This document shows, piece by piece, positions 1 to 54,760 of a stretch of DNA of 54,760 nucleotides. A program made the position numbers and the translations under genes. The notes beneath the pieces were generated by a model. That model ran no database searches. It saw only the letters and a list, made by a program, of their open reading frames with translations, and was not told the origin of the DNA. The DNA is from Rhodopila globiformis (GTDB lineage Bacteria > Pseudomonadota > Alphaproteobacteria > Acetobacterales > Acetobacteraceae): the NCBI RefSeq assembly GCF_002937115.1, contig NZ_NHRY01000229.1, positions 1 through 54,760 on the forward strand, given 5' to 3'. Within the stretch, counting starts at the first letter, position 1. Each line of letters begins with the position of its first letter.

Positions 1-2
1 CC

Positions 3-176
3 AATCGCCGCTCGCCGCGGACCTACGACCGCGACCTCTACAAGGCGCGCCATCTGATCGAAAATTTCTTCGCCAGGCTCAAGCAGTTCCGTGCCATCGC
101 AACCCGCTATGACAAGACTGCCCGCAACTTCCTCGCCGCGGTCCACCTCGCCGCCGCCGTCGTTTGGCTTAATTGA
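3..176 (+). CDS. IS5-family transposase, C-terminal part (cut by window edge)
   Basis: The left edge opens inside a reading frame whose last 57 codons are visible, ending in TGA at 174-176. The peptide contains RHLIENFFARLKQFRAIATR followed by YDKTARNFLAAVHLAA, the conserved tail (catalytic Glu of the DDE triad in the IEN block) of IS5-family transposases, probably of the two-frame IS427 type. Start, upstream catalytic Asp residues and left terminal repeat lie outside the window, so whether it is intact cannot be judged. No right-end terminal repeat was confidently found after the stop. Family assignment is from motif recognition. Confidence 0.75.
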   Translation, partial: NRRSPRTYDRDLYKARHLIENFFARLKQFRAIATRYDKTARNFLAAVHLAAAVVWLN

Positions 177-249
177 CGACACGCCCTAAAACGCCAAGAC
201 GCCAGGATCATCGCTTTCAGGCCACCGCCTGCCGCGATAGAGGGCATGC

Positions 250-343
250 GGTTCCCGGGGAAAATTGCCCGATCCATCACTCCCCAGGTCGACGCGAGCC
301 GCACCAAGGGTTTCGGGAAAATGGCCGAAATTCCCCGGGAACC
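250..343. repeat. Short inverted repeat in the gap between two IS genes
   Basis: The non-coding stretch 177-478 lies between the transposase tail and the IS5 element. Its only clear structure is a perfect 13-bp inverted repeat, GGTTCCCGGGGAA at 250-262 and its complement at 331-343, with partial similarity continuing inward. It could be the ends of a 94-bp miniature element or a large hairpin. No target duplication is visible, so it is not called mobile. Confidence 0.45.
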
Positions 344-495
344 ATACAAGGCACCTGACGGCATCCGGGACACGACAGCAAACCGCAGGCCGGTTGGGGC
401 CGGGCCGACGGCGCGTGTTCATTTGTGATTCCGCACCGACGCTTTCCCAGCGTGGCGCAGGGCAACTGTCGACGCTCAGTGTCTGTCCGGGAAGT

Positions 496-1335
496 TCACG
501 TGCCTTTACAAAGCCTTCTGACCATCAGGCGGATCGAGGCAAGACGCACAAAGGCGAGCGCTTTCCGGTTCAGGTTCTCCCAGTCCTTGGCCAGGCGACG
601 GCAGCGATTGAGCCAGGCAATCGTTCGCTCAACGATCCAACGTTTCGGCAGCACGACGAAGCCCTTGGCGGCATCGGACCGCTTGACGATCTCCAGCTTG
701 ACCTGCCGCAGCACCCGTTTCAGCGCCTTCTGGAACTTCGGTCCCTGGTAGCCGGCATCGGCGTAGAGCTTGCGCAGGAACGGGAACAAGCCGAACAAGG
801 TCGCCAACAGCAGAGCGCCGCCGTCGCGGTCCTGGATGTCGGCGGCATGCACGATGACCTGGAGCACCATGCCCTCGGTGTCGACCAGCAGATGACGCTT
901 CTTGCCGTTGATTTTCTTGCCTGAATCGTATCCCGCCGGGTCGATGGTCCGGCCGCCTTTTTCGGCGCTCTTCACGCTTTGGCTGTCGATGATCGCAACC
1001 GTCGGGCTGGCTTGCCGCCCGGCCTGCTCGCGGCACTGCACGTACAGAGCATAATGGAGGCGTTCCAATGTGCCGTCGTTGTCCCAGCGGTTGAGATAGT
1101 CGTGCACGGTGCTGCGCGGTGGCAGGTCCTTGGGGATCGCCCGCCATTGGCAGCCGGCGCTCAGGATGTACATGATCCCGTTGACGACCTCGCGTACGTC
1201 CACGGTGCGGTGGGCGCCGCCGTGCTTGGCCGGCGGGATCAGCGGGGCCACCAGGGCCCACTCGGCATCTGTCAGGTCGCTCTCATAACGCAGGTGGCTA
1301 CGGTCGTAGAGCGGGCGGTTCTACTTGGTCCACAT
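496..1335 (-). pseudogene. IS5-family transposase with amber codon at position 5
   Basis: The frame starts with ATG at 1335 as M-W-T-K, meets TAG at 1323-1321, then continues in the same frame with NRPLYDRSHLRYESDLTDAE and on to an intact DDE transposase. Recognisable blocks are CQWRAIPKDLPPRSTVHDY, AIIDSQSVKSAEKGG (first Asp), LYADAGYQG (second Asp) and KRWIVERTIAWLNRCRRLAK (Glu). In relatives I remember, the residue after MWTx is Glu, so a single GAG to TAG change explains the stop. Without suppression, translation would need an internal start such as GTG at 1251, removing about 28 residues. All catalytic residues remain, so inactivation looks recent or partial. Confidence 0.8.
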
Positions 1336-1344
1336 ACGGTGAAA

Positions 1345-1490
1345 GTAATAGGGGCAAAACCCCGGGCGAATTTGGTGATTGCCCATATCGTTCCGCAGTT
1401 GGATGCCAAAAAAATGGCGGAATTCCGTGCCTGTCGTCCCAGTTTCGAGCGTATGCTGCACATGCGTGCCCGGGGTTTTGCCCCTATTAC
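1345..1490. mobile_element. 146-bp miniature element with IS66-type ends
   Basis: Perfect 23-bp terminal inverted repeats lie at 1345-1367 (beginning GTAATAGGGGCAAAACCCC) and 1468-1490. The element is bounded by an exact 8-bp direct repeat, CGGTGAAA, at 1337-1344 and 1491-1498. Ends starting GTAA and an 8-bp target duplication are the established hallmarks of the IS66 family. The 100-bp interior is too short for a transposase and has no convincing reading frame, so this is best read as a non-autonomous MITE mobilised in trans. It landed just upstream of the IS5 transposase start, separating the gene from its right terminal repeat. Confidence 0.8.
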
Positions 1491-1542
1491 CGGTGAAAGT
1501 GGTAATCCATTGACTACATTCAGGATCTTCCCGGACAGACAC

Positions 1543-2084
1543 TCAGACCGGGATGCAGCACAGTTATTAATTAATATTAATGAATTCGACCCCAAATCAA
1601 CACGACTGCACAAACGGTTTCGCTTCGGCGTGTTCTGTCCGGGCACGCGGGCGGGCCGCAGGAGGCCGTCACGGTGACGCAACAGATGAATCCAAGGTCC
1701 AGGCCGTCGGCATGCATTGCTCGATGTGCGTCCGTCAGGGAACAGCACGTGCCGCCGAGGCCGCCGTCACGAGTACGACAAATTTTTGCGAACGGGATGA
1801 AGGCACTGCCGGTTTCCCCGCCCCTGATTGGCGCCGGCCGCAGCCGAAGCCATCGCGGTTCAAACCGGTTTCCAACGATCGGAACCGGCTCCGGCGTCAC
1901 GCCTGCCGGCTGTAACGGCCGGCTTCCTCATCCGCTGCCGCCCGCCGGGCAGGCCGATCCTGCCATGCCAGGGCGCCTGTTGCCGGACCCGTGAGCGGAA
2001 CGGCCGGATTGACACGTCTTCGCGGCAAGAACAGAATTATTTTTGGCTAGGGTTGAAACGCCCATTTTGGGCCAGGAGAATAAT
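1543..2084. other. Non-coding stretch between IS and sugar dehydrogenase
   Basis: No convincing gene was found here. Just right of the IS is an AT-rich patch (about 1561-1590, containing TTAATTAATATTAATG) in otherwise GC-rich DNA, which could be a relic promoter or protein-binding site. The remainder has no recognised repeat. The promoter of the sugar dehydrogenase presumably lies in the last 150 bp but has no clear match. Confidence 0.4.
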
Positions 2085-3347
2085 ATGGTCTTCAGACCTG
2101 GATACCTCGGCTTGCTTGCAACGCTTCCACTGCTGTCCGCCCCGGCGTTGTCGCCGGTTGGCGCCAAAGCCGCCGAGTTGAAAAGCTACGATTCCAGCAA
2201 GCCCTCGTTCTGGCAGCATCCGCCGCCGGACTGGTTCCTCGGCGACGAGACCGAGGCGCAGAAGGGGCTCGCGCCGCCGTCCGGCCCGGCGCTGCCGACG
2301 CCGCCCGATGAACTGCAGGCCGATCTCAAGCGAATCAAGCTGCCGCCCGGTTTCAGGATCGAGGTCTATGCCAGCGGCCTGCCCGAGGCGCGGCAAATGG
2401 CCTGGGGCAAGGATGGCACCCTGTATGTCGGGTCGTTCAACGCGACAAACGTCTATGCAGTCAAGGACGTGGGCGGCAAGCGGGAGGTGAAGACCATCCT
2501 CAAGGGCCTCAACATGCCGACCGGCGTCGCCTATCTCGACGGCGCGCTGTATGTGGTCGCCATTGACAAGCTGTTGCGCTACGACAACCCCGAGGCCAAC
2601 CTGGACCACATGCCGGCCCCGGTCGTCGTTTATGACGACATGCCGCATTATGTCGCGCATGGCTGGAAGTATCTCGTCGTCGACAAGAATGGATGGATGT
2701 ACATCCCGTTCGGGCCGCCGTTCAATATCGGCATCCCGCCGACCAGCGTGTCGCAGATCCGTCACGTCGACCCGAAGACGGGACTGGCAGAAATCGTCGC
2801 GCTGGGCGTGCGCAACAGCGTCGGTGGTGACATCGATCCGCGCACCGGCGACTACTGGTTCACGGAAAATGCCCGCGACTGGATCAGCGATGACCTGCCC
2901 AGCGACAAGCTGAACCATATCACCAGGCTCGGACAGCATTTCGGCTACCCGTACTGCCACCAGGGCGACCTGCCCGACCCGAAATTCGCGCGCGGTCACA
3001 AGTGCAGCGAATTCACGCCGCCGGTGCTCAAGCTGGGCGCGCACGTCGCCCCACTCGGCATGAAGTTCTATACCGGCAGCCAGTTCCCGGCCCAGTACAA
3101 AGACAACATCTTCATTGCCGAGCATGGCTCCTGGAACCGCCACAAGTATCAGGGCGGGCGCATCGAGCGGGTCATCGTCGATCCCAGCGGCAAGTCAGCC
3201 AGGCAGGAGGTGTTCGCCAGCGGCTGGATCACCGGCGACCGCGACTACTTCGGGCGGCCGGATGATATCCTGCAGGCTCCGGACGGGTCGTTGCTGGTCT
3301 CGGATGACTGGGCCGGCGCGATCTACCGCATCAGCTACAAGAAATAA
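2085..3347 (+). CDS. Periplasmic PQQ-dependent sugar (sorbosone-type) dehydrogenase
   Basis: The 420-residue product fits the glucose/sorbosone dehydrogenase six-bladed beta-propeller family, soluble quinoproteins that oxidise sugars or aldehydes in the periplasm using PQQ. ATG 2085 is chosen because AGGAGAA lies 7 nt upstream; an in-frame start 14 codons earlier lacks a ribosome site. Residues 1-30 form a signal peptide (hydrophobic LGLLATLPLLSAPALS, cleavage near AKAA). Propeller motifs include PPGFRIEVYASGLPEARQMA, GVRNSVGGDIDPRTGDYWFT, FIAEHGSWNRHKYQGGRIER and the C-terminal PDGSLLVSDDWAGAIYRI. A dihaem cytochrome c follows 259 bp downstream on the same strand, a likely electron acceptor. 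Substrate cannot be read from sequence. Confidence 0.85.
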   Translation: MVFRPGYLGLLATLPLLSAPALSPVGAKAAELKSYDSSKPSFWQHPPPDWFLGDETEAQKGLAPPSGPALPTPPDELQADLKRIKLPPGFRIEVYASGLPEARQMAWGKDGTLYVGSFNATNVYAVKDVGGKREVKTILKGLNMPTGVAYLDGALYVVAIDKLLRYDNPEANLDHMPAPVVVYDDMPHYVAHGWKYLVVDKNGWMYIPFGPPFNIGIPPTSVSQIRHVDPKTGLAEIVALGVRNSVGGDIDPRTGDYWFTENARDWISDDLPSDKLNHITRLGQHFGYPYCHQGDLPDPKFARGHKCSEFTPPVLKLGAHVAPLGMKFYTGSQFPAQYKDNIFIAEHGSWNRHKYQGGRIERVIVDPSGKSARQEVFASGWITGDRDYFGRPDDILQAPDGSLLVSDDWAGAIYRISYKK

Positions 3348-3380
3348 GCCTGGCGCCAACGGCTGCTGACTGCGATCCCG

Positions 3381-3414
3381 GGGTGCCGGCGCCTGCGCGT
3401 CATGGCCGGCACCC
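3381..3414 (+). terminator. Hairpin after sugar dehydrogenase
   Basis: A perfect 9-bp stem, GGGTGCCGG (3381-3389) and CCGGCACCC (3406-3414), lies 33 bp after the dehydrogenase stop. There is no T tract after it, so it may slow or protect the transcript rather than terminate intrinsically. Confidence 0.4.
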
Positions 3415-3507
3415 GCGTCAGGCCCTGGCACAGGCGCGGGGCGGCCAGGGCGTGGGTGCCCGGCATTCCTTGGTGTTGCGCCAGCGGGCAGGAGGCACGA
3501 TAGTTTC

Positions 3508-3548
3508 TATACCGTCATGGACCGGCCACGCCTGGCCATGACGGTATA
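3508..3548. repeat. REP-like palindrome
   Basis: A perfect 13-bp inverted repeat, TATACCGTCATGG (3508-3520) and CCATGACGGTATA (3536-3548), separates the dehydrogenase and cytochrome genes. It shares the GTCATGG/CCATGAC arms found in intergenic gaps throughout the window. Its right flank (GCAACGCCGGC...) recurs inverted near 4366-4390, so the two copies form a larger divided repeat. Confidence 0.65.
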
Positions 3549-3606
3549 GCAACGCCGGCGGCGCCCCGTACGTCCAGCGGCCGTATGCCTCATTGATTGG
3601 AACGTC

Positions 3607-4212
3607 ATGATTATCCCGTGTCTTGTCCTCGCCATGCTGACACTGCTGCCGTTCGCCGGCGCCCGGGCGGCGGCGGGCGACGTCAACGCAGGACGGGAAA
3701 AGGCCAGGCTGTGCGCCCCGTGCCACGGGCAGAACGGCATCTCGTCCCGGCCGGGCATTCCGTCGCTGGCAGGGCAGAGGGATCAGTTTCTCCAGTGGCA
3801 GCTTGTGTTCTTTCGTTCCGGACGGCGGCCGAATCCGGTGATGGTGCCGATCCTGGCCAAGCTCAGCGACCGGGACATACGCGACCTGGGGGCTTACTTC
3901 GCCAGCCTGCCGCCCAATACCCAGCCGGCGGCGACGCGGCCGGACGAAGCGCTGCGCGCCAGGGGACAGGCGATCGTCGCCCAGCACCACTGCGCGAACT
4001 GCCATACCGACAGTTTCCGCGGCGAGCGTGCGGCGGCCTCGCTTGCCAACCAGCGTCAGGACTACCTGGTCAAGGCGTTGACCGATTACCGCTCGGCCGC
4101 CCGCCCCAGCGTCGGCGTGGCGGCGATGACCGAGGCCGCGTCGGGGCTTAGCGACGACGATATCGCGGCGATCGCAACCTATCTCGCCATGCTCGGCCCG
4201 GCCGGACGGTAA
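3607..4212 (+). CDS. Dihaem c-type cytochrome (cytochrome c4/c553-like)
   Basis: This 201-residue exported protein has two haem-binding motifs, CAPCH at 36-40 and CANCH at 129-133, in two cytochrome c-like halves. Candidate axial methionines are M79 (NPVMVPILAKLSDRDI) and M174 (GVAAMTEAASGLSDDDI), each followed by the SDxDI helix typical of class I domains. Residues 1-22 form a signal peptide ending near ARA. The layout is that of cytochrome c4-type electron carriers. Position directly after the sugar dehydrogenase suggests it takes electrons from that enzyme toward a terminal oxidase; this pairing is inferred from context. Confidence 0.88.
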   Translation: MIIPCLVLAMLTLLPFAGARAAAGDVNAGREKARLCAPCHGQNGISSRPGIPSLAGQRDQFLQWQLVFFRSGRRPNPVMVPILAKLSDRDIRDLGAYFASLPPNTQPAATRPDEALRARGQAIVAQHHCANCHTDSFRGERAAASLANQRQDYLVKALTDYRSAARPSVGVAAMTEAASGLSDDDIAAIATYLAMLGPAGR

Positions 4213-4388
4213 CCGGTGAGTCGTTGCGCAGCCTGCCTGTCTCTGTCCGTGCTGGCCTGCATCCAGTTTGGTCCGGCGCAGACCGGCCGTCCACGCCTTT
4301 GCCGCGGTCAGCACTGCAAGACGTGGATGGTGGCCTTCACACCATTGACGTTAAAATGGCGGGATCGGGGGCGCCGGCGTTGCTATAT

Positions 4389-4475
4389 CGTCATGGTGGG
4401 AAGGCCCAGCATCCACGCCTTCTGCTGAAATCGGCACCGCAAGGCTTGGATGGCGGCCCTGCGGCCACCACGACG
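4389..4475. repeat. REP-like imperfect palindrome
   Basis: CGTCATGGTGGGAAGGCC near 4389 and its degenerate complement ending CACCACGACG at 4475 form imperfect arms around a short loop, with ATCCACGCCTT and AAGGCTTGGAT inside. It occupies the 370-bp gap between the cytochrome and Ppx genes (4213-4582), which otherwise holds only a weak promoter match. Confidence 0.5.
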
Positions 4476-4522
4476 ACCAAGCGGTCGCGCCGCCTGAACC
4501 CGGCACGCCGCGAACAGCCCGG

Positions 4523-4551
4523 TTGACACGCGGCTAACGCCCTGCTGTGAG
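4523..4551 (+). promoter_or_regulatory. ppx: Possible sigma-70 promoter for Ppx/GppA
   Basis: A perfect -35 TTGACA (4523-4528) is followed after 17 nt by a poor -10 TGTGAG (4546-4551), about 30 bp before the chosen start. Only the -35 is convincing. Confidence 0.3.
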
Positions 4552-4582
4552 GCGACCAAGCTGGCAGGGAGGACACACGGCC

Positions 4583-6154
4583 ATGGACGCAGGCGAACAT
4601 GGCACGGCACCGGACCGCCCGTTGAGCCTCGCCCCGGAGCGCTTCAGCCGCACCGGGCGGCCGGCCTATGCGGTCATCGATATCGGCTCCAATTCCGTCC
4701 GCCTCGTCGTCTATGACGAGATCGGCCGAGCGCCATTCCCGCGCTTCAACGAGAAGGCGTTGTGCCAGCTCGGCGACGGCCTGGCGCGGACCGGCGCCCT
4801 GACGCCGGACGGCGCCGCCCGGACCCTCGCCGCCTTGCGCCGCTTCCACGCCATTGCCGACGCCATGGCGGTCAGCCGGATCGACGTGCTCGCCACCGAG
4901 GCGGTGCGGCGGGCCAGCAACGGCCCGGACCTGGTCGCCCAGATCACCGCCCAGACCGGCCTGCCGGTGCGGGTCCTGAGCGGCGACGAGGAAGCTTTTT
5001 TTGGCGCGCTCGGCATCGTATCCGGGTTCTACCGGCCCACCGGGCTGAGCGGCGACATGGGCGGGGGCAGCCTGGAAATCGCGGATGTGCGCGATGACCG
5101 TGTCGGATCGCAGCGCATCAGCCTGCCGCTCGGCGCGCTGCCGGTGCGGCGGCTGCTGGAGTCCGGCCTCGACAGCGCGAAGGCGCGGATCGACGCGCTG
5201 CTGCGCGACGGCGTTCCACCGGAGCTGTCCGGCGGCACGTTCTACGCCGTCGGCGGCGGCTGGCGCGCCTTCGCCCGGGTGCACCTGGCCGCGCGCCGGG
5301 CGCCGGTGCAGGTGGTGCACGGCCACGCCGTCCCCGCGGCCGAACTGCGCGACTTCGCCAAATCCATCCTGAAGCTGTCGCCGGCGAAGATCGCCACGCT
5401 GCCCGGCCTGCCGAGGCGGCGCGCCGTCACCCTGCCTGCCGCCGCCCTGGTGCTGGACCGCACGCTGAAGTGGCTGCGGCCCGAGCGGGTCGTGTTCTCC
5501 ATGCTGGGCGTGCGGGAGGGATGGCTGTATTCCCAACTCAGCGAGGCCGAGCGCTACCTCGATCCGCTGGTCGAGGGCGCGCAGTCGTTCGGCCTGCCGT
5601 TCGCCCGCGTGCCGGCCTTCGCGCCGGCGCTGACGCAGTGGACGGCGGGGCTGTTCCCGAACGAGACCCGCGCCGAGCAGCGGCTGCGCGTCGCCGCCTG
5701 CGCCCTGTCCGATTATGCCTGGCGCGACGAGGCCGGCCTGCGGGCGGCGGAAAGCTTCCGGCGCCTGCTGCAGTTCCCGCTGATCGGCCTGGACCACGCC
5801 GAGCGCGTGTTCCTCGCCGCCGCGATCCACGCGCGCTATGGCGGCAGCGCCGACGACCCGGTGCTGTCACCGGCGATTGGCCTGCTGCGGCCGGAGCTGG
5901 TGCGCCGCGCGCAACTGCTGGGGCGGGCGCTGCTGCTTGGCTACCGGCTGGCGGGCGGCGTGCCGGAGATCCTGGCCGCGGCCGCCGTGCACATCGACGA
6001 CAAGCGGGTGCGGCTGATCGTCCGGCCGGCGGCGCGCGTGCCGGAGAGCGAGGTGGTCGCGGATCGCCTGAAACTGCTGGCCAACGCCGCCGGGGTGCGC
6101 CGGATCGAGGTGATCGAGGCGGAGCCGGGCGACCGGCGCGATGGCGGGTCCTGA
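4583..6154 (+). CDS. ppx: Ppx/GppA exopolyphosphatase / guanosine pentaphosphatase family
   Basis: This 523-residue enzyme belongs to the ASKHA-fold Ppx/GppA family, which cleaves terminal phosphate from polyphosphate or pppGpp and is tied to phosphate storage and stringent response. The N-terminal phosphate loop is YAVIDIGSNSVRLVVYDEIG (about 29-48). Further family blocks are EAVRRASNGPDLVAQI, VLSGDEEAFFGALG and the second phosphate-binding loop GDMGGGSLEIADV, followed by a helical C-terminal region. ATG 4583 is preceded by AGGGAGGA; an in-frame GTG at 4547 is less likely. It has no close operon partner: 180 bp separate it from the next gene. Sequence alone does not separate Ppx from GppA activity. 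Confidence 0.85.
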   Translation: MDAGEHGTAPDRPLSLAPERFSRTGRPAYAVIDIGSNSVRLVVYDEIGRAPFPRFNEKALCQLGDGLARTGALTPDGAARTLAALRRFHAIADAMAVSRIDVLATEAVRRASNGPDLVAQITAQTGLPVRVLSGDEEAFFGALGIVSGFYRPTGLSGDMGGGSLEIADVRDDRVGSQRISLPLGALPVRRLLESGLDSAKARIDALLRDGVPPELSGGTFYAVGGGWRAFARVHLAARRAPVQVVHGHAVPAAELRDFAKSILKLSPAKIATLPGLPRRRAVTLPAAALVLDRTLKWLRPERVVFSMLGVREGWLYSQLSEAERYLDPLVEGAQSFGLPFARVPAFAPALTQWTAGLFPNETRAEQRLRVAACALSDYAWRDEAGLRAAESFRRLLQFPLIGLDHAERVFLAAAIHARYGGSADDPVLSPAIGLLRPELVRRAQLLGRALLLGYRLAGGVPEILAAAAVHIDDKRVRLIVRPAARVPESEVVADRLKLLANAAGVRRIEVIEAEPGDRRDGGS

Positions 6155-6334
6155 TCCGGGACGCCGCGGCTACAACCGCCGGATCGCTTGTTGCTTCACC
6201 GTACCGGGAAGGCGCCTTGATTTTTTCAGGAACCGTCACAAGGGTGGAGGCGCTTCCGGCCGACGCCGCCCCGGGATACCACGCGGCGCCGGAGCCTGCC
6301 CGTCCCGCTCCGAACCAGCCAGGAGGAAACGACG

Positions 6335-6628
6335 ATGTACGCAGCCATCCGCCAGGGCAAAGCCAAGCCCGGACATGCCGAGGAACTGGCCCAGACCATC
6401 AAGGAAGGCGCGGTCCCGATCATCAGCGATGTCGAAGGCTTCCGCGCCTATTACGTGATCTACGCGCCGGACGACACGGTGACGGCCATCAGCGTCTTCG
6501 AGAGCTATGCCGGCGCCGAGGAATCCAACCGGCGCGGGCTGGCCTGGGTCGAGGAAAAACTGCGGCCGCTGATGGCCGGACCGGTCAGCGCCGTCGCGGG
6601 GCCGGTGATCGTCCACACCCTGGCGTAA
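6335..6628 (+). CDS. Small ABM/dimeric alpha-beta barrel protein
   Basis: The 97-residue protein has the pattern of antibiotic-biosynthesis-monooxygenase-fold proteins, which dimerise through ferredoxin-like beta sheets: MYAAIRQGKAKPGHAEELAQ, an acidic turn, FRAYYVIYAPDDTVTAISVF and a GAEESNRRGLAWVEEKLRPL helix. A strong AGGAGG lies 7 nt before the ATG. It is preceded by 180 bp of GC-rich sequence containing no recognised element. The true reaction, if any, is unknown; many members are small-molecule binders or haem/quinol enzymes. It has no signal peptide and is presumably cytoplasmic. Confidence 0.7.
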   Translation: MYAAIRQGKAKPGHAEELAQTIKEGAVPIISDVEGFRAYYVIYAPDDTVTAISVFESYAGAEESNRRGLAWVEEKLRPLMAGPVSAVAGPVIVHTLA

Positions 6629-6674
6629 GGCCGGCCCGCAGCGCATCGCGAGCCGGAACGATACTGCGGCGCGC

Positions 6675-7229
6675 TCAGATTGAGTCCCGGATCAATTGCT
6701 GCTTCAGGGCCGCGATACGCGCCTGCACGCCCGGCAGGTTGGGATCGATTGCGGCGGCACGCTGGAAGGCGGCCAGGGCCTCCTTGTCCTTGCCCAGCCG
6801 CATGTCGCACAGACCCAGGCCCGACAGCGCGCCGAAGTGACGAGGCTCCAGCGCCAGCACCTTGTCGATGGCCTGCACGGACTTCTGGAAAAGCCCCATG
6901 GCGTAAAGCGTCGTCGCGCGCTTGTTCCAGCCCTCGGCGAAGCCGGGCGCCCGGTCCACGACACGATCGAACAGCCTGAGCGCCGCGTCGTAGTTGCCTT
7001 CGTCCAGGCGGGCGGTGCCCTCCGCCATCAGGCTGTCGATCGCCGGGTTCCCGGAGTTGGCCCAGATCACCCAGACCTGGTGCTCGATCTGCCGCGCCCG
7101 CCCGGGCGGCGCGGTAGGGAGAGCCGCCAGCAGCGCGTCGAGGCGCGGGTCATGCTGGTCCGCCGCCGCCGGCGTTGCGGCGGCGGTACAGCTTGCCATG
7201 GCCAGAGCCAGGATCCAACGAGGATGCAT
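6675..7229 (-). CDS. Exported TPR-repeat protein
   Basis: The product has 184 residues. ATG 7229 is chosen because GGGAG lies a few bases upstream and a signal peptide follows at once (MHPRWILALAMASC to about residue 23, AAA-D). After a linker, residues about 65-165 hold tandem tetratricopeptide motifs: EGTARLDEGNYDAALRLFDR, AEGWNKRATTLYAMGLFQKS and HFGALSGLGLCDMRLGKDKE with AFQRAAAIDPNLP. TPR proteins scaffold protein-protein contacts; this one should act in the periplasm. It is transcribed toward the ABM-like gene and has no operon partner, so a specific role cannot be assigned. Confidence 0.8.
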   Translation of the reverse strand: MHPRWILALAMASCTAAATPAAADQHDPRLDALLAALPTAPPGRARQIEHQVWVIWANSGNPAIDSLMAEGTARLDEGNYDAALRLFDRVVDRAPGFAEGWNKRATTLYAMGLFQKSVQAIDKVLALEPRHFGALSGLGLCDMRLGKDKEALAAFQRAAAIDPNLPGVQARIAALKQQLIRDSI

Positions 7230-7315
7230 GCACGCTCTCCCACCAGTAACGGGTTTTGACGCCTCGATCGGCCGGAGCCGGCGCACCGGCCCCTCCGCGT
7301 CATGGCGGGCGCTGG

Positions 7316-7556
7316 CCCCATTGGCGTTAAAATAGCGTGGCGGCGGCACGATGCTTGCCATTCCGTCATGGCCCGGCTTGTCCGGGCCACCTATTCCAGC
7401 ACTGTGCCGCGACAGGTGGCCCGGACAAGCCGGGCCATGACGAGGAGGCAACAGCCAGCCCTATTTTAACGCCCATGGGGCGAAGGCCCACCATCCGCGC
7501 CTTTTGCCGATATTGACACCGTAAGGCGTGGATGGCCGGCCTTCGCTGGTCATGAC
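7316..7556. repeat. Nested REP-like palindromes between TPR and transporter genes
   Basis: The gap 7230-7580 is nearly filled by palindromes. The inner one is a perfect 29-bp inverted repeat (7364-7392 and 7414-7442, arms starting CGTCATGGCCCGGCTTGTCC) with a 21-nt loop. It is enclosed by an outer 20-bp pair with one mismatch (7316-7335 and 7461-7480, GGCGTTAAAATAG). A third imperfect palindrome, GCGAAGGCCCACCATCC and complement, follows at about 7480-7550. The gap lies between two minus-strand genes and could act as a transcription or mRNA-end structure. Confidence 0.7.
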
Positions 7557-7580
7557 GGTTAAGCGTCCGTTTTGTTTTCG

Positions 7581-8894
7581 TTAAGGATACTCCTCCCGTT
7601 CGAAGATCTCCAGGTCGGCCGTCAGCACCTTCCCTTTGGTTTCGGGCCCCAGGAACACCGCGATGACCAGGACCACGAGCGAGCCCATGGTCGCGAACAT
7701 CATTGGTTTGGCAAAGCCCATTCCCTGGTTCACCGCGAGCCACGTCAGCACCGGCGCGACGAAGCCGCCCCAGATGGCGCCCTGGTGGTAGACGAAGCCC
7801 GCCGCCGTGGCGCGGATTTCGGTTGGGAACCGTTCCGACAGCCAGGCCGGGTTCAGGGTGTCCTTCCCGCCGACGATCAGCGCCTGCAGCAGGAAGCCGA
7901 ACGTGAACACCAGCGGGGCCGTGGTGGTCAGGTAGATCGGCGTAATGAAAATGGCCACGGTGCACGGGATCATCAGCGCCCAGCGCCGCCCGATCCGGTC
8001 CGACAGCCCGCCCCAGAAGGTGGACGAGATGAACACCAGAATGTTGCCCCAGAACAGCGGCGTCGCCACCATCGCCGGCGTCCAGCCCAGTTCCTTCTGC
8101 AAATACGTGCCCGGCAGCGCCCAGATCGCGTAATAGACGCAGAAATTCGCCGCCATCCACAGGCACCCGGTCAGGGTGTTCCACAGGTACTGCCGCCTGA
8201 AGATGGCAAGCAGCGGCAGCTTCACTTCCCGCTTCGTCTGGGCCTGGATCCGCTGGTTCCCCGCCCAGACCTCGGGCTCTTTCACGTAGAGGCGGATCCA
8301 GACGCAGGCCAGCGCCGGCAGCACGCCCAGGATCAGCATGCCGCGCCAGCCGTAGCCCTTGCCCATGGCCTCCAGCGGCGCGTAGAGGAACCCGTACGCC
8401 GCGGCCGACAGCGCGTAGCCCAGGCCCCAGGATCCTTGCAGCACCCCCGACATCAGGCCCCGCGAGCGCGCCGGCCAGGATTCCATGGCGAGCGCCGCGC
8501 CGGCCGGCCATTCCGCGCCCATGCCGATGCCGAGCAGCGCCCGGAACAGGAACAGGACGCCGAAGCTCGGCGAAAAGCCGGCCAGCAGGTTGCAGATCGA
8601 ATACCACAGGATCGAAATCATCAGCGGCGCCTTGCGCCCCCAGCGATCGGCCAGCCATCCCGCGGCGGTGGCGCCCAGCAGGCGCAACCACAGCGTGACC
8701 GCGAACACCGCCGTCACCGCCGTCAACGGCACGTGGAACTCCTGGCTGATCGGCAGCATGATCAGCAGGAAAATGGTGAAGTCGAAGGCATCGAGCGTCC
8801 ACCCCATCCAGGCGGCGAAATAGGCGTACCATTGGTCCCTGGTGGGCTCCTTCCACCAGGAAACGTTCGGCGCGGCTCCGGCCATTCCGGACAT
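7581..8894 (-). CDS. MFS transporter, SHS (lactate/sialic acid:H+) type
   Basis: This 437-residue inner-membrane protein has twelve predicted membrane helices. The first helix carries GWTLDAFDFTIFLLIMLPI, the acidic signature of the sialate:H+ symporter branch that includes NanT and Jen1-like lactate carriers. The loop 2-3 motif GWLADRWGRKAPLM and the matching GGLSDRIGRRWALM in the second half are the conserved major-facilitator motifs, and the C-terminus reads FLGPETKGKVL. Substrate is probably a monocarboxylate such as lactate or pyruvate (inference). It is divergent from the fghA gene across a 360-bp region that contains an inverted-repeat operator candidate 55 bp upstream. Confidence 0.85.
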   Translation of the reverse strand: MSGMAGAAPNVSWWKEPTRDQWYAYFAAWMGWTLDAFDFTIFLLIMLPISQEFHVPLTAVTAVFAVTLWLRLLGATAAGWLADRWGRKAPLMISILWYSICNLLAGFSPSFGVLFLFRALLGIGMGAEWPAGAALAMESWPARSRGLMSGVLQGSWGLGYALSAAAYGFLYAPLEAMGKGYGWRGMLILGVLPALACVWIRLYVKEPEVWAGNQRIQAQTKREVKLPLLAIFRRQYLWNTLTGCLWMAANFCVYYAIWALPGTYLQKELGWTPAMVATPLFWGNILVFISSTFWGGLSDRIGRRWALMIPCTVAIFITPIYLTTTAPLVFTFGFLLQALIVGGKDTLNPAWLSERFPTEIRATAAGFVYHQGAIWGGFVAPVLTWLAVNQGMGFAKPMMFATMGSLVVLVIAVFLGPETKGKVLTADLEIFEREEYP

Positions 8895-8948
8895 GACAGC
8901 TTCTCCCCCGGTTTATTGGTTCATCGCACGGCGTCGCGCGCCGTTCTT

Positions 8949-8970
8949 GACGGATTTGCAATATTCCGTC
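8949..8970. promoter_or_regulatory. Inverted-repeat operator candidate, transporter/fghA divergent region
   Basis: GACGGA (8949-8954) and TCCGTC (8965-8970), separated by TTTGCAATAT, form a dyad about 55 bp before the transporter start. It is the best regulatory candidate in the otherwise featureless gap 8895-9254. Its spacing is that of a dimeric repressor or activator site. No regulator gene is adjacent. Confidence 0.35.
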
Positions 8971-9254
8971 CGTTAAGGTTAGCTGATCGGGTGGAGGCGG
9001 CAAGGGCAGGGGCGGGTGCTGTCGCTTTTGTTTTCCGTTCACATTATACCCTGGAAAATCGCCGCTTTTTGTTGACTCAGATGACGCGTCCTGAAGCTGG
9101 CCTGCAACGAAACGGCGCGCTGATCCGGTTTCGGCGCCCCGGGGGCGAACCACGGCCGGGCATCACAGTTTCGGTGGAGCCTGGCCCGCACGCCGATCCC
9201 GGGTTGACGCTGCCGCATTGCGAGCGACGTGATTTGGCTGGAGGTAAACCACCG

Positions 9255-10145
9255 ATGGCCGCTGCAAATCCCAGTGCAAATCCCAAACCGGGCGCGCCCG
9301 AGGCCGTCCTGACGTCCCGCTGCTTCGGCGGCACGCAGTACGTCTTCCGTCATCGGTCGGAGACGACCGGCACCGACATGCGCTTCGCCGCTTTCGTTCC
9401 GCCACAGGGCGAGACGGGCAAGCGGCCGGTCGTCTGGTTCCTCGCCGGGCTGACCTGCACCGAGGAAAACTTCACGGTCAAGGCCGGCGCCCAGCGCGTC
9501 GCGGCCGAGCTCGGCCTGGTCCTGATCGCCCCGGACACCTCGCCGCGTGGCGAGGACGTGCCGGATGATCCCGATGGCGCCTATGATTTCGGCCTCGGCG
9601 CGGGCTTCTACCTCGACGCCACGCAGCCTCCCTGGGCGCGGCACTATCGGATGGAAAGCTACATCATCCGCGAACTGCCCGAGGTCGTTGCCGGCGCCGT
9701 GCCCGCCGACATGACGCGGCAGGGGATCATGGGGCACTCGATGGGTGGGCATGGCGCGCTGACGCTGGCGCTGCGCCACCCGGGCCGTTTTGCTTCCGTT
9801 TCGGCCTTCGCGCCGATCGCCTCGCCGATGAACTGTCCGTGGGGAGAAAAGGCGCTGGGCGCCTACCTCGGCGCGGACCGGGCCGCATGGCGGGCGCATG
9901 ACGCGTGCGCGCTGATCGAGGACGGGGCACGCCTGCGGGCGCTTCTCGTGGACCAGGGCACCGCCGACGGTTTCCTGCAGAACCAGTTGAAGCCGGACCT
10001 GCTGGAAGCCGCCTGCGCGAAAGCCGGAATTCCGCTGACGTTGCGGCGGCAGGAAGGTTACGATCACTCCTATTTCTTCATCGCCAGCTTCGTCGAGGAC
10101 CATCTGCGCTGGCACGCCCGCGCGCTGTCGGCGGCTGCCTCCTGA
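9255..10145 (+). CDS. fghA: S-formylglutathione hydrolase
   Basis: This cytoplasmic serine esterase hydrolyses S-formylglutathione to formate and glutathione in formaldehyde detoxification. The 296-residue protein carries FLAGLTCTEENF (67-74, with the family cysteine), APDTSPRGEDVPDDPDGAYD, the nucleophile elbow GHSMGGHG (Ser162), DQGTAD (Asp238) and the catalytic His271 in GYDHSYFF. Length and spacing match the family, with a slightly long N-terminus. ATG 9255 follows GGAGGT with good spacing. The usual partner, glutathione-dependent formaldehyde dehydrogenase, is not in the window. Confidence 0.92.
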   Translation: MAAANPSANPKPGAPEAVLTSRCFGGTQYVFRHRSETTGTDMRFAAFVPPQGETGKRPVVWFLAGLTCTEENFTVKAGAQRVAAELGLVLIAPDTSPRGEDVPDDPDGAYDFGLGAGFYLDATQPPWARHYRMESYIIRELPEVVAGAVPADMTRQGIMGHSMGGHGALTLALRHPGRFASVSAFAPIASPMNCPWGEKALGAYLGADRAAWRAHDACALIEDGARLRALLVDQGTADGFLQNQLKPDLLEAACAKAGIPLTLRRQEGYDHSYFFIASFVEDHLRWHARALSAAAS

Positions 10146-10212
10146 CAAGCGTCCAGGCCTGTCTGGAACCAAAGACCGTTTGCCCGGGTGGCCAACGGCG
10201 CGGCAGGCGGGC

Positions 10213-11226
10213 CTATGCGCGATCTGCGAAGGCCGGCATCACCTCGCGCGCGAGCAGGTCGGCGGTGCGCATTGCGTCGTCGAAGGTCAGGTCGCCGAAC
10301 GCCACATCGGCAACGAAGTAGTTGACGCCGGCCGCTTCGACCTGCGCGGCGACGTAGTCCCTGGCTGCGGCGGGCGTGCCGGCGAAGGCGCCGCCGTGGT
10401 CGCGCAGCGGCTCGAATTCAGGCGGCAGCGGCAGCGGCAGGACCATGCCGTGCTGCACCCAGAGAATCTCCATATTCCGCCGCCATAGCCGATAGCCGTG
10501 CTCGGCCGCGCGAAGGGCGCTGGCTTCGTCCTCGGCCAGGACCATGTGGCGGATCAGCCCGAGCAGCGGGAGTTTCTCCGGCGGCTTGCCGAGAGCGGCC
10601 CATTCGTGACGATAGCGGTCGGTGACGGCGCGTGTCGCCTCGGCCGGCAGCAGCGTCACCAGGTTGACGTCGTTGGCCGCGGCCCACACGCTGGTTTCCG
10701 GGTTGAGCACGCCATACCACAGCGGCGGATGCGGCTGCTGCAGCGGCTTCAGCACCATCGGAACTTTGTCGAAACGGTAGAATTCGCCGGCATGGATCAG
10801 TTGGTCCGACGTCAGCCCCTGCCGGATCACCTGCAGCGCCTCGACATACTGCCGCTGGCCCTGGCTTGGATCGATGCCGAAAAAACCCACCTCGATCGGA
10901 GAAACGCCCTTGCCGACGCCGACTTCGTAACGTCCGCCGCTCATGTGGTCGAGCATGCAGATTTCCTCGATCAGCCGGAGCGGATGGTAGAGCGGCAGCA
11001 GATAGACCAGCGGCCCGAAGCGCAGCCGCCGGGTGCGCTGTGCCACGGCGGCCATGAAAATGCCGGGTGACGGCGCGAGGCCGAGCGGCGTGCCGTGGTG
11101 CTCGGCGAGGTGGTAGGCATGGAACCCAAGCCGATCATAGGCTTCGATGAGTTGCAGCCGCTGTTCGATCTGCTGCCGGAGCGGCACGCCGGCATAGTCC
11201 ATGTGTTCGAAAATGCCGAACTTCAT
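10213..11226 (-). CDS. LLM-class flavin-dependent monooxygenase
   Basis: The 337-residue TIM-barrel protein resembles bacterial luciferase-like monooxygenases, which use reduced FMN (or F420) and oxygen. Supporting blocks are MKFGIFEHMDYAGVPLRQQ, YHLAEHHGTPLGLAPSPGIF, FGPLVYLLPLYHPLRLIEEI and GGRYEVGVGKGVSPIEVGFF. ATG 11226 has GGGAGGAAA upstream; the longer frame runs into a repeat. It is the last of a run of minus-strand genes (LysR, enolase-superfamily pseudogene, hydroxyacid dehydrogenase), but a 28-bp-armed palindrome separates it from them, so it may be transcribed independently. Substrate unknown. Confidence 0.82.
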   Translation of the reverse strand: MKFGIFEHMDYAGVPLRQQIEQRLQLIEAYDRLGFHAYHLAEHHGTPLGLAPSPGIFMAAVAQRTRRLRFGPLVYLLPLYHPLRLIEEICMLDHMSGGRYEVGVGKGVSPIEVGFFGIDPSQGQRQYVEALQVIRQGLTSDQLIHAGEFYRFDKVPMVLKPLQQPHPPLWYGVLNPETSVWAAANDVNLVTLLPAEATRAVTDRYRHEWAALGKPPEKLPLLGLIRHMVLAEDEASALRAAEHGYRLWRRNMEILWVQHGMVLPLPLPPEFEPLRDHGGAFAGTPAAARDYVAAQVEAAGVNYFVADVAFGDLTFDDAMRTADLLAREVMPAFADRA

Positions 11227-11297
11227 GTGGTTTCCTCCCCGGATATCGGCGTCGCCTGGCACAGGGCGGATGCCGGGCGCCACGACCGTTTCTTCTT

Positions 11298-11375
11298 CGT
11301 CATGGCCGGGCGTGTCCCGACCATCCACCCCCCACCGTTGAAGCGCAGATGGCCGGGACACGCCCGGCCATGACG
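11298..11375. repeat. REP-like palindrome, 28-bp arms
   Basis: CGTCATGGCCGGGCGTGTCC... at 11298-11325 pairs with 11348-11375 with a single mismatch, around a 22-nt loop. It has the same family arms as the copies at 7.4 and 15.95 kb. It fills most of the 174-bp gap between the hydroxyacid dehydrogenase and the flavin monooxygenase. Confidence 0.75.
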
Positions 11376-11400
11376 ATGGGGAGGCGACCCGGCCCCGCCT

Positions 11401-12447
11401 CTAGCTGTTCGGCCCGCGTTCCATCGACACCGGCTGCCAGCGCCGCAGTTGCGAATTCAGCAGCACCGCCGGATTGACGCAGCTCATCGGCCACCGGCCG
11501 CTCAGCACCAGCGCCAGTTCCCGCCCGACATGCCGTTTCCGTGCCGGATCGAACCGCGCCGAGGCGGACGCGGTGTGCGCCGACAGCGTTACGTTCGCCA
11601 TCGACAGGATCGGGTTGTTGTTGCCGGGCGGCTCGATCTCCAGCACGTCCAGGCCGGCATGGGCGATCCAGCCTTCCTGCAGCGCCTTGATCAACGCCGC
11701 CTCCTGCACCGTCGGCCCGCGGCCGGTGTTGATGAACACCGCGGTCTTTTTCATCAGGCGGAAATGCTTCTCCATCAGCATTCCCTCCGCCTCCGGCGTC
11801 GCCGGCGCGTGCATCGAGACGAAGTCCGACTGCGACAGCACCTCCTCCAGCGTCGCCGGCAGCACGCCGTGCTCGACCATCACCAATTCCTCGATGTACG
11901 GATCGTAGGCGATGATGCGCAGCCCGAACGGCCTGGCCCGCTTCGCCACCGCCCGCGCCACATGGCCGAAGGAAATCAGGCCCAGGGTCTGCCCCATGAT
12001 CCGCGGAATCTGCAGTAGCGCCGGGCGGCCTTCGCGCCAGCGACCTTCGCGCACCATGCGGTCCTGCTCGATGGTGCGCCGGTGCCCCGCCAGCAGCAGC
12101 ATCATGGCGTGATCGGCCACTTCCTCGATGAAGGTGTCCGGGCAGTTGGTCACCGGCATGCCGCGCGCCGTCGCCGCGGCGACGTCGACGCTGTCCACGC
12201 CGACGCTGCCCAGCACGATGGCGCGGCACTGCTGCGGCAGGGACTCGACGATCTTCCTGGTGAAGCGGATGCCCTTGCCATAGATCACGTCGGCGTCCCG
12301 GGCGAACTTGATGAACCCGTCCTCGTCCGTCGGGCCCTCGACGATTTCGGCGTCGATCCCTTCCAGCGGCTCCATTTCGTACTCGTAGCCGCCGCCGGCG
12401 GTGGTGAAGCTGGCCCCGGCGGGGGTGGCGATCTTGAATTTTGCCAC
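11401..12447 (-). CDS. D-isomer-specific 2-hydroxyacid dehydrogenase
   Basis: The 348-residue NAD-dependent oxidoreductase should interconvert a 2-hydroxyacid and a 2-ketoacid. It has the Rossmann segment LGLISFGHVARAVAKRARPF (a variant of GxGxxG), NTGRGPTVQE with the catalytic Arg, DVLEIEPPG with the Glu, and LSAHTAS with the proton-donor His. It resembles the CtBP-like branch. The start is GTG 12447, with AGGAGG 6 nt upstream, directly before A-K-F-K-I-A. It follows the interrupted enolase-superfamily gene by only 17 bp, so the two were probably one sugar-acid or hydroxyacid catabolic operon under the upstream LysR. Confidence 0.85.
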   Translation of the reverse strand: MAKFKIATPAGASFTTAGGGYEYEMEPLEGIDAEIVEGPTDEDGFIKFARDADVIYGKGIRFTRKIVESLPQQCRAIVLGSVGVDSVDVAAATARGMPVTNCPDTFIEEVADHAMMLLLAGHRRTIEQDRMVREGRWREGRPALLQIPRIMGQTLGLISFGHVARAVAKRARPFGLRIIAYDPYIEELVMVEHGVLPATLEEVLSQSDFVSMHAPATPEAEGMLMEKHFRLMKKTAVFINTGRGPTVQEAALIKALQEGWIAHAGLDVLEIEPPGNNNPILSMANVTLSAHTASASARFDPARKRHVGRELALVLSGRWPMSCVNPAVLLNSQLRRWQPVSMERGPNS

Positions 12448-12464
12448 GTCTTTCCTCCTGTGTT

Positions 12465-13685
12465 TCAGCGTTTCGGCGGGTGTGCCCGGACCGCTTTCTC
12501 GTTGACGTCGATGCCCCAGCCGGGGCCGGTTGGCAGGATGAGGTCGCCGTTGTCGATCACCGGGACGCTGCTGTAGAACTCGTCGCGCCAGGGCGCGCTG
12601 TCGATGTCGATCTCCATCACCCGGAAATTCGGCACGATGGCGCTGAACGTCGCGCTGATCGCGCTGCACAGGTGGCCGTAGAAGTTGTGCGGCGCGACGT
12701 TGATCTCGTACACGTCCGCCATCGACGCGATCTTTGCCGATTCCAGCAGCCCGTTCCACACCACGTCCACGATCGCCACGTCGGTGGCGTAAAGATCCAG
12801 GAACGGCTTGAATTCCCGCCGCCCGTGCAGGGTTTCGCACGAGGCGATCGGGCAGGGGGCGCCGCGCTTGATTTCCGCCAGCGCCGGCGCGTCATGCGTG
12901 TCGATCTCCAGCCAGGTCAGGTTCGCGTCCGCAACGGCGTCGGCGATGCGCTTGTAGCCCTCGGTCTTGAAGTTGAAGTTGACGTCGAGGTGGATCCCCA
13001 TGTCAGCGCCGACCGCCTAGCGCAGCACCGCAAGCTGCTCGGTCACGCCGCGGACCAGGCGGTTGTCCCAATTCAGTTCCGGCCAGCCCGGCGTGCGGCC
13101 GAAGCCGGGGACGTAGTACGCCAGCCGCCCGTCGATCATCGGCAGGATGTTGGTCTTCAGCGCGCGGAAGCCGCGGTCCCGCACCTCCTGCGCGTGCCGC
13201 GCCAGGTCGTCGTAGGTTTCCAGAGGCGGTGTGCCCATCAGCGCGCTGCTGCGCACCCGGTACGTTCCGAAATGCGACCAGTACACTGGGATCCGTTCCC
13301 GGATCGGCCCGCCGAACAGCGCCGCCACCGGCACGCCATAGGCCTTGCCGGCGACGTCCAGCAGCGCGTTCTCGATCGCCGCAATCGCCTGCTGGTTCAG
13401 CCCGCCGCGCGACTGCCGGGTCAGCACGTGCAGGTGCTGCGTCACCTGCTCGAACCGCAACGGATCGCGGCCGATCAGCAGCGGCGACAGGCCGTTGATG
13501 ACGCCGGAAAGGCCGGTGCTGCCGAAACTTTCGTTGTATTCCGACCAGCCGGTGATGCCGTCGCTGGTGGTGACCTTCAGGAAGGAGAACATCCGCCAGC
13601 CGGCATCGGCCTGCAGGGTCTCGACCCCGGTGATCTTCATGGTTTCCTCCCGCCGGCGGCGCCGCGTCCGGGCAAAGTCCAGCAC
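12465..13685 (-). pseudogene. Mandelate racemase/muconate-lactonizing-type enolase-superfamily gene with internal amber codon
   Basis: One frame runs from ATG 13685 (after GGAGGAAAC) to TGA at 12465 but is broken by TAG at 13019-13017. The first part (222 codons) has the capping domain MKITGVETLQADAGWRMFSF and the barrel Lys region FRALKTNILP. The second part resumes in frame as AVGADMGIHLDVNFNFKTEG (first metal ligand Asp), LEIDTHD, SCETLHGRREF and NVAPHNFYGH. Joined, it would be about 407 residues, the normal length of a sugar-acid dehydratase or racemase. A Glu codon (GAG) to TAG change is the simplest explanation. Both halves look otherwise unspoiled, so the mutation may be recent. Confidence 0.8.
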
Positions 13686-13730
13686 GCCCGGCCGCCGGGG
13701 GCAAGATTCCGGCTGGCACAGTCGCGGCCT

Positions 13731-14648
13731 TCACGAGGCCTGCGGTAGCCTGGACGGTCCCCGGTACCGCAGCGCCCTGATCAGCAGGGCAAAGGCCGGC
13801 GAATGCTGTCGGCCGCTCGGATAATAAATATGGTAGCCCGGGAACGGCGCGCACCAATCCGCCAGCACTTGGACGAGCCGTCCGTCCGCCAGGTGCTGCT
13901 CCACCTGCTTCTCCGGCAGGTAGGCCAGCCCGAACCCGGCCAGGGTCGCGGTCAGGATCAGGGCGGCGGTGTTGAACACAAGCTGCCCCTCGACCCGCAC
14001 CCGCAACTCACGCCGGCCCTTTTCGAACTCCCAGACGTAGAGGCCGCCGTGGGTTGGCAGCCGGAGGTTGATGCAGGCATGGGCTGTCAGATCCTGCGGC
14101 GTCCGCGGCGCCGCGTGCCTGGCGAAATAGGCGGGCGCGCCGACAACGGCCATGCGCATGTCCGGCCCGATGGGCACGGCGATCATGCCCTTCGAGACAT
14201 TGCCGCCCGGGCGCACGCCTGCGTCGTAGCCCTCGGCGGCGATGTCGGTCAGGCCGTAGTCGATGACGATCTCCACCCGGATGTCGGGATAATCCGGCAA
14301 CAACCGTTGCAGCGCCGGCCACAGGATCGTTTCGGCCGCGTTCTCGGTCGCCGCGATGCGGATGGTGCCGGCGGGTTTCTCGCGCAGTTCGCTCAGCGCC
14401 GCCAGTTCGGCGTCGATTTCCTCGAGCCGCGGTCCCACCGTGCGCAACAGGCGTTGACCCGCCTCGGTTGGCGCCAGGCTGCGCGTGGTCCGGGTGAGCA
14501 GCCGCAGCCCGAGGCGCGCCTCAAGCTGCCGGATGGTATGGCTCAGCGCCGGCTGGGACACGCCGAGCCGGGCGGCGGCGCGGGTGAAGCTGCCCTCGCG
14601 CGCGACGGCGATGAAGGCGGACAGGTCGTTCAGGTTCTCCCGCGGCAT
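13731..14648 (-). CDS. LysR-family transcriptional regulator
   Basis: The 305-residue regulator starts [20 protein letters not shown] and has the winged helix-turn-helix [20 protein letters not shown] followed by [21 protein letters not shown] periplasmic-binding-protein-like effector domain spans about residues 90-295. It belongs to the branch that regulates aldo/keto reductase and related oxidoreductase genes. It is divergent from the cupin gene across 125 bp containing a T-N11-A dyad, and lies 45 bp upstream of the enolase-superfamily gene on its own strand. No clear ribosome site precedes the ATG. It could control either side. Confidence 0.9.
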
Positions 14649-14650
14649 TC

Positions 14651-14665
14651 ATAAATCTGGTTTAT
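14651..14665. promoter_or_regulatory. LysR-type T-N11-A operator candidate
   Basis: ATAAATCTGGTTTAT is a 5-5-5 dyad containing T-N11-A (14652 to 14664), the core of LysR-regulator sites. It sits immediately before the LysR start and about 110 bp from the cupin start, the position expected for autorepression. Confidence 0.4.
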
Positions 14666-14773
14666 AAGTTCATTCGTGTTCTACCATCTAATCTACGGCC
14701 CCCGCAGCCGCTACCTGATCACCAGCGGCGCAACAGGCCGCAGGAGGCCACCGGCAATCGGAGGAGAGGGACA

Positions 14774-15169
14774 ATGGAAATCAGGCGAGCGGGCTCGCAG
14801 CCTTCCGGCAAGGGACCGGAGGCGTATTTCACCGGCACGGTGCGCATCGACCCGCTGTTCAGCCCGCCCGACCCGGCGCGCGTGGCCGGCGCCCTGGTGA
14901 CGTTCGAGCCCGGCGCCCGCACCGCCTGGCACACGCACCCGCTCGGCCAGACCCTGATCGTCACCGCCGGCTGCGGCTGGATCCAGCGCGAGGGCGGGCC
15001 GATCGAGGACATCCGGCCGGGCGACGTGGTCTGGTTCGCGCCAGGGGAGAAGCACTGGCACGGCGCCACGCCGACCACGGCCATGAGCCATATCGCGATC
15101 CAGGAGAAGCTGAACGGCAGCCCGGTCACCTGGATGGAACACGTCAGCGAGGACCAGTATCGGCGGTAA
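14774..15169 (+). CDS. Single-domain cupin (mandelonitrile-lyase-like)
   Basis: The 131-residue beta-barrel protein has both cupin motifs: [20 protein letters not shown] with the metal ligands His-X-His and Gln/Glu region, and [15 protein letters not shown] with the last His. The pattern [12 protein letters not shown] and EKHWHGA is that of small manganese cupins including the bacterial (R)-mandelonitrile lyases, although most relatives are uncharacterised. GGAGAGGG lies 5 nt before the ATG. It is divergent from LysR and upstream of a broken aldo/keto reductase, a common LysR-cupin-AKR grouping. Confidence 0.82.
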
Positions 15170-15317
15170 CGGCCGCTGCTGGTGCCGGACGGGGACACGG
15201 TCCCGTCAAGGCATCAGGCCAAGTTCGCTCCAATGGGCAGGTCGCGGAGAGGTTGCGCGGGACAAATGAGTCCCGAACGCTCCAGGCCAGCCGATGTCCA
15301 CGTAGGAGGCAGCGAGA

Positions 15318-15770
15318 ATGACCGGAAAAAGCCTTCTCATCACCCTGAACAACGGCGTCGCCATGCCGGCCCTGGGGCTCGGCGTCCTGGACCGGAGCGC
15401 GATCGCGCAGACCGCGCGTGCGGTGGAGACCGCGATCGCGAACGGCTATCGGCTCATTGACACCGCAGCCGCCTATGGCAACGAGCGGCAGGTCGGCGAG
15501 GGTATCGCGCGCAGCGGCAGCGACCGCTCCGAGATTTTCGTCACGACGAAGCCTGGATGAGTGACTATGGCTACGAGCCCACCCTTCAGGCCTGCGCGGC
15601 AAGCCTGCGCCGGCTTGGGCTGGAGTATGTGGACCTGTATCTCCTCCACTGGCCGGTTCCCTCGGACTTCGAAACGACAATCGCCGCGTACCGGGCTGCC
15701 GGAAAGCTGCTCGCCGAGGGACGGGTACGTGCCATCGGGGTGAGCAATTTCAGCCTGCGGGACCTGAGGA
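15318..15770 (+). pseudogene. Aldo/keto reductase, frameshifted and truncated
   Basis: The first frame (15318-15560) gives the N-terminus of an aldo/keto reductase with [11 protein letters not shown] (catalytic Asp and Tyr) and FVTTK (Lys), then stops at TGA. The second frame, read from about 15557, continues the same protein: [29 protein letters not shown] (His) and [18 protein letters not shown]. Loss of one base in AAGCCTGGATG, expected to encode K-L-W-M, accounts for the shift. Sequence similarity ends near 15770, about half-way through the family length, where a different gene remnant begins. All four catalytic residues are present but in two frames. Confidence 0.8.
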
Positions 15771-15774
15771 CGCT

Positions 15775-15894
15775 GACGTCTCGGTCAGCATTGAGGATGT
15801 CGAGCCCGCCGACTGGGCCGAAAAGGTTTACAAGCCGGACATCGTTGTCAGGCCGGACACGCTGTACAAGAAGCCCGGATACGATCCCCTATAA
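15775..15894 (+). pseudogene. C-terminal remnant of a PptA-like tautomerase
   Basis: In a frame different from the preceding reductase, 15775-15894 encodes about 39 residues beginning [20 protein letters not shown] and ending [11 protein letters not shown] before TAA. This matches my memory of the C-terminal half of 4-oxalocrotonate-tautomerase relatives such as E. coli PptA (SISIALQQ..., W, IKKPGY). The N-terminal catalytic Pro half is absent. A deletion seems to have joined the front of the reductase to the back of this gene. It cannot be functional as a tautomerase. Confidence 0.6.
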
Positions 15895-15949
15895 CGACCG
15901 CCGGGCCGTCACGGGGGGCGGACCCATGCGTTGAAGGCCCGTTGCTTCT

Positions 15950-16040
15950 CCGTCATGGCCGGGCATGTCCCGGCTATGACGGTGAGGGAGAGGCCCTTGC
16001 TCCGCCGGCTCGCTTAACCTGACACGCCCGGCCATGACGA
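15950..16040. repeat. REP-like palindrome, three arms
   Basis: CCGTCATGGCCGGG (15950-15963) pairs with 15969-15982 with one mismatch. A third arm, CACGCCCGGCCATGACGA (16023-16040), lies further right. Between and after the arms is a degenerate direct repeat, CTCCGCCGGCTCGCTTA and CTCCGCCGGTCCGCTTA. It separates the tautomerase remnant from the PRC-barrel gene. Confidence 0.65.
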
Positions 16041-16108
16041 TAGAGAGACGACCTCGCTCCGCCGGTCCGCTTACCCCGGTACGCACACGGGTGAACCCGC
16101 CACCCGCT

Positions 16109-16489
16109 TCACCGCGTCCAGAACGGCTCCACCCCGTAATGCGCGTAGATGCTGCGGCTCCAGTCCTCGTCATGCCAGGTCGCCGTCGCCTCGTCGGTAT
16201 AGGACGGCGCGCCCTGCAGCACGTCCTGGCTGATGTCCACGATATAGCCGCCCACCTCGGGATCGTAGCGCAGCTTCTCCCACGGCAGCGGAAAGTACTT
16301 GTCCCCGATGCCCAGGAAACCGCCATGCGCCAGGACGGCATAGGCGATCCGGCCGGTTTCCTTGTCGATCATGACGTCCTCGAGCGTCCCCAGCTTTTCC
16401 AGCGCGGTGTTGTAGACGGTCGCGTCCTGCACCTTCTTCGCGGCGATCAGGCGGCCGGAGGGGTTCGTGGTGTCGTCCAGACTCGCCAT
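16109..16489 (-). CDS. PRC-barrel domain protein
   Basis: The 126-residue soluble protein has a PRC-barrel core at about residues 10-85: RLIAAKKVQDATVYNTALEK, LGTLEDVMIDKETGRIAYAV and LGIGDKYFPLPWEKLRYDPE. These small beta barrels occur in photosynthetic reaction centres, RimM and many stress-related proteins. The C-terminus is rich in Trp and His (ATWHDEDWSRSIYAHYGVEP). AGGAG lies 9 nt before the ATG. It is monocistronic or first before the next minus-strand block. The function of free-standing members is not established; many are linked with envelope stress or desiccation. Confidence 0.82.
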   Translation of the reverse strand: MASLDDTTNPSGRLIAAKKVQDATVYNTALEKLGTLEDVMIDKETGRIAYAVLAHGGFLGIGDKYFPLPWEKLRYDPEVGGYIVDISQDVLQGAPSYTDEATATWHDEDWSRSIYAHYGVEPFWTR

Positions 16490-16541
16490 GCTCAGCTCCT
16501 GTCGTTGCTACCGTGTTCAACGCGGGCCGGGCGCGGCGGTG

Positions 16542-17324
16542 TCAGGCACCGTAGCGCGGCGGCCGTTTTTCCATGAAGGCGCGCACGCCCTCGGCAAAAT
16601 CCGCGGACCGTCCGGCTTCACCTTGCAGCGAGGCCTCCAGGTCAAGCTGCCGCTCCAGCGTGTTGCCCGGCATGGCCGCGAACAGCCGCTTGGTCGCCGC
16701 CAGGGCCGCGGCCGGCGCCTGGCTCAGCCGCGCCGCCAGCGCCTCGGCCTCGGCGGCCAGAGCGGTGTCGTCCACCGCCTTCCAGATCATGCCCCACGCG
16801 GCCGCGGTGTCGGCGTCGATGGCGTCGCCCAGCATCGCCAGCGCCCGCGCCCGGGCCTCGCCGACGCCGTGCGCCAGGAAGAAGCTGCAGCCGCTGTCCG
16901 GCACCAGCCCCAGGCGGATGAACGCCTGCACGAAGCGGGCGGACCGCGCCGCCAGCACGATGTCGCAGGCCAGCGCGAACCCCGCGCCCGCCCCGGCCGC
17001 CACGCCGTTCACCGCGGCGACGAACGGCAGCCGCGAACCCCGGATGCGCCGCACCACCTGGTGGTGGAAGCCGTTCGCCAGCGCCTCCAGGTCGGGCGGG
17101 CCGTCCGGGCCGGGCTGGAACTCGGGGCCGACTTCCTGGCCGGCGCAGAAGCCGCGGCCTTCGCCGGTCAGCACCACGGCGCGGCAGGACGCATCCGCCT
17201 CGGCCGCGTCGATCGCCGCCAGCAGGCGGACCAGCATGTCCCGGGTGACGGCGTTCAGCTTGTCCGGCCGGTTCAGCACCAGCCCCCGCCAGCCGTCATG
17301 CGTCTCGACCCGGATGTCGTCCAT
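16542..17324 (-). CDS. Enoyl-CoA hydratase/isomerase family (PaaG-like)
   Basis: The 260-residue crotonase-fold protein has the oxyanion-hole segments GEGRGFCAGQEVG and VAAVNGVAAGAGAGFALACD, and RLGLVPDSGCSFFL, where the Asp is the acid/base of PaaG-type isomerases rather than the Glu of classical hydratases. That suggests an epoxyphenylacetyl-CoA isomerase-like or delta3-delta2 isomerase role (family knowledge, substrate inferred). Its ATG overlaps the pheA stop by one base (TGATG), so it is translationally coupled as the last gene of kdsB-pheA-ECH. No other phenylacetate gene is nearby, making the partnership odd. Confidence 0.83.
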   Translation of the reverse strand: MDDIRVETHDGWRGLVLNRPDKLNAVTRDMLVRLLAAIDAAEADASCRAVVLTGEGRGFCAGQEVGPEFQPGPDGPPDLEALANGFHHQVVRRIRGSRLPFVAAVNGVAAGAGAGFALACDIVLAARSARFVQAFIRLGLVPDSGCSFFLAHGVGEARARALAMLGDAIDADTAAAWGMIWKAVDDTALAAEAEALAARLSQAPAAALAATKRLFAAMPGNTLERQLDLEASLQGEAGRSADFAEGVRAFMEKRPPRYGA

Positions 17325-18178
17325 CAGTCGTCGCCTCCGCCTTGCGCCAGCCGGAATTCCGCCATCGGATAGACCCCCAGCACGCGCACCTCGGTCGAGA
17401 AGAACGACAGTTCCTCCAGCGCCCGGCGCAGCGCCGGCTGCTCGGGGTGGCCCTCGACGTCGCACAGGAACTGAGTCGCTGCGAACTGCCCGCCCAGCAT
17501 GTAGCTTTCCAGCTTGGTCATGTTGACCCCGTTGGTGGCGAACCCGCCCAGCGCCTTATACAGCGCGGCCGGCACGTTGCGGACCCTGAAGATGAACGTC
17601 GTCATCAATTTCGGCGTGGCCGGATCCAGGATCACCGGCCGGCGCGAGACGACGTAGAACCGCGTGGTGTTGTGCGCCGCGTCCTCGACATTGGCGCGCA
17701 GGATCTGCAGCCCGTAGATCTCCGCCGCCAGCGACGACGCGATCGCCGCGTCCTCCTTGTTGCCCCATTGCGCCACGAGCTGCGCCGAGCCGGCGGTGTC
17801 CGCCTCCACCACCGGCGCCAGGTTCAGCTCCGCCATGATCCGCCGCACCTGGCCCAGCGCCACGGAGTGCGAGTGCGCCCGCCTGATGTCGCTCAGCGTC
17901 GCGCCCGGCACGCCCAGCAGACAGTGCTCCACCCGCTGGAACTGCTCGGCGATGATGAACAGCTTCGAGTCCGGCAGCAGCGCGTGGATGTCCGACACCC
18001 GCCCGGCCAGGCTGTTCTCGCACGGCAGCATGCCCAGATCGGCGCGCGCCTCCCGCACCGCCTCGATCGCCACCGGGAAGGACAGGCAGGGCAGGGTCCG
18101 CATCTCGGGATAGGCGGCGCGGCAGGCCAGGTCGGAGTAGGCGCCCGGAATGCCCTGGAAGGCGATCACCCCGCTCAT
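17324..18178 (-). CDS. pheA: Prephenate dehydratase
   Basis: This monofunctional 284-residue enzyme converts prephenate to phenylpyruvate in phenylalanine synthesis. The N-terminal dehydratase domain starts MSGVIAFQGIPGAYSDLACR, has DLGMLPCENSLAGRVSDIHA, and ends with the catalytic HNTTRFYV block. A C-terminal ACT domain (MTTFIFRVRNVPAALYKALG, then GVNMTKLESYM, the Phe-binding motif) indicates feedback inhibition. There is no chorismate mutase domain. Its ATG overlaps the kdsB stop in ATGA, and its own stop overlaps the next start, so all three genes are coupled. Confidence 0.93.
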   Translation of the reverse strand: MSGVIAFQGIPGAYSDLACRAAYPEMRTLPCLSFPVAIEAVREARADLGMLPCENSLAGRVSDIHALLPDSKLFIIAEQFQRVEHCLLGVPGATLSDIRRAHSHSVALGQVRRIMAELNLAPVVEADTAGSAQLVAQWGNKEDAAIASSLAAEIYGLQILRANVEDAAHNTTRFYVVSRRPVILDPATPKLMTTFIFRVRNVPAALYKALGGFATNGVNMTKLESYMLGGQFAATQFLCDVEGHPEQPALRRALEELSFFSTEVRVLGVYPMAEFRLAQGGGDD

Positions 18179-18909
18179 CGGCGAGCCAGCCAGGCGCGGG
18201 CGCGTTCCAGGTCCTCCGGCGTGTCGACCCCGAACGGTCCGTGCTCCATGCGCGCGCAGGCGATCCGCATGCCATGCTCCAGCGCCCGCAGTTGCTCCAG
18301 GCTTTCGCGCCGCTCCAGCGGGCTTGGCGGCAGCGCGACGAAGCGGTCGAGCGCCGCCCGTCGCCAGGCATAGATGCCGACATGGTGCCAGCGTGGCCCC
18401 GGCCCCCACGGGATGGGCAGGCGGGAGAAATACAGCGCCGGCGCGACCGCCTCGTCCGGCCCGAAGGCGCAGGCGGCCTTGACGAAGGACTCCGTCGCGG
18501 CCTCGGCCTCGTCGCCGATCGGCACCACCAGCGTGCCGATGTCCACGCTGGGATTGGCCAGCGGCGTGATCACCAGGCGCAGCCCCGCAGGGTCCAGGGT
18601 CGGGAAATCGCCCTGCAGGTTGACCACCACATCGTGCCGGCGATCCGGATCGAGTTCCGCCAGCGCCGCGTGCACCCGGTCGGAGCCGGAGGGCAGCGCC
18701 GGGTCGGTCAGCACCACCCGGCCGCCGGCCGCCCGCACCACCGCGGCGATCTCGGGATCGCCGCTGGCGACGGCGACCGGGCCGATGCCGGCCTGCCGAC
18801 CGCGGTCGAGCATGTGCAGGATCATGGGCTTGCCGTTGATGTCGGCGAGCGGCTTGCCGGGCAGGCGCGTCGAGGCCATGCGGGCGGGAATGACGACGAT
18901 CGGGTTCAC
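18175..18909 (-). CDS. kdsB: 3-deoxy-manno-octulosonate cytidylyltransferase
   Basis: KdsB activates Kdo as CMP-Kdo for lipopolysaccharide inner core. The 244-residue nucleotidyltransferase has the N-terminal loop VVIPARMASTRLPGKPLADI, GKPMILHML, SGSDRVHAAL, NLQGDFPTLDP, and WHHVGIYAWRRAAL near the C-terminus. GTG 18909 is the likely start because the fold begins immediately after it; a weak AGGA lies upstream. It is the first gene of a run overlapping pheA by 4 bp and is divergent from hisN, with 169 bp between starts. Its presence implies a Kdo-containing outer membrane. Confidence 0.92.
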   Translation of the reverse strand: MNPIVVIPARMASTRLPGKPLADINGKPMILHMLDRGRQAGIGPVAVASGDPEIAAVVRAAGGRVVLTDPALPSGSDRVHAALAELDPDRRHDVVVNLQGDFPTLDPAGLRLVITPLANPSVDIGTLVVPIGDEAEAATESFVKAACAFGPDEAVAPALYFSRLPIPWGPGPRWHHVGIYAWRRAALDRFVALPPSPLERRESLEQLRALEHGMRIACARMEHGPFGVDTPEDLERARAWLARR

Positions 18910-19078
18910 GCGCGAGGAAATCCTGAGACAGGAACCACTTGGCGGCACGGGTTCCAGCTCCCGGCTACGGCGGTCCGGCGGTGGGTTGAAGGCGATGTTT
19001 CGTTTCCCTATGGTCCGGCGACAATACGGACCTGCCCGCCCCGGCGCAACGGCGGGCCTGCAAGGACCAGGACGCGGC

Positions 19079-19858
19079 ATGGACGACCTCACCCCGTATG
19101 TGGCAGCCGCCATCGCTGCGGCCGATGCCGCCGCCGACGTCATCCGCCCGTTCTTCCGCGCCGCCATCCCGGCCGACATCAAGGCCGATCAGTCGCCGGT
19201 GACGGTGGCCGACCGGAATGCCGAGCTGGCGATGCGGGCGGTGCTGAACCGGCTGTGCCCCGAGTGCGGCATCCTGGGCGAGGAATACGGGCTGGAGCGG
19301 CCCGAGGCCCGGCTGCGCTGGGTGCTGGACCCGATCGACGGCACCCGCGCCTTCATAACCGGCCGCCCCACCTTCGGCTCGCTGGTCGCGCTGCTGGACG
19401 GCGACTCCCCCCTGGTCGGCATCATCGACCAACCCGTCACCCGCGAGCGCTGGATCGGCCGCGCCGACGCTCCGACAGTGTTTGCCGGCGGCCTGGGCGG
19501 GGCAATTGGCACACGCCCGTGTGCGGACCTGGCGCACGCCGAGCTGTCCTGCACCAGCCCGGAGATGCTGGGCAGCGACATGGCGCGCTGGCAGCTTCTG
19601 GCGGCGCGGGTGCGGCGCAACTACTGGGGCGGCGATTGCTACGCCTATGGGCTGCTGGCGCTGGGGCAGATCGACGTGATCGTCGAGTGCGACCTGAAGC
19701 CCTGGGACTGGGCGGCGCTGCTGCCGGTGGTGCGCGGTGCCGGCGGGATGCTGACCGACTGGCAGGGCAACCCGCCGCGGGTCGAGGGCGATGGACGGGT
19801 CATCGCCGTCGGCGATCCGGCGCTGCTGGCCGACGTGGTGGCGGTGCTGGGGCCGTAG
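19079..19858 (+). CDS. hisN: Histidinol-phosphatase, inositol-monophosphatase family
   Basis: The 259-residue metal-dependent phosphatase dephosphorylates L-histidinol phosphate in histidine synthesis in bacteria lacking HisB-type activity. The metal site is built from GILGEEYG (Glu) and WVLDPIDGTRAFITGRPTFG (the DPIDGTR motif), with the second Asp in ECDLKPWDWAALLPVV. GDCYAYGLLALGQIDVIVEC is typical of HisN. AGGACC precedes the ATG. It is divergent from kdsB. General IMPase activity cannot be excluded, but the motif set favours HisN. Confidence 0.88.
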   Translation: MDDLTPYVAAAIAAADAAADVIRPFFRAAIPADIKADQSPVTVADRNAELAMRAVLNRLCPECGILGEEYGLERPEARLRWVLDPIDGTRAFITGRPTFGSLVALLDGDSPLVGIIDQPVTRERWIGRADAPTVFAGGLGGAIGTRPCADLAHAELSCTSPEMLGSDMARWQLLAARVRRNYWGGDCYAYGLLALGQIDVIVECDLKPWDWAALLPVVRGAGGMLTDWQGNPPRVEGDGRVIAVGDPALLADVVAVLGP

Positions 19859-20073
19859 CCGGTTTCCACCGTCCGGGCGCTGACACAGCGGCCTGGCGTG
19901 TCATGCCCCCTCGTCAGGCCCCGGCCTGGGCGGCGGCGGCTCATGCCGCGTGCCATGGCGTCGCTTGAACCGCGGCGCCTGGCCGGCATTCGGCCGCGGA
20001 TCACGGCGCTGTCGTTTGACAGGACTCGTTCGGGACCCGAGTCTGCCGGCCATTCGTGCCGGGACGCCGTGCC

Positions 20074-20652
20074 ATGCGCCAGCGTGTGATCCTGTCTGTC
20101 ATCGCCATCGCGGCCATCGGCCTGGGCCATGTCCCGGCGCCCGCCCTGGCGCGTGGTGGCGGGGGCGGGCACGCGGGCTTCGGCGCGCACGGGATTTTTG
20201 CCGCACGCAGCGGGTTTGGCCGCCATGCCGGCCTGCGTGCCGCGGCCGGCGGTTTCGTGCTTCGCGGCGGCGGGCGCGCTCCCGGTGGCGCAGGCTTTGC
20301 CCGGCGGAGCCGCTTTGCCGCCCGGCCCATCCAGCCCGAGGCCATCCAGCCCGAGGTGATCGTCGTTCCGCCCGTCGGGGGAACCGGCGCGATCGTGCCT
20401 CCGTTCACCGGCCCCATCGTGATGCCGTTCGGAGCAGGCGTCAGCACCGCGTTGAATGGCGGATTCCCGGGTGTCGTTACCTCGTTCGCCGCGCCGCTTG
20501 CCTCCGGCCCGCCGGATGCAGCCCGGGCGCGTGAGGCAGCCCGCCGCAGCGCGGCAGGGGACGGCGGCGCGTCGAGCGGCAGCCAGCCGAGCCGGTCCCT
20601 GACCGCCTGTTATCCGATACCAAATGGCTATCATTGCAACTGGCCTTCGTAG
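20074..20652 (+). CDS. Secreted Gly/Ala/Arg-rich protein of unknown function
   Basis: The 192-residue product has a signal peptide (MRQRVILSVIAIAAIGLGHV, cleavage near PALA-RG) and a mature part rich in Gly, Ala, Arg and Phe (GGGGGHAGFGAHGIFAARSG). A duplicated segment, IQPEAIQPEV, leads into a Pro/Val/Gly region. The C-terminus contains two cysteines (LTACYPIPNGYHCNWPS). ATG 20074 is preferred over an in-frame GTG 18 bp upstream because it begins the signal peptide. Low complexity prevents family assignment; it may be a surface or matrix protein. The 215 bp before it hold nothing recognised. Confidence 0.6.
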   Translation: MRQRVILSVIAIAAIGLGHVPAPALARGGGGGHAGFGAHGIFAARSGFGRHAGLRAAAGGFVLRGGGRAPGGAGFARRSRFAARPIQPEAIQPEVIVVPPVGGTGAIVPPFTGPIVMPFGAGVSTALNGGFPGVVTSFAAPLASGPPDAARAREAARRSAAGDGGASSGSQPSRSLTACYPIPNGYHCNWPS

Positions 20653-20876
20653 CGGGGCTGTCGTACGGCGTACCAGGGCAGGGTCCGGTCCCGGCAGATC
20701 GTTATTTGTTGAACTGCAATCGTCCTGTCCTCTTCTCTTGCCACGACATCCGCTGTTGTGTTGACCGCCCGGTTGATTCATGGATGCCATGCGTCGGACT
20801 GAATGGTTTGATGGTCGCGCAGCGGCAGGCCCCCGGCGCCTGCCGCGGTGCCGGCTGCGATGCGAAGGAGGATTAA

Positions 20877-21293
20877 ATGAATTACCGAAACATAAAGCCC
20901 GTGCAAGCTGCCTGCATCGTCATCGCCCTGTGCGGCTTCGCCACCGTGCAGGCCGGGGCGGCGGCGCCGCTGAAGCCGCCGCTGTCGGCGCTCGACCCCG
21001 ACAAGGACGGCACGGTCAGCCTCGAAGAGGCCAAGGCGGCCGCGGACAGGAAGTTCGACGCCCTCGATGCCGATCACGACGGCACGCTGACGCTGCAGGA
21101 GACCAAGGGCACGTTCCTGAAGTCCACCTTCCCGAAGGCGGATCCGGACAAGGACAAGACACTCGACAAGACGGAGTGGGAGGCGCAGGTGGAACAGCGC
21201 TTCAAGGCCGCCGACACCAACCGCGACGGCACGCTGGACGCAAAGGAACTGGCCTCGCCCGCCGGCATGCGCCTGCTGAAGCTGGTGCAGTAG
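20877..21293 (+). CDS. Exported EF-hand calcium-binding protein
   Basis: The 138-residue protein has a signal peptide (to about residue 29, VQAGAAA) and four EF-hand loops: DPDKDGTVSLEE (40-51), DADHDGTLTLQE (64-75), DPDKDKTLDKTE (89-100) and DTNRDGTLDAKE (113-124). Loops 1, 2 and 4 have all canonical Ca2+ ligands; loop 3 has Lys in place of the usual Gly at position 6, which may weaken binding. AAGGAGG lies before the ATG. Calmodulin-like periplasmic proteins are common in alphaproteobacteria, but their target is generally unknown. It converges on the TonB-dependent receptor. Confidence 0.85.
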   Translation: MNYRNIKPVQAACIVIALCGFATVQAGAAAPLKPPLSALDPDKDGTVSLEEAKAAADRKFDALDADHDGTLTLQETKGTFLKSTFPKADPDKDKTLDKTEWEAQVEQRFKAADTNRDGTLDAKELASPAGMRLLKLVQ

Positions 21294-21388
21294 CCCGCTT
21301 GCCCCGCGTCCTGGCCGGGTATCTCCGGCGGGGTGTTCGGGCCAGCCTCGGCGATCCAGGGCGCCGGACGGAATTGCCACGGGGACGA

Positions 21389-23872
21389 TCAGAACGTAAT
21401 CCGTATCCCGCCGAACCCGGCCACCGGCGCGGCAATGCTGTACGCCCGCGGGTTGGTCGCGCCCGGCGCCTGCGCCAGGAACACCGAGCTCGTCGGCGAG
21501 AACGTGCCGTAGGTGTAATAGCGTTGGTTGGTCACGTTGTCGACCTCGGCGAACAGCTGCACATGCGGCGTGACCTGGTAGCTCGTGCTCAGCGTCAGGG
21601 TGAAGAACGGCGGCAGCTTCGGCGTCAGGTTGGGATCGTCGCCGAACAGGTACGACCCGCTCTGCACGATCATGGCGGCGGCCAGCGTCCAGGCGTCGGT
21701 GGCGTTGTAGGTCATGCCCAGCTTGCCCTGCTGCGCCGGAATGCCAGGCAACTGGTTGCCTGGGCGGACCGTGATGTTGCCGTTGGCATCGGCTGCCGGA
21801 TTGTTGCCGGCGGCCTGCACGAAGCCGGTCTGGAAGGTGGCGTCGGTGTAGGTATAGGCGACATAGGCCGACCAGCGCGGCGCGGTGTAGCGCAGGCTGG
21901 CATCGATGCCTTGCCGGCGGGTCTGTCCGACATTGGTGAAGAACGCCCGGTTCAGCGTCACGCTGTTGACGAAGGCGATGTCGTTGTCGAGGTTGCTGCG
22001 GTAGACGTCCAGGTCATAGCTCAGCCGGCTGCCCGCGCCGGTGGCCACCTTGCCGCGCAATCCGAACTCGACCGTATGCGCCACCACCTGCTGCAGATTC
22101 GGATCGCCGGTGAAGAAGTTCGCCAGGCTGCAGGCGTTGGCCGGCCCGGCGCAGGACAGTTCCGCCGGCGTCGGCGCGCGGTTGGCCTCGGCATAGCCGG
22201 CATAAGCGGTCAGCCACGGCGCAAACTGATAGGTCAGGCCGCCCGCGGGATTGAAGTGCGCGTAGTCATGGTTGCCGCTCAGGTCGCCGCCGTTCTGGTC
22301 GCTCAGGTCGATCTGCGCGGTGTTGAACCGGCCCGAGGCGGTCAGCGCCAGCTTGTCGGTCAGGTTCAGCGTGTCGGCGAAGAACACACCGTAATACGCA
22401 TCACTGATCGCGACCCGCACCGGTGAGTTGGTGCCCGGCTCGTCGATGACCACGCCGGGGCCGACGAAGGCGCGGGTCAGCGGCGTGAGGCCGCCGATGA
22501 GGCCGGCCGCGGTGAACATGGTCTGCGCGCCGTCGAAGCTGAAGCCGGCAACGAAATGGTTCTTCCGCCCGAACACGTCGCGCGTGTCGGTCACCTGCAG
22601 CGAGGCGCCGTAGCCGTTGGTGTTGGTCGTCTGGTTGTCCAGCTCGGAATAGGCGAACGGGCTGGGGCCGAGGAACGCCGGGATCGTCGCGCCGCCCAGC
22701 GTGGTGCTGGGACCGCTGTTGGTGCACAGCAGGCCCGAGCCATCGGTGCATGGCGTGTCGTTCGGCGCGTTGCCGTTGGAGGCGCGCTGCAGGAAGTTGT
22801 TGTAGTAGGCAACCGCCTGCACCGAGTCGTAGTCGTTGATCTGCACGTTGCCGTTCAGGCTGAGCTGCATCATCTGGTTGCTGATGAAGTTCGGCTCCGT
22901 GAATTGCGCCGCCGGATCCACCGCCAGCAGCTCGACCGGTGAGGTTCCCGGGCCGTTCAGCGCCGAATGCGCCAGCAGCGTGCTGACGTGCAGCTCGGCG
23001 GTGTCGCTGCGCCAGCCGATGTCGCCGTAGAAGTTCTCCAGCGACGAGTTCTGGTCGTCGCGCCAGCCCGCCTGCCGCACGCCGCTGCCGGCGACATAGA
23101 CCGCGGTGTTGCCGCTCTGCTTGCCGTACTGGAGATAGCCGCCGAGCGTGCCGAACGAGCCGCCGCGCACCTCGATCTCGGCACCCTGGTAGGTGAAGCC
23201 ATTCTTCAGCTGGATGTTCAGCGCGCCGCCCAGCGCGTTCAGCCCGAACACCGGGTTCGAGCCCACAAGGTCGATCGTGCTGATCGCCACCTCGGGCAGC
23301 AGGTCGAAATTGACCGTGTCGCCGAACGGCTCGTTGAAGCGGATGCCGTTGACGTAGGCGGCGAGGCCCTGCGGCGTGCCTTGCAAGGGCGAGGCCTGGT
23401 AGCCGTGGTAGAAGAACGTCGGCTGGTACGGGTTGCCCGAGGCGGAGTCGACGTTGACCCCGCCAACGGTTTCGTTCAGCGCGCGGACGGCGTTGGGCGT
23501 GGTGGTGCCGCCGCGCGTCAGGGCAGGGCCGCTCACCACGTTGGTCTGGGCCGGCACGGTGTTGCGATCAATGCCGGAGCCGAGCAGTGGCGACGGGGCG
23601 ATGATGTCGACCTGCGGCAGGCTGATCGCCGGCGATTGCCCCTGGGCCTGCGGCTCGGTTTGGCCCTGGGGCGATCCCTGGGGCGATCCCTGGGGCGATC
23701 CCTGGGGCGATCCCTGGGGCTGTCCCTGGACCGGGTCGCCGCCCGGCTGCTGCGCCTGGGCCGGGAGGCAGGCCAGGATGCCAAGCGCGGCCGCACCGAC
23801 CAGATGGCGCGCAATCCAGCGCATGATTCGGCGTGCGGTTCGGGGCGCGGCGTGCGGTCCGCGTGGTGCCAT
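21389..23872 (-). CDS. TonB-dependent outer-membrane receptor
   Basis: The protein of about 827 residues has a signal peptide ending ACLPAQAQ, a Pro-Gln-Gly-Ser repeat linker, a plug domain (VSGPALTRGGTTTPNAVRAL, then IDLVGSNPVFGLNALGGALN) and a 22-strand barrel ending in Phe (FGGIRITF). Late barrel motifs are LSYDLDVYRSNLDNDIAFVN and FAEVDNVTNQRYYTYGTF. ATG 23872 is preferred: GGGGGA lies 8 nt upstream, while an ATG nine codons earlier lacks a ribosome site. TonB receptors import siderophores, vitamins or sugars; no adjacent gene hints at the ligand. Two consecutive hairpins lie in the likely 5' leader. Confidence 0.88.
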   Translation of the reverse strand: MAPRGPHAAPRTARRIMRWIARHLVGAAALGILACLPAQAQQPGGDPVQGQPQGSPQGSPQGSPQGSPQGQTEPQAQGQSPAISLPQVDIIAPSPLLGSGIDRNTVPAQTNVVSGPALTRGGTTTPNAVRALNETVGGVNVDSASGNPYQPTFFYHGYQASPLQGTPQGLAAYVNGIRFNEPFGDTVNFDLLPEVAISTIDLVGSNPVFGLNALGGALNIQLKNGFTYQGAEIEVRGGSFGTLGGYLQYGKQSGNTAVYVAGSGVRQAGWRDDQNSSLENFYGDIGWRSDTAELHVSTLLAHSALNGPGTSPVELLAVDPAAQFTEPNFISNQMMQLSLNGNVQINDYDSVQAVAYYNNFLQRASNGNAPNDTPCTDGSGLLCTNSGPSTTLGGATIPAFLGPSPFAYSELDNQTTNTNGYGASLQVTDTRDVFGRKNHFVAGFSFDGAQTMFTAAGLIGGLTPLTRAFVGPGVVIDEPGTNSPVRVAISDAYYGVFFADTLNLTDKLALTASGRFNTAQIDLSDQNGGDLSGNHDYAHFNPAGGLTYQFAPWLTAYAGYAEANRAPTPAELSCAGPANACSLANFFTGDPNLQQVVAHTVEFGLRGKVATGAGSRLSYDLDVYRSNLDNDIAFVNSVTLNRAFFTNVGQTRRQGIDASLRYTAPRWSAYVAYTYTDATFQTGFVQAAGNNPAADANGNITVRPGNQLPGIPAQQGKLGMTYNATDAWTLAAAMIVQSGSYLFGDDPNLTPKLPPFFTLTLSTSYQVTPHVQLFAEVDNVTNQRYYTYGTFSPTSSVFLAQAPGATNPRAYSIAAPVAGFGGIRITF
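23664..23723. repeat. 12-bp tandem repeat inside the TonB receptor gene
   Basis: Four exact copies of CCCTGGGGCGAT (23664-23711) plus a diverged fifth encode the PQGS repeats of the periplasmic linker before the plug. Because the unit is a multiple of three, copy-number change by slippage would only lengthen or shorten the linker. Confidence 0.85.
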
Positions 23873-23945
23873 GATCGAATCCCCCGGTATTCCTTCCATG
23901 TCAGGTATAGATGCCGCACCGGCGGTGGCGCGTCGATGGCAGGCA

Positions 23946-24002
23946 TTCCCGGAATCGCCGGGAAAACGTCCCGATTTGCCGCAGGCTCATCACGTCGGGA
24001 CG
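23946..24002 (-). promoter_or_regulatory. Paired hairpins in the receptor leader region
   Basis: Two dyads lie 74-130 bp upstream of the receptor start: CGTCCCGA/TCGGGACG (23967-23974 and 23995-24002, perfect 8 bp) and TTCCCGG/CCGGGAA (23946-23952 and 23958-23964, loop of five). They could be operators or an RNA leader. I do not recognise a cobalamin or other known riboswitch core in them. Confidence 0.35.
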
Positions 24003-24510
24003 AGTTGGGCGGGGAGTCCTGGAGTGGTGAGGTGGTGCGTCCCCGGGAGGTGAGGCGGTGCGTCCCCGGCTGGGCCGGTGTGGTTGATGGTGCATTCCTG
24101 TTCGCACAGAGAATGACGGAGGGCGATGGAGGGCCGCGGAGCGTCAGGGGGATGCTGCGCAGTCTGGTGCGGATATTGCTGTCATGTCAGGCAGCTTCAC
24201 CGATCCGGCCATGCGGCGATGCCTGGTGCGGCGGTGCCGGTTGTCGTGCGCTTCGCGCGTAGCGCAAAAGGGTCTTCCCTGTGGCCCTTGTGTCCTTCGC
24301 TTTTCTCCGTGTTGAAAACCGGTAGGCGAAACGGCACCGGCGAGGCCAGGTACGCACCGCCATCAGCCACGCCGCCGCCCATTATGCCGACGTCCTGCGG
24401 CTACGGGGCGGCGATGAACAGACCGGCTTTCACGCCCCCGCCTTCTGTCCGGTCGGCGGCGGGACAGAGGCACCCTTGAACCGCGGCCAGCGCCGGGCCA
24501 CATTTCGCCC
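24003..24510. repeat. Gene-free stretch with direct and imperfect inverted repeats
   Basis: A 21-bp direct repeat with one mismatch, GGTGAGGTGGTGCGTCCCCG and the following copy, lies at 24026-24046 and 24049-24069. Around 24105-24140 (GACGGAGGGCGATGGAGGGC) and 24272-24312 (GGCCCTTGTGTCCTTCGC, then TCTCCGTGT) are degenerate inverted arms about 130 bp apart. They resemble in style the long-armed elements at 31.3, 39.0 and 45.3 kb. No gene was found. Confidence 0.45.
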
Positions 24511-24786
24511 ATGGACAAGAAACCTCCACCCGACCTGGAGATGACGCTGGAGGGTGAATTCGTCTCACCACCCACGCCGCCGTTGACCACGCGGATCATG
24601 TTCTGGGCCGTTGTCACCGCCGCTATCGCGGGCGCCGTCTGCATCGCCGCGCTGGCCCTGTGGGTCGCGCTCAGCGTCCTGCCGATTGTACTCGGCGCGC
24701 TGGTCGTCGCCTATGTCGTGTATCGCTACCGGCTGTGGCGGGCCGGGATTTCAGTTGGCCGCCAGCCCGACCTCTGGCGCCCGTAG
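24511..24786 (+). CDS. Small two-helix membrane protein
   Basis: The 91-residue protein has an acidic/proline-rich N-terminus (MDKKPPPDLEMTLEGEFVSP) and two predicted membrane helices at about 30-52 (FWAVVTAAIAGAVCIAALAL) and 54-70 (VLPIVLGALVVAYVVYRYRL), ending in a basic tail. No family was recognised. No strong ribosome site is visible (weak GCGCCGGGCC upstream). Its last 36 bp overlap the convergent monooxygenase gene, which also uses that DNA, so the true 3' end of one of the two should be viewed cautiously. Confidence 0.6.
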   Translation: MDKKPPPDLEMTLEGEFVSPPTPPLTTRIMFWAVVTAAIAGAVCIAALALWVALSVLPIVLGALVVAYVVYRYRLWRAGISVGRQPDLWRP

Positions 24787-25782
24787 GCCGCACGTCCGGG
24801 CCAGCAGCGTGTAGGAGCGCTGCCGCGCCGCCGCATCATGCAGCGTCGTCAGGATGGCGATTTCCTCAGCCTGGTGCATCGCCGCCAGCGCCCGCAGCTT
24901 CTTCATGACCACGTCCGGCGTGCCATACAACGCCCGCTCCCGCAGCCGGCCGAGCCGCGTCAGCTCGTCCTCGGAATAAATATGCGCGGCAGCTTCCTCG
25001 GGCGAGGGCAGGGCGGCATACACGCCGCGGTCGCGCCCAAGCCGCCATAGCTCACGCGAGCGGAACAGATGCGCCGCCTCTTCCGGTGTGTCCGCCGCCA
25101 ATGCCCAGACGCAGATGGCGGCGTGCGGCGCCGGATGCCGTGCGCTCGGCCGGTAGGTGTCGCGATAGATCGACAGCGCCTCGGCGGCGCCGCGCCCGTC
25201 GGTGATGAAATGCGCGAAGCAGAACGGCAGGCCGAAATACGCCGCGACCTGCGCACCGTAATCCGAACTGCCGAGGATCCACACCTCCGGCGCCGTCGGC
25301 CCCGCCGGCTGGGCGCGGACGTCGCGGAACGGGTGTCCCTCCACCGGCTTTTCCCCCGACACCCAGGCCAGCAGGTCGCGCACCGTGGCGGGGAACTGCT
25401 CCGCCGCCTTGTCCGCCAGCGGGTTCAGCGCGTAAGCGGTCAACCCGTCCGAGCCCGGCGCGCGGCCGAGCCCCAGGTCGATCCGGCCCGGCGCGATCGC
25501 CTCCAGCACGCGGAACTGTTCCGCCACCTTCAGCGCCGCATAGTGCGGCAGCATCACCCCGGCCGAGCCGACACGGATATACCGCGTCGTCGCGGCGATG
25601 GCGGCGATCAGGATCTCCGGCGCCGTGCCGGCCTGGCTGTCGGAGTTGTGGTGCTCGGCGCACCAGTAGCGGTGATAGCCCAGCGCCTCGCAGTGCCGCG
25701 CCAGGGCGATGCTCTCGCGGATCGAGGCGTCGGGGGAGCGGCCGGTGACGATGGTCGATTGGTCCAGGACCGACAGCCGCAC
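24751..25782 (-). CDS. LLM-class flavin-dependent oxidoreductase, MsnO8-like
   Basis: The 343-residue luciferase-like monooxygenase begins VRLSVLDQSTIVTGRSPDAS, the signature of MsnO8-family members, with RYWCAEHHNSDSQAGTAPEI, MLPHYAALKVAEQFRVLEAI and RIDLGLGRAPGSDGLTAYAL. GTG 25782 is preferred because GGGAGG lies 5 nt upstream; GTG 25785 is the alternative. It follows the DUF445 gene by 16 bp, so the two form an operon. Substrate unknown. Compared with the enzyme at 10.2 kb it is a clearly different subfamily. Confidence 0.85.
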   Translation of the reverse strand: MRLSVLDQSTIVTGRSPDASIRESIALARHCEALGYHRYWCAEHHNSDSQAGTAPEILIAAIAATTRYIRVGSAGVMLPHYAALKVAEQFRVLEAIAPGRIDLGLGRAPGSDGLTAYALNPLADKAAEQFPATVRDLLAWVSGEKPVEGHPFRDVRAQPAGPTAPEVWILGSSDYGAQVAAYFGLPFCFAHFITDGRGAAEALSIYRDTYRPSARHPAPHAAICVWALAADTPEEAAHLFRSRELWRLGRDRGVYAALPSPEEAAAHIYSEDELTRLGRLRERALYGTPDVVMKKLRALAAMHQAEEIAILTTLHDAAARQRSYTLLARTCGLRAPEVGLAAN

Positions 25783-25798
25783 CACGTCCTCCCTCAGA

Positions 25799-27070
25799 TC
25801 AGAAGCTGGTATAACCGAACAGCGAGTCCAGCAGCGCGAACAGCAGGCCGCCAATCAGGAACCCGACGATGGTCCCGTTCATCCGGATATATTGCAAGTC
25901 CCGGCCGATGCGCAGTTCCAGGCGATCGACGATCGTCTCGGTATCCCAGTTGGCGACCACCTGGGCGATGAACTCGGCCAACCGCGCCTGGGCGTCGGGC
26001 AGCACCGTCGCGACGACTTTCTCCACCGCCGTCTGCAGCCGCGCCCGGGCAACGGGGTCGTTTTCCAGGATGGTGCCCAAATTGGCCAGAGCCGCCTCAA
26101 TATAGGCCACGGTGCGGCTGCTCGGCCGCCCCAGGTCCTCTTCCAGCGCCAGCCGCAGCCGCCCCCACAGGTCCCACAGCCAGACCTGGATCGTCTCGTG
26201 CGCCACCACCCGGCGGATGGCGGACCCGATTTCCGCGGCGCGGGCGGGATCGGTTTCCATGCGCTGGATCTCCCGCCGGATCCACTCGTCGAACGCTTCC
26301 CGCAGCTCCGACCCGTCGGGGCTCATCTTGTCCAGCTCGGCGTTGACCAGCGACAGCACCCGCCGTGCGATCGAGGCGCCGAGCGCCCAGCCGACGAGCC
26401 GCCCGCCCTGTTCGCGCACCCGTTCCTCGATGGCGTAGCGCAGCGCGCTCTCCCGGCCGGCCAGCGTCGCCTTCATCTGCGCCAGGATGAAGCCGAACAC
26501 CTCCTGGTGGCGGCCGCTGTCCACCAGGTTGTGCAGCGCCCGGGCGATCACGTGCCCGGCGGCGGGACCGCCCAGCACATGCGGCACCATCCGCCGGACG
26601 ATCCGCCGCGCCCGCCCGTCCTCGACGCTGGACAGCAGCTTCGGCAGCATCCCGGCGAGGCCAATCGCCGCCGGCCGCGCCGCCTCCGGGTCCGCCAGGA
26701 AGCGGTGGACGATGCCGGGCAGGTCGAGCCGCCCCAGCACGTTGGCCACTTCCTGGCTGGTGAAAACGTGATTGGCGACGAATCGGCCCAGCGCCCGGCC
26801 CAGCCGCTCGCGCTGGTTGGGGATGATGGCGGTGTGCGGAATTGGTATGCCGAGCGGATGGCGGAACAGCGCGGTGATCGCGAACCAATCGGCAATGCCG
26901 CCGACAAACCCGGCCTTGGCGGCCGATTGCAGCAGCTCCGTCGTCCAGGTGTGCGGCATCCGGTAGCTGAACAGGGTCAGCACGGCCATCAGCACCAGCA
27001 GGCCGGTCGCGACCAGGCGATGGCGCTGGAGCGACTCCCGGGCGAGGGTATCGGGGTTCAGTTCAGTCAT
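25799..27070 (-). CDS. DUF445 family membrane protein (YjiN-like)
   Basis: The 423-residue protein has one N-terminal helix (VATGLLVLMAVLTLFSY), the hallmark GGIADWFAITALFRHPLGIP shortly after it, a long amphipathic helical middle, and a C-terminal helix (GTIVGFLIGGLLFALLDSLF). This topology, two membrane anchors with a large soluble coiled middle, is typical of DUF445. AGGAGG precedes ATG 27070 by 5 nt. Function is unestablished. It leads a two-gene unit with the MsnO8-like oxidoreductase and is divergent from the metal-transporter operon, whose small first ORF starts 63 bp away. Confidence 0.85.
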   Translation of the reverse strand: MTELNPDTLARESLQRHRLVATGLLVLMAVLTLFSYRMPHTWTTELLQSAAKAGFVGGIADWFAITALFRHPLGIPIPHTAIIPNQRERLGRALGRFVANHVFTSQEVANVLGRLDLPGIVHRFLADPEAARPAAIGLAGMLPKLLSSVEDGRARRIVRRMVPHVLGGPAAGHVIARALHNLVDSGRHQEVFGFILAQMKATLAGRESALRYAIEERVREQGGRLVGWALGASIARRVLSLVNAELDKMSPDGSELREAFDEWIRREIQRMETDPARAAEIGSAIRRVVAHETIQVWLWDLWGRLRLALEEDLGRPSSRTVAYIEAALANLGTILENDPVARARLQTAVEKVVATVLPDAQARLAEFIAQVVANWDTETIVDRLELRIGRDLQYIRMNGTIVGFLIGGLLFALLDSLFGYTSF

Positions 27071-27119
27071 CGGCCTCCTGTTTAGGCGGCGCCGGGCCTT
27101 CCGTCCAACGGCATGCAAC

Positions 27120-27132
27120 GTTATACTGTAAC
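27120..27132 (+). promoter_or_regulatory. Zur-like dyad before metal ABC transporter
   Basis: GTTATACTGTAAC is an imperfect dyad (GTTA and TAAC around a 5-nt centre), resembling the GTTATA-type sites of alphaproteobacterial Zur. It ends one base before the ATG of a 33-codon ORF, so regulation by zinc is plausible, but the match is partial. Confidence 0.3.
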
Positions 27133-27133
27133 C

Positions 27134-27235
27134 ATGACCGATCCGTTGTCCCCGACCGCCGGCGCCGGTGCGCGTCTGCTCCTGGCCGCGATGGTGCTGG
27201 CCGCGTTGTGGCTGGCGGTGCTGTGGGCGCTATGA
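27134..27235 (+). CDS. 33-residue membrane peptide upstream of the metal ABC ATPase
   Basis: ATG 27134 opens a frame of 33 codons ending TGA 27233-27235. Residues 14-33 (RLLLAAMVLAALWLAVLWAL) form a single hydrophobic helix after a polar head (MTDPLSPTAGAGA). Its stop overlaps the ATPase start in ATGA, which argues that it is translated and coupled to the operon. It has no ribosome site, so it would be leaderless or inefficiently started. It could be a small transporter-associated peptide or simply a coupling leader. Confidence 0.45.
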   Translation: MTDPLSPTAGAGARLLLAAMVLAALWLAVLWAL

Positions 27236-27909
27236 CCGCGGTCCCGGCTGTAACGCTCCATAACGTAGAGCTGCGGCATGGCGCGCGCGTGATCGTGTCC
27301 GGCCTGTCGGGAACGTTCGCCCCGGGCAGCCTGACGGCGCTGGTGGGCGCCAACGGCTCCGGCAAGACCACGCTGCTGCGGGCGCTGGCCGGTTTGCATC
27401 CGCTGGCCGCCGGGCGGATCGACCGCGGCGGGCTGCGGCCGCGGGACATCGCGCTGCTGGCGCAGGGCAGCCATCTCGACCGCGCCTTCCCGATCACCTG
27501 CGAGGAGGTCGTGGCGCTGGGCGGCTCCCGCCTGGGCCCGTTCCGCGCCGTCGACGCCAAGCGATGGGCCGCAGCCCGCGCCGCGCTCGACCGCGTCGGC
27601 CTGGCGGGGATGGAGCATCGGCAGATCCAGGCGCTGTCCGCCGGCCAGTTCCAGCGCGTGCTGTTCGCCCGGACCATCGTGCAGGAGGCGTCGCTGATCC
27701 TGCTGGACGAGCCGTTCACCGCCGTCGACGCCGCGACCACCTGCCTGCTGCTGTCGGTGATCAGGGACTGGCATGCCCAGGGCCGGACCGTCATCGCCGT
27801 GCTGCACGACCTGGAGCTGGTGCGCCGCCACTTCCCGCGTACCCTGAGCCTGACCGACGCCACCGGTACGTGGGACGTCCTGCCGGACCGCGCCCTGCAG
27901 GCTGCCTGA
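27232..27909 (+). CDS. Metal (zinc/manganese) ABC transporter ATP-binding protein
   Basis: The 225-residue ATPase has Walker A GANGSGKTT (about 43), signature LSAGQFQRVLFAR, Walker B LILLDEPFTAVD and switch His in AVLHDLELVRRHFPR. Gene order with an ABC-3 permease places it in the ZnuC/MntB family, powering uptake of Zn2+ or Mn2+. Its start overlaps the small upstream ORF and its stop overlaps the permease start by one base (TGATG). It is shorter than E. coli ZnuC because it lacks the regulatory C-terminal extension. No substrate-binding protein is encoded in the window. Confidence 0.85.
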   Translation: MTAVPAVTLHNVELRHGARVIVSGLSGTFAPGSLTALVGANGSGKTTLLRALAGLHPLAAGRIDRGGLRPRDIALLAQGSHLDRAFPITCEEVVALGGSRLGPFRAVDAKRWAAARAALDRVGLAGMEHRQIQALSAGQFQRVLFARTIVQEASLILLDEPFTAVDAATTCLLLSVIRDWHAQGRTVIAVLHDLELVRRHFPRTLSLTDATGTWDVLPDRALQAA

Positions 27910-28757
27910 TGCTGCAACTCCTGCTGGAGCCGTTCACGCTCGGCTTCATGCGCCGCGCGCTGGCCGGATGCCTCGCCCTGTCGGTCGCCGCGCCGCCACT
28001 GGGCGTGTTCCTGGTGCTGCGCCGCATGAGCCTGATGAGCGACGTCCTTCAGCACGGCGTGCTGCCCGGCATCGCCATCGGTGCGATTTTCTCCGGCCTG
28101 TCGGTCTGGGCGATGGGCCTGGGCGGCGTGGCGGCCGGGCTGCTGGTGGCGCTGCTGGCCGGCTGGCTGGCGCGGCGCACCGGCGGGCGCGAGGACAGCC
28201 AGTTGGCCGGCATGTACCTGGTGGCGCTGGCCGCCGGCGTGGCGCTGATCTCGACACAGCACAGCATCGACCTGACGCACCTGCTGTTCGGCAACGTGCT
28301 GGCGGTGGACCGGGCGGCGCTGCTGGGCATGGCGGGCGTGGCGACGGTGACGCTGCCGGTGCTGGCGCTGATCTGGCGGCCGCTGGTGCTGGAAAGCCTC
28401 GATCCCGGCTTCATGGCGGCGACCGCCGGGCGCGGCGGGCTGGCGCACCTGGTGTTCCTGGTGCTGGTGGTGCTGTGCGTGGTGTCCGGATTCGTCGCGC
28501 TGGGCACCTTGATGGCGGTTGGACTGATGATGCTGCCGGCGATCGCCGCGCGGCACTGGTCCGATTCGCTGGCCGGCCAGGTCCGCGCGGCCGTGGCGCT
28601 GGCCTGCCTGGCCTCCGTTGGCGGACTGGAACTGTCATTCTACCGCGATATTCCGGCCGGGCCGGCGATCGTCTTGACCGCCGGCGGCCTGTGGATCATC
28701 AGCCTGCTCGCCGGGCGGCGGGCGCGTTTGTGGCAACGGGCCATGACGGATGCCTAA
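27909..28757 (+). CDS. ABC-3 family metal transporter permease
   Basis: The 282-residue inner-membrane permease has about eight predicted helices. It starts MLQLLLEPFTLGFMRRALAG and has LRRMSLMSDVLQHGVLPGIA, the conserved cytoplasmic coupling segment (usually MSLMGDAxSHAVLPG) of ZnuB/MntC-type permeases. The late block VALGTLMAVGLMMLPAIAAR is also family-typical. It is coupled to the ATPase gene. Together they need a periplasmic binding protein encoded elsewhere. Zinc versus manganese cannot be told from sequence; the upstream dyad slightly favours zinc. Confidence 0.87.
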   Translation: MLQLLLEPFTLGFMRRALAGCLALSVAAPPLGVFLVLRRMSLMSDVLQHGVLPGIAIGAIFSGLSVWAMGLGGVAAGLLVALLAGWLARRTGGREDSQLAGMYLVALAAGVALISTQHSIDLTHLLFGNVLAVDRAALLGMAGVATVTLPVLALIWRPLVLESLDPGFMAATAGRGGLAHLVFLVLVVLCVVSGFVALGTLMAVGLMMLPAIAARHWSDSLAGQVRAAVALACLASVGGLELSFYRDIPAGPAIVLTAGGLWIISLLAGRRARLWQRAMTDA

Positions 28758-28810
28758 TGTTGCCAGGATAGTACGGCAAGAGCCGGGCTGATCTTGAAGG
28801 ATAACGAGTG

Positions 28811-29782
28811 ATGGACTGGACGGGCCGACGGGTCTTCGTCACGGGTGGCGCCGGGTTCCTCGGCTCCAACCTCTGCCATGCGCTGGCGCAGCGCGGCGCA
28901 CGGGTGGTCGCGCTGGATGGGTTCCTGTTCGGCGGCGGCGCCAACCCGCGCAACCTCGATGGCGCGGACGTGGAGTTCGTGCGCGGCGACATACGCGACA
29001 TCGACCTGCGGCCGCTGTGCGAGGGGGCGTCGGTCATCTTCAACATGGCGGCGCAGACCAGCCACATGGGCGGGCAGGCGGACCCGCTGGCCGACATCGC
29101 GGTGAACGCCGTGGCGCAGGTGCGGCTGATCCAGGCGGCGCGGGAGGCGGCGCCGGATGCCGTCGTGGTGCATGCCTCCACCCGGCAGTTCTACGGCCGG
29201 GTCGAGACGCTGCCGGTCGCCGAGACCCAGCCGGTGGCGCCGCCCGACGCCAACGGCGTGTCGAAATTCGCCGGCGAGCAGTACTGGATGCTGGAGCACC
29301 GCGTGCGCAACCGCCCCGTGGTGTCGCTGCGCCTGACCAACTGCTACGGCCCGCGCCTGCGCATCCGCGACGCCCGGCAGACCTTCCTGGGCATCTGGAT
29401 CCGCTGCGTGCTGCAGGGCCAGCCGTTCGAGGTCTGGGGCGGCGAGCAGCTGCGCGACCTGACCTATGTGGACGACGTGACCGGCGCCTTCCTGGCGGCG
29501 GCGGAGAACCCGGCCTGTCATGGCCAGATCTTCAACATCGGCGGCTCGCCGCCGGCCTCGCTGCATGCGCTGGCGGAGCTGGTTGTCCGGCTCTCCGGCG
29601 GTGCGGCCAGCTACACGACGCGGACGTTCCCTGCCGACAGGGCGCGGATCGACATCGGCAGCTACCACGCCGACGACAGCGCGTTCCGCGCCGCCTCCGG
29701 CTGGCGGCCGCTGGTCGATCTGGAGGAGGGCATCGGCCGCACCCTGGATTGGTATCGCACCCGGCTGGAGGATTACCTGTGA
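28811..29782 (+). CDS. NAD-dependent sugar-nucleotide epimerase/dehydratase
   Basis: The 323-residue extended short-chain dehydrogenase begins RRVFVTGGAGFLGSNLCHAL (GxxGxxG NAD motif). Further blocks are FNMAAQTSHMG, STRQFYGR, LRLTNCYGPRLRIRDARQTF and the C-terminal FNIGGSPPASL. At the catalytic YxxxK position the sequence is N-G-V-S-K (Asn148, Lys152), so the usual Tyr is absent. I recall this NGxxK form from a subset of epimerases, where the mechanism must differ. ATG 28811 is preferred over GTG 28808. Its stop overlaps the aminotransferase start (GTGA), making a two-gene sugar-modification unit. Confidence 0.82.
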   Translation: MDWTGRRVFVTGGAGFLGSNLCHALAQRGARVVALDGFLFGGGANPRNLDGADVEFVRGDIRDIDLRPLCEGASVIFNMAAQTSHMGGQADPLADIAVNAVAQVRLIQAAREAAPDAVVVHASTRQFYGRVETLPVAETQPVAPPDANGVSKFAGEQYWMLEHRVRNRPVVSLRLTNCYGPRLRIRDARQTFLGIWIRCVLQGQPFEVWGGEQLRDLTYVDDVTGAFLAAAENPACHGQIFNIGGSPPASLHALAELVVRLSGGAASYTTRTFPADRARIDIGSYHADDSAFRAASGWRPLVDLEEGIGRTLDWYRTRLEDYL

Positions 29783-30891
29783 TCCCGCAGGCCAATCCCG
29801 GCGCCGGCTACCAGGCGCTGAAGCCGGCGATCGACGCGGCCGTGGCGCGGGCGCTGGCCTCGGGCTGGTACATCCTCGGCAACGAGGGGCAGGCGTTCGA
29901 GGCCGAGTTCGCCGCCTGGCTCGGCGCGGCTGCCGTCGTCGGCTGCGGCAACGGCACCGACGCGATCGCGCTGGCGCTGCGTGGGCTGGGCATCGGGGCG
30001 GGCCACACGGTGGTGACGGTCTCGCACACCGCTGTCGCGACGGTGGCGGCGATCGAGATGGCCGGGGCGACGCCGTTGCTGGTCGATATCGACCCGGTGC
30101 ACTACACCATAGACCCCGACGCGCTACGCCGCGCGCTGGAGCAGCCGCCGCCCGGCCTGCCGCCGGTTGCCGCGGTGGTGGCTGTGCATTTGTATGGACA
30201 GCCGGTGGACCTGGATTGCATCGTCCCGCTGTGCCGGGCGCATGGGGTGGCGCTGATCGAGGATTGCGCGCAGGCGCATGGCGCCCGCCTGCACGGGCAA
30301 CGTGTCGGCACGTTCGGTGATGCGGCGACGTTCAGCTTCTATCCGACGAAGAACCTGGGTGCCCTGGGCGACGGCGGCGCGGTGGCGGTCGCCGATGCCG
30401 GGCTGGCGGCACGGATCGCGGCGCTGCGGCAGTACGGCTGGCACCGGCACTACATCAGCGACGAAGCCGGCGTGAACAGCCGATTGGACGAGGTCCAGGC
30501 GGCGATCCTGCGCGTCAAGCTGGCGCATCTGGACAGCCAGAACGCGAGGCGCCGCGCGATTGCTTCTGCTTATGGCGCCGCGCTGGCTGATGGTCCGCTT
30601 GCTGCGCCGCAAATCCGCGCCGGCGCGGAGCCGGTGTTTCACCTCTACGTCACCCGGACGCCGCAGCGTGACGCCATCCAGGCGCTGCTGCGGGAAAAGG
30701 CGATCGGCACCGGCATCCACTACCCGGTGCCGGTGCATCGTCAGCCCGCCTACCAGGGCCGGGTCGCCCCGGGCCCGGGCGGCTGTCCCGAAACCGAGGC
30801 GGCCGCGCGGGAAATCCTCAGCCTGCCGCTGTATCCGGAGTTGACGGACGATGAGGTGGCGACAGTCTGCGAAGCGCTGCGTGGATTGTGA
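29779..30891 (+). CDS. DegT/DnrJ/EryC1/StrS sugar aminotransferase
   Basis: The 370-residue PLP enzyme transfers an amino group to a keto-sugar nucleotide. It has GCGNGTDAIALALRGLGIGA, SHTAVATVAAIEMAGATPLL, EDCAQAHGAR, and the Schiff-base Lys in SFYPTKNLGALGDGGAV, followed by YGWHRHYISDEAGVNSRLDE and the C-terminal IHYPVPVHRQPAYQ. The start is GTG 29779, overlapping the epimerase stop. The pair probably builds an amino- or deoxyamino-sugar for a surface glycan. The following 1.1 kb has no gene, so no transferase is adjacent. Confidence 0.9.
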   Translation: MIPQANPGAGYQALKPAIDAAVARALASGWYILGNEGQAFEAEFAAWLGAAAVVGCGNGTDAIALALRGLGIGAGHTVVTVSHTAVATVAAIEMAGATPLLVDIDPVHYTIDPDALRRALEQPPPGLPPVAAVVAVHLYGQPVDLDCIVPLCRAHGVALIEDCAQAHGARLHGQRVGTFGDAATFSFYPTKNLGALGDGGAVAVADAGLAARIAALRQYGWHRHYISDEAGVNSRLDEVQAAILRVKLAHLDSQNARRRAIASAYGAALADGPLAAPQIRAGAEPVFHLYVTRTPQRDAIQALLREKAIGTGIHYPVPVHRQPAYQGRVAPGPGGCPETEAAAREILSLPLYPELTDDEVATVCEALRGL

Positions 30892-31254
30892 GGTCCGCTG
30901 GGCGGCACGGAAGTTTCTGGATCATGATGGCTTGCCTGTCCTGCGGGCCGCCGTCTCGCAGCCATCCCACGGAGCCGCCGGAGGCCTTATGACAGATCAG
31001 CCGGTCGCCCCTGCGCCGATGATGCGACGGGCGCAACAGATCTCAGTGGCTTGGTATCTTTGCGTTGAAACAACAGACCATATTGTATCGTACGGGCCTT
31101 GCCTTGGTTGCACGGTGCCCCTGGGACAGGCCCGTGCCGCGGCACCGTGGGCGTTATTGGGTTGGCTTGCATGGTCTTGAACGCCAGGCCCAGGGTTGCC
31201 ACAGGCACATATCAATCGCCATTGAGCCACCGCGACCGCGGATCGTAACAAAAT

Positions 31255-31427
31255 CTTCTCCGCGTGCTCTGCGCTCCGCTCTGCGCGCTCTGCGTTTTAA
31301 AAATGCGGTGCTGCCGCAAAGACCGGCATTTCCGGTGAGCCGCCCAACGCCGAACGCCCGTGGCGCCCCGACCACCGCTTTTTAAAACGCAGAGTTCGCA
31401 GAGCGGAGCGCAGAGCACGCAGAGAAG
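31255..31427. repeat. Long-armed inverted element, copy A
   Basis: Arms of 49 bp at 31255-31303 and 31379-31427 pair with three mismatches. They consist of CTCTGCG units (GTGCTCTGCGCTCCGCTCTG) ending in GCGTTTTAAAAA, around a 75-bp GC-rich core (...GTGAGCCGCCCAACGCCGAA...). About 110 bp on each outer side also match the flanks of copies B and C, but inverted, while arms and core keep the same orientation. This element dominates the gene-free stretch 30892-32022. No gene was found within it. Confidence 0.75.
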
Positions 31428-31479
31428 GGATTCGGACGGCCCATGGCCGCGTTGACTTCGCCTCGGTCGACGTGCCTTG

Positions 31480-32022
31480 GTCATCAAAGCCAGGACGGCC
31501 GAATGATCATCATGCACGCAACGAAAAACGTTGCCTGTTCCAGCCGCCATGGGAACCTTCCCCTCAGTCAGAGCCATCACAGCATGACGTCGTCCATGAC
31601 TCCGGCTTTCAAGGCGAAGCGGGCCGGCTCGATAACGTTACAGACCTACGGCATTAAGATTGCTGTTGCTGTGGAAATTTCTTGTTCTTTTATTCGAGGA
31701 GGCAGCGGCGGCGCACCTTGCTTCCGGAACAGATGAAATATCAGGCTCCTGTATGTTCAACATTTGCCTGCGCATGCTTGCAACTTGCCAAGTTGCACGA
31801 ACTGCATGTCATCCAGCCGCCCGCGGTCCATCAACAGCGGCGCCAAAGCGTCAAGTACACCGGCTCCGGATCAGCCACCTCTGTGGTCCTCAGGGGGGCC
31901 TCTCATTTTATCTCTGTATTAAAACAATCGGTAGAGCCGCCACCGCAGGCCATTCCTTTGATGCACGGGCCTCCATGTGGCCCAGCCCAACCGTCACCCC
32001 ACGCCCAGAACCTCCCCAACTC
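31480..32022. other. Gene-free stretch right of element copy A
   Basis: No convincing gene. Composition is more AT-rich than the surroundings, with patches such as GATTGCTGTTGCTGTGGAAA. A plus-strand open frame (31682-32170) with AGGAGG near its start has no recognisable protein features and runs antisense into the proline-rich gene, so it was not called. Possibly a decayed gene. Confidence 0.35.
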
Positions 32023-32340
32023 CTACTTCGGGACCACCGATGGATTCCCACCCGGCGAGCCCGGCGGCGGGATGACCGGCGTGGTGGCGGTCCCCCTGGC
32101 CGGCGGCCGCACCGTCATCCCGGGATCGACATTCGGCGGCTTGATCGCGCCTTTCTGCCGCGACAGTTGATGGCTCAGGGTGCCGTCCGCCGGCGGCGCG
32201 ATCTTCTCCGGCGGCGGCGACGGCGCGTTCGGCGGGGCAAGCGGCGCCCGCGGGCTGGCCGGCGGCGCCGGCTGCGGATTCTGCGCCAGCGCCGGGGCGG
32301 CGGCGATGGTCAATGCGATCAGCCAAGCAGTGCGCATCAT
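32023..32340 (-). CDS. Exported proline-rich small protein
   Basis: The 105-residue product has a signal peptide (MMRTAWLIALTIAAAPALAQ) and a mature region that is about a quarter proline: PAPPASPRAPLAPPNAPSPP, then LSHQLSRQKGAIKPPNVDPG and TTPVIPPPGSPGGNPSVVPK. The last two blocks look conserved in small hypothetical proteins of related bacteria (from memory), so the protein is probably real despite low complexity. It would be periplasmic and disordered. The ATG lacks a strong ribosome site. It lies 47 bp downstream of another small minus-strand gene, possibly one transcript. Confidence 0.65.
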   Translation of the reverse strand: MMRTAWLIALTIAAAPALAQNPQPAPPASPRAPLAPPNAPSPPPEKIAPPADGTLSHQLSRQKGAIKPPNVDPGMTVRPPARGTATTPVIPPPGSPGGNPSVVPK

Positions 32341-32387
32341 GGCACAAGTTCCATCCGGTTTCCGGCGCCGGATGCGCCGTTGCCGGG

Positions 32388-32660
32388 CTAACGCGCGAAC
32401 GGACGCGGCGTTCCCCGTCCGGACGGATAGCTGTAGTCCTCCGCCACCGACTCGGCCTGGTGGAAGAATCCGGACACCGCGTCGCGCAGCCGCGCCACGC
32501 CCGCGACTTCCCGCGCGTTGACCGCAGTCAGGGCCAGCACCTTGCGCGTCTCCACCCAGCCCGCCGGATCGTCCGAGCGAACGGCAAGGTGGGTGATCAA
32601 CTGGCTCACCACGGTTTCAAGCGCGGTCAGGCGTGCGGAGATGTCATCACTCTCCGACAT
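32388..32660 (-). CDS. Small soluble protein of unknown function
   Basis: The 90-residue protein starts MSESDDISARLTALETVVSQ, a coiled-coil-like heptad helix, and continues with short helices to a basic end (GRGTPRPFAR). ATG 32660 is chosen since AGGAG lies 7 nt upstream; an ATG five codons earlier lacks one. No family was recognised. No signal peptide or membrane helix is present. It is divergent from the serC leader by about 180 bp. Confidence 0.6.
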   Translation of the reverse strand: MSESDDISARLTALETVVSQLITHLAVRSDDPAGWVETRKVLALTAVNAREVAGVARLRDAVSGFFHQAESVAEDYSYPSGRGTPRPFAR

Positions 32661-32840
32661 CGCAATCTCCTGCATGAGTGGCTGATGGCGCGCTGCATAG
32701 CACTATCGTATGCCAAACCCGACTGCCAAACGCGCATTCTAACGGAATCGTGAGCTTTACCGCCCGCCCGGGCGAAATCGCTCTCGGGGGGATGAAATCG
32801 CTACCCGTCAGTTATTTTATCGTCATGCAACAATATCCGA

Positions 32841-32869
32841 TTGACGTGTTCGCGAGCGGCCGCTACATG
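32841..32869 (+). promoter_or_regulatory. serC: Sigma-70 promoter candidate for serC
   Basis: TTGACG (32841-32846) and TACATG (32864-32869) are separated by 17 nt. Transcription would begin near 32876, giving a leader of about 52 nt that contains just the two serC hairpins. The -10 match is moderate. Confidence 0.45.
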
Positions 32870-32882
32870 CCGCGCCGGGTCA

Positions 32883-32921
32883 CGTCCCCCCACCGGGACG
32901 CTTCTCTTCTGAAAGGGGGAG
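32883..32921 (+). ncRNA. serC leader RNA motif, candidate
   Basis: Two adjacent hairpins precede serC. The first is CGTCCC/GGGACG (32883-32888 and 32895-32900). The second pairs the CTTCTCTT region with AAGGGGG around loop CTGA (about 32901-32921), placing the ribosome site AAGGGGGAG inside the stem. The alphaproteobacterial serC motif described from comparative genomics has two hairpins directly upstream of serC, and this matches in position and in the CTTCTGAAAGG-like segment. It probably controls translation initiation; a ligand is not known. Confidence 0.5.
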
Positions 32922-32927
32922 CTGCAT

Positions 32928-34103
32928 ATGGCAGACATCGCGAAACCGGACCTTCGTCCGAACAATCCCAATTTCTCATCCGGCCCCTGCGCCAAGCGTC
33001 CCGGCTTCACGCTCGACGCGCTCGCCGGAGCGTTCCTCGGCCGCAGCCATCGCGCCGCCGAACCGAAGGCCCGCCTGGCCGAAATCATCACCCTCTCGCG
33101 CAGCATCCTGGGCATGCCGGCCGACTGGCGGCTGGGCATCGTTCCGGCTTCTGACACCGGCGCGGTCGAGATGGCGCTGTGGTCGCTGCTCGGCGCCCGC
33201 GGCGTTGACATCCTGACGTTCGAGAGCTTCGGCGAGGGCTGGGCGACCGACATCGTCAAGCACCTGAAGCTGAAGGACGCCCGCGTCCTGTCCGCGCCTT
33301 ATGGCAAGCTGCCGGACCTGAGCGCGGTCAACCCGGCGAACGACATCGTCTTCACCTGGAACGGCACCACCTCCGGTGTGCGCGTCCCCAACGCCGACTG
33401 GATCCCGGCCAACCGCGAAGGCCTGGCGATCTGCGACGCGACCTCAGCGGCGTTCGCCATGGACCTGGCGTGGGACAAGCTGGATGTGGTCACCTGGTCC
33501 TGGCAGAAGGTGCTGGGCGGCGAGGCGGCCCACGGCATGCTGGCGCTGTCGCCGCGCGCGGTGGAGCGGCTGGAGACCTACACCCCGGCCTGGCCGCTGC
33601 CGAAGATCTTCCGCCTGACCTCCAAGGGCAAGATCGCCGAGGGCGTGTTCAAGGGCGAGACCATCAACACCCCGTCCATGTTGTGCGCGGAAGACGCGCT
33701 GGATGGCCTGCGCTGGGCGCAGAACATCGGCGGCCTGAAGGCGCTGATGGGCCGTTCGGAAGCCAGCCTGAAGGCGGTGGCCGACTGGGTGGCGCAGTCC
33801 GACTGGGCCGACTTCCTGGCCGAGGAGCCGGCGACGCGCTCCTGCACCTCGATCTGCCTGAAGATCGTTGCCCCCTGGTTCACCGCGCTGCCGGCCGAAG
33901 GCCAGGCGAAGGCGGCGAAGCAGCTGGCCTCGCTGCTGGAGAAGCAGGGCGTGGCCTTCGACATCGGCGCCTATCGCGATGCCCCGCCCGGCCTGCGCAT
34001 CTGGGCCGGCGCCACGGTCGAGACGTCGGACGTCGTCGCGCTGCTGCCGTGGCTCGACTGGGCGGCCGCCACCGTCGCCGCTTCCCTCGCGCCTGCCCAA
34101 TAG
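32928..34103 (+). CDS. serC: Phosphoserine aminotransferase
   Basis: SerC makes 3-phosphoserine from 3-phosphohydroxypyruvate and glutamate, the second step of serine synthesis. The 391-residue PLP enzyme is of the alphaproteobacterial type: [77 protein letters not shown] and the Schiff-base Lys in [24 protein letters not shown] lies 6 nt before the ATG and is partly sequestered by the leader hairpin. It is followed 36 bp later by serA. Confidence 0.95.
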
Positions 34104-34139
34104 GGCCTGGCCAGTAACGATCCTTTCCGGACAAGTATC

Positions 34140-35726
34140 ATGCCGAAAGTTCTGATCAGCGATAAGCTGTCGCCCGCTGCTGTCGAGATTTTCCGCAGCC
34201 GCGGCATCGAAGTGGACATCAAGACCGGGCTGTCCCCGGCCGATTTGCGCGCTATCATCGGCGAGTATGACGGGCTGGCGATCCGCTCGGCCACCAAGGT
34301 GACGAAGGAACTGCTCGACGTCGCCGCCAACCTGAAGGTCGTCGGCCGCGCCGGCATCGGCGTGGACAACGTCGATGTCCGCTCGGCCACCGCCCGCGGC
34401 GTGGTGGTGATGAACACGCCGCTCGGCAACACCATCACGACGGCGGAACACGCCATCGCCATGATGTTCGCCCTGGCGCGGCAGCTGCCGGAGGCGTCCG
34501 CCTCCACCAAGGCCGGGAAGTGGGAGAAGAACCGCTTCATGGGCGTGGAGCTGACCGCCAAGGTGCTCGGCCTGATTGGCTGCGGCAACATCGGCTCGAT
34601 CGTCGCAGACCGCGCCGTCGGCCTGAAGATGCGCGTGCTGGCCTATGACCCGTACCTGTCGGAGAAGCGGGCGCTGGAGCTGGGCGTGGAGAAGGCGGAT
34701 CTCGACGCCATCCTGGCGCGGGCGGACTTCATCACGCTGCACACGCCGCTGACCGAATCGACCCGCAACATCCTGTCGCGGGAGACGCTGTCGCGCACCA
34801 AGAAGGGCGTGCGGATCATCAACTGTGCCCGTGGTGGCCTGGTGGACGAGGAAGCGCTGGCGGACCTGATCAAGTCGGGGCACATTGCCGGCGCGGCGCT
34901 GGACGTGTTCGAGGTCGAGCCGGCCAAGGAGTCGCCGCTGTTCGCGCTGGAGAACGTCGTCTGCACCCCGCATCTGGGCGCCTCCACCGCCGAAGCGCAG
35001 GAGAACGTGGCGCTGCAGGTGGCCGAGCAGATGAGCGACTTCCTGCTGACCGGCGCGGTGACGAATGCCATTAACATGGCCTCGGTCTCGGCCGAGGACG
35101 CGCCGCGGCTGAAGCCGTACCTCGATCTGTGCAAGTCGCTGGGCGCCTTCGCCGGCCAGCTGACCCAGGCGCGCGAGGGCATGCTGCGCAAGGTGACCAT
35201 CGAGTACGAGGGCCAGGCCGCCCATCTGAACACCAAGCCGCTGACCGCGGCGATGCTTGCCGGCCTGGTGTCGCCGATGATGGAAGGCGTCAACATGGTC
35301 AACGCCGGCGTCATGGCGCGCGAGCACGGCATCGAGGTGGCGGAGACCGTGCATGACCGTCCGACCGAGTACCTGACGCTGGTGCGGGTGACGGTGGAGA
35401 CCGACAAGATGACCCGCTCGGTGGCCGGCACGCTGTTCGCCGGGCAGCGGCCGCGCATCGTCGAGATCAAGGGCATCAAGGTCGAGGCCGACTTCGCGCG
35501 GTACATGCTATATGTCACCAACCAGGACAAGCCGGGCTTCATCGGCCGGTTCGGCGTGACGCTGGCCGAGCACGGCATCAACATCGCGACCTTCCACCTG
35601 GGCCGCGCCGCCCAGGGCGGGGATGCGATCTGCCTGGTTTCGGTCGACGAGCCGGTGCCGGAAGCGGTGCTGGCCACGGTCCGCGGCCTGCCGCTGGTCG
35701 TGCAGGCGACCGGTCTGGCGTTCTGA
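34140..35726 (+). CDS. serA: D-3-phosphoglycerate dehydrogenase
   Basis: SerA oxidises 3-phosphoglycerate, the committed step of serine synthesis. The 528-residue long form has the NAD motif LGLIGCGNIGSIVADRA, NCARGGLVDEEAL (catalytic Arg), DVFEVEPAKESPLF (Glu) and TPHLGASTAEAQENVALQVA (His), then an intervening ASB domain (about 315-450) and a C-terminal ACT domain (YVTNQDKPGFIGRFGVTLAE) for serine feedback. It lies 36 bp after serC on the same strand and should be co-transcribed with it. A 26-bp tandem repeat follows 61 bp after the stop. Confidence 0.96.
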   Translation: MPKVLISDKLSPAAVEIFRSRGIEVDIKTGLSPADLRAIIGEYDGLAIRSATKVTKELLDVAANLKVVGRAGIGVDNVDVRSATARGVVVMNTPLGNTITTAEHAIAMMFALARQLPEASASTKAGKWEKNRFMGVELTAKVLGLIGCGNIGSIVADRAVGLKMRVLAYDPYLSEKRALELGVEKADLDAILARADFITLHTPLTESTRNILSRETLSRTKKGVRIINCARGGLVDEEALADLIKSGHIAGAALDVFEVEPAKESPLFALENVVCTPHLGASTAEAQENVALQVAEQMSDFLLTGAVTNAINMASVSAEDAPRLKPYLDLCKSLGAFAGQLTQAREGMLRKVTIEYEGQAAHLNTKPLTAAMLAGLVSPMMEGVNMVNAGVMAREHGIEVAETVHDRPTEYLTLVRVTVETDKMTRSVAGTLFAGQRPRIVEIKGIKVEADFARYMLYVTNQDKPGFIGRFGVTLAEHGINIATFHLGRAAQGGDAICLVSVDEPVPEAVLATVRGLPLVVQATGLAF

Positions 35727-35787
35727 GACGGGCGTAGCGGCTGCTGCGAGGGCGGTGTCCTGCTGGACCCGCCCCCTCAAGCTGTAG

Positions 35788-35848
35788 CCGGCTGCAGTAC
35801 TACGGGCTGCAGGCCGGCTGCAGTACTACGGGCTGCAGGCCGGCTGCA
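35788..35848. repeat. 26-bp tandem repeat at the serA / glycosyltransferase junction
   Basis: CCGGCTGCAGTACTACGGGC plus TGCAGG occurs exactly twice (35788-35813 and 35814-35839), with a third partial unit to 35848. Read on the minus strand, the second copy supplies the last codons and stop (MQPACSP) of the glycosyltransferase-like gene, so the repeat expansion set that protein's C-terminus. Confidence 0.85.
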
Positions 35849-36644
35849 TGTTGCGGTCCATCAGTCCTGTCTCGGTCCGCAGCAGTGTGTCGATATGAGC
35901 GATCACGGTCTCGGCCTGGATGTGTTCGGGGCGTCCTCGCAGCACGTGCGCACGCGGATTCATGACCAGATTCGGCGGCAAGAGTTCGGGGTAGAGCAGC
36001 AGGTGTCGTTTGACATTCCCAAAATGGGCGAGATGTGAGAGGCCGTTGTCGATCGAAGCGAACAACGTGGCCTGCCGCATGACGTCAAGCACCTCAGGCA
36101 ACCCGAGCCCGACCAGTGGGATGGCGCCGGCATGGATGAATGGCACGGCATTTTCGCCAGAGGCAGCAACGACATAGATCGGTTCGCCTTGGCTTGCCGC
36201 AAAGTGACGCACGACCATCAGCCAACGGTCGAGCGGCCAGGCTTTGTACCACGGGTTCCTTGAGCCGCTGAACGGGCTGATTACAATGCCCGAAGGCAGC
36301 CTGGCCGGCGCCGAAGACAGGTCGATCGTGATCGGCAGCATCGGTAGCGGCCAGCCGGCCAGCCGGCAGATCGAGGCGGCCATGTGCTGGTTCAACCCTC
36401 GGCCTTGATTATAGGCTGCTTGAATATCCACCCGCACGTTCACGGCGCTGCTGTGGTTGCATGCGGCGAACCGGATCGGAAGGCGGGACAGCAGCGCTTT
36501 GGCCGGCTCTGCAAATGCGCCCGCCACGTGTATCGCCATCGCATATTCATCAGCCATTTGCATGATCAGCGGCAATACGCAGAGCGTGTCGCCCAGTTTG
36601 GTTTCGGTATGAACGATATCGACACGCACGCTGAATTCAGACAT
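35826..36644 (-). CDS. Glycosyltransferase family 9-like (heptosyltransferase-like) protein
   Basis: The 272-residue protein has the two-lobed GT-B pattern of ADP-heptose transferases in short form: RVDIVHTETKLGDTLCVLPL near the N-terminus (GDxL motif), IVISPFSGSRNPWYKAWPLD at mid-length (nucleotide-sugar lobe), and ASIDNGLSHLAHFGNVKRHL, matching the conserved DxGxxHLA block. It is last of three minus-strand genes; its start overlaps the methyltransferase stop by 8 bp. Its C-terminal codons come from a tandem repeat. It may transfer a sugar to a surface glycan or protein; the donor is unknown. Confidence 0.7.
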   Translation of the reverse strand: MSEFSVRVDIVHTETKLGDTLCVLPLIMQMADEYAMAIHVAGAFAEPAKALLSRLPIRFAACNHSSAVNVRVDIQAAYNQGRGLNQHMAASICRLAGWPLPMLPITIDLSSAPARLPSGIVISPFSGSRNPWYKAWPLDRWLMVVRHFAASQGEPIYVVAASGENAVPFIHAGAIPLVGLGLPEVLDVMRQATLFASIDNGLSHLAHFGNVKRHLLLYPELLPPNLVMNPRAHVLRGRPEHIQAETVIAHIDTLLRTETGLMDRNMQPACSP

Positions 36645-37608
36645 GGCGCCCGTCTGCCTGACATGCTGTCGTGCGCAAAAGGACTTCCCGCGGATACTGC
36701 GGCTTAAGCAACATGCCGGCGACAAGATCGTCGATTGTATTTATGGCAAAGAACCGTTCATGCACACCGACCCGTAATGATCCGCACGCTGCACCCAGGT
36801 GGGGTGGCACGCCGACCAGCGCCATCTCTTTGGCGTCGCCAAATATGTTCACCGGATTTGTTCGCCAGTTTTCCGGGTTGAATGCTGCAGCCGCATGCAG
36901 CCAGACATCATATCCGGCGGCCCGCAACTGCGCGATGGTCCGGCTTCCAGCATCAACGGTGTTGCATTCGGCATAGACCACCGGCGCACATGAGCGCAGC
37001 AATCGCTGCGCGCCGGCCAGGACTCGGTCCTCCATGCCCTCAACGTCGATTTTCATGAATGAACAACGTCCGAGATCCAGCTGGTCGAGCGATGTCGCTG
37101 GAACCTGCGTTCGAAGACCTGCATCACCCGTCGCTGAGACGGCTGTGCTGCCGAAGCTGCATTGCCGGGCTATGTCGATCTCGTCGAGAGCGATCAGTGT
37201 CTCGGCATCGACGGCGCCTACCGCCGCGTTTCTTGCCGTCACATTAGTAATTCGCGCCGCAAGCAGATTCTGCACCAGCAGTGCGAACGATGCCGGCTGG
37301 GCTTCGAAGCCATACACGTGACCCGTCGGCCCGACAAACTGCGCGAATGCCAGCGAGTGACTTCCGATATACGCGCCAACGTCCAGGACGATATCTCCCT
37401 GGCTGAGAAAGCGTTTGCAGAACATGATTTCATGCTCCGCCCATTCGCCGTAAGCTTGCAGTGAACTGGTCAGCGCGCCGCAGTCATTCTTGAAGAACAG
37501 CATAGGCCCGTGCCGGGTCAGCGCTGTGCCGACCAGACCATTCATTCGCCAAAGCTCGACATCCCGGCTGGCTGCATCGGTCGGCGCCGGATTAATCGTT
37601 TCGCCCAT
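36637..37608 (-). CDS. FkbM-family SAM-dependent methyltransferase
   Basis: The 323-residue protein has the SAM-binding segment GDIVLDVGAYIGSHSLAFAQ, followed by VYGFEAQPASFALLVQNL and the FkbM hallmark CSFMKIDVEGMEDRVLAGAQ. FkbM enzymes O-methylate sugars and polyketides. ATG 37608 follows GGAGAGG; an in-frame start 12 codons earlier lacks support. It lies between two glycan-related genes, so methylation of a sugar in a surface polysaccharide or glycoprotein is likely (inference from context). Confidence 0.85.
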   Translation of the reverse strand: MGETINPAPTDAASRDVELWRMNGLVGTALTRHGPMLFFKNDCGALTSSLQAYGEWAEHEIMFCKRFLSQGDIVLDVGAYIGSHSLAFAQFVGPTGHVYGFEAQPASFALLVQNLLAARITNVTARNAAVGAVDAETLIALDEIDIARQCSFGSTAVSATGDAGLRTQVPATSLDQLDLGRCSFMKIDVEGMEDRVLAGAQRLLRSCAPVVYAECNTVDAGSRTIAQLRAAGYDVWLHAAAAFNPENWRTNPVNIFGDAKEMALVGVPPHLGAACGSLRVGVHERFFAINTIDDLVAGMLLKPQYPREVLLRTTACQADGRHV

Positions 37609-37730
37609 TTGCGACCTCTCCGATCTGCGTTCCATCGACGTCATTCGATCGCCACGGTGGATTTACCCAGCCGCGCTTCCAGGCAGCGCGGCATCTGTCC
37701 CGGCCAGGTGGCGAGCTGTGCCAGGCATGG

Positions 37731-38489
37731 TCAACCGGCCGCCACGAAGCCCTGCGCCATCGGCCTATCGTTGGCGGCGATCGCGCCATTGGCGCGCAGC
37801 CGCACGGCCCGTAAGCCGGTGGTCATGACACGAAGCTCCTGTTCCTGCAGCAGCCATTTGAGGAAGGTTTCGGCGTGCATGGTCCCAATCGCCCTGCATC
37901 CGTCCCGGAAGCGCCGCAAACGGGTTGCGTAGAGGCTGGCGGCATGGCCGGTGCAGAAAGCGAACCGGTCGTTCAGGCCGCCCCAGCCTTGCCAGCCTGG
38001 CACGATGATGTCGGCCTGGCCCGACAGCAGCGGCTGCACGTGCGCCTCGATATCGAGGACATCCAGGTAAAGCAGATCGGGGCGCAGCAGCAGCACGATG
38101 TCACGCCGTTCGGCGCCCAGCATGCGCAGCAGCGACCACAGCCGTCGCAGGCTGTGCAACTGGTGGCACAGGTTGGCGAGGCTGCGGTACCCGTCGCCGA
38201 ACGCATCGGGATAGGCGCGGGCGAATTGCCAGGCCTCGGCGATCATGGCGTCGGATTGCGGCTCGACCCAGCAGAGATCGAGGTCGAGAAGCGCGGTCTC
38301 GCGGCGGTCAGGGACAAGCGCGGCCTCGCCGGAACGGGGATTGTCGATGCAATCGGGCAGATTGAAATGGCCCGCGCGCAGCATCGGGATGCCGGCGGCG
38401 AAGAGCGGCGCATAGAATCCGCTGCGGATCGAGTCCACGGTCTGCTTCAGCGATCGTGTCAGGCCGAAGAAACCGATGAAACAGCGCAA
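37731..38489 (-). CDS. Unknown protein, probable glycosyltransferase-associated
   Basis: About 252 residues. The start is taken as TTG 38489 (LRCFIGFFGLTRSLKQTVDS) because AGGAGGG lies 5 nt upstream and similarity to a coherent protein begins there. The sequence contains DIVLLLRPDLLYLDVLDIEA and ADIIVPGWQGWGGLNDRFAF, suggesting a nucleotide-sugar or DxD-type fold, and ends with TMHAETFLKWLLQEQELRVM. I recall similar uncharacterised proteins beside FkbM and glycosyltransferase genes. It is first in the three-gene operon. Biochemical role unassigned. Confidence 0.65.
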   Translation of the reverse strand: MRCFIGFFGLTRSLKQTVDSIRSGFYAPLFAAGIPMLRAGHFNLPDCIDNPRSGEAALVPDRRETALLDLDLCWVEPQSDAMIAEAWQFARAYPDAFGDGYRSLANLCHQLHSLRRLWSLLRMLGAERRDIVLLLRPDLLYLDVLDIEAHVQPLLSGQADIIVPGWQGWGGLNDRFAFCTGHAASLYATRLRRFRDGCRAIGTMHAETFLKWLLQEQELRVMTTGLRAVRLRANGAIAANDRPMAQGFVAAG

Positions 38490-38941
38490 GCGAACCCTCC
38501 TGCATGTAACGACCGGCAAAATGAAGGATGAAGCATACACAATGCAAGTAGATTCTGGAGACCAGCCTGTGCCCGGGCAAAAAAACAGCAAAGAGATGTT
38601 AGCGAGTTATTAACCATTTGATGTTATCGGCGCAGAACGGGTCCGTAATGGTGATCACATCGCCATTCCTTCCGCACCGTTCGACATCGCCCGGAACCGG
38701 CGGGAAGACCGCACCTGCCGGATGGAGAGTCGCCCGGATGGAGAGTCGCATGGACCGTGTCGTGATCCCATGCCGCGCCGGCATCAGCCAGGCGGTGTCT
38801 GGGTCTGGGCTTTCATGTGGCCGGAACGGCGATGCCTTTGGTTGCGCTTGTTGCCGCGGCCGCTCGGCTGCTCCGGCCTTGATGCACAAGGCACGGCTGT
38901 CGCGGCGCCGCCAACGCGACCGCAGGCCGCCCGAATCCTTT
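38490..38941. other. Gene-free stretch before element copy B
   Basis: It contains a perfect 16-bp tandem duplication, CCGGATGGAGAGTCGC, at 38718-38733 and 38734-38749. The AT-rich part near 38580-38630 probably holds the promoter of the three-gene glycan operon. From about 38880 the left flank of copy B begins. No gene was seen. Confidence 0.4.
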
Positions 38942-39105
38942 CTCTGCGGACTCTGCGCTCCGCTCAGCGATCTCTGTGCTTTAAAAGCGGTGCCGCAACC
39001 AAGAACGGCGTTGCCAATGAGTCGTCCGGCCGCAAACGCCGGTGGCGCCTCGGCCACCGCCTTTGAAACACAGAGATAGCTGAGCGGAGCGCAGAGCGCG
39101 CAGAG
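38942..39105. repeat. Long-armed inverted element, copy B
   Basis: Arms of about 46 bp (38942-38987 and 39060-39105; CTCTGCGCTCCGCTCAGC) surround a core homologous to copy A in the same orientation. Compared with A and C the arms read CTCAGCGATCTCTGTG instead of CTCTGCGCGCTCTGCG, and the change is mirrored in both arms. The right flank to about 39215 (GGCGTTCAGGACAATGCAGG) matches copy C directly and copy A inverted. The rest of the gap up to 39408 holds no gene. Confidence 0.75.
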
Positions 39106-39408
39106 TCGATCGTGTTGCGGCCTGCGCCCCCGGTGAATCGATGCCGATCGGCATGCGCCTGTGGCAGTCCCGGAGCCCGGCGTTCAGGACAATGCAGGCC
39201 AACGCAATAACCCCCGTGCGGGCTTGTCCCGGGTACCGGCCATGGCGATGAAGGCACGCCATCGGCTCATCCCAACCCATTTGCGGTTTGCTGTGGCGCG
39301 CTTGGGGTATGACCCAACCGCGTCCCTGCCGGAGCGCAGGCGACAGGCCCATCGTCCAACCGTCGCTGAGGGCGGGATGCCCAGCCGCTGGACCTGCTGA
39401 CCGTTTCC

Positions 39409-40641
39409 CTACGTCACCTCGGTACCCGAGCTGGATCGGGCCGTGACCAGGGGGATCAGAAACAGGACTGCCCCGGTTGCCGTGGCCGACACCAGGATCA
39501 GCGGCGTCAGTTGGCGATTGAACACATGCTCGTAAAGCAATGATCCCAGCGCATCGTGCAGCGGGTAGGTCAGGTTCAACACCGACATCAGGCCGGCGAA
39601 CGCGAAGCCCTCGACACCCCGCGGACAGGCATCCGCCGCCAGCGTCATGGTCGCGATCATCGTGATCATTGCCGCCATGCCGTTGAAGACCCAGATCGCC
39701 ACGGCGCTGCCCGGGCTCGCCAGCAGCAGATAGCCCAGCGTGGCCAGCATGCCGCCGATGATGCTGAAGCGCAGCAGGTCCACGTGGGACAGGTTATGCA
39801 GCCACGCCCTGTAGAGCACGCCGCCCAGAATCCATCCGCCGGCGCTGATCGAGGCCAGCAGGCCGATGAAGCCCTGCGAGAATCCCAGCCGATCGGTCAT
39901 CTCGAAATACAGCGGCGTGCCCAGCCCCGGGCTGAAGTAGTAGAGGAACAGGAACGCCGCGACCAGCCACAGGTTCCGCGTCCGGAACGCCAGCAGCAGC
40001 GCGCCCAGCCGGCTGCGGAACGCCGCCAGGTCGATCCCGGCGTGCTGTTCCTGGATCAGCCGCAGGCTGCCCAACACGGTCAGCGGCGCCACCGCGGCGA
40101 TCCAGGCAGCCACATGCAGCGCGCCGGTGGGGGAGAAGATCTCGATCAGGAATCCGGCGGCCAGCACCGACAGCATCTGCGCGATGTTGAACCACAGCCA
40201 TTGCTGGTTGACGAACTGCGCGTTGCTGTTGTGCCGCTGCCCGGTCTCGACCAGGAGCGCGCCGCACAGCGTGGACGACACCGCCATGGCGACCGCCGTC
40301 ATCACCAGGACCGGGATCAGCGTCGCAGGGTCATCGATCAGCGCCAGGGTGACGAACGCCGCCACCGCGCCGGCATTGGCGATGACCAGGTAGGGCCGGC
40401 GGCGATAGCCGAACAGCGGCACGAAATCCGAGATCGCCCCCCAGAGCGGCTTGATGACCCACGGGATATCCAGCGCTGCCAGCGAGACGCTGATCCGCAC
40501 CGGGTCCCAGTGGCAGACCTGCTTCAGGAAGTACGTCACCGGCTGTCCCAGGATGCCGGCCTTGGCCTGTCCGATGCCCTCCACCGCATAGACGATGGCG
40601 AAGAACCACATGAGACGGCGGATCGGGGGCGATGCTGTCAT
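39409..40641 (-). CDS. MFS transporter, BT1/folate-biopterin-like
   Basis: The 410-residue membrane protein has twelve predicted helices. It resembles the folate-biopterin (BT1) branch: FAIVYAVEGIGQAKAGILGQ, PVTYFLKQVCHWDP, and especially DIPWVIKPLWGAISDFVPLF with GYRRRPYLVIANAGA, the conserved loop of that branch. ATG 40641 begins the first membrane segment; the frame extends further but without likely start signals. Substrate is uncertain; bacterial members are largely uncharacterised. It is divergent from rplU, with 302 bp between starts that contain the rplU promoter. Confidence 0.8.
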   Translation of the reverse strand: MTASPPIRRLMWFFAIVYAVEGIGQAKAGILGQPVTYFLKQVCHWDPVRISVSLAALDIPWVIKPLWGAISDFVPLFGYRRRPYLVIANAGAVAAFVTLALIDDPATLIPVLVMTAVAMAVSSTLCGALLVETGQRHNSNAQFVNQQWLWFNIAQMLSVLAAGFLIEIFSPTGALHVAAWIAAVAPLTVLGSLRLIQEQHAGIDLAAFRSRLGALLLAFRTRNLWLVAAFLFLYYFSPGLGTPLYFEMTDRLGFSQGFIGLLASISAGGWILGGVLYRAWLHNLSHVDLLRFSIIGGMLATLGYLLLASPGSAVAIWVFNGMAAMITMIATMTLAADACPRGVEGFAFAGLMSVLNLTYPLHDALGSLLYEHVFNRQLTPLILVSATATGAVLFLIPLVTARSSSGTEVT

Positions 40642-40843
40642 CCGGCGGATAATCCCGTTCCGCCAGGTCACGGCAAGTCGCCATTCGGCGAGCAGGCGCT
40701 TTCGCCGATACGGTTTCCGATGGCCACCACCCCGCGGCCGCGGGGATGGCCCGGGCTTCGCCCAGCCTTCGCAACGAACCGGCGCACATCCGGGTGACAT
40801 CGGCAAGTTGCTGACGCACCAACGATTTTCGCGCCCATTGTGG

Positions 40844-40871
40844 TTGACACGCGCGTCCGCGTCGCTATAAC
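40844..40871 (+). promoter_or_regulatory. rplU: Sigma-70 promoter of rplU operon
   Basis: A perfect -35 TTGACA (40844-40849) and -10 TATAAC (40866-40871) with a 16-nt spacer lie 73 bp before the rplU ATG. This is the best promoter match in the window. Confidence 0.75.
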
Positions 40872-40943
40872 GCGCGCTTCCGGCCGCCGGGGTGCAATCG
40901 CGTCCCGCGCGGCCCATTTGTAGTGTGTTGAAAGTTTGACCCC

Positions 40944-41372
40944 ATGTTTGCTGTCATCCGCACCGGCGGAAAACAGTACCGCGTGTCACCCAACGCGGTC
41001 CTGAAGGTAGAGAAGCTGGATGCCGAGGCCGGCGGCACCGTCACGTTCACCGACGTCCTCGCCGTCGGCGTGGACGGCAACCTGACCGTCGGCGCCCCGA
41101 CTGTCGCCGATGCGTCGGTGACCGCCACCGTGATCGCCCAGGACCGCCTGGACAAGGTGATCATCTTCAAGAAGCGCCGCCGGCAGAACAGCCGCCGCCG
41201 CAACGGCCACCGCCAGCATGTCACCGTGCTGCGGGTCGCCGGCATCAACGCCAACGGCCAGACCTACACCGCCCCGCAGGCCGAGACCGTGCCGCCCGCC
41301 GCGCTGGATGCCGCCGAGTCGGCCGCCGTCGTCTCCGGCGAGAACCCGGAAGCCGTCGAAACGCAGGAGTAA
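40944..41372 (+). CDS. rplU: 50S ribosomal protein L21
   Basis: L21 binds 23S rRNA in the large subunit. The N-terminal 100 residues are canonical: [40 protein letters not shown] and [14 protein letters not shown]-terminal Ala/Glu-rich tail extends it to 142 residues, as often seen in alphaproteobacteria. It is followed 6 bp later by rpmA and, after a terminator-like hairpin, by obgE, the standard order. Confidence 0.97.
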
Positions 41373-41378
41373 TCAGCC

Positions 41379-41648
41379 ATGGCACATAAAAAGGCAGGCG
41401 GTTCATCCCGCAACGGGCGCGATACCGAAGGCCGGCGCCTCGGCATCAAGAAGTTCGGCGGCGAGAAGGTCCTCGCCGGCAACATCCTGGTGCGCCAGCG
41501 CGGCACCAAGTGGTATCCTGGTACCAATGTCGGCCTCGGCCGCGACCACACCATCTTCGCCCTGATCGACGGCCGGGTGAAGTTCGCCCGCAAGGCTGAG
41601 GGCAAGGTGCATATTTCGGTCGAGCCGTTCCCGGCCGCCGCCGAGTAA
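41379..41648 (+). CDS. rpmA: 50S ribosomal protein L27
   Basis: The 89-residue L27 begins [20 protein letters not shown], whose flexible N-terminal tail reaches the peptidyl-transferase centre, and continues GVKKFGGE-like (here [20 protein letters not shown]). There is no N-terminal propeptide of the Firmicute type. It sits 6 bp after rplU. Confidence 0.97.
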
Positions 41649-41671
41649 CCGCGCCTGCCTCAGTTTTCCGG

Positions 41672-41699
41672 ACGGGGGTCGGTGCGTGCCGGCCCCCGT
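41672..41699 (+). terminator. Terminator/attenuator hairpin between rpmA and obgE
   Basis: ACGGGGGTCGG (41672-41682) pairs with CCGGCCCCCGT (41689-41699), one G-U pair, loop of six, followed by TCTGTTT. It may reduce transcription into obgE relative to the ribosomal genes. Confidence 0.55.
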
Positions 41700-41711
41700 T
41701 CTGTTTGGTGA

Positions 41712-43855
<2,144 letters not shown>

Positions 43856-43868
43856 GGCCGTTTCTTTT

Positions 43869-43942
43869 CCGTCATGGTTGGGTTTGTCCCGACCATCCGC
43901 GCTTCGACGGTCGGGGGTGGATGGCCGGGACGCCCGGCGATG
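43869..43942. repeat. REP-like imperfect palindrome after proB
   Basis: CCGTCATGGTTGGGTTTGTC... (43869-43898) and GGATGGCCGGGACGCCCGGC... (43919-43942) are degenerate complementary arms of the same family as those at 7.4 and 11.3 kb, with several mismatches. Confidence 0.55.
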
Positions 43943-44058
43943 CCGATGAACAGACGAACCTGCTTTGCCCACCAGCGTCCCGGCGGTGCCGGTGCTTGCA
44001 GCCTGTGCCGAAACCGGCGACCATCCGCGCTTCGCTCCTACCGACAGGAAAGACGCCG

Positions 44059-44415
44059 ATGGCCCTCACCTTCCAGCACGTGCACCTGAAGACCCGCGAC
44101 GTGCAGGCGACCGTGCAGTATTACATCGACAATTTCGGCGCCACGCGGAAAGCAGAAATCCCCGGCCGCGGCTGGCAGCTCGACCTGCACGGCACCCAGC
44201 TCAACATCACCGGCATCATCGCCGAGCAGAAGCACGAGCAGCAATACGGCATCGAGCACATGGCGGTGGTCACCGACGACTATCCCGGCACCCTGGCGAA
44301 GCTGCGGGAGAACGGCGTAGCGGTGCTGGAGGAACTGAAAGGCGAGAAAGGTAACCGCGTCGCCTTCGTCGCCGCCACCGACGGCGCGCAGATGGAGGTG
44401 ATCGAAAAGATCTAG
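44059..44415 (+). CDS. VOC (glyoxalase/dioxygenase-fold) protein
   Basis: The 118-residue single-module VOC protein starts MALTFQHVHLKTRDVQATVQ with a metal-site His, then GWQLDLHGTQLNITG, QYGIEHMAVVTDD with a second His, and NRVAFVAATDGAQMEVIEKI with the closing Glu. This His-His-Glu pattern is that of metal-dependent vicinal-oxygen-chelate enzymes; substrate unknown. AGGAAAG precedes ATG 44059. Its stop codon TAG shares the palindrome CTAG with the stop of the convergent PIN toxin gene. Confidence 0.82.
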   Translation: MALTFQHVHLKTRDVQATVQYYIDNFGATRKAEIPGRGWQLDLHGTQLNITGIIAEQKHEQQYGIEHMAVVTDDYPGTLAKLRENGVAVLEELKGEKGNRVAFVAATDGAQMEVIEKI

Positions 44416-44834
44416 CCCGCCACGACTTCCAGGCCGAGCGCCTGGGCTGCCTCGGCCATTTTCATGTCGAAGGTTAACAGAGTCGCATCAACCCGCTGCG
44501 CAATGGCGATGTTCAGTGCATCCGGGGTACGCAACGGCAAGTCAAGCCGGCGCAGTGCCGCCTCTGCGGCTCTCACATCACTGGGATCTGTCACGACCCG
44601 TTCGGCAACCCGTAGCACCAGGGCATCGAAAAGCGCAAAGGCATTGCGCGCCTCCGTCTCAATCATTTCGCGCATGCGCACACGGCGGGCGATCGCAGAT
44701 GCCACCTCCGCGGCCGCGAAGTCACTGACCACCAGCACATGCGTACCGGCGCCCAGGCGTGCCTCGGCGCGTGCCGTGAAAGGATCGGCTGAAACAAGCG
44801 CAACGAGAACGCTTGCGTCGAGATACAGTCTCAC
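44412..44834 (-). CDS. vapC: PIN-domain toxin (VapC family)
   Basis: The 140-residue PIN RNase has acidic residues in LYLDASVLVAL (Asp), DFAAAEVASAIARRV (Glu), LRTPDALNIAIA (Asp) and LLTFDMKMAEAAQALGL (Asp), the four-acid Mg2+ site of VapC toxins that cut tRNA or rRNA. Start is GTG 44834, overlapping the antitoxin stop in GTGA, so translation is coupled to the antitoxin. The downstream end abuts the VOC gene stop. Confidence 0.88.
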   Translation of the reverse strand: MRLYLDASVLVALVSADPFTARAEARLGAGTHVLVVSDFAAAEVASAIARRVRMREMIETEARNAFALFDALVLRVAERVVTDPSDVRAAEAALRRLDLPLRTPDALNIAIAQRVDATLLTFDMKMAEAAQALGLEVVAG

Positions 44835-45079
44835 CGCTCGTCTTCGTCGCGCATTTGGCTCAGAAGCGTCCCGGCATCGGTAGTGGCTGATGAGCGGACC
44901 CGATTCGCGGCCAGCCATGCCAGATCGTCCCGGGTCAGTGGCCTGACAGGCGGCCGGATGGCCTTGAGTGCCACGACCGGATGACCATGCCGGGTGATGA
45001 CGATATCCTCTCCGGCCAGGGTCCGGTCGATCAGATCGGAAAGCTGATTCTTGGCTTCGGCGACGCTGTGCTGGGTCAT
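44831..45079 (-). CDS. Phd/YefM-type antitoxin
   Basis: The 82-residue antitoxin begins MTQHSVAEAKNQLSDLIDRT, then GEDIVITRHGHPVVALKAI, the Phd/YefM DNA-binding fold that represses its own operon. The C-terminal part (WLAANRVRSSATTDAGTLLS, then QMRDEDER) would wrap and inhibit the PIN toxin. It is the first gene of the pair and overlaps vapC by 4 bp. Confidence 0.88.
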   Translation of the reverse strand: MTQHSVAEAKNQLSDLIDRTLAGEDIVITRHGHPVVALKAIRPPVRPLTRDDLAWLAANRVRSSATTDAGTLLSQMRDEDER

Positions 45080-45263
45080 GGCGGGTGAATTATAACCATC
45101 CGATGGCTATTTTCAAGCGCTCTCCGAGGCGTTGCGGCCCGGTCGGTCGATGTGATCCACGGTTCGGCCCTGGCTGCTGCTGACAGGTCCGGCCCTCACT
45201 ATCCTGGCCATGAAGGCGCGGTGATCAACGCACAGCCGTCGCGGCCGCAGGCCGCCCCAATTT

Positions 45264-45434
45264 CTTCTCTGCGTGCTCTGCGCGCCGCTCTGCGCGCTCT
45301 GCGTTGCAAAAATGCGGCGCCGCAACAAAGAGCCGCGTTGCCGGTGAGCCGCCCAACCCGAAGCGCCGGTGGCGCCCCGACCACCGCGCTTCAACGCAGA
45401 GTTCGCAAAGCGGGGCGCAGAGCACGCAGAGAAG
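45264..45434. repeat. Long-armed inverted element, copy C
   Basis: Arms 45264-45309 (CTTCTCTGCGTGCTCTGCGC...) and 45390-45434 surround a core (CCGGTGAGCCGCCCAACCCG...) in the same orientation as copies A and B. Flanks extend from about 45215 to 45530 and match copy B directly. It fills the 464-bp gap between the antitoxin and the phosphodiesterase. Confidence 0.75.
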
Positions 45435-45543
45435 GAATCAGGCGGCCAACGGTCGCGGTGGCGCGGCCGCGGCCGGGCTGTTCCTGTTGCAACTCGCGGC
45501 CCGGCATTCAGGGCAATGCGGCCCGGATCGGCAGCTGCCGTCC

Positions 45544-46137
45544 TCAGCGCGCGGCAAAGCGCGGATCGGAATAATCGATAACGCTCACCTCCTCGGTATC
45601 CGTATCGAGCACGGCACAACTGAGCTGCCGGTCGTTCCGGCTGTCGCGCGCGTCCCCGGCCGAGCCCGGGTTGATGACCAGAACGCCACCGATACGTCTG
45701 ACCACCTGGCAGTGCGTATGTCCATACAGCACGATATCCGCATCTGCCTCCGCGAACCGGTCCAGCTTCGGGCTATGCGGATGCACATAGTCCCCACGCG
45801 GCTCCCACGGCGTGGAGTGGATCAGCAGCAGGCGCTTCCGCCCCAATTCCAGATATTTCCGATGCGGCTGCGCGGCGAGGAAACCCAGCAGCTCCGGATC
45901 GATCCCCGGCCGCTCCCGCGCCCGCGCGCCGGCGTCGGAAAGAAAAACTTCCTCGTGGTTGCCCTGGATGACATGCGCCCCACGCTCGCGCAGCCGGGCG
46001 ACGACGGCGTTGGAAAACTGGTATTCAAAGATACTGTCGCCGAGGCACAGCAGCTCGTCGACGCTGCCCATCGCCGCCAGCGCCAGGTCCAGCCCCTGGA
46101 TGTTGCAGTGAAGATCCGATACGATACCGACTTTCAA
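45544..46137 (-). CDS. Calcineurin-like metallophosphoesterase (YfcE/MJ0936-like)
   Basis: The 197-residue phosphodiesterase has all five metal motifs: VGIVSDLHCN (Asp, His), LCLGDSIFEY (Asp), VIQGNHEEV (Asn, His), LLLIHSTPWEPRGDYVHP (His) and ADIVLYGHTHCQVVRR (GHTH). It would hydrolyse phosphodiesters in the cytoplasm; the natural substrate is unknown. TTG 46137 is preferred as start (GGGAGGA 6 nt upstream); TTG 46140 is possible. It is divergent from the hydrolase gene. Confidence 0.85.
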   Translation of the reverse strand: MKVGIVSDLHCNIQGLDLALAAMGSVDELLCLGDSIFEYQFSNAVVARLRERGAHVIQGNHEEVFLSDAGARARERPGIDPELLGFLAAQPHRKYLELGRKRLLLIHSTPWEPRGDYVHPHSPKLDRFAEADADIVLYGHTHCQVVRRIGGVLVINPGSAGDARDSRNDRQLSCAVLDTDTEEVSVIDYSDPRFAAR

Positions 46138-46250
46138 CAATGTCCTCCCGTTCCGCTGTCCCAGGCCATAGCACGCGGCCCGCGGATTTGGCGACACCGC
46201 CCGCCTGTCTGTAGGCTGTCGCCGAAACCGGACAGAGGAACGCCGCCAGG

Positions 46251-47117
46251 ATGAACGACCAGCTTGCCGAGGACCCGCACACCATCCTCGACCGCCTGCA
46301 ACGCCAGGCCACGCGGCATGAAACGCCGTGCGGCGACGGCCGGATGATCTGGCACCTGTGGGACGAATCCGGCGGCGCCGCCCCGGTGGTCGCGCTGTTC
46401 CACGGCGGCGCCGGGTCCTGGCGGCACTGGGTCCGCACCATCCCCGCGCTGCTGCCGCGCTACCGCGTGCTGGTGCCCGACCTGCCGGGCCTGGGCGAGT
46501 CCGACATGCCGCCCGTCAGCGACGACGCCGACGCCATCGCCGGTATCGTTGCAGACGGTATCGACGCGATCATCGGCGCCGGCGTGTCCTACGACGTCGT
46601 CGGGTTCTCCTTCGGCAGCACCATGGCGGCCTGCGTCGGCGCGCTGCGCGGCAAGCGGGTTCGTTCCGTTACGATCATCGGCTCCTCCGGCGTCGGCGCG
46701 CTCGGCTCCGCCGTCAACCTGGAGAAGGTGCGCCACCTGGAAGGCGACGAGCGCCGGGAAACCCACCGCACCAACCTCAATCGCCTGATGATCGCCGATC
46801 GGCGGAAAATCGACGATCTGGCGCTGGTGATCCAGGACTGGAACACCATCCGTTCGCGCCTGCGCACCCCGGCGCTTTCCCGCAGCGGCGCCGTCATGCG
46901 CGCCATCGACCGCCTGCAATCACCGCTGAACGGCATCTGGGGCGAACTCGACGCGCCGGCCAACCCGAAGGGACCGGAACGGGTCGCCATCCTGCGCGCC
47001 CACCGCCCGGACGCCGACGTGCGGCTGATCCCCGCCACCGGCCACTGGGCCGCCTACGAGGCCGCCGATACCGTCAACGCCACGCTGCTGGACATGCTCG
47101 CGCGCACCCGCCCCTGA
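46251..47117 (+). CDS. Alpha/beta hydrolase
   Basis: The 288-residue hydrolase has the oxyanion-hole loop LFHGGAGSWRHWVRTIPALL, the nucleophile elbow VVGFSFGSTMAA, a late Asp in IWGELDAPANPKGPER and the catalytic His in IPATGHWAAYE. It resembles lactonase/C-C hydrolase-type members. It precedes the CoA-transferase gene by 27 bp on the same strand, so the two probably form a degradative unit in which it hydrolyses a CoA ester, lactone or ring-cleavage product (inference). Confidence 0.82.
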   Translation: MNDQLAEDPHTILDRLQRQATRHETPCGDGRMIWHLWDESGGAAPVVALFHGGAGSWRHWVRTIPALLPRYRVLVPDLPGLGESDMPPVSDDADAIAGIVADGIDAIIGAGVSYDVVGFSFGSTMAACVGALRGKRVRSVTIIGSSGVGALGSAVNLEKVRHLEGDERRETHRTNLNRLMIADRRKIDDLALVIQDWNTIRSRLRTPALSRSGAVMRAIDRLQSPLNGIWGELDAPANPKGPERVAILRAHRPDADVRLIPATGHWAAYEAADTVNATLLDMLARTRP

Positions 47118-47144
47118 AGGGCTAATCGTTGGAGGGAACAAACA

Positions 47145-49742
47145 ATGACCGAGCTGTCCACCGGCCCCGGCGCGATGATGGGCAACGCCGGCCCGGGCAT
47201 GCTGGCGGGGCTGCGGGTGATCGAAATCGCCGACGAGCGTGCCGAATATGCCGGCCTGCTGCTCGCCGGCCTGGGCTGCGAGGTGGTGAAGATCGAGCCG
47301 CCCGAGGGCAACGCCACCCGCCGCATCGGCCCGTTCCTGGACGACCAGCCCGGGCTGGAACGCTCGCTGTTCTTCTGGGCCTATAACCGCGCCAAGAAAT
47401 CGGTGGTGCTGGACATCCAGGCCCAGCCCGCGGCGCTGCTGCGGCTGCTGGAGGGCGCCGACATCCTGCTGGATTCCTCCTGCGGCGCCTTGAACACCGC
47501 GCTCGGGCTGGACCGGAATGCGCTGAACGCGCGCTTCCCGACGCTGGTGACCGCGCGGATGACGCCGTTCGGCGATGACGGGCCATGGGCGCATTTCAAG
47601 GGCTCGGACCTGGTGCATCTCGCGCTCGGCGGAGTGATGATGAACTGCGGCTACGATCCGGATCCGAACTGGCAGTACGACACGCCGCCGATCGCGCCGC
47701 AGGTCTGGCATGCGTACCACATCGCCGGCGAGCAGCTTGCCGCCGGCGTCGTCGCGGCGCTGATCGCGCGGCGCCGCAACGGCCTCGGCCAGGATGTTTC
47801 GATCGCGGTGCACGAGGCGGTGGCGAAGAACCCGGAGCTCGACATCATGCACTGGGTGATGCGCCGCGTGCCGCTGTGGCGGCTGACCTGCCGGCATGCG
47901 CTGGAGACGCCGAACCACTCGCCGAGCATCATGCACACCAAGGACGGCCGCTGGTACATCTCGCACGGCATGGGCGCGCGCGACCTGAAGGCGCTGGTGC
48001 CGTTACTGTCAAAATACGACATGCAGGCGGACCTGCAACCGCCGCCGCCGGACGCCGATCTGAAGGCGCGGGCGGTGCCGGGTTCCACGGTCGGGGACGA
48101 GGCGAAGGCGCACATGCTCGACGTCGTGCAGCGCTTCGCCCGCGCCTGGACCTACCACGACATGCCGTGGCTGGAGGCGCAGGAAGCCGGCCTGCTGTGG
48201 GCGCCGATCCGCAAGCCGCATGAGAACGCGCTTGACGAGCACTGGCTGAAACGAAAGACCTTCGCCGAGGTGCCGCATCCGGAACTCGGCCGTTCGTTCC
48301 TCTATCCCACCAGCAAGTGGCTGGCGACGCAGACAAGCTGGCAGATCGGCCGGCGGGCGCCGCTGCTGGGCGAGGACACCGAAGCGCTGCTGGCCGAGGC
48401 GCCGCGCCAACCGTCCGTGCCCACGCGGCCCAAGGGCGACGCCGGGGCGGTCGTTTCTGCCCTGCACGGCAAGCCGTTTCCGTTGCAAGGGGTGAAGATC
48501 CTGGATTTCGCCTGGTTCCTCGCCTCGGCCGGCGGCACGCGCTTCCTCGCCGCGCTGGGGGCGGAGAGCTACAAGGTGGAGTGGAAGGACAATCCCGACA
48601 CCCGCCTCGCCGCGATGGCGCCGGTGGGCGGACGCGCGGCGCGGCAGGCGGCGACGGGACCGCTGCCGGGGGTGAAGGACCCCGACATGGGCGGGCAGTT
48701 CCTCAACAAGAACGCCGGCAAGCGCGGCATTTCGCTGAACATCCGCCATCCGAAGGGACTGGCGATCGCGAAGGACCTTGTCCGCCTCTGCGATATCGTG
48801 GCCGAGGGGTTCTCGCCCGGCGTGCTGCAACGCCTCGGCCTCGGCTACGACGTGATGCGCAAGATCCGCCCGGACATCATCTACATCCAGCAGGCCGGCA
48901 TGGGCGCTCACGGCACCTATGGCCGGATGCGCACCGTCGGCCCCGTCGCCGCGGCGTTCGCTGGCCAGGCCGACATGTCCGGCCTGCCGGAGCCGGCGAT
49001 GCCGGTGGGATGGGGCTATTCCTATCTCGACTGGATGGGCGCCTACGGCTACGCGCTGGCGCTGCTGGGCGCGCTGCACCATCGCGACCGCACCGGGCAG
49101 GGCCAGTGGATCGACGCGTCGCAGTGCGAGTCGGGCATTTTCCTCACCGGCACGGCGATCCTGGACTGGGCGGCCAACGGCCGGGAATGGCGCCGCCATG
49201 GCAACCGCTCGCCCTACAAGCCGGCGGCGCCGCACGGCGTCTATCGTTGCGCGGGCAACGACCGTTGGGTGGCAATCGCCTGCTTCACCGAGACGGACTG
49301 GCAGTCCCTTGCCCGCGTCGCCGATCACCCCGGCTGGCTAGCCGATCGGCGCTTCATGACGCTGGCCGATCGGCTGGCGCACCAGGAGGCGCTGGATGAG
49401 GCGGTTGGGGCGTGGACCATCACTCGGTCCGCCGAGGAAACAATGATGGCGCTGCAGGAAGCTGGCGTTCCCGCCGGGGTCTGCCAGAACGCCGAGGACC
49501 GCTGCGACCACGACCCGCAGCTTCGCCACCTCAACTGGCTCACCGAAGTCACCGGCAGCAAGATCGGCACCTGGCCGGTCTATGAGTTGCCGATGAAACT
49601 GTCGCGCACGCCGGCCTATATCGGCGGCCCGATCAACCGCGGCGCGCCGTGCTACGGCGAGGATAATGCATGGCTGCTGACTGAACTGCTGGGCATGTCG
49701 GCGTCTGACGTGGAGCGGCTGGCTGAGGAAGGCGTGATATGA
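47145..49742 (+). CDS. Tandem-domain class III (CaiB/BaiF) CoA-transferase
   Basis: The 865-residue protein is two CaiB/BaiF domains in one chain (about 19-410 and 455-860), each with the Rossmann start (GLRVIEIADERAEYAGLLLA and GVKILDFAWFLASAGGTRFL) and a VVKIEPPEG/KVEWKDNPD strand. In the second domain the family Asp is present in YLDWMGAYGYALALLGALHH (Asp629). In the first, the aligned position is His192 (AYHIAGEQLAAGVVAALIAR), so that half is probably not catalytic. Class III enzymes move CoA between carboxylates. AGGGAAC precedes the ATG. It follows the alpha/beta hydrolase closely. Confidence 0.87.
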   Translation: MTELSTGPGAMMGNAGPGMLAGLRVIEIADERAEYAGLLLAGLGCEVVKIEPPEGNATRRIGPFLDDQPGLERSLFFWAYNRAKKSVVLDIQAQPAALLRLLEGADILLDSSCGALNTALGLDRNALNARFPTLVTARMTPFGDDGPWAHFKGSDLVHLALGGVMMNCGYDPDPNWQYDTPPIAPQVWHAYHIAGEQLAAGVVAALIARRRNGLGQDVSIAVHEAVAKNPELDIMHWVMRRVPLWRLTCRHALETPNHSPSIMHTKDGRWYISHGMGARDLKALVPLLSKYDMQADLQPPPPDADLKARAVPGSTVGDEAKAHMLDVVQRFARAWTYHDMPWLEAQEAGLLWAPIRKPHENALDEHWLKRKTFAEVPHPELGRSFLYPTSKWLATQTSWQIGRRAPLLGEDTEALLAEAPRQPSVPTRPKGDAGAVVSALHGKPFPLQGVKILDFAWFLASAGGTRFLAALGAESYKVEWKDNPDTRLAAMAPVGGRAARQAATGPLPGVKDPDMGGQFLNKNAGKRGISLNIRHPKGLAIAKDLVRLCDIVAEGFSPGVLQRLGLGYDVMRKIRPDIIYIQQAGMGAHGTYGRMRTVGPVAAAFAGQADMSGLPEPAMPVGWGYSYLDWMGAYGYALALLGALHHRDRTGQGQWIDASQCESGIFLTGTAILDWAANGREWRRHGNRSPYKPAAPHGVYRCAGNDRWVAIACFTETDWQSLARVADHPGWLADRRFMTLADRLAHQEALDEAVGAWTITRSAEETMMALQEAGVPAGVCQNAEDRCDHDPQLRHLNWLTEVTGSKIGTWPVYELPMKLSRTPAYIGGPINRGAPCYGEDNAWLLTELLGMSASDVERLAEEGVI

Positions 49743-49946
49743 TGCAGGCAGGATGCGCAGGCGGCCCTTGTTGTCCTGATCCCGGGACAGTTCACGCAGG
49801 CACGGATCAACCCCGGTCACCGCTTCATGGTCCGGAACAAACCAATGCGTTTTTGTGCTGGAATGGCCCAGGCGTCCGGCGCGCCTTTTCGCCGCCTGAA
49901 CATTGGCGAGAAATACCGGTCCGCCGGAGCGGGCGCGCTGGCCCCT

Positions 49947-49982
49947 CCGCGTCATGGCCCGCCTTCGCGGACCATGACGCGG
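49947..49982. repeat. REP-like palindrome
   Basis: CCGCGTCATGG (49947-49957) and CCATGACGCGG (49972-49982) form a perfect 11-bp stem with a 14-nt loop between the CoA-transferase and the next convergent gene. It could end transcripts from either side. Confidence 0.6.
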
Positions 49983-50013
49983 AGAAGACGGTGCCCTGCA
50001 CCCAATGCAGCGG

Positions 50014-50289
50014 TTATTCCCTGCCGGCCCCTTGGCGCTCCTGCGCCACGATCTGCTGCTTCGGCCGCCGCGTCAGGACCGCGATCTGATGCGGGCTTGC
50101 CGGCATGCCGTCCAGTGTCAGCTCAGGACGTGGCGGAGACTCCTGAACCGCGGCCGTGTTCAGCACCGCGAGCTGATGCGGCGAGGCCGGAAATCCCATC
50201 ACTTCGTAGGTCGGCAGCTCCGCGGCCATTGCGGCGGATCCGCCCAGCACGCAAGCCACGGTCGCCACTGTCGAAAGGCGATGCCACAT
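50014..50289 (-). CDS. Small exported protein with duplicated PASPHQ motif
   Basis: The 91-residue product has a signal peptide (WHRLSTVATVACVLGGSAAM to AAA or MAA) and a mature part containing two copies of a short motif: YEVMGFPASPHQLAVLNTAA and LTLDGMPASPHQIAVLTRRP. ATG 50289 has a run of six G 5 nt upstream. I remember similar small periplasmic proteins in alphaproteobacteria with the same (F/M)P-x-(S/T)PHQ repeats but no established function. Confidence 0.7.
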   Translation of the reverse strand: MWHRLSTVATVACVLGGSAAMAAELPTYEVMGFPASPHQLAVLNTAAVQESPPRPELTLDGMPASPHQIAVLTRRPKQQIVAQERQGAGRE

Positions 50290-50427
50290 GATACCCCCCA
50301 TTTCCCGGTTACGGCGCATTCGTCTCGCCGGCTTGTCGAGTATCACCGTGTGCGGGGGCTGGCTCTGAAGTGCTTCACAGACCGGCAGGCTGCGGAAGCG
50401 GGCCCTTGCTGTCCCGGCCCGCCGGCC

Positions 50428-51168
50428 TCAGCGCCGCAGATATTCCAGCAGCAATGCCCGAAGATCGGCCATGCCGTTCCGGTAGCCGATGGCCTTCAGG
50501 CCGCGGTCCAGCAGGCTCAGCCAGCCGTCCGGCGCCGCCGGCGGAGGCCCGGCCGCGCGCAGCCGGGCCAGGGCCTTCGGCGTCCGGGCCAGCGGGAGCG
50601 TCCGGTCCTTCACGGTCAACGGGTTGGATCCCGCAAGCGACAGCGACATCCGCACCGTCAGCGACCGGGCCAGGATGAACGCCGCCGCCAGCGCCGGCAC
50701 GGCCTCGTCCCGCGGCGCGCAGAGAAAGCCGGCCGCATCCAGGGCGCAGGGCAGGTCCACGGGCGCCGCGCGGAGGAATTGCAGGGAGGCGTGCAGCGTG
50801 CCGGCCGCCGTGGCCGCCAGCAGAAGCTCATCGGACACGCCGCGCACCACGATCACCGGCACCAGTTGGGTGCCGCCGGCACCTGTCGATACAGGCTTGC
50901 CGCCAATCGGTGGGTCCGCGGCGGAGCCGGCGGCGCGCGCCTCCAGGTCCGCGACGATGCCGGCCGCATCGAGCAACCGGTCCTTGTGGCGCAGCACGCA
51001 GGCTTGGCCCCGGCAGCTCAGGATCCAGCTGCCGATGGATTCATCCGCGGCCGCGGCCGGGTCCGGTGCCGTGAGGCAGGCAAGCAGGCCGGCGACACCC
51101 AGCCATTTCCATCCGCCGGCGCAGACTCCTCTTCCGCGCCGCGCGGTAATCTGCAACCGTTGGGTCAT
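50428..51168 (-). CDS. Exported protein, invasion-associated-locus-B-like organisation, unknown function
   Basis: The 246-residue protein has an N-terminal signal segment (WKWLGVAGLLACLTAPDPAA, then AADE) and begins its mature part with SIGSWILSCRGQACVLRHKD, a Trp/Cys/Cys pattern recalling IalB-type periplasmic proteins, followed by QLVPVIVVRGVSDELLLA and DLPCALDAAGFLCAPRDEAV with a second Cys pair. The resemblance is weak and a family is not assigned. Its ATG (51168-51166) and that of the divergent dipeptidase (51167-51169) overlap in the same CATG. Confidence 0.6.
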   Translation of the reverse strand: MTQRLQITARRGRGVCAGGWKWLGVAGLLACLTAPDPAAAADESIGSWILSCRGQACVLRHKDRLLDAAGIVADLEARAAGSAADPPIGGKPVSTGAGGTQLVPVIVVRGVSDELLLAATAAGTLHASLQFLRAAPVDLPCALDAAGFLCAPRDEAVPALAAAFILARSLTVRMSLSLAGSNPLTVKDRTLPLARTPKALARLRAAGPPPAAPDGWLSLLDRGLKAIGYRNGMADLRALLLEYLRR

Positions 51169-52195
51169 GAATGATGCCATGCAGCCTGACGCGCTTTCGA
51201 TCCACCGTACCCTGCTGACGCTGGATACACACATCGACATACCCTGGCCATCCGGGCCCGATCCGTTCCAGGACGGCGCCCGGAAGGTCGACCTGCCGAA
51301 GATGGCCCGCGGCGGCCTCCGCGCCGGCTGCTTCGTCGCCTACGTCCCACAGTCCACCCGGGCGCCGGTGTTCGAGACGGCGGCCTATACCCGCGCCCTG
51401 GCCATGCTGGACCACATCAACCTCATGGCGCGCATGCCGTCGCTGGTGCCGCTGCGCCTCGCCCCGCGCGCCGACGCGATCGAGGCCGCCCGGCGCGACA
51501 ACGTCGTCGCCATCGTCCCCTGCGTGGAGAACGGCTTCGCCATCGGCACCGACCTGGCGCGGATCGCGGAGTTCCGGGCGCGCGGTGCAGTGTATATGAC
51601 GCTGACGCACAACGGCCACAACGCGCTGGGCGATTCCTGCAACCCCCGCCGCGACCTGGGCGACCGGGAGGTCGAGCACGGCGGGCTGTCGGCCTTCGGC
51701 AAGGCGGCGATCGCCCTGATGAACCGCGTCGGCATGCTGGTCGACGTCGCGCACACCGCGCGCGACACCATGCTGCAGGCGGCGGAGGAATCCCGCTCGC
51801 CCATCGTCTCCAGCCATTCCTGCGTCAGCGCGCTGTGCGACCATTCGCGCAACATGGCCGACTGGCAGCTCGACGTGATCCGCGACGTCAAGGGGGTGAT
51901 CCAGATCACCGCGGTGTCGGCGTTCCTGAAGCTGAACGCCAAGCCCGAGGACGTCACGGTCGCCGACTTTGCCGATCACATCGACCACGCCGTGCGGCGC
52001 ATCGGCATCGACCATGTCGGGATCTCGTCGGACTTCGACGGCGGCGGCGGCATCAGCGACTGGAACGACGCCGCGCAGACGCCGAACATCACGATCGAAC
52101 TGGCGAAACGCGGCTATGATCGCGGCGCCCTTGAAAAACTCTGGGGCGGCAATTTCCTGCGAGTCATGCGGGCAGCGGAGGGAGTGGCAGGCTGA
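51167..52195 (+). CDS. Membrane dipeptidase, peptidase family M19
   Basis: The 342-residue zinc enzyme of the renal-dipeptidase family has LLTLDTHIDIPW (HxD metal pair), IVPCVENGFAIGTDLARIAE (bridging Glu), LVDVAHTARDTM (His), PIVSSHSCVSALCDHSRNMA (His) and HVGISSDFDGGGGISDW (Asp). The family hydrolyses dipeptides, often with D-amino acids, and beta-lactams. ATG 51167 is used; an in-frame ATG at 51179 is the alternative, and neither has a clear ribosome site. Its stop overlaps the downstream reductase start (TGATG). Confidence 0.88.
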   Translation: MNDAMQPDALSIHRTLLTLDTHIDIPWPSGPDPFQDGARKVDLPKMARGGLRAGCFVAYVPQSTRAPVFETAAYTRALAMLDHINLMARMPSLVPLRLAPRADAIEAARRDNVVAIVPCVENGFAIGTDLARIAEFRARGAVYMTLTHNGHNALGDSCNPRRDLGDREVEHGGLSAFGKAAIALMNRVGMLVDVAHTARDTMLQAAEESRSPIVSSHSCVSALCDHSRNMADWQLDVIRDVKGVIQITAVSAFLKLNAKPEDVTVADFADHIDHAVRRIGIDHVGISSDFDGGGGISDWNDAAQTPNITIELAKRGYDRGALEKLWGGNFLRVMRAAEGVAG

Positions 52196-53034
52196 TGCGC
52201 ACGGTGACGCTTCCAGGCGGCGAGACGGTTCCGGCGGTCGGGCAGGGGACCTGGAACATGGGCGAACGCGCGGACCAGGCGGCGCGGGAGGCGGACGCGC
52301 TGCGCCTGGGCATCGACCTCGGCATGACGCTGGTCGACACCGCCGAGATGTACGCCTCGGGCGGCGCCGAGGAGGTGGTCGCCCGGGCGGTGGCGGGCCA
52401 GCGGGACAAGGTGTTCATCGTCAGCAAGGTGTTGCCGCAGAACGCCTCCCGCAGCGGCGTGCCGGCGGCGTGCGAGCGCAGCCTGAGGCGGCTTGGGACC
52501 GACCGGATCGACCTGTACCTGCTGCACTGGCGCGGCAGCCACCGGCTGGCGGAGACGGTGGCGGCGTTCGAGGCGCTGCGGGCGGCGGGCAAGATCCGCC
52601 ACTGGGGCGTATCGAACCTGGATGTCGCCGACATGGAGGAAGTGGCAGGCCTGCCCGGTGGCGCGGCCTGCGCGACCGACCAGGTGCTGTACCATCCCGA
52701 CAGCCGCGGGATCGAGTTCGACCTGCTGCCGTGGTGCGCGCAGCGCGGGGTGCCGGTGATGGCGTATTCGCCGCTGGGGCACAACGTGCAGCGCCTGGCG
52801 CGGTCGGCGGCGCTGCGGGCCGTCGCCGATCGGCATGGGGTGACGCTGGCGCAGGTGGCGATCGCCTGGGGGCTGCGCGACGGCCACGTGATCTCGATCC
52901 CGAAGGCGGCGGATGCCGCGCATGTGCGGGAGAACGCGGCGGCGGCCGAGCTGGCGCTGACGCCGCAGGACCTGGCCGAGATCGATGCCGCGCACCCGCC
53001 GCCGAAGCGCAAGCGGGCGCTCGACCTGCTGTAG
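52195..53034 (+). CDS. Aldo/keto reductase
   Basis: The 279-residue NADPH-dependent oxidoreductase has the catalytic tetrad in LVDTAEMYASGGAEE (Asp, Tyr), FIVSKVLPQNASR (Lys) and LYLLHWRGSH (His), then GVSNLDVADMEE, AYSPLGHN and the cofactor segment ISIPKAADAAHVRENAAA. It is complete, in contrast with the broken aldo/keto reductase at 15.3 kb. Start overlaps the dipeptidase stop by one base, so both are translated from one mRNA; the reason for the pairing is not obvious. Confidence 0.9.
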   Translation: MRTVTLPGGETVPAVGQGTWNMGERADQAAREADALRLGIDLGMTLVDTAEMYASGGAEEVVARAVAGQRDKVFIVSKVLPQNASRSGVPAACERSLRRLGTDRIDLYLLHWRGSHRLAETVAAFEALRAAGKIRHWGVSNLDVADMEEVAGLPGGAACATDQVLYHPDSRGIEFDLLPWCAQRGVPVMAYSPLGHNVQRLARSAALRAVADRHGVTLAQVAIAWGLRDGHVISIPKAADAAHVRENAAAAELALTPQDLAEIDAAHPPPKRKRALDLL

Positions 53035-53489
53035 CGGCGAGGCCCGGCAGCCAATCCGTTCCGGCCAGATAACAACGGCGGATCACCAGCCTGAGTGCCT
53101 ATCCCAGTAAGGCGATCGGCATGCAGAAAAGTACGGGGAAAAAATGATTCGGCCGAGCCATGCCGGCCTGTTCAGGCGCATTCGGGGCGGCTTCGTATCC
53201 TTGTGTCAACGCAACGGAACACACCGCACCGGCCTGTCCCGAGTGTGCTTGTGGCAAGCGTGGATGGTGGCCCTGCGGCCACCATGATGGTGAAAGCGCG
53301 CCGTCGGCCCGTCCCAACCCGCGCCGCGGCGACCGCTTCCGGGATGTGCATGTCTCACAGGGGGTACGTCCGGCCGTAACGAAGGGCAACCGCCCGGGCC
53401 GCCGGCCGCACCACCAAGGGCCGTTATGCCATCTGGCTCCGGCCGGCTGGCCCGCGCTATAACCTCCGCCACAGGCAGGGAGGCCAGAG
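53035..53489. other. Intergenic gap with REP-like hairpin
   Basis: The main structure is a REP-like hairpin at about 53256-53290: TGGTGGCC (53265-53272) and GGCCACCA (53277-53284) with a 4-nt loop, flanked by GCGTGGA and TGATGG as in other family copies. No gene was recognised in the gap. Confidence 0.5.
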
Positions 53490-53915
53490 ATGAGCGCGCC
53501 GTGGCAATACCAGATCCGGGTCAATCTCACCGACGACCACGCCGGACTGGCGCGCAGCGATCCCGGCAATCTCGCCCTGAAGCCGCTGACGGAGATCCTG
53601 AACCGGCACCACGCGACGCTGAAATGCCAGCTTGACGCATTCGCCGCCTACGTCGCGGAGGCGGAGAAGGAAGGCGCGGACGAGTTCCCGCTCTACAAGT
53701 GGACCAAGGCGACGCTGGACGATCCGGAAAAGACGGCGAAGCACAGCCGTTCGTTCACGCTGCACGTCCGCGGGCATGAGGTGTATCCCGAGGACACCGC
53801 GGACGCGCTCGCCGCGGACCTGCGCCCGCTCGCCGGCGGCGCGATCGTCGCCCGGCTGTCGAAGCACGACACCAACCCGGCGAACAACCTGCCGATCCCG
53901 CCGGAATACCGCTGA
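53490..53915 (+). CDS. Conserved protein of unknown function
   Basis: The 141-residue soluble protein starts MSAPWQYQIRVNLTDDHAGL and contains LKPLTEILNRHHATLKCQLD, a helical AAYVAEAEKEGADEFPLYKW segment, and a Gly-rich second half with SFTLHVRGHEVYPEDTADAL, ending SKHDTNPANNLPIPPEYR. GGGAGG lies 7 nt before the ATG. No signal peptide or membrane helix is predicted. I do not recognise a named domain, but the balanced composition and codon use support a real gene. It is monocistronic. Confidence 0.7.
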   Translation: MSAPWQYQIRVNLTDDHAGLARSDPGNLALKPLTEILNRHHATLKCQLDAFAAYVAEAEKEGADEFPLYKWTKATLDDPEKTAKHSRSFTLHVRGHEVYPEDTADALAADLRPLAGGAIVARLSKHDTNPANNLPIPPEYR

Positions 53916-54211
53916 CAGCGGCAAGCGCCGAGGCGCCGCGGCACTACGGATGCCGCCGCGGACGGACGCCCGCTGCGGCTGGCGGCGCGGCGGCATGGTG
54001 GCGCCTCGCGTGCGTCATCCACGGCGGTGAACCACCATCGGCACGACCCGGCAATTCGCATTGGCTCTTGATTTCGGGGTGGTGAGACGCTTCACCGCCC
54101 ATCCGGAACCCGGCAGGAGCCTTGAAAACCGCAACCGAGCGCCCTGGCAACGATCGGCGCGCGGCCGACAGTACGTTCGGAGGTCCGTTTCACCACCGGG
54201 CCATTTGCGTT
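53916..54211. other. Gene-free stretch with a repeated flank motif
   Basis: No gene recognised. A motif at about 54083-54120 (GTGAGACGCTTCACC, then CCGGAACCCGGCAGGAGCCT) recurs in degenerate form at about 54409-54460 (GTGAAACGCCTCACC, then CCGGAACCCGACAACAGCCT), bracketing the TTTGCGTTCA inverted element as direct repeats. Confidence 0.45.
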
Positions 54212-54318
54212 CATTTGCGTTCATCTGCGGTTCCTGAATCAGCGTGGCGGCGGGAGGGATGTTCCGACGCCTGCGTGCTGCTCCAAAGGAGAAATGGAAC
54301 CGCAGATGAACGCAAATG
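54212..54318. repeat. Inverted element with TTTGCGTTCA arms
   Basis: Perfect 23-bp arms (beginning CATTTGCGTTCATCTGCGGT) at 54212-54234 and 54296-54318 surround a 61-bp core. The left arm is preceded by another 10-bp unit, so the pattern TTTGCGTTCA TTTGCGTTCA TCTGCGGTTC is a short tandem array. Its design (arms of short units around a GC-rich core) parallels the CTCTGCG elements. Confidence 0.7.
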
Positions 54319-54607
54319 CAGCAGGGCTGTTGCCGCAGCGGGGGCGCACGTCGTCCGACAGGGCATTGTCGTGGACCTTTTCAGCACGGTTCCGGTTGGA
54401 TTGCGGGACCGTGAAACGCCTCACCCGACCACCCCGGAACCCGACAACAGCCTTCGCATTTTGGCATTCGTGGCCTGGGCATTGGCTTGATCGAGCGGCG
54501 GACGCAAGGCCGAAACGGTGGCCATTTGACTGTGGACGGGCGTTTCATTCGAAACGTTTCTGTCCAGGCCCGCCACCCGCCGTCACAAATCAGTCGCAAG
54601 TAAATAT

Positions 54608-54626
54608 CCCCCGGCAGAGCCGGGGG
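54608..54626. terminator. Hairpin followed by CTTTAT, at start of hairpin array
   Basis: CCCCCGGC (54608-54615), loop AGA, GCCGGGGG (54619-54626), then CTTTATAG. On the plus strand it resembles a weak intrinsic terminator; it may equally be the first member of the array. Confidence 0.45.
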
Positions 54627-54638
54627 CTTTATAGTGTT

Positions 54639-54753
54639 GGCCGCTCAAAGCGGCCGGGCGGGTCGCTGACGCGGCCCGTTGAGTGTGAGCCGCTCAAAGC
54701 GGCAAGCGGGACCGCTAACGCGGTCCCGGGTTCAGTTGGCCACTAAAGTGGCC
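54639..54753. repeat. Tandem array of small hairpins, truncated by window edge
   Basis: Five consecutive stem-loops: GGCCGCT-CAA-AGCGGCC (54639-54655), CGGGTCGC-TGAC-GCGGCCCG (54659-54678), GCCGCT-CAA-AGCGGC (54689-54703), CGGGACCGC-TAAC-GCGGTCCCG (54707-54728) and GGCCACT-AA-AGTGGCC (54738-54753). They repeat as hairpin pairs with a period of about 49 bp. Stems differ between repeats by paired changes (for example G-C to A-T between first and fifth), so base pairing rather than sequence seems conserved. No coding frame explains this. The array continues to the window end. Confidence 0.75.
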
Positions 54754-54760
54754 GGTTCAG

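Follow-up and report, generated by a model that had tools for sequence, protein, structure and literature searches.

A multi-hairpin array at a contig end of Rhodopila globiformis as the likely right end of an IS200-group insertion sequence

The hairpin array at the right edge of a Rhodopila globiformis contig almost certainly belongs to a single-gene element of the IS200 group (IS200/IS605 family), of which it forms the right end, the 3' non-coding part. We make this assignment because the boundary of the array is fixed in many copies, because the beginning of tnpA is present in left ends of the same element, and because relatives encode a Y1 transposase beside the same tail. The stretch of DNA that was analysed, hereafter the window, comprises 54,760 nucleotides of contig NZ_NHRY01000229.1. 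An earlier note on the window had offered several readings of the array, among them an IS200-like single-stranded DNA (ssDNA) processing substrate whose gene lies beyond the edge. This reading agrees with our results, with the tnpA start in the left ends and the Y1 transposase in complete relatives; the same note's undescribed system finds no support as far as its kind is concerned, the array belonging to an IS200/IS605-family element. An odd-looking array is in this way assigned to a kind of mobile element that is well understood. The kind of insertion sequence (IS) is known, and the elaborated structured 3' tail is what appears to be undescribed.

When the last 161 bp of the window (54600 onwards) are folded, six strong stem-loops form between 54608 and 54753 (Table 1), the number proposed in the earlier note. 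The plus strand of the array, folded as RNA, has a z-score of -6.7, and 0 of 200 shuffles fold equally well; z-scores for the other foldings (minus strand as RNA, either strand as DNA) are -7.3 to -8.0. The repeated unit is a 45-bp H2–H3 segment at 54633-54677 and 54682-54726, the two copies being 49 bp apart and 78% identical. The outermost hairpin, H1, and the innermost, H4, are each present once and lie outside this unit. The six-hairpin form of the R. globiformis element is the product of a duplication of H2–H3. The earlier description of two hairpins per ~49-bp unit is thus right for the H2–H3 duplicate and wrong for the single H1 and H4, and the exchange of GGCCGCT/AGCGGCC for GGCCACT/AGTGGCC that it reported sets H2 against H4, which by their position in relatives are different hairpins. 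Between H3 and H3', outward from the loop, one pair is changed on both sides (G-C to A-T) and another on one side only (T-G to C-G), and H3' is longer by one pair. Covariation inside this one molecule, also claimed earlier, is thin, with a single two-sided change between H3 and H3', and is strong across relatives.

Table 1. Features of the array in the window, with the usual form of each hairpin in relatives
Feature	Position	Strand	Sequence	Usual form in relatives	Basis and remarks
Right-end part of IS200/IS605-family element (assignment almost certain)	54600..54760	-			26 copies with one sharp start; runs past window end
Right-end tip, presumed cleavage site	54600..54603	- (tnpA-sense)	TTAC		Boundary in 26/26 copies and guide covariation in relatives; cleavage by analogy with family
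Presumed guide tetranucleotide	54627..54630	-	AAAG		5' of H1 foot; role by analogy with family (PMC6006769)
H1, terminal right-end hairpin	54608..54626		CCCCCGGC-AGA-GCCGGGGG	CCCCCGGC-AAA-GCCGGGGG	Fold; same place in relatives; same stem in left end
H2, first copy	54639..54655		GGCCGCT-CAA-AGCGGCC	AGCCGCT-CAA-AGCGGCT	Fold, motif scan
H3, first copy	54659..54678		CGGGTCGC-TGAC-GCGGCCCG	CGGGGTCGC-TAAC-GCGGCCCCG	Fold, motif scan; T-G pair in stem on plus strand
H2', second copy	54689..54703		GCCGCT-CAA-AGCGGC		Repeat comparison, fold, motif scan
H3', second copy	54707..54728		CGGGACCGC-TAAC-GCGGTCCCG		Repeat comparison, fold, motif scan
H4	54738..54753		GGCCAC-TAAA-GTGGCC	GCCACC-loop-GGTGGC	Fold; hairpin adjoining tnpA stop codon in relatives

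The 161-bp right end occurs in 26 copies in the R. globiformis genome, at 99–100% identity over all 161 bp (161 of 161 bases for the window copy). Every copy sits at a contig end and runs to that end at the same base, and the sequence before GTAAATATCC is unrelated among all 26, giving a sharp start equivalent to 54600. The element therefore begins at this boundary and not at 54608, where the earlier note had placed the beginning of the array. The same genome also contains one divergent copy, in contig C269, and three short related elements. The right-end contigs stop 127 bp (161 - 34) past an A/G variant, which is at element position 34 and lies closer to the end than any other variant; 127 is a usual assembler word length. 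This distance fits a collapse of the common middle of the element, which the assembly probably made at word length 127; the window ends at 54760 because the assembly breaks within a multicopy repeat. A protein search and a Pfam model gave 0 matches to tnpA in the R. globiformis assembly (the Pfam search matched 10 of 14 control genomes), and the element middle, with most of tnpA, is absent from it. If complete, the tnpA of the window copy would read on the minus strand towards 54600. The opposite edge of the window (1-175) codes for the C-terminus of a DDE transposase (DDE_Tnp_1_2, E 2.6e-9), so the contig is seemingly bounded by insertion sequences at both ends. A 23-bp perfect inverted repeat (54212-54234 and 54296-54318, 61 bp apart) lies about 280 bp from the IS end.

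The H1 palindrome also marks further contig ends of R. globiformis, which are left ends of the same element. Twenty-three of these are full, each at a contig end and cut at one base, and one more is truncated and lies beside unrelated DNA. The palindrome reads CCCCGGC-AGA-GCCGGGG in the 23 left ends; a subterminal hairpin is thus present at both ends of the element. On the tnpA strand the left ends begin with CTAACG and continue with one hairpin, a leader and the codons for MDEFESLNHTKW, the first 12 codons of the element's own tnpA being present. The leader folds into a long hairpin that takes in the start codon. A complete Acidovorax element starts with MQDYQSLSHTKWDCK.

Matches in eight plasmid records led to elements in Achromobacter, Acidovorax and Rhizobium. 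The complete relatives contain a 143-aa tnpA annotated as IS200/IS605, which lies alone between the ends, with no tnpB, and is oriented towards the tail, its stop codon adjoining the innermost hairpin; their TnpA proteins match Pfam Y1_Tnp in three of three cases. A scan of species genomes gave at least 80 loci from Proteobacteria, Acidobacteria and other phyla. One of them, L123, labelled Acetobacteraceae, has a complete tnpA and six hairpins, and its TnpA matches ISHp608 and other solved Y1 transposase structures. DNA matches were found in 6 of 248 other Acetobacteraceae genomes, three of which (G087, G152 and G231) had short matches of 30–35 bases without an element and were dropped; close TnpA proteins are present in 4 of 397 genomes of the host's family. 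L189 combines tnpA with four hairpins. In L188, from the same genus, tnpA and the left end are present, the tail is absent and the tnpA frame continues into other DNA; loss of the tail is thus possible. The same family also contains a decayed relative (L079), with an H1–H4-like tail and a tnpA remnant broken by inserted DNA.

TnpA of the IS200/IS605 family binds a subterminal hairpin at each end, and the cut is located via a guide tetranucleotide at the hairpin foot (PMC6006769). By analogy, the TnpA of this element would grip H1 and the left-end hairpin as ssDNA on the tnpA-sense strand and cut at sites read by guide tetranucleotides, and the element would leave as a single strand to be pasted 3' of a short target; H1, as the outermost hairpin, is probably the one gripped at the right end. 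The fourth letters of guide and tip in relatives are G with C in 44 right ends and A with T in 5, with 3 misfits, of 52 counted. Of the misfits, L135 lacks a clear tip; a literal reading of L153, a row excluded manually, would add a fourth. The count derives from 59 tabulated right ends, of which L107 and L136 were left out (57) and L117, L153, L172, L175 and L177 skipped (52); for L159 and L171, the guide frame was assigned manually. For the most part, guide and tip thus covary across relatives, in at least two events since four of the five A-T rows look related.

At the left end, this IS has the guide/target pair GAGT/CTAA and its miniature copy has GAGA/CTAT, both of which fit the expected pairing. 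We do not propose a simple left-end guide rule for the relatives, several of which do not follow it. The miniature copy in contig C254 interrupts a dispersed repeat, the uninterrupted form of which reads GTGCTGGAATAGGTGGCCCGG (or ACAG). Comparison of this one copy with the uninterrupted repeat places the insertion 3' of CTAT, with no target duplication and no terminal inverted repeats.

From the tip to the stop codon, the usual order of the tail in relatives is H1, H2, H3 and H4, the inner hairpins H2–H4 being located between the tnpA stop codon and H1. For analysis of the tail, 12 near-identical loci (11 from Acidovorax temperans and one from Achromobacter) of the at least 80 were set aside and 68 kept. 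A motif scan covered 63 of these, with L112, L121, L126, L138 and L164 excluded because the right end is missing or cut. It found an H2-type hairpin in 62 of 63 right ends and a TNAC-looped H3 in 52 of 63; the scan gives three loci an extra H2 and misses H3 hairpins with other loops. A greedy hairpin count over the 68 loci gave four hairpins in 41, three in 15, and five, two and one in one locus each, with 9 lacking H1; this method merges neighbours and therefore undercounts (five for the window), and a shuffled 100-base control averaged 1.1 hairpins. Shorter tails consist of H1 and H4 (L130) or lack H3 (L161, L172), and the tail of L078, at a contig end, is longer than usual. Among nine more distant plasmid elements, one cyanobacterial, one betaproteobacterial and one enterobacterial element have H1, H2-like and H4-like hairpins, L182 has only H1 and H2, and L181 has no such tail. 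The other four, IS200-type elements from Streptococcus, Collinsella, Tetragenococcus and Paenibacillus (L184–L187; Bacillota/Actinomycetota) have several hairpins of other sequences after tnpA, and some of these retain a CTAAAG- or CTAAAGA-type loop resembling that of H4.

The alignment of the tail left out 13 of the 68 loci: L123 (six hairpins), L130, L161 and L172 (fewer), L128, L169 and L173 (divergent), L148 (near L147), and L112, L121, L126, L138 and L164 (right end absent or cut). Removal of the duplicate L107 and of L141, L150, L154, L155 and L158, which failed the H1 search, left 49 rows, and L072 and L073 brought the total to 51. Across these 51 distinct right ends in the four-hairpin layout, 96.7% of cells pair, and two-sided changes affect 14 of 30 pairs and 45 cells. 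None of 500 shuffles reaches 14 pairs or 45 cells and 2 of 500 reach the pair-type number, figures that are not a probability because related rows are not independent. When partners are slid by 1–3 columns, just 2–5 pairs change on both sides. The result applies to the four-hairpin layout, for which the rows were selected. On this comparison, a conserved multi-hairpin tail with covarying stems is a feature of right ends in this IS200 subgroup. The folded nucleic acid under selection that the earlier note had supposed is borne out by the covariation, and the homologues, in which it had named uncorrelated stem changes as contrary evidence, favour structure.

A covariance model built without the window sequence scores the window at 96.6 bits. 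Run on 289 genomes of the class, the model matched 6 besides R. globiformis itself at E <=1e-4. L192 has a tnpA nearby, no tnpA lies within the stretch examined around L193, L194, L198 and L199, and the weakest matches (L195–L197) resemble ordinary terminators; a domesticated copy of the tail without the IS was sought among these matches, and none of them provided a case. Rfam contains no family that covers the array at its curated cut-off, and relaxed thresholds gave sub-threshold, weak matches alone. One of these, Ysr202, matched H1 with its 3' end at 18.6 bits against a cut-off of 315; it was not repeated by Rfam on three related loci, nothing bearing on it was found in the literature, and it was dropped. 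Elsewhere in the window, a serC leader (RF00517) at 32873-32925 scores 42.4 bits, above its curated cut-off.

Four miniature derivatives (L042, L043, L044 and L075), roughly 190 bp or less, bear on the role of the inner hairpins. Three are in the R. globiformis genome, two of them identical and at different places, and one is on a Rhodanobacter plasmid. All four retain H1 and the left-end hairpin together with a hairpin of the H2 type; H3 and H4 are absent, as is tnpA in a tblastn search. Since the miniatures lack H3 and H4, movement probably does not require these two hairpins in cis, and their position directly behind the stop codon points to an influence on tnpA expression. We propose, tentatively, that H2–H4 form a structured tail of the tnpA transcript region that would act mainly on expression, either through protection or termination of the tnpA mRNA or through a block to antisense transcription entering from outside. 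That the inner hairpins act on tnpA expression is quite possible, and the explanation as a whole, an IS200-group right end with H1 gripped by TnpA and inner hairpins acting on expression, strikes us as rather probable.

The inner hairpins could instead work as ssDNA, offering extra docking or spacing with which TnpA would locate the right end, or extrude it, on the lagging-strand template. Folded as DNA, both strands give strong structures. The H3 loop reads GTNA on the tnpA-sense strand, and GTTA DNA loops can be stable. The miniatures retain an H2-type hairpin beside H1, and TnpA of the IS200/IS605 family reads hairpins as ssDNA (PMC7290912, PMC6006769). Nevertheless, H3 and H4 are missing from the three miniatures here and from the Rhodanobacter one, and the central pair of H3 would be an A-C mismatch on the tnpA-sense strand in 30 of 50 rows; we regard a role as ssDNA as unlikely. 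In the same 30 rows this pair is T-G on the plus strand, as would suit a discrete structured RNA made from that (anti-tnpA) strand, which could lower TnpA expression or act on host RNAs in a role like that of art200. Read on the plus strand, 52 of 52 H3 loops have the form TNAC (39 TAAC, 8 TGAC, 3 TTAC and 2 TCAC), or U-N-A-C as RNA; loops of the U(A/C)AC kind take GNRA-like folds (PMC12550061), and an antisense transcript is made by IS200 (PMC12594629). Outside the H3 central pair, however, strand bias is absent, with 7 G-U against 5 A-C cells (9 against 16 when two outer, poorly aligned columns are included), the central pair itself is A-G in 6 rows, and art200, as described, is located on the 5' side of tnpA and divergent to it. 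As to the folding strand, a single pair and the loop of H3 favour plus, the rest being undecided, and we consider such an RNA improbable. Equally doubtful is the broader proposal that in several bacterial phyla the right ends of IS200-group elements encode a so far unrecognised structured RNA, antisense to tnpA and with UNAC-capped hairpins; if it were true, such an RNA would control transposase expression or host genes, and hairpin number would shift via unit duplication and loss.

The array is palindromic, G+C-rich and present in many copies, as might be expected of REP-like repeats or of a structured-RNA array without any insertion sequence. We give this reading very little credence, given a boundary that is the same in every one of the 26 copies, the tnpA codons in the matching left ends and the complete elements in relatives. 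Membership of the REP/TnpA-REP (RAYT) group was likewise rejected: the foot is AAAG and not GTAG or GTGG, and the copies are whole element ends with a fixed boundary and not dispersed single palindromes. A REP-like sequence is found elsewhere in the window, at 7364-7442, where two facing copies of GTGGCCCGGACAAGCCGGGCCATGACG form part of a very abundant dispersed palindromic repeat; a neighbouring stretch occurs at 272 places in the genome at <=2 mismatches (reversed control, 0).

Among known elements, ISMex34 (IS200/IS605) of Methylorubrum extorquens AM1 plasmid p2META1 resembles the IS200-group element described here in its H1 and in having a multi-hairpin tail, which scores 92.5 bits with the tail model. 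Its tnpA is of the 143-aa type and 80% identical to the Achromobacter one; its tail has four hairpins as opposed to six, and the hairpin sequences differ. IS608/ISHp608 and ISDra2 carry tnpB as well, and we know of no such hairpin tail after their tnpA. The right-end pair here, AAAG/TTAC, is also the left-end pair of IS608. Both elements share end hairpins and foot guide and tip tetranucleotides with the present one (PMC6006769), and a Y1 HUH transposase with its complete relatives.

Salmonella IS200 has a single tnpA gene, like the complete relatives, with a folded leader before it, as here; its TnpA is kept low by an inverted repeat in the 5' UTR together with the antisense RNA art200 (PMC12594629). 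Compared by description only, it differs in that its described regulatory structures (art200, 5'tnpA sRNA) are at the 5' side; a multi-hairpin 3' tail is not mentioned in the accessible part of that description (PMC12594629). We found no description of such a tail in the literature on IS200 ends, as represented by the accessible parts of open-licence papers. The nearest precedent found is the right end of the Halanaerobium hydrogeniformans IS605, which also contains more than one potential hairpin (PMC7290912). There, three weak, partly exclusive structures follow tnpB (PMC7290912), whereas the hairpins described here are separate, strong and placed after tnpA.
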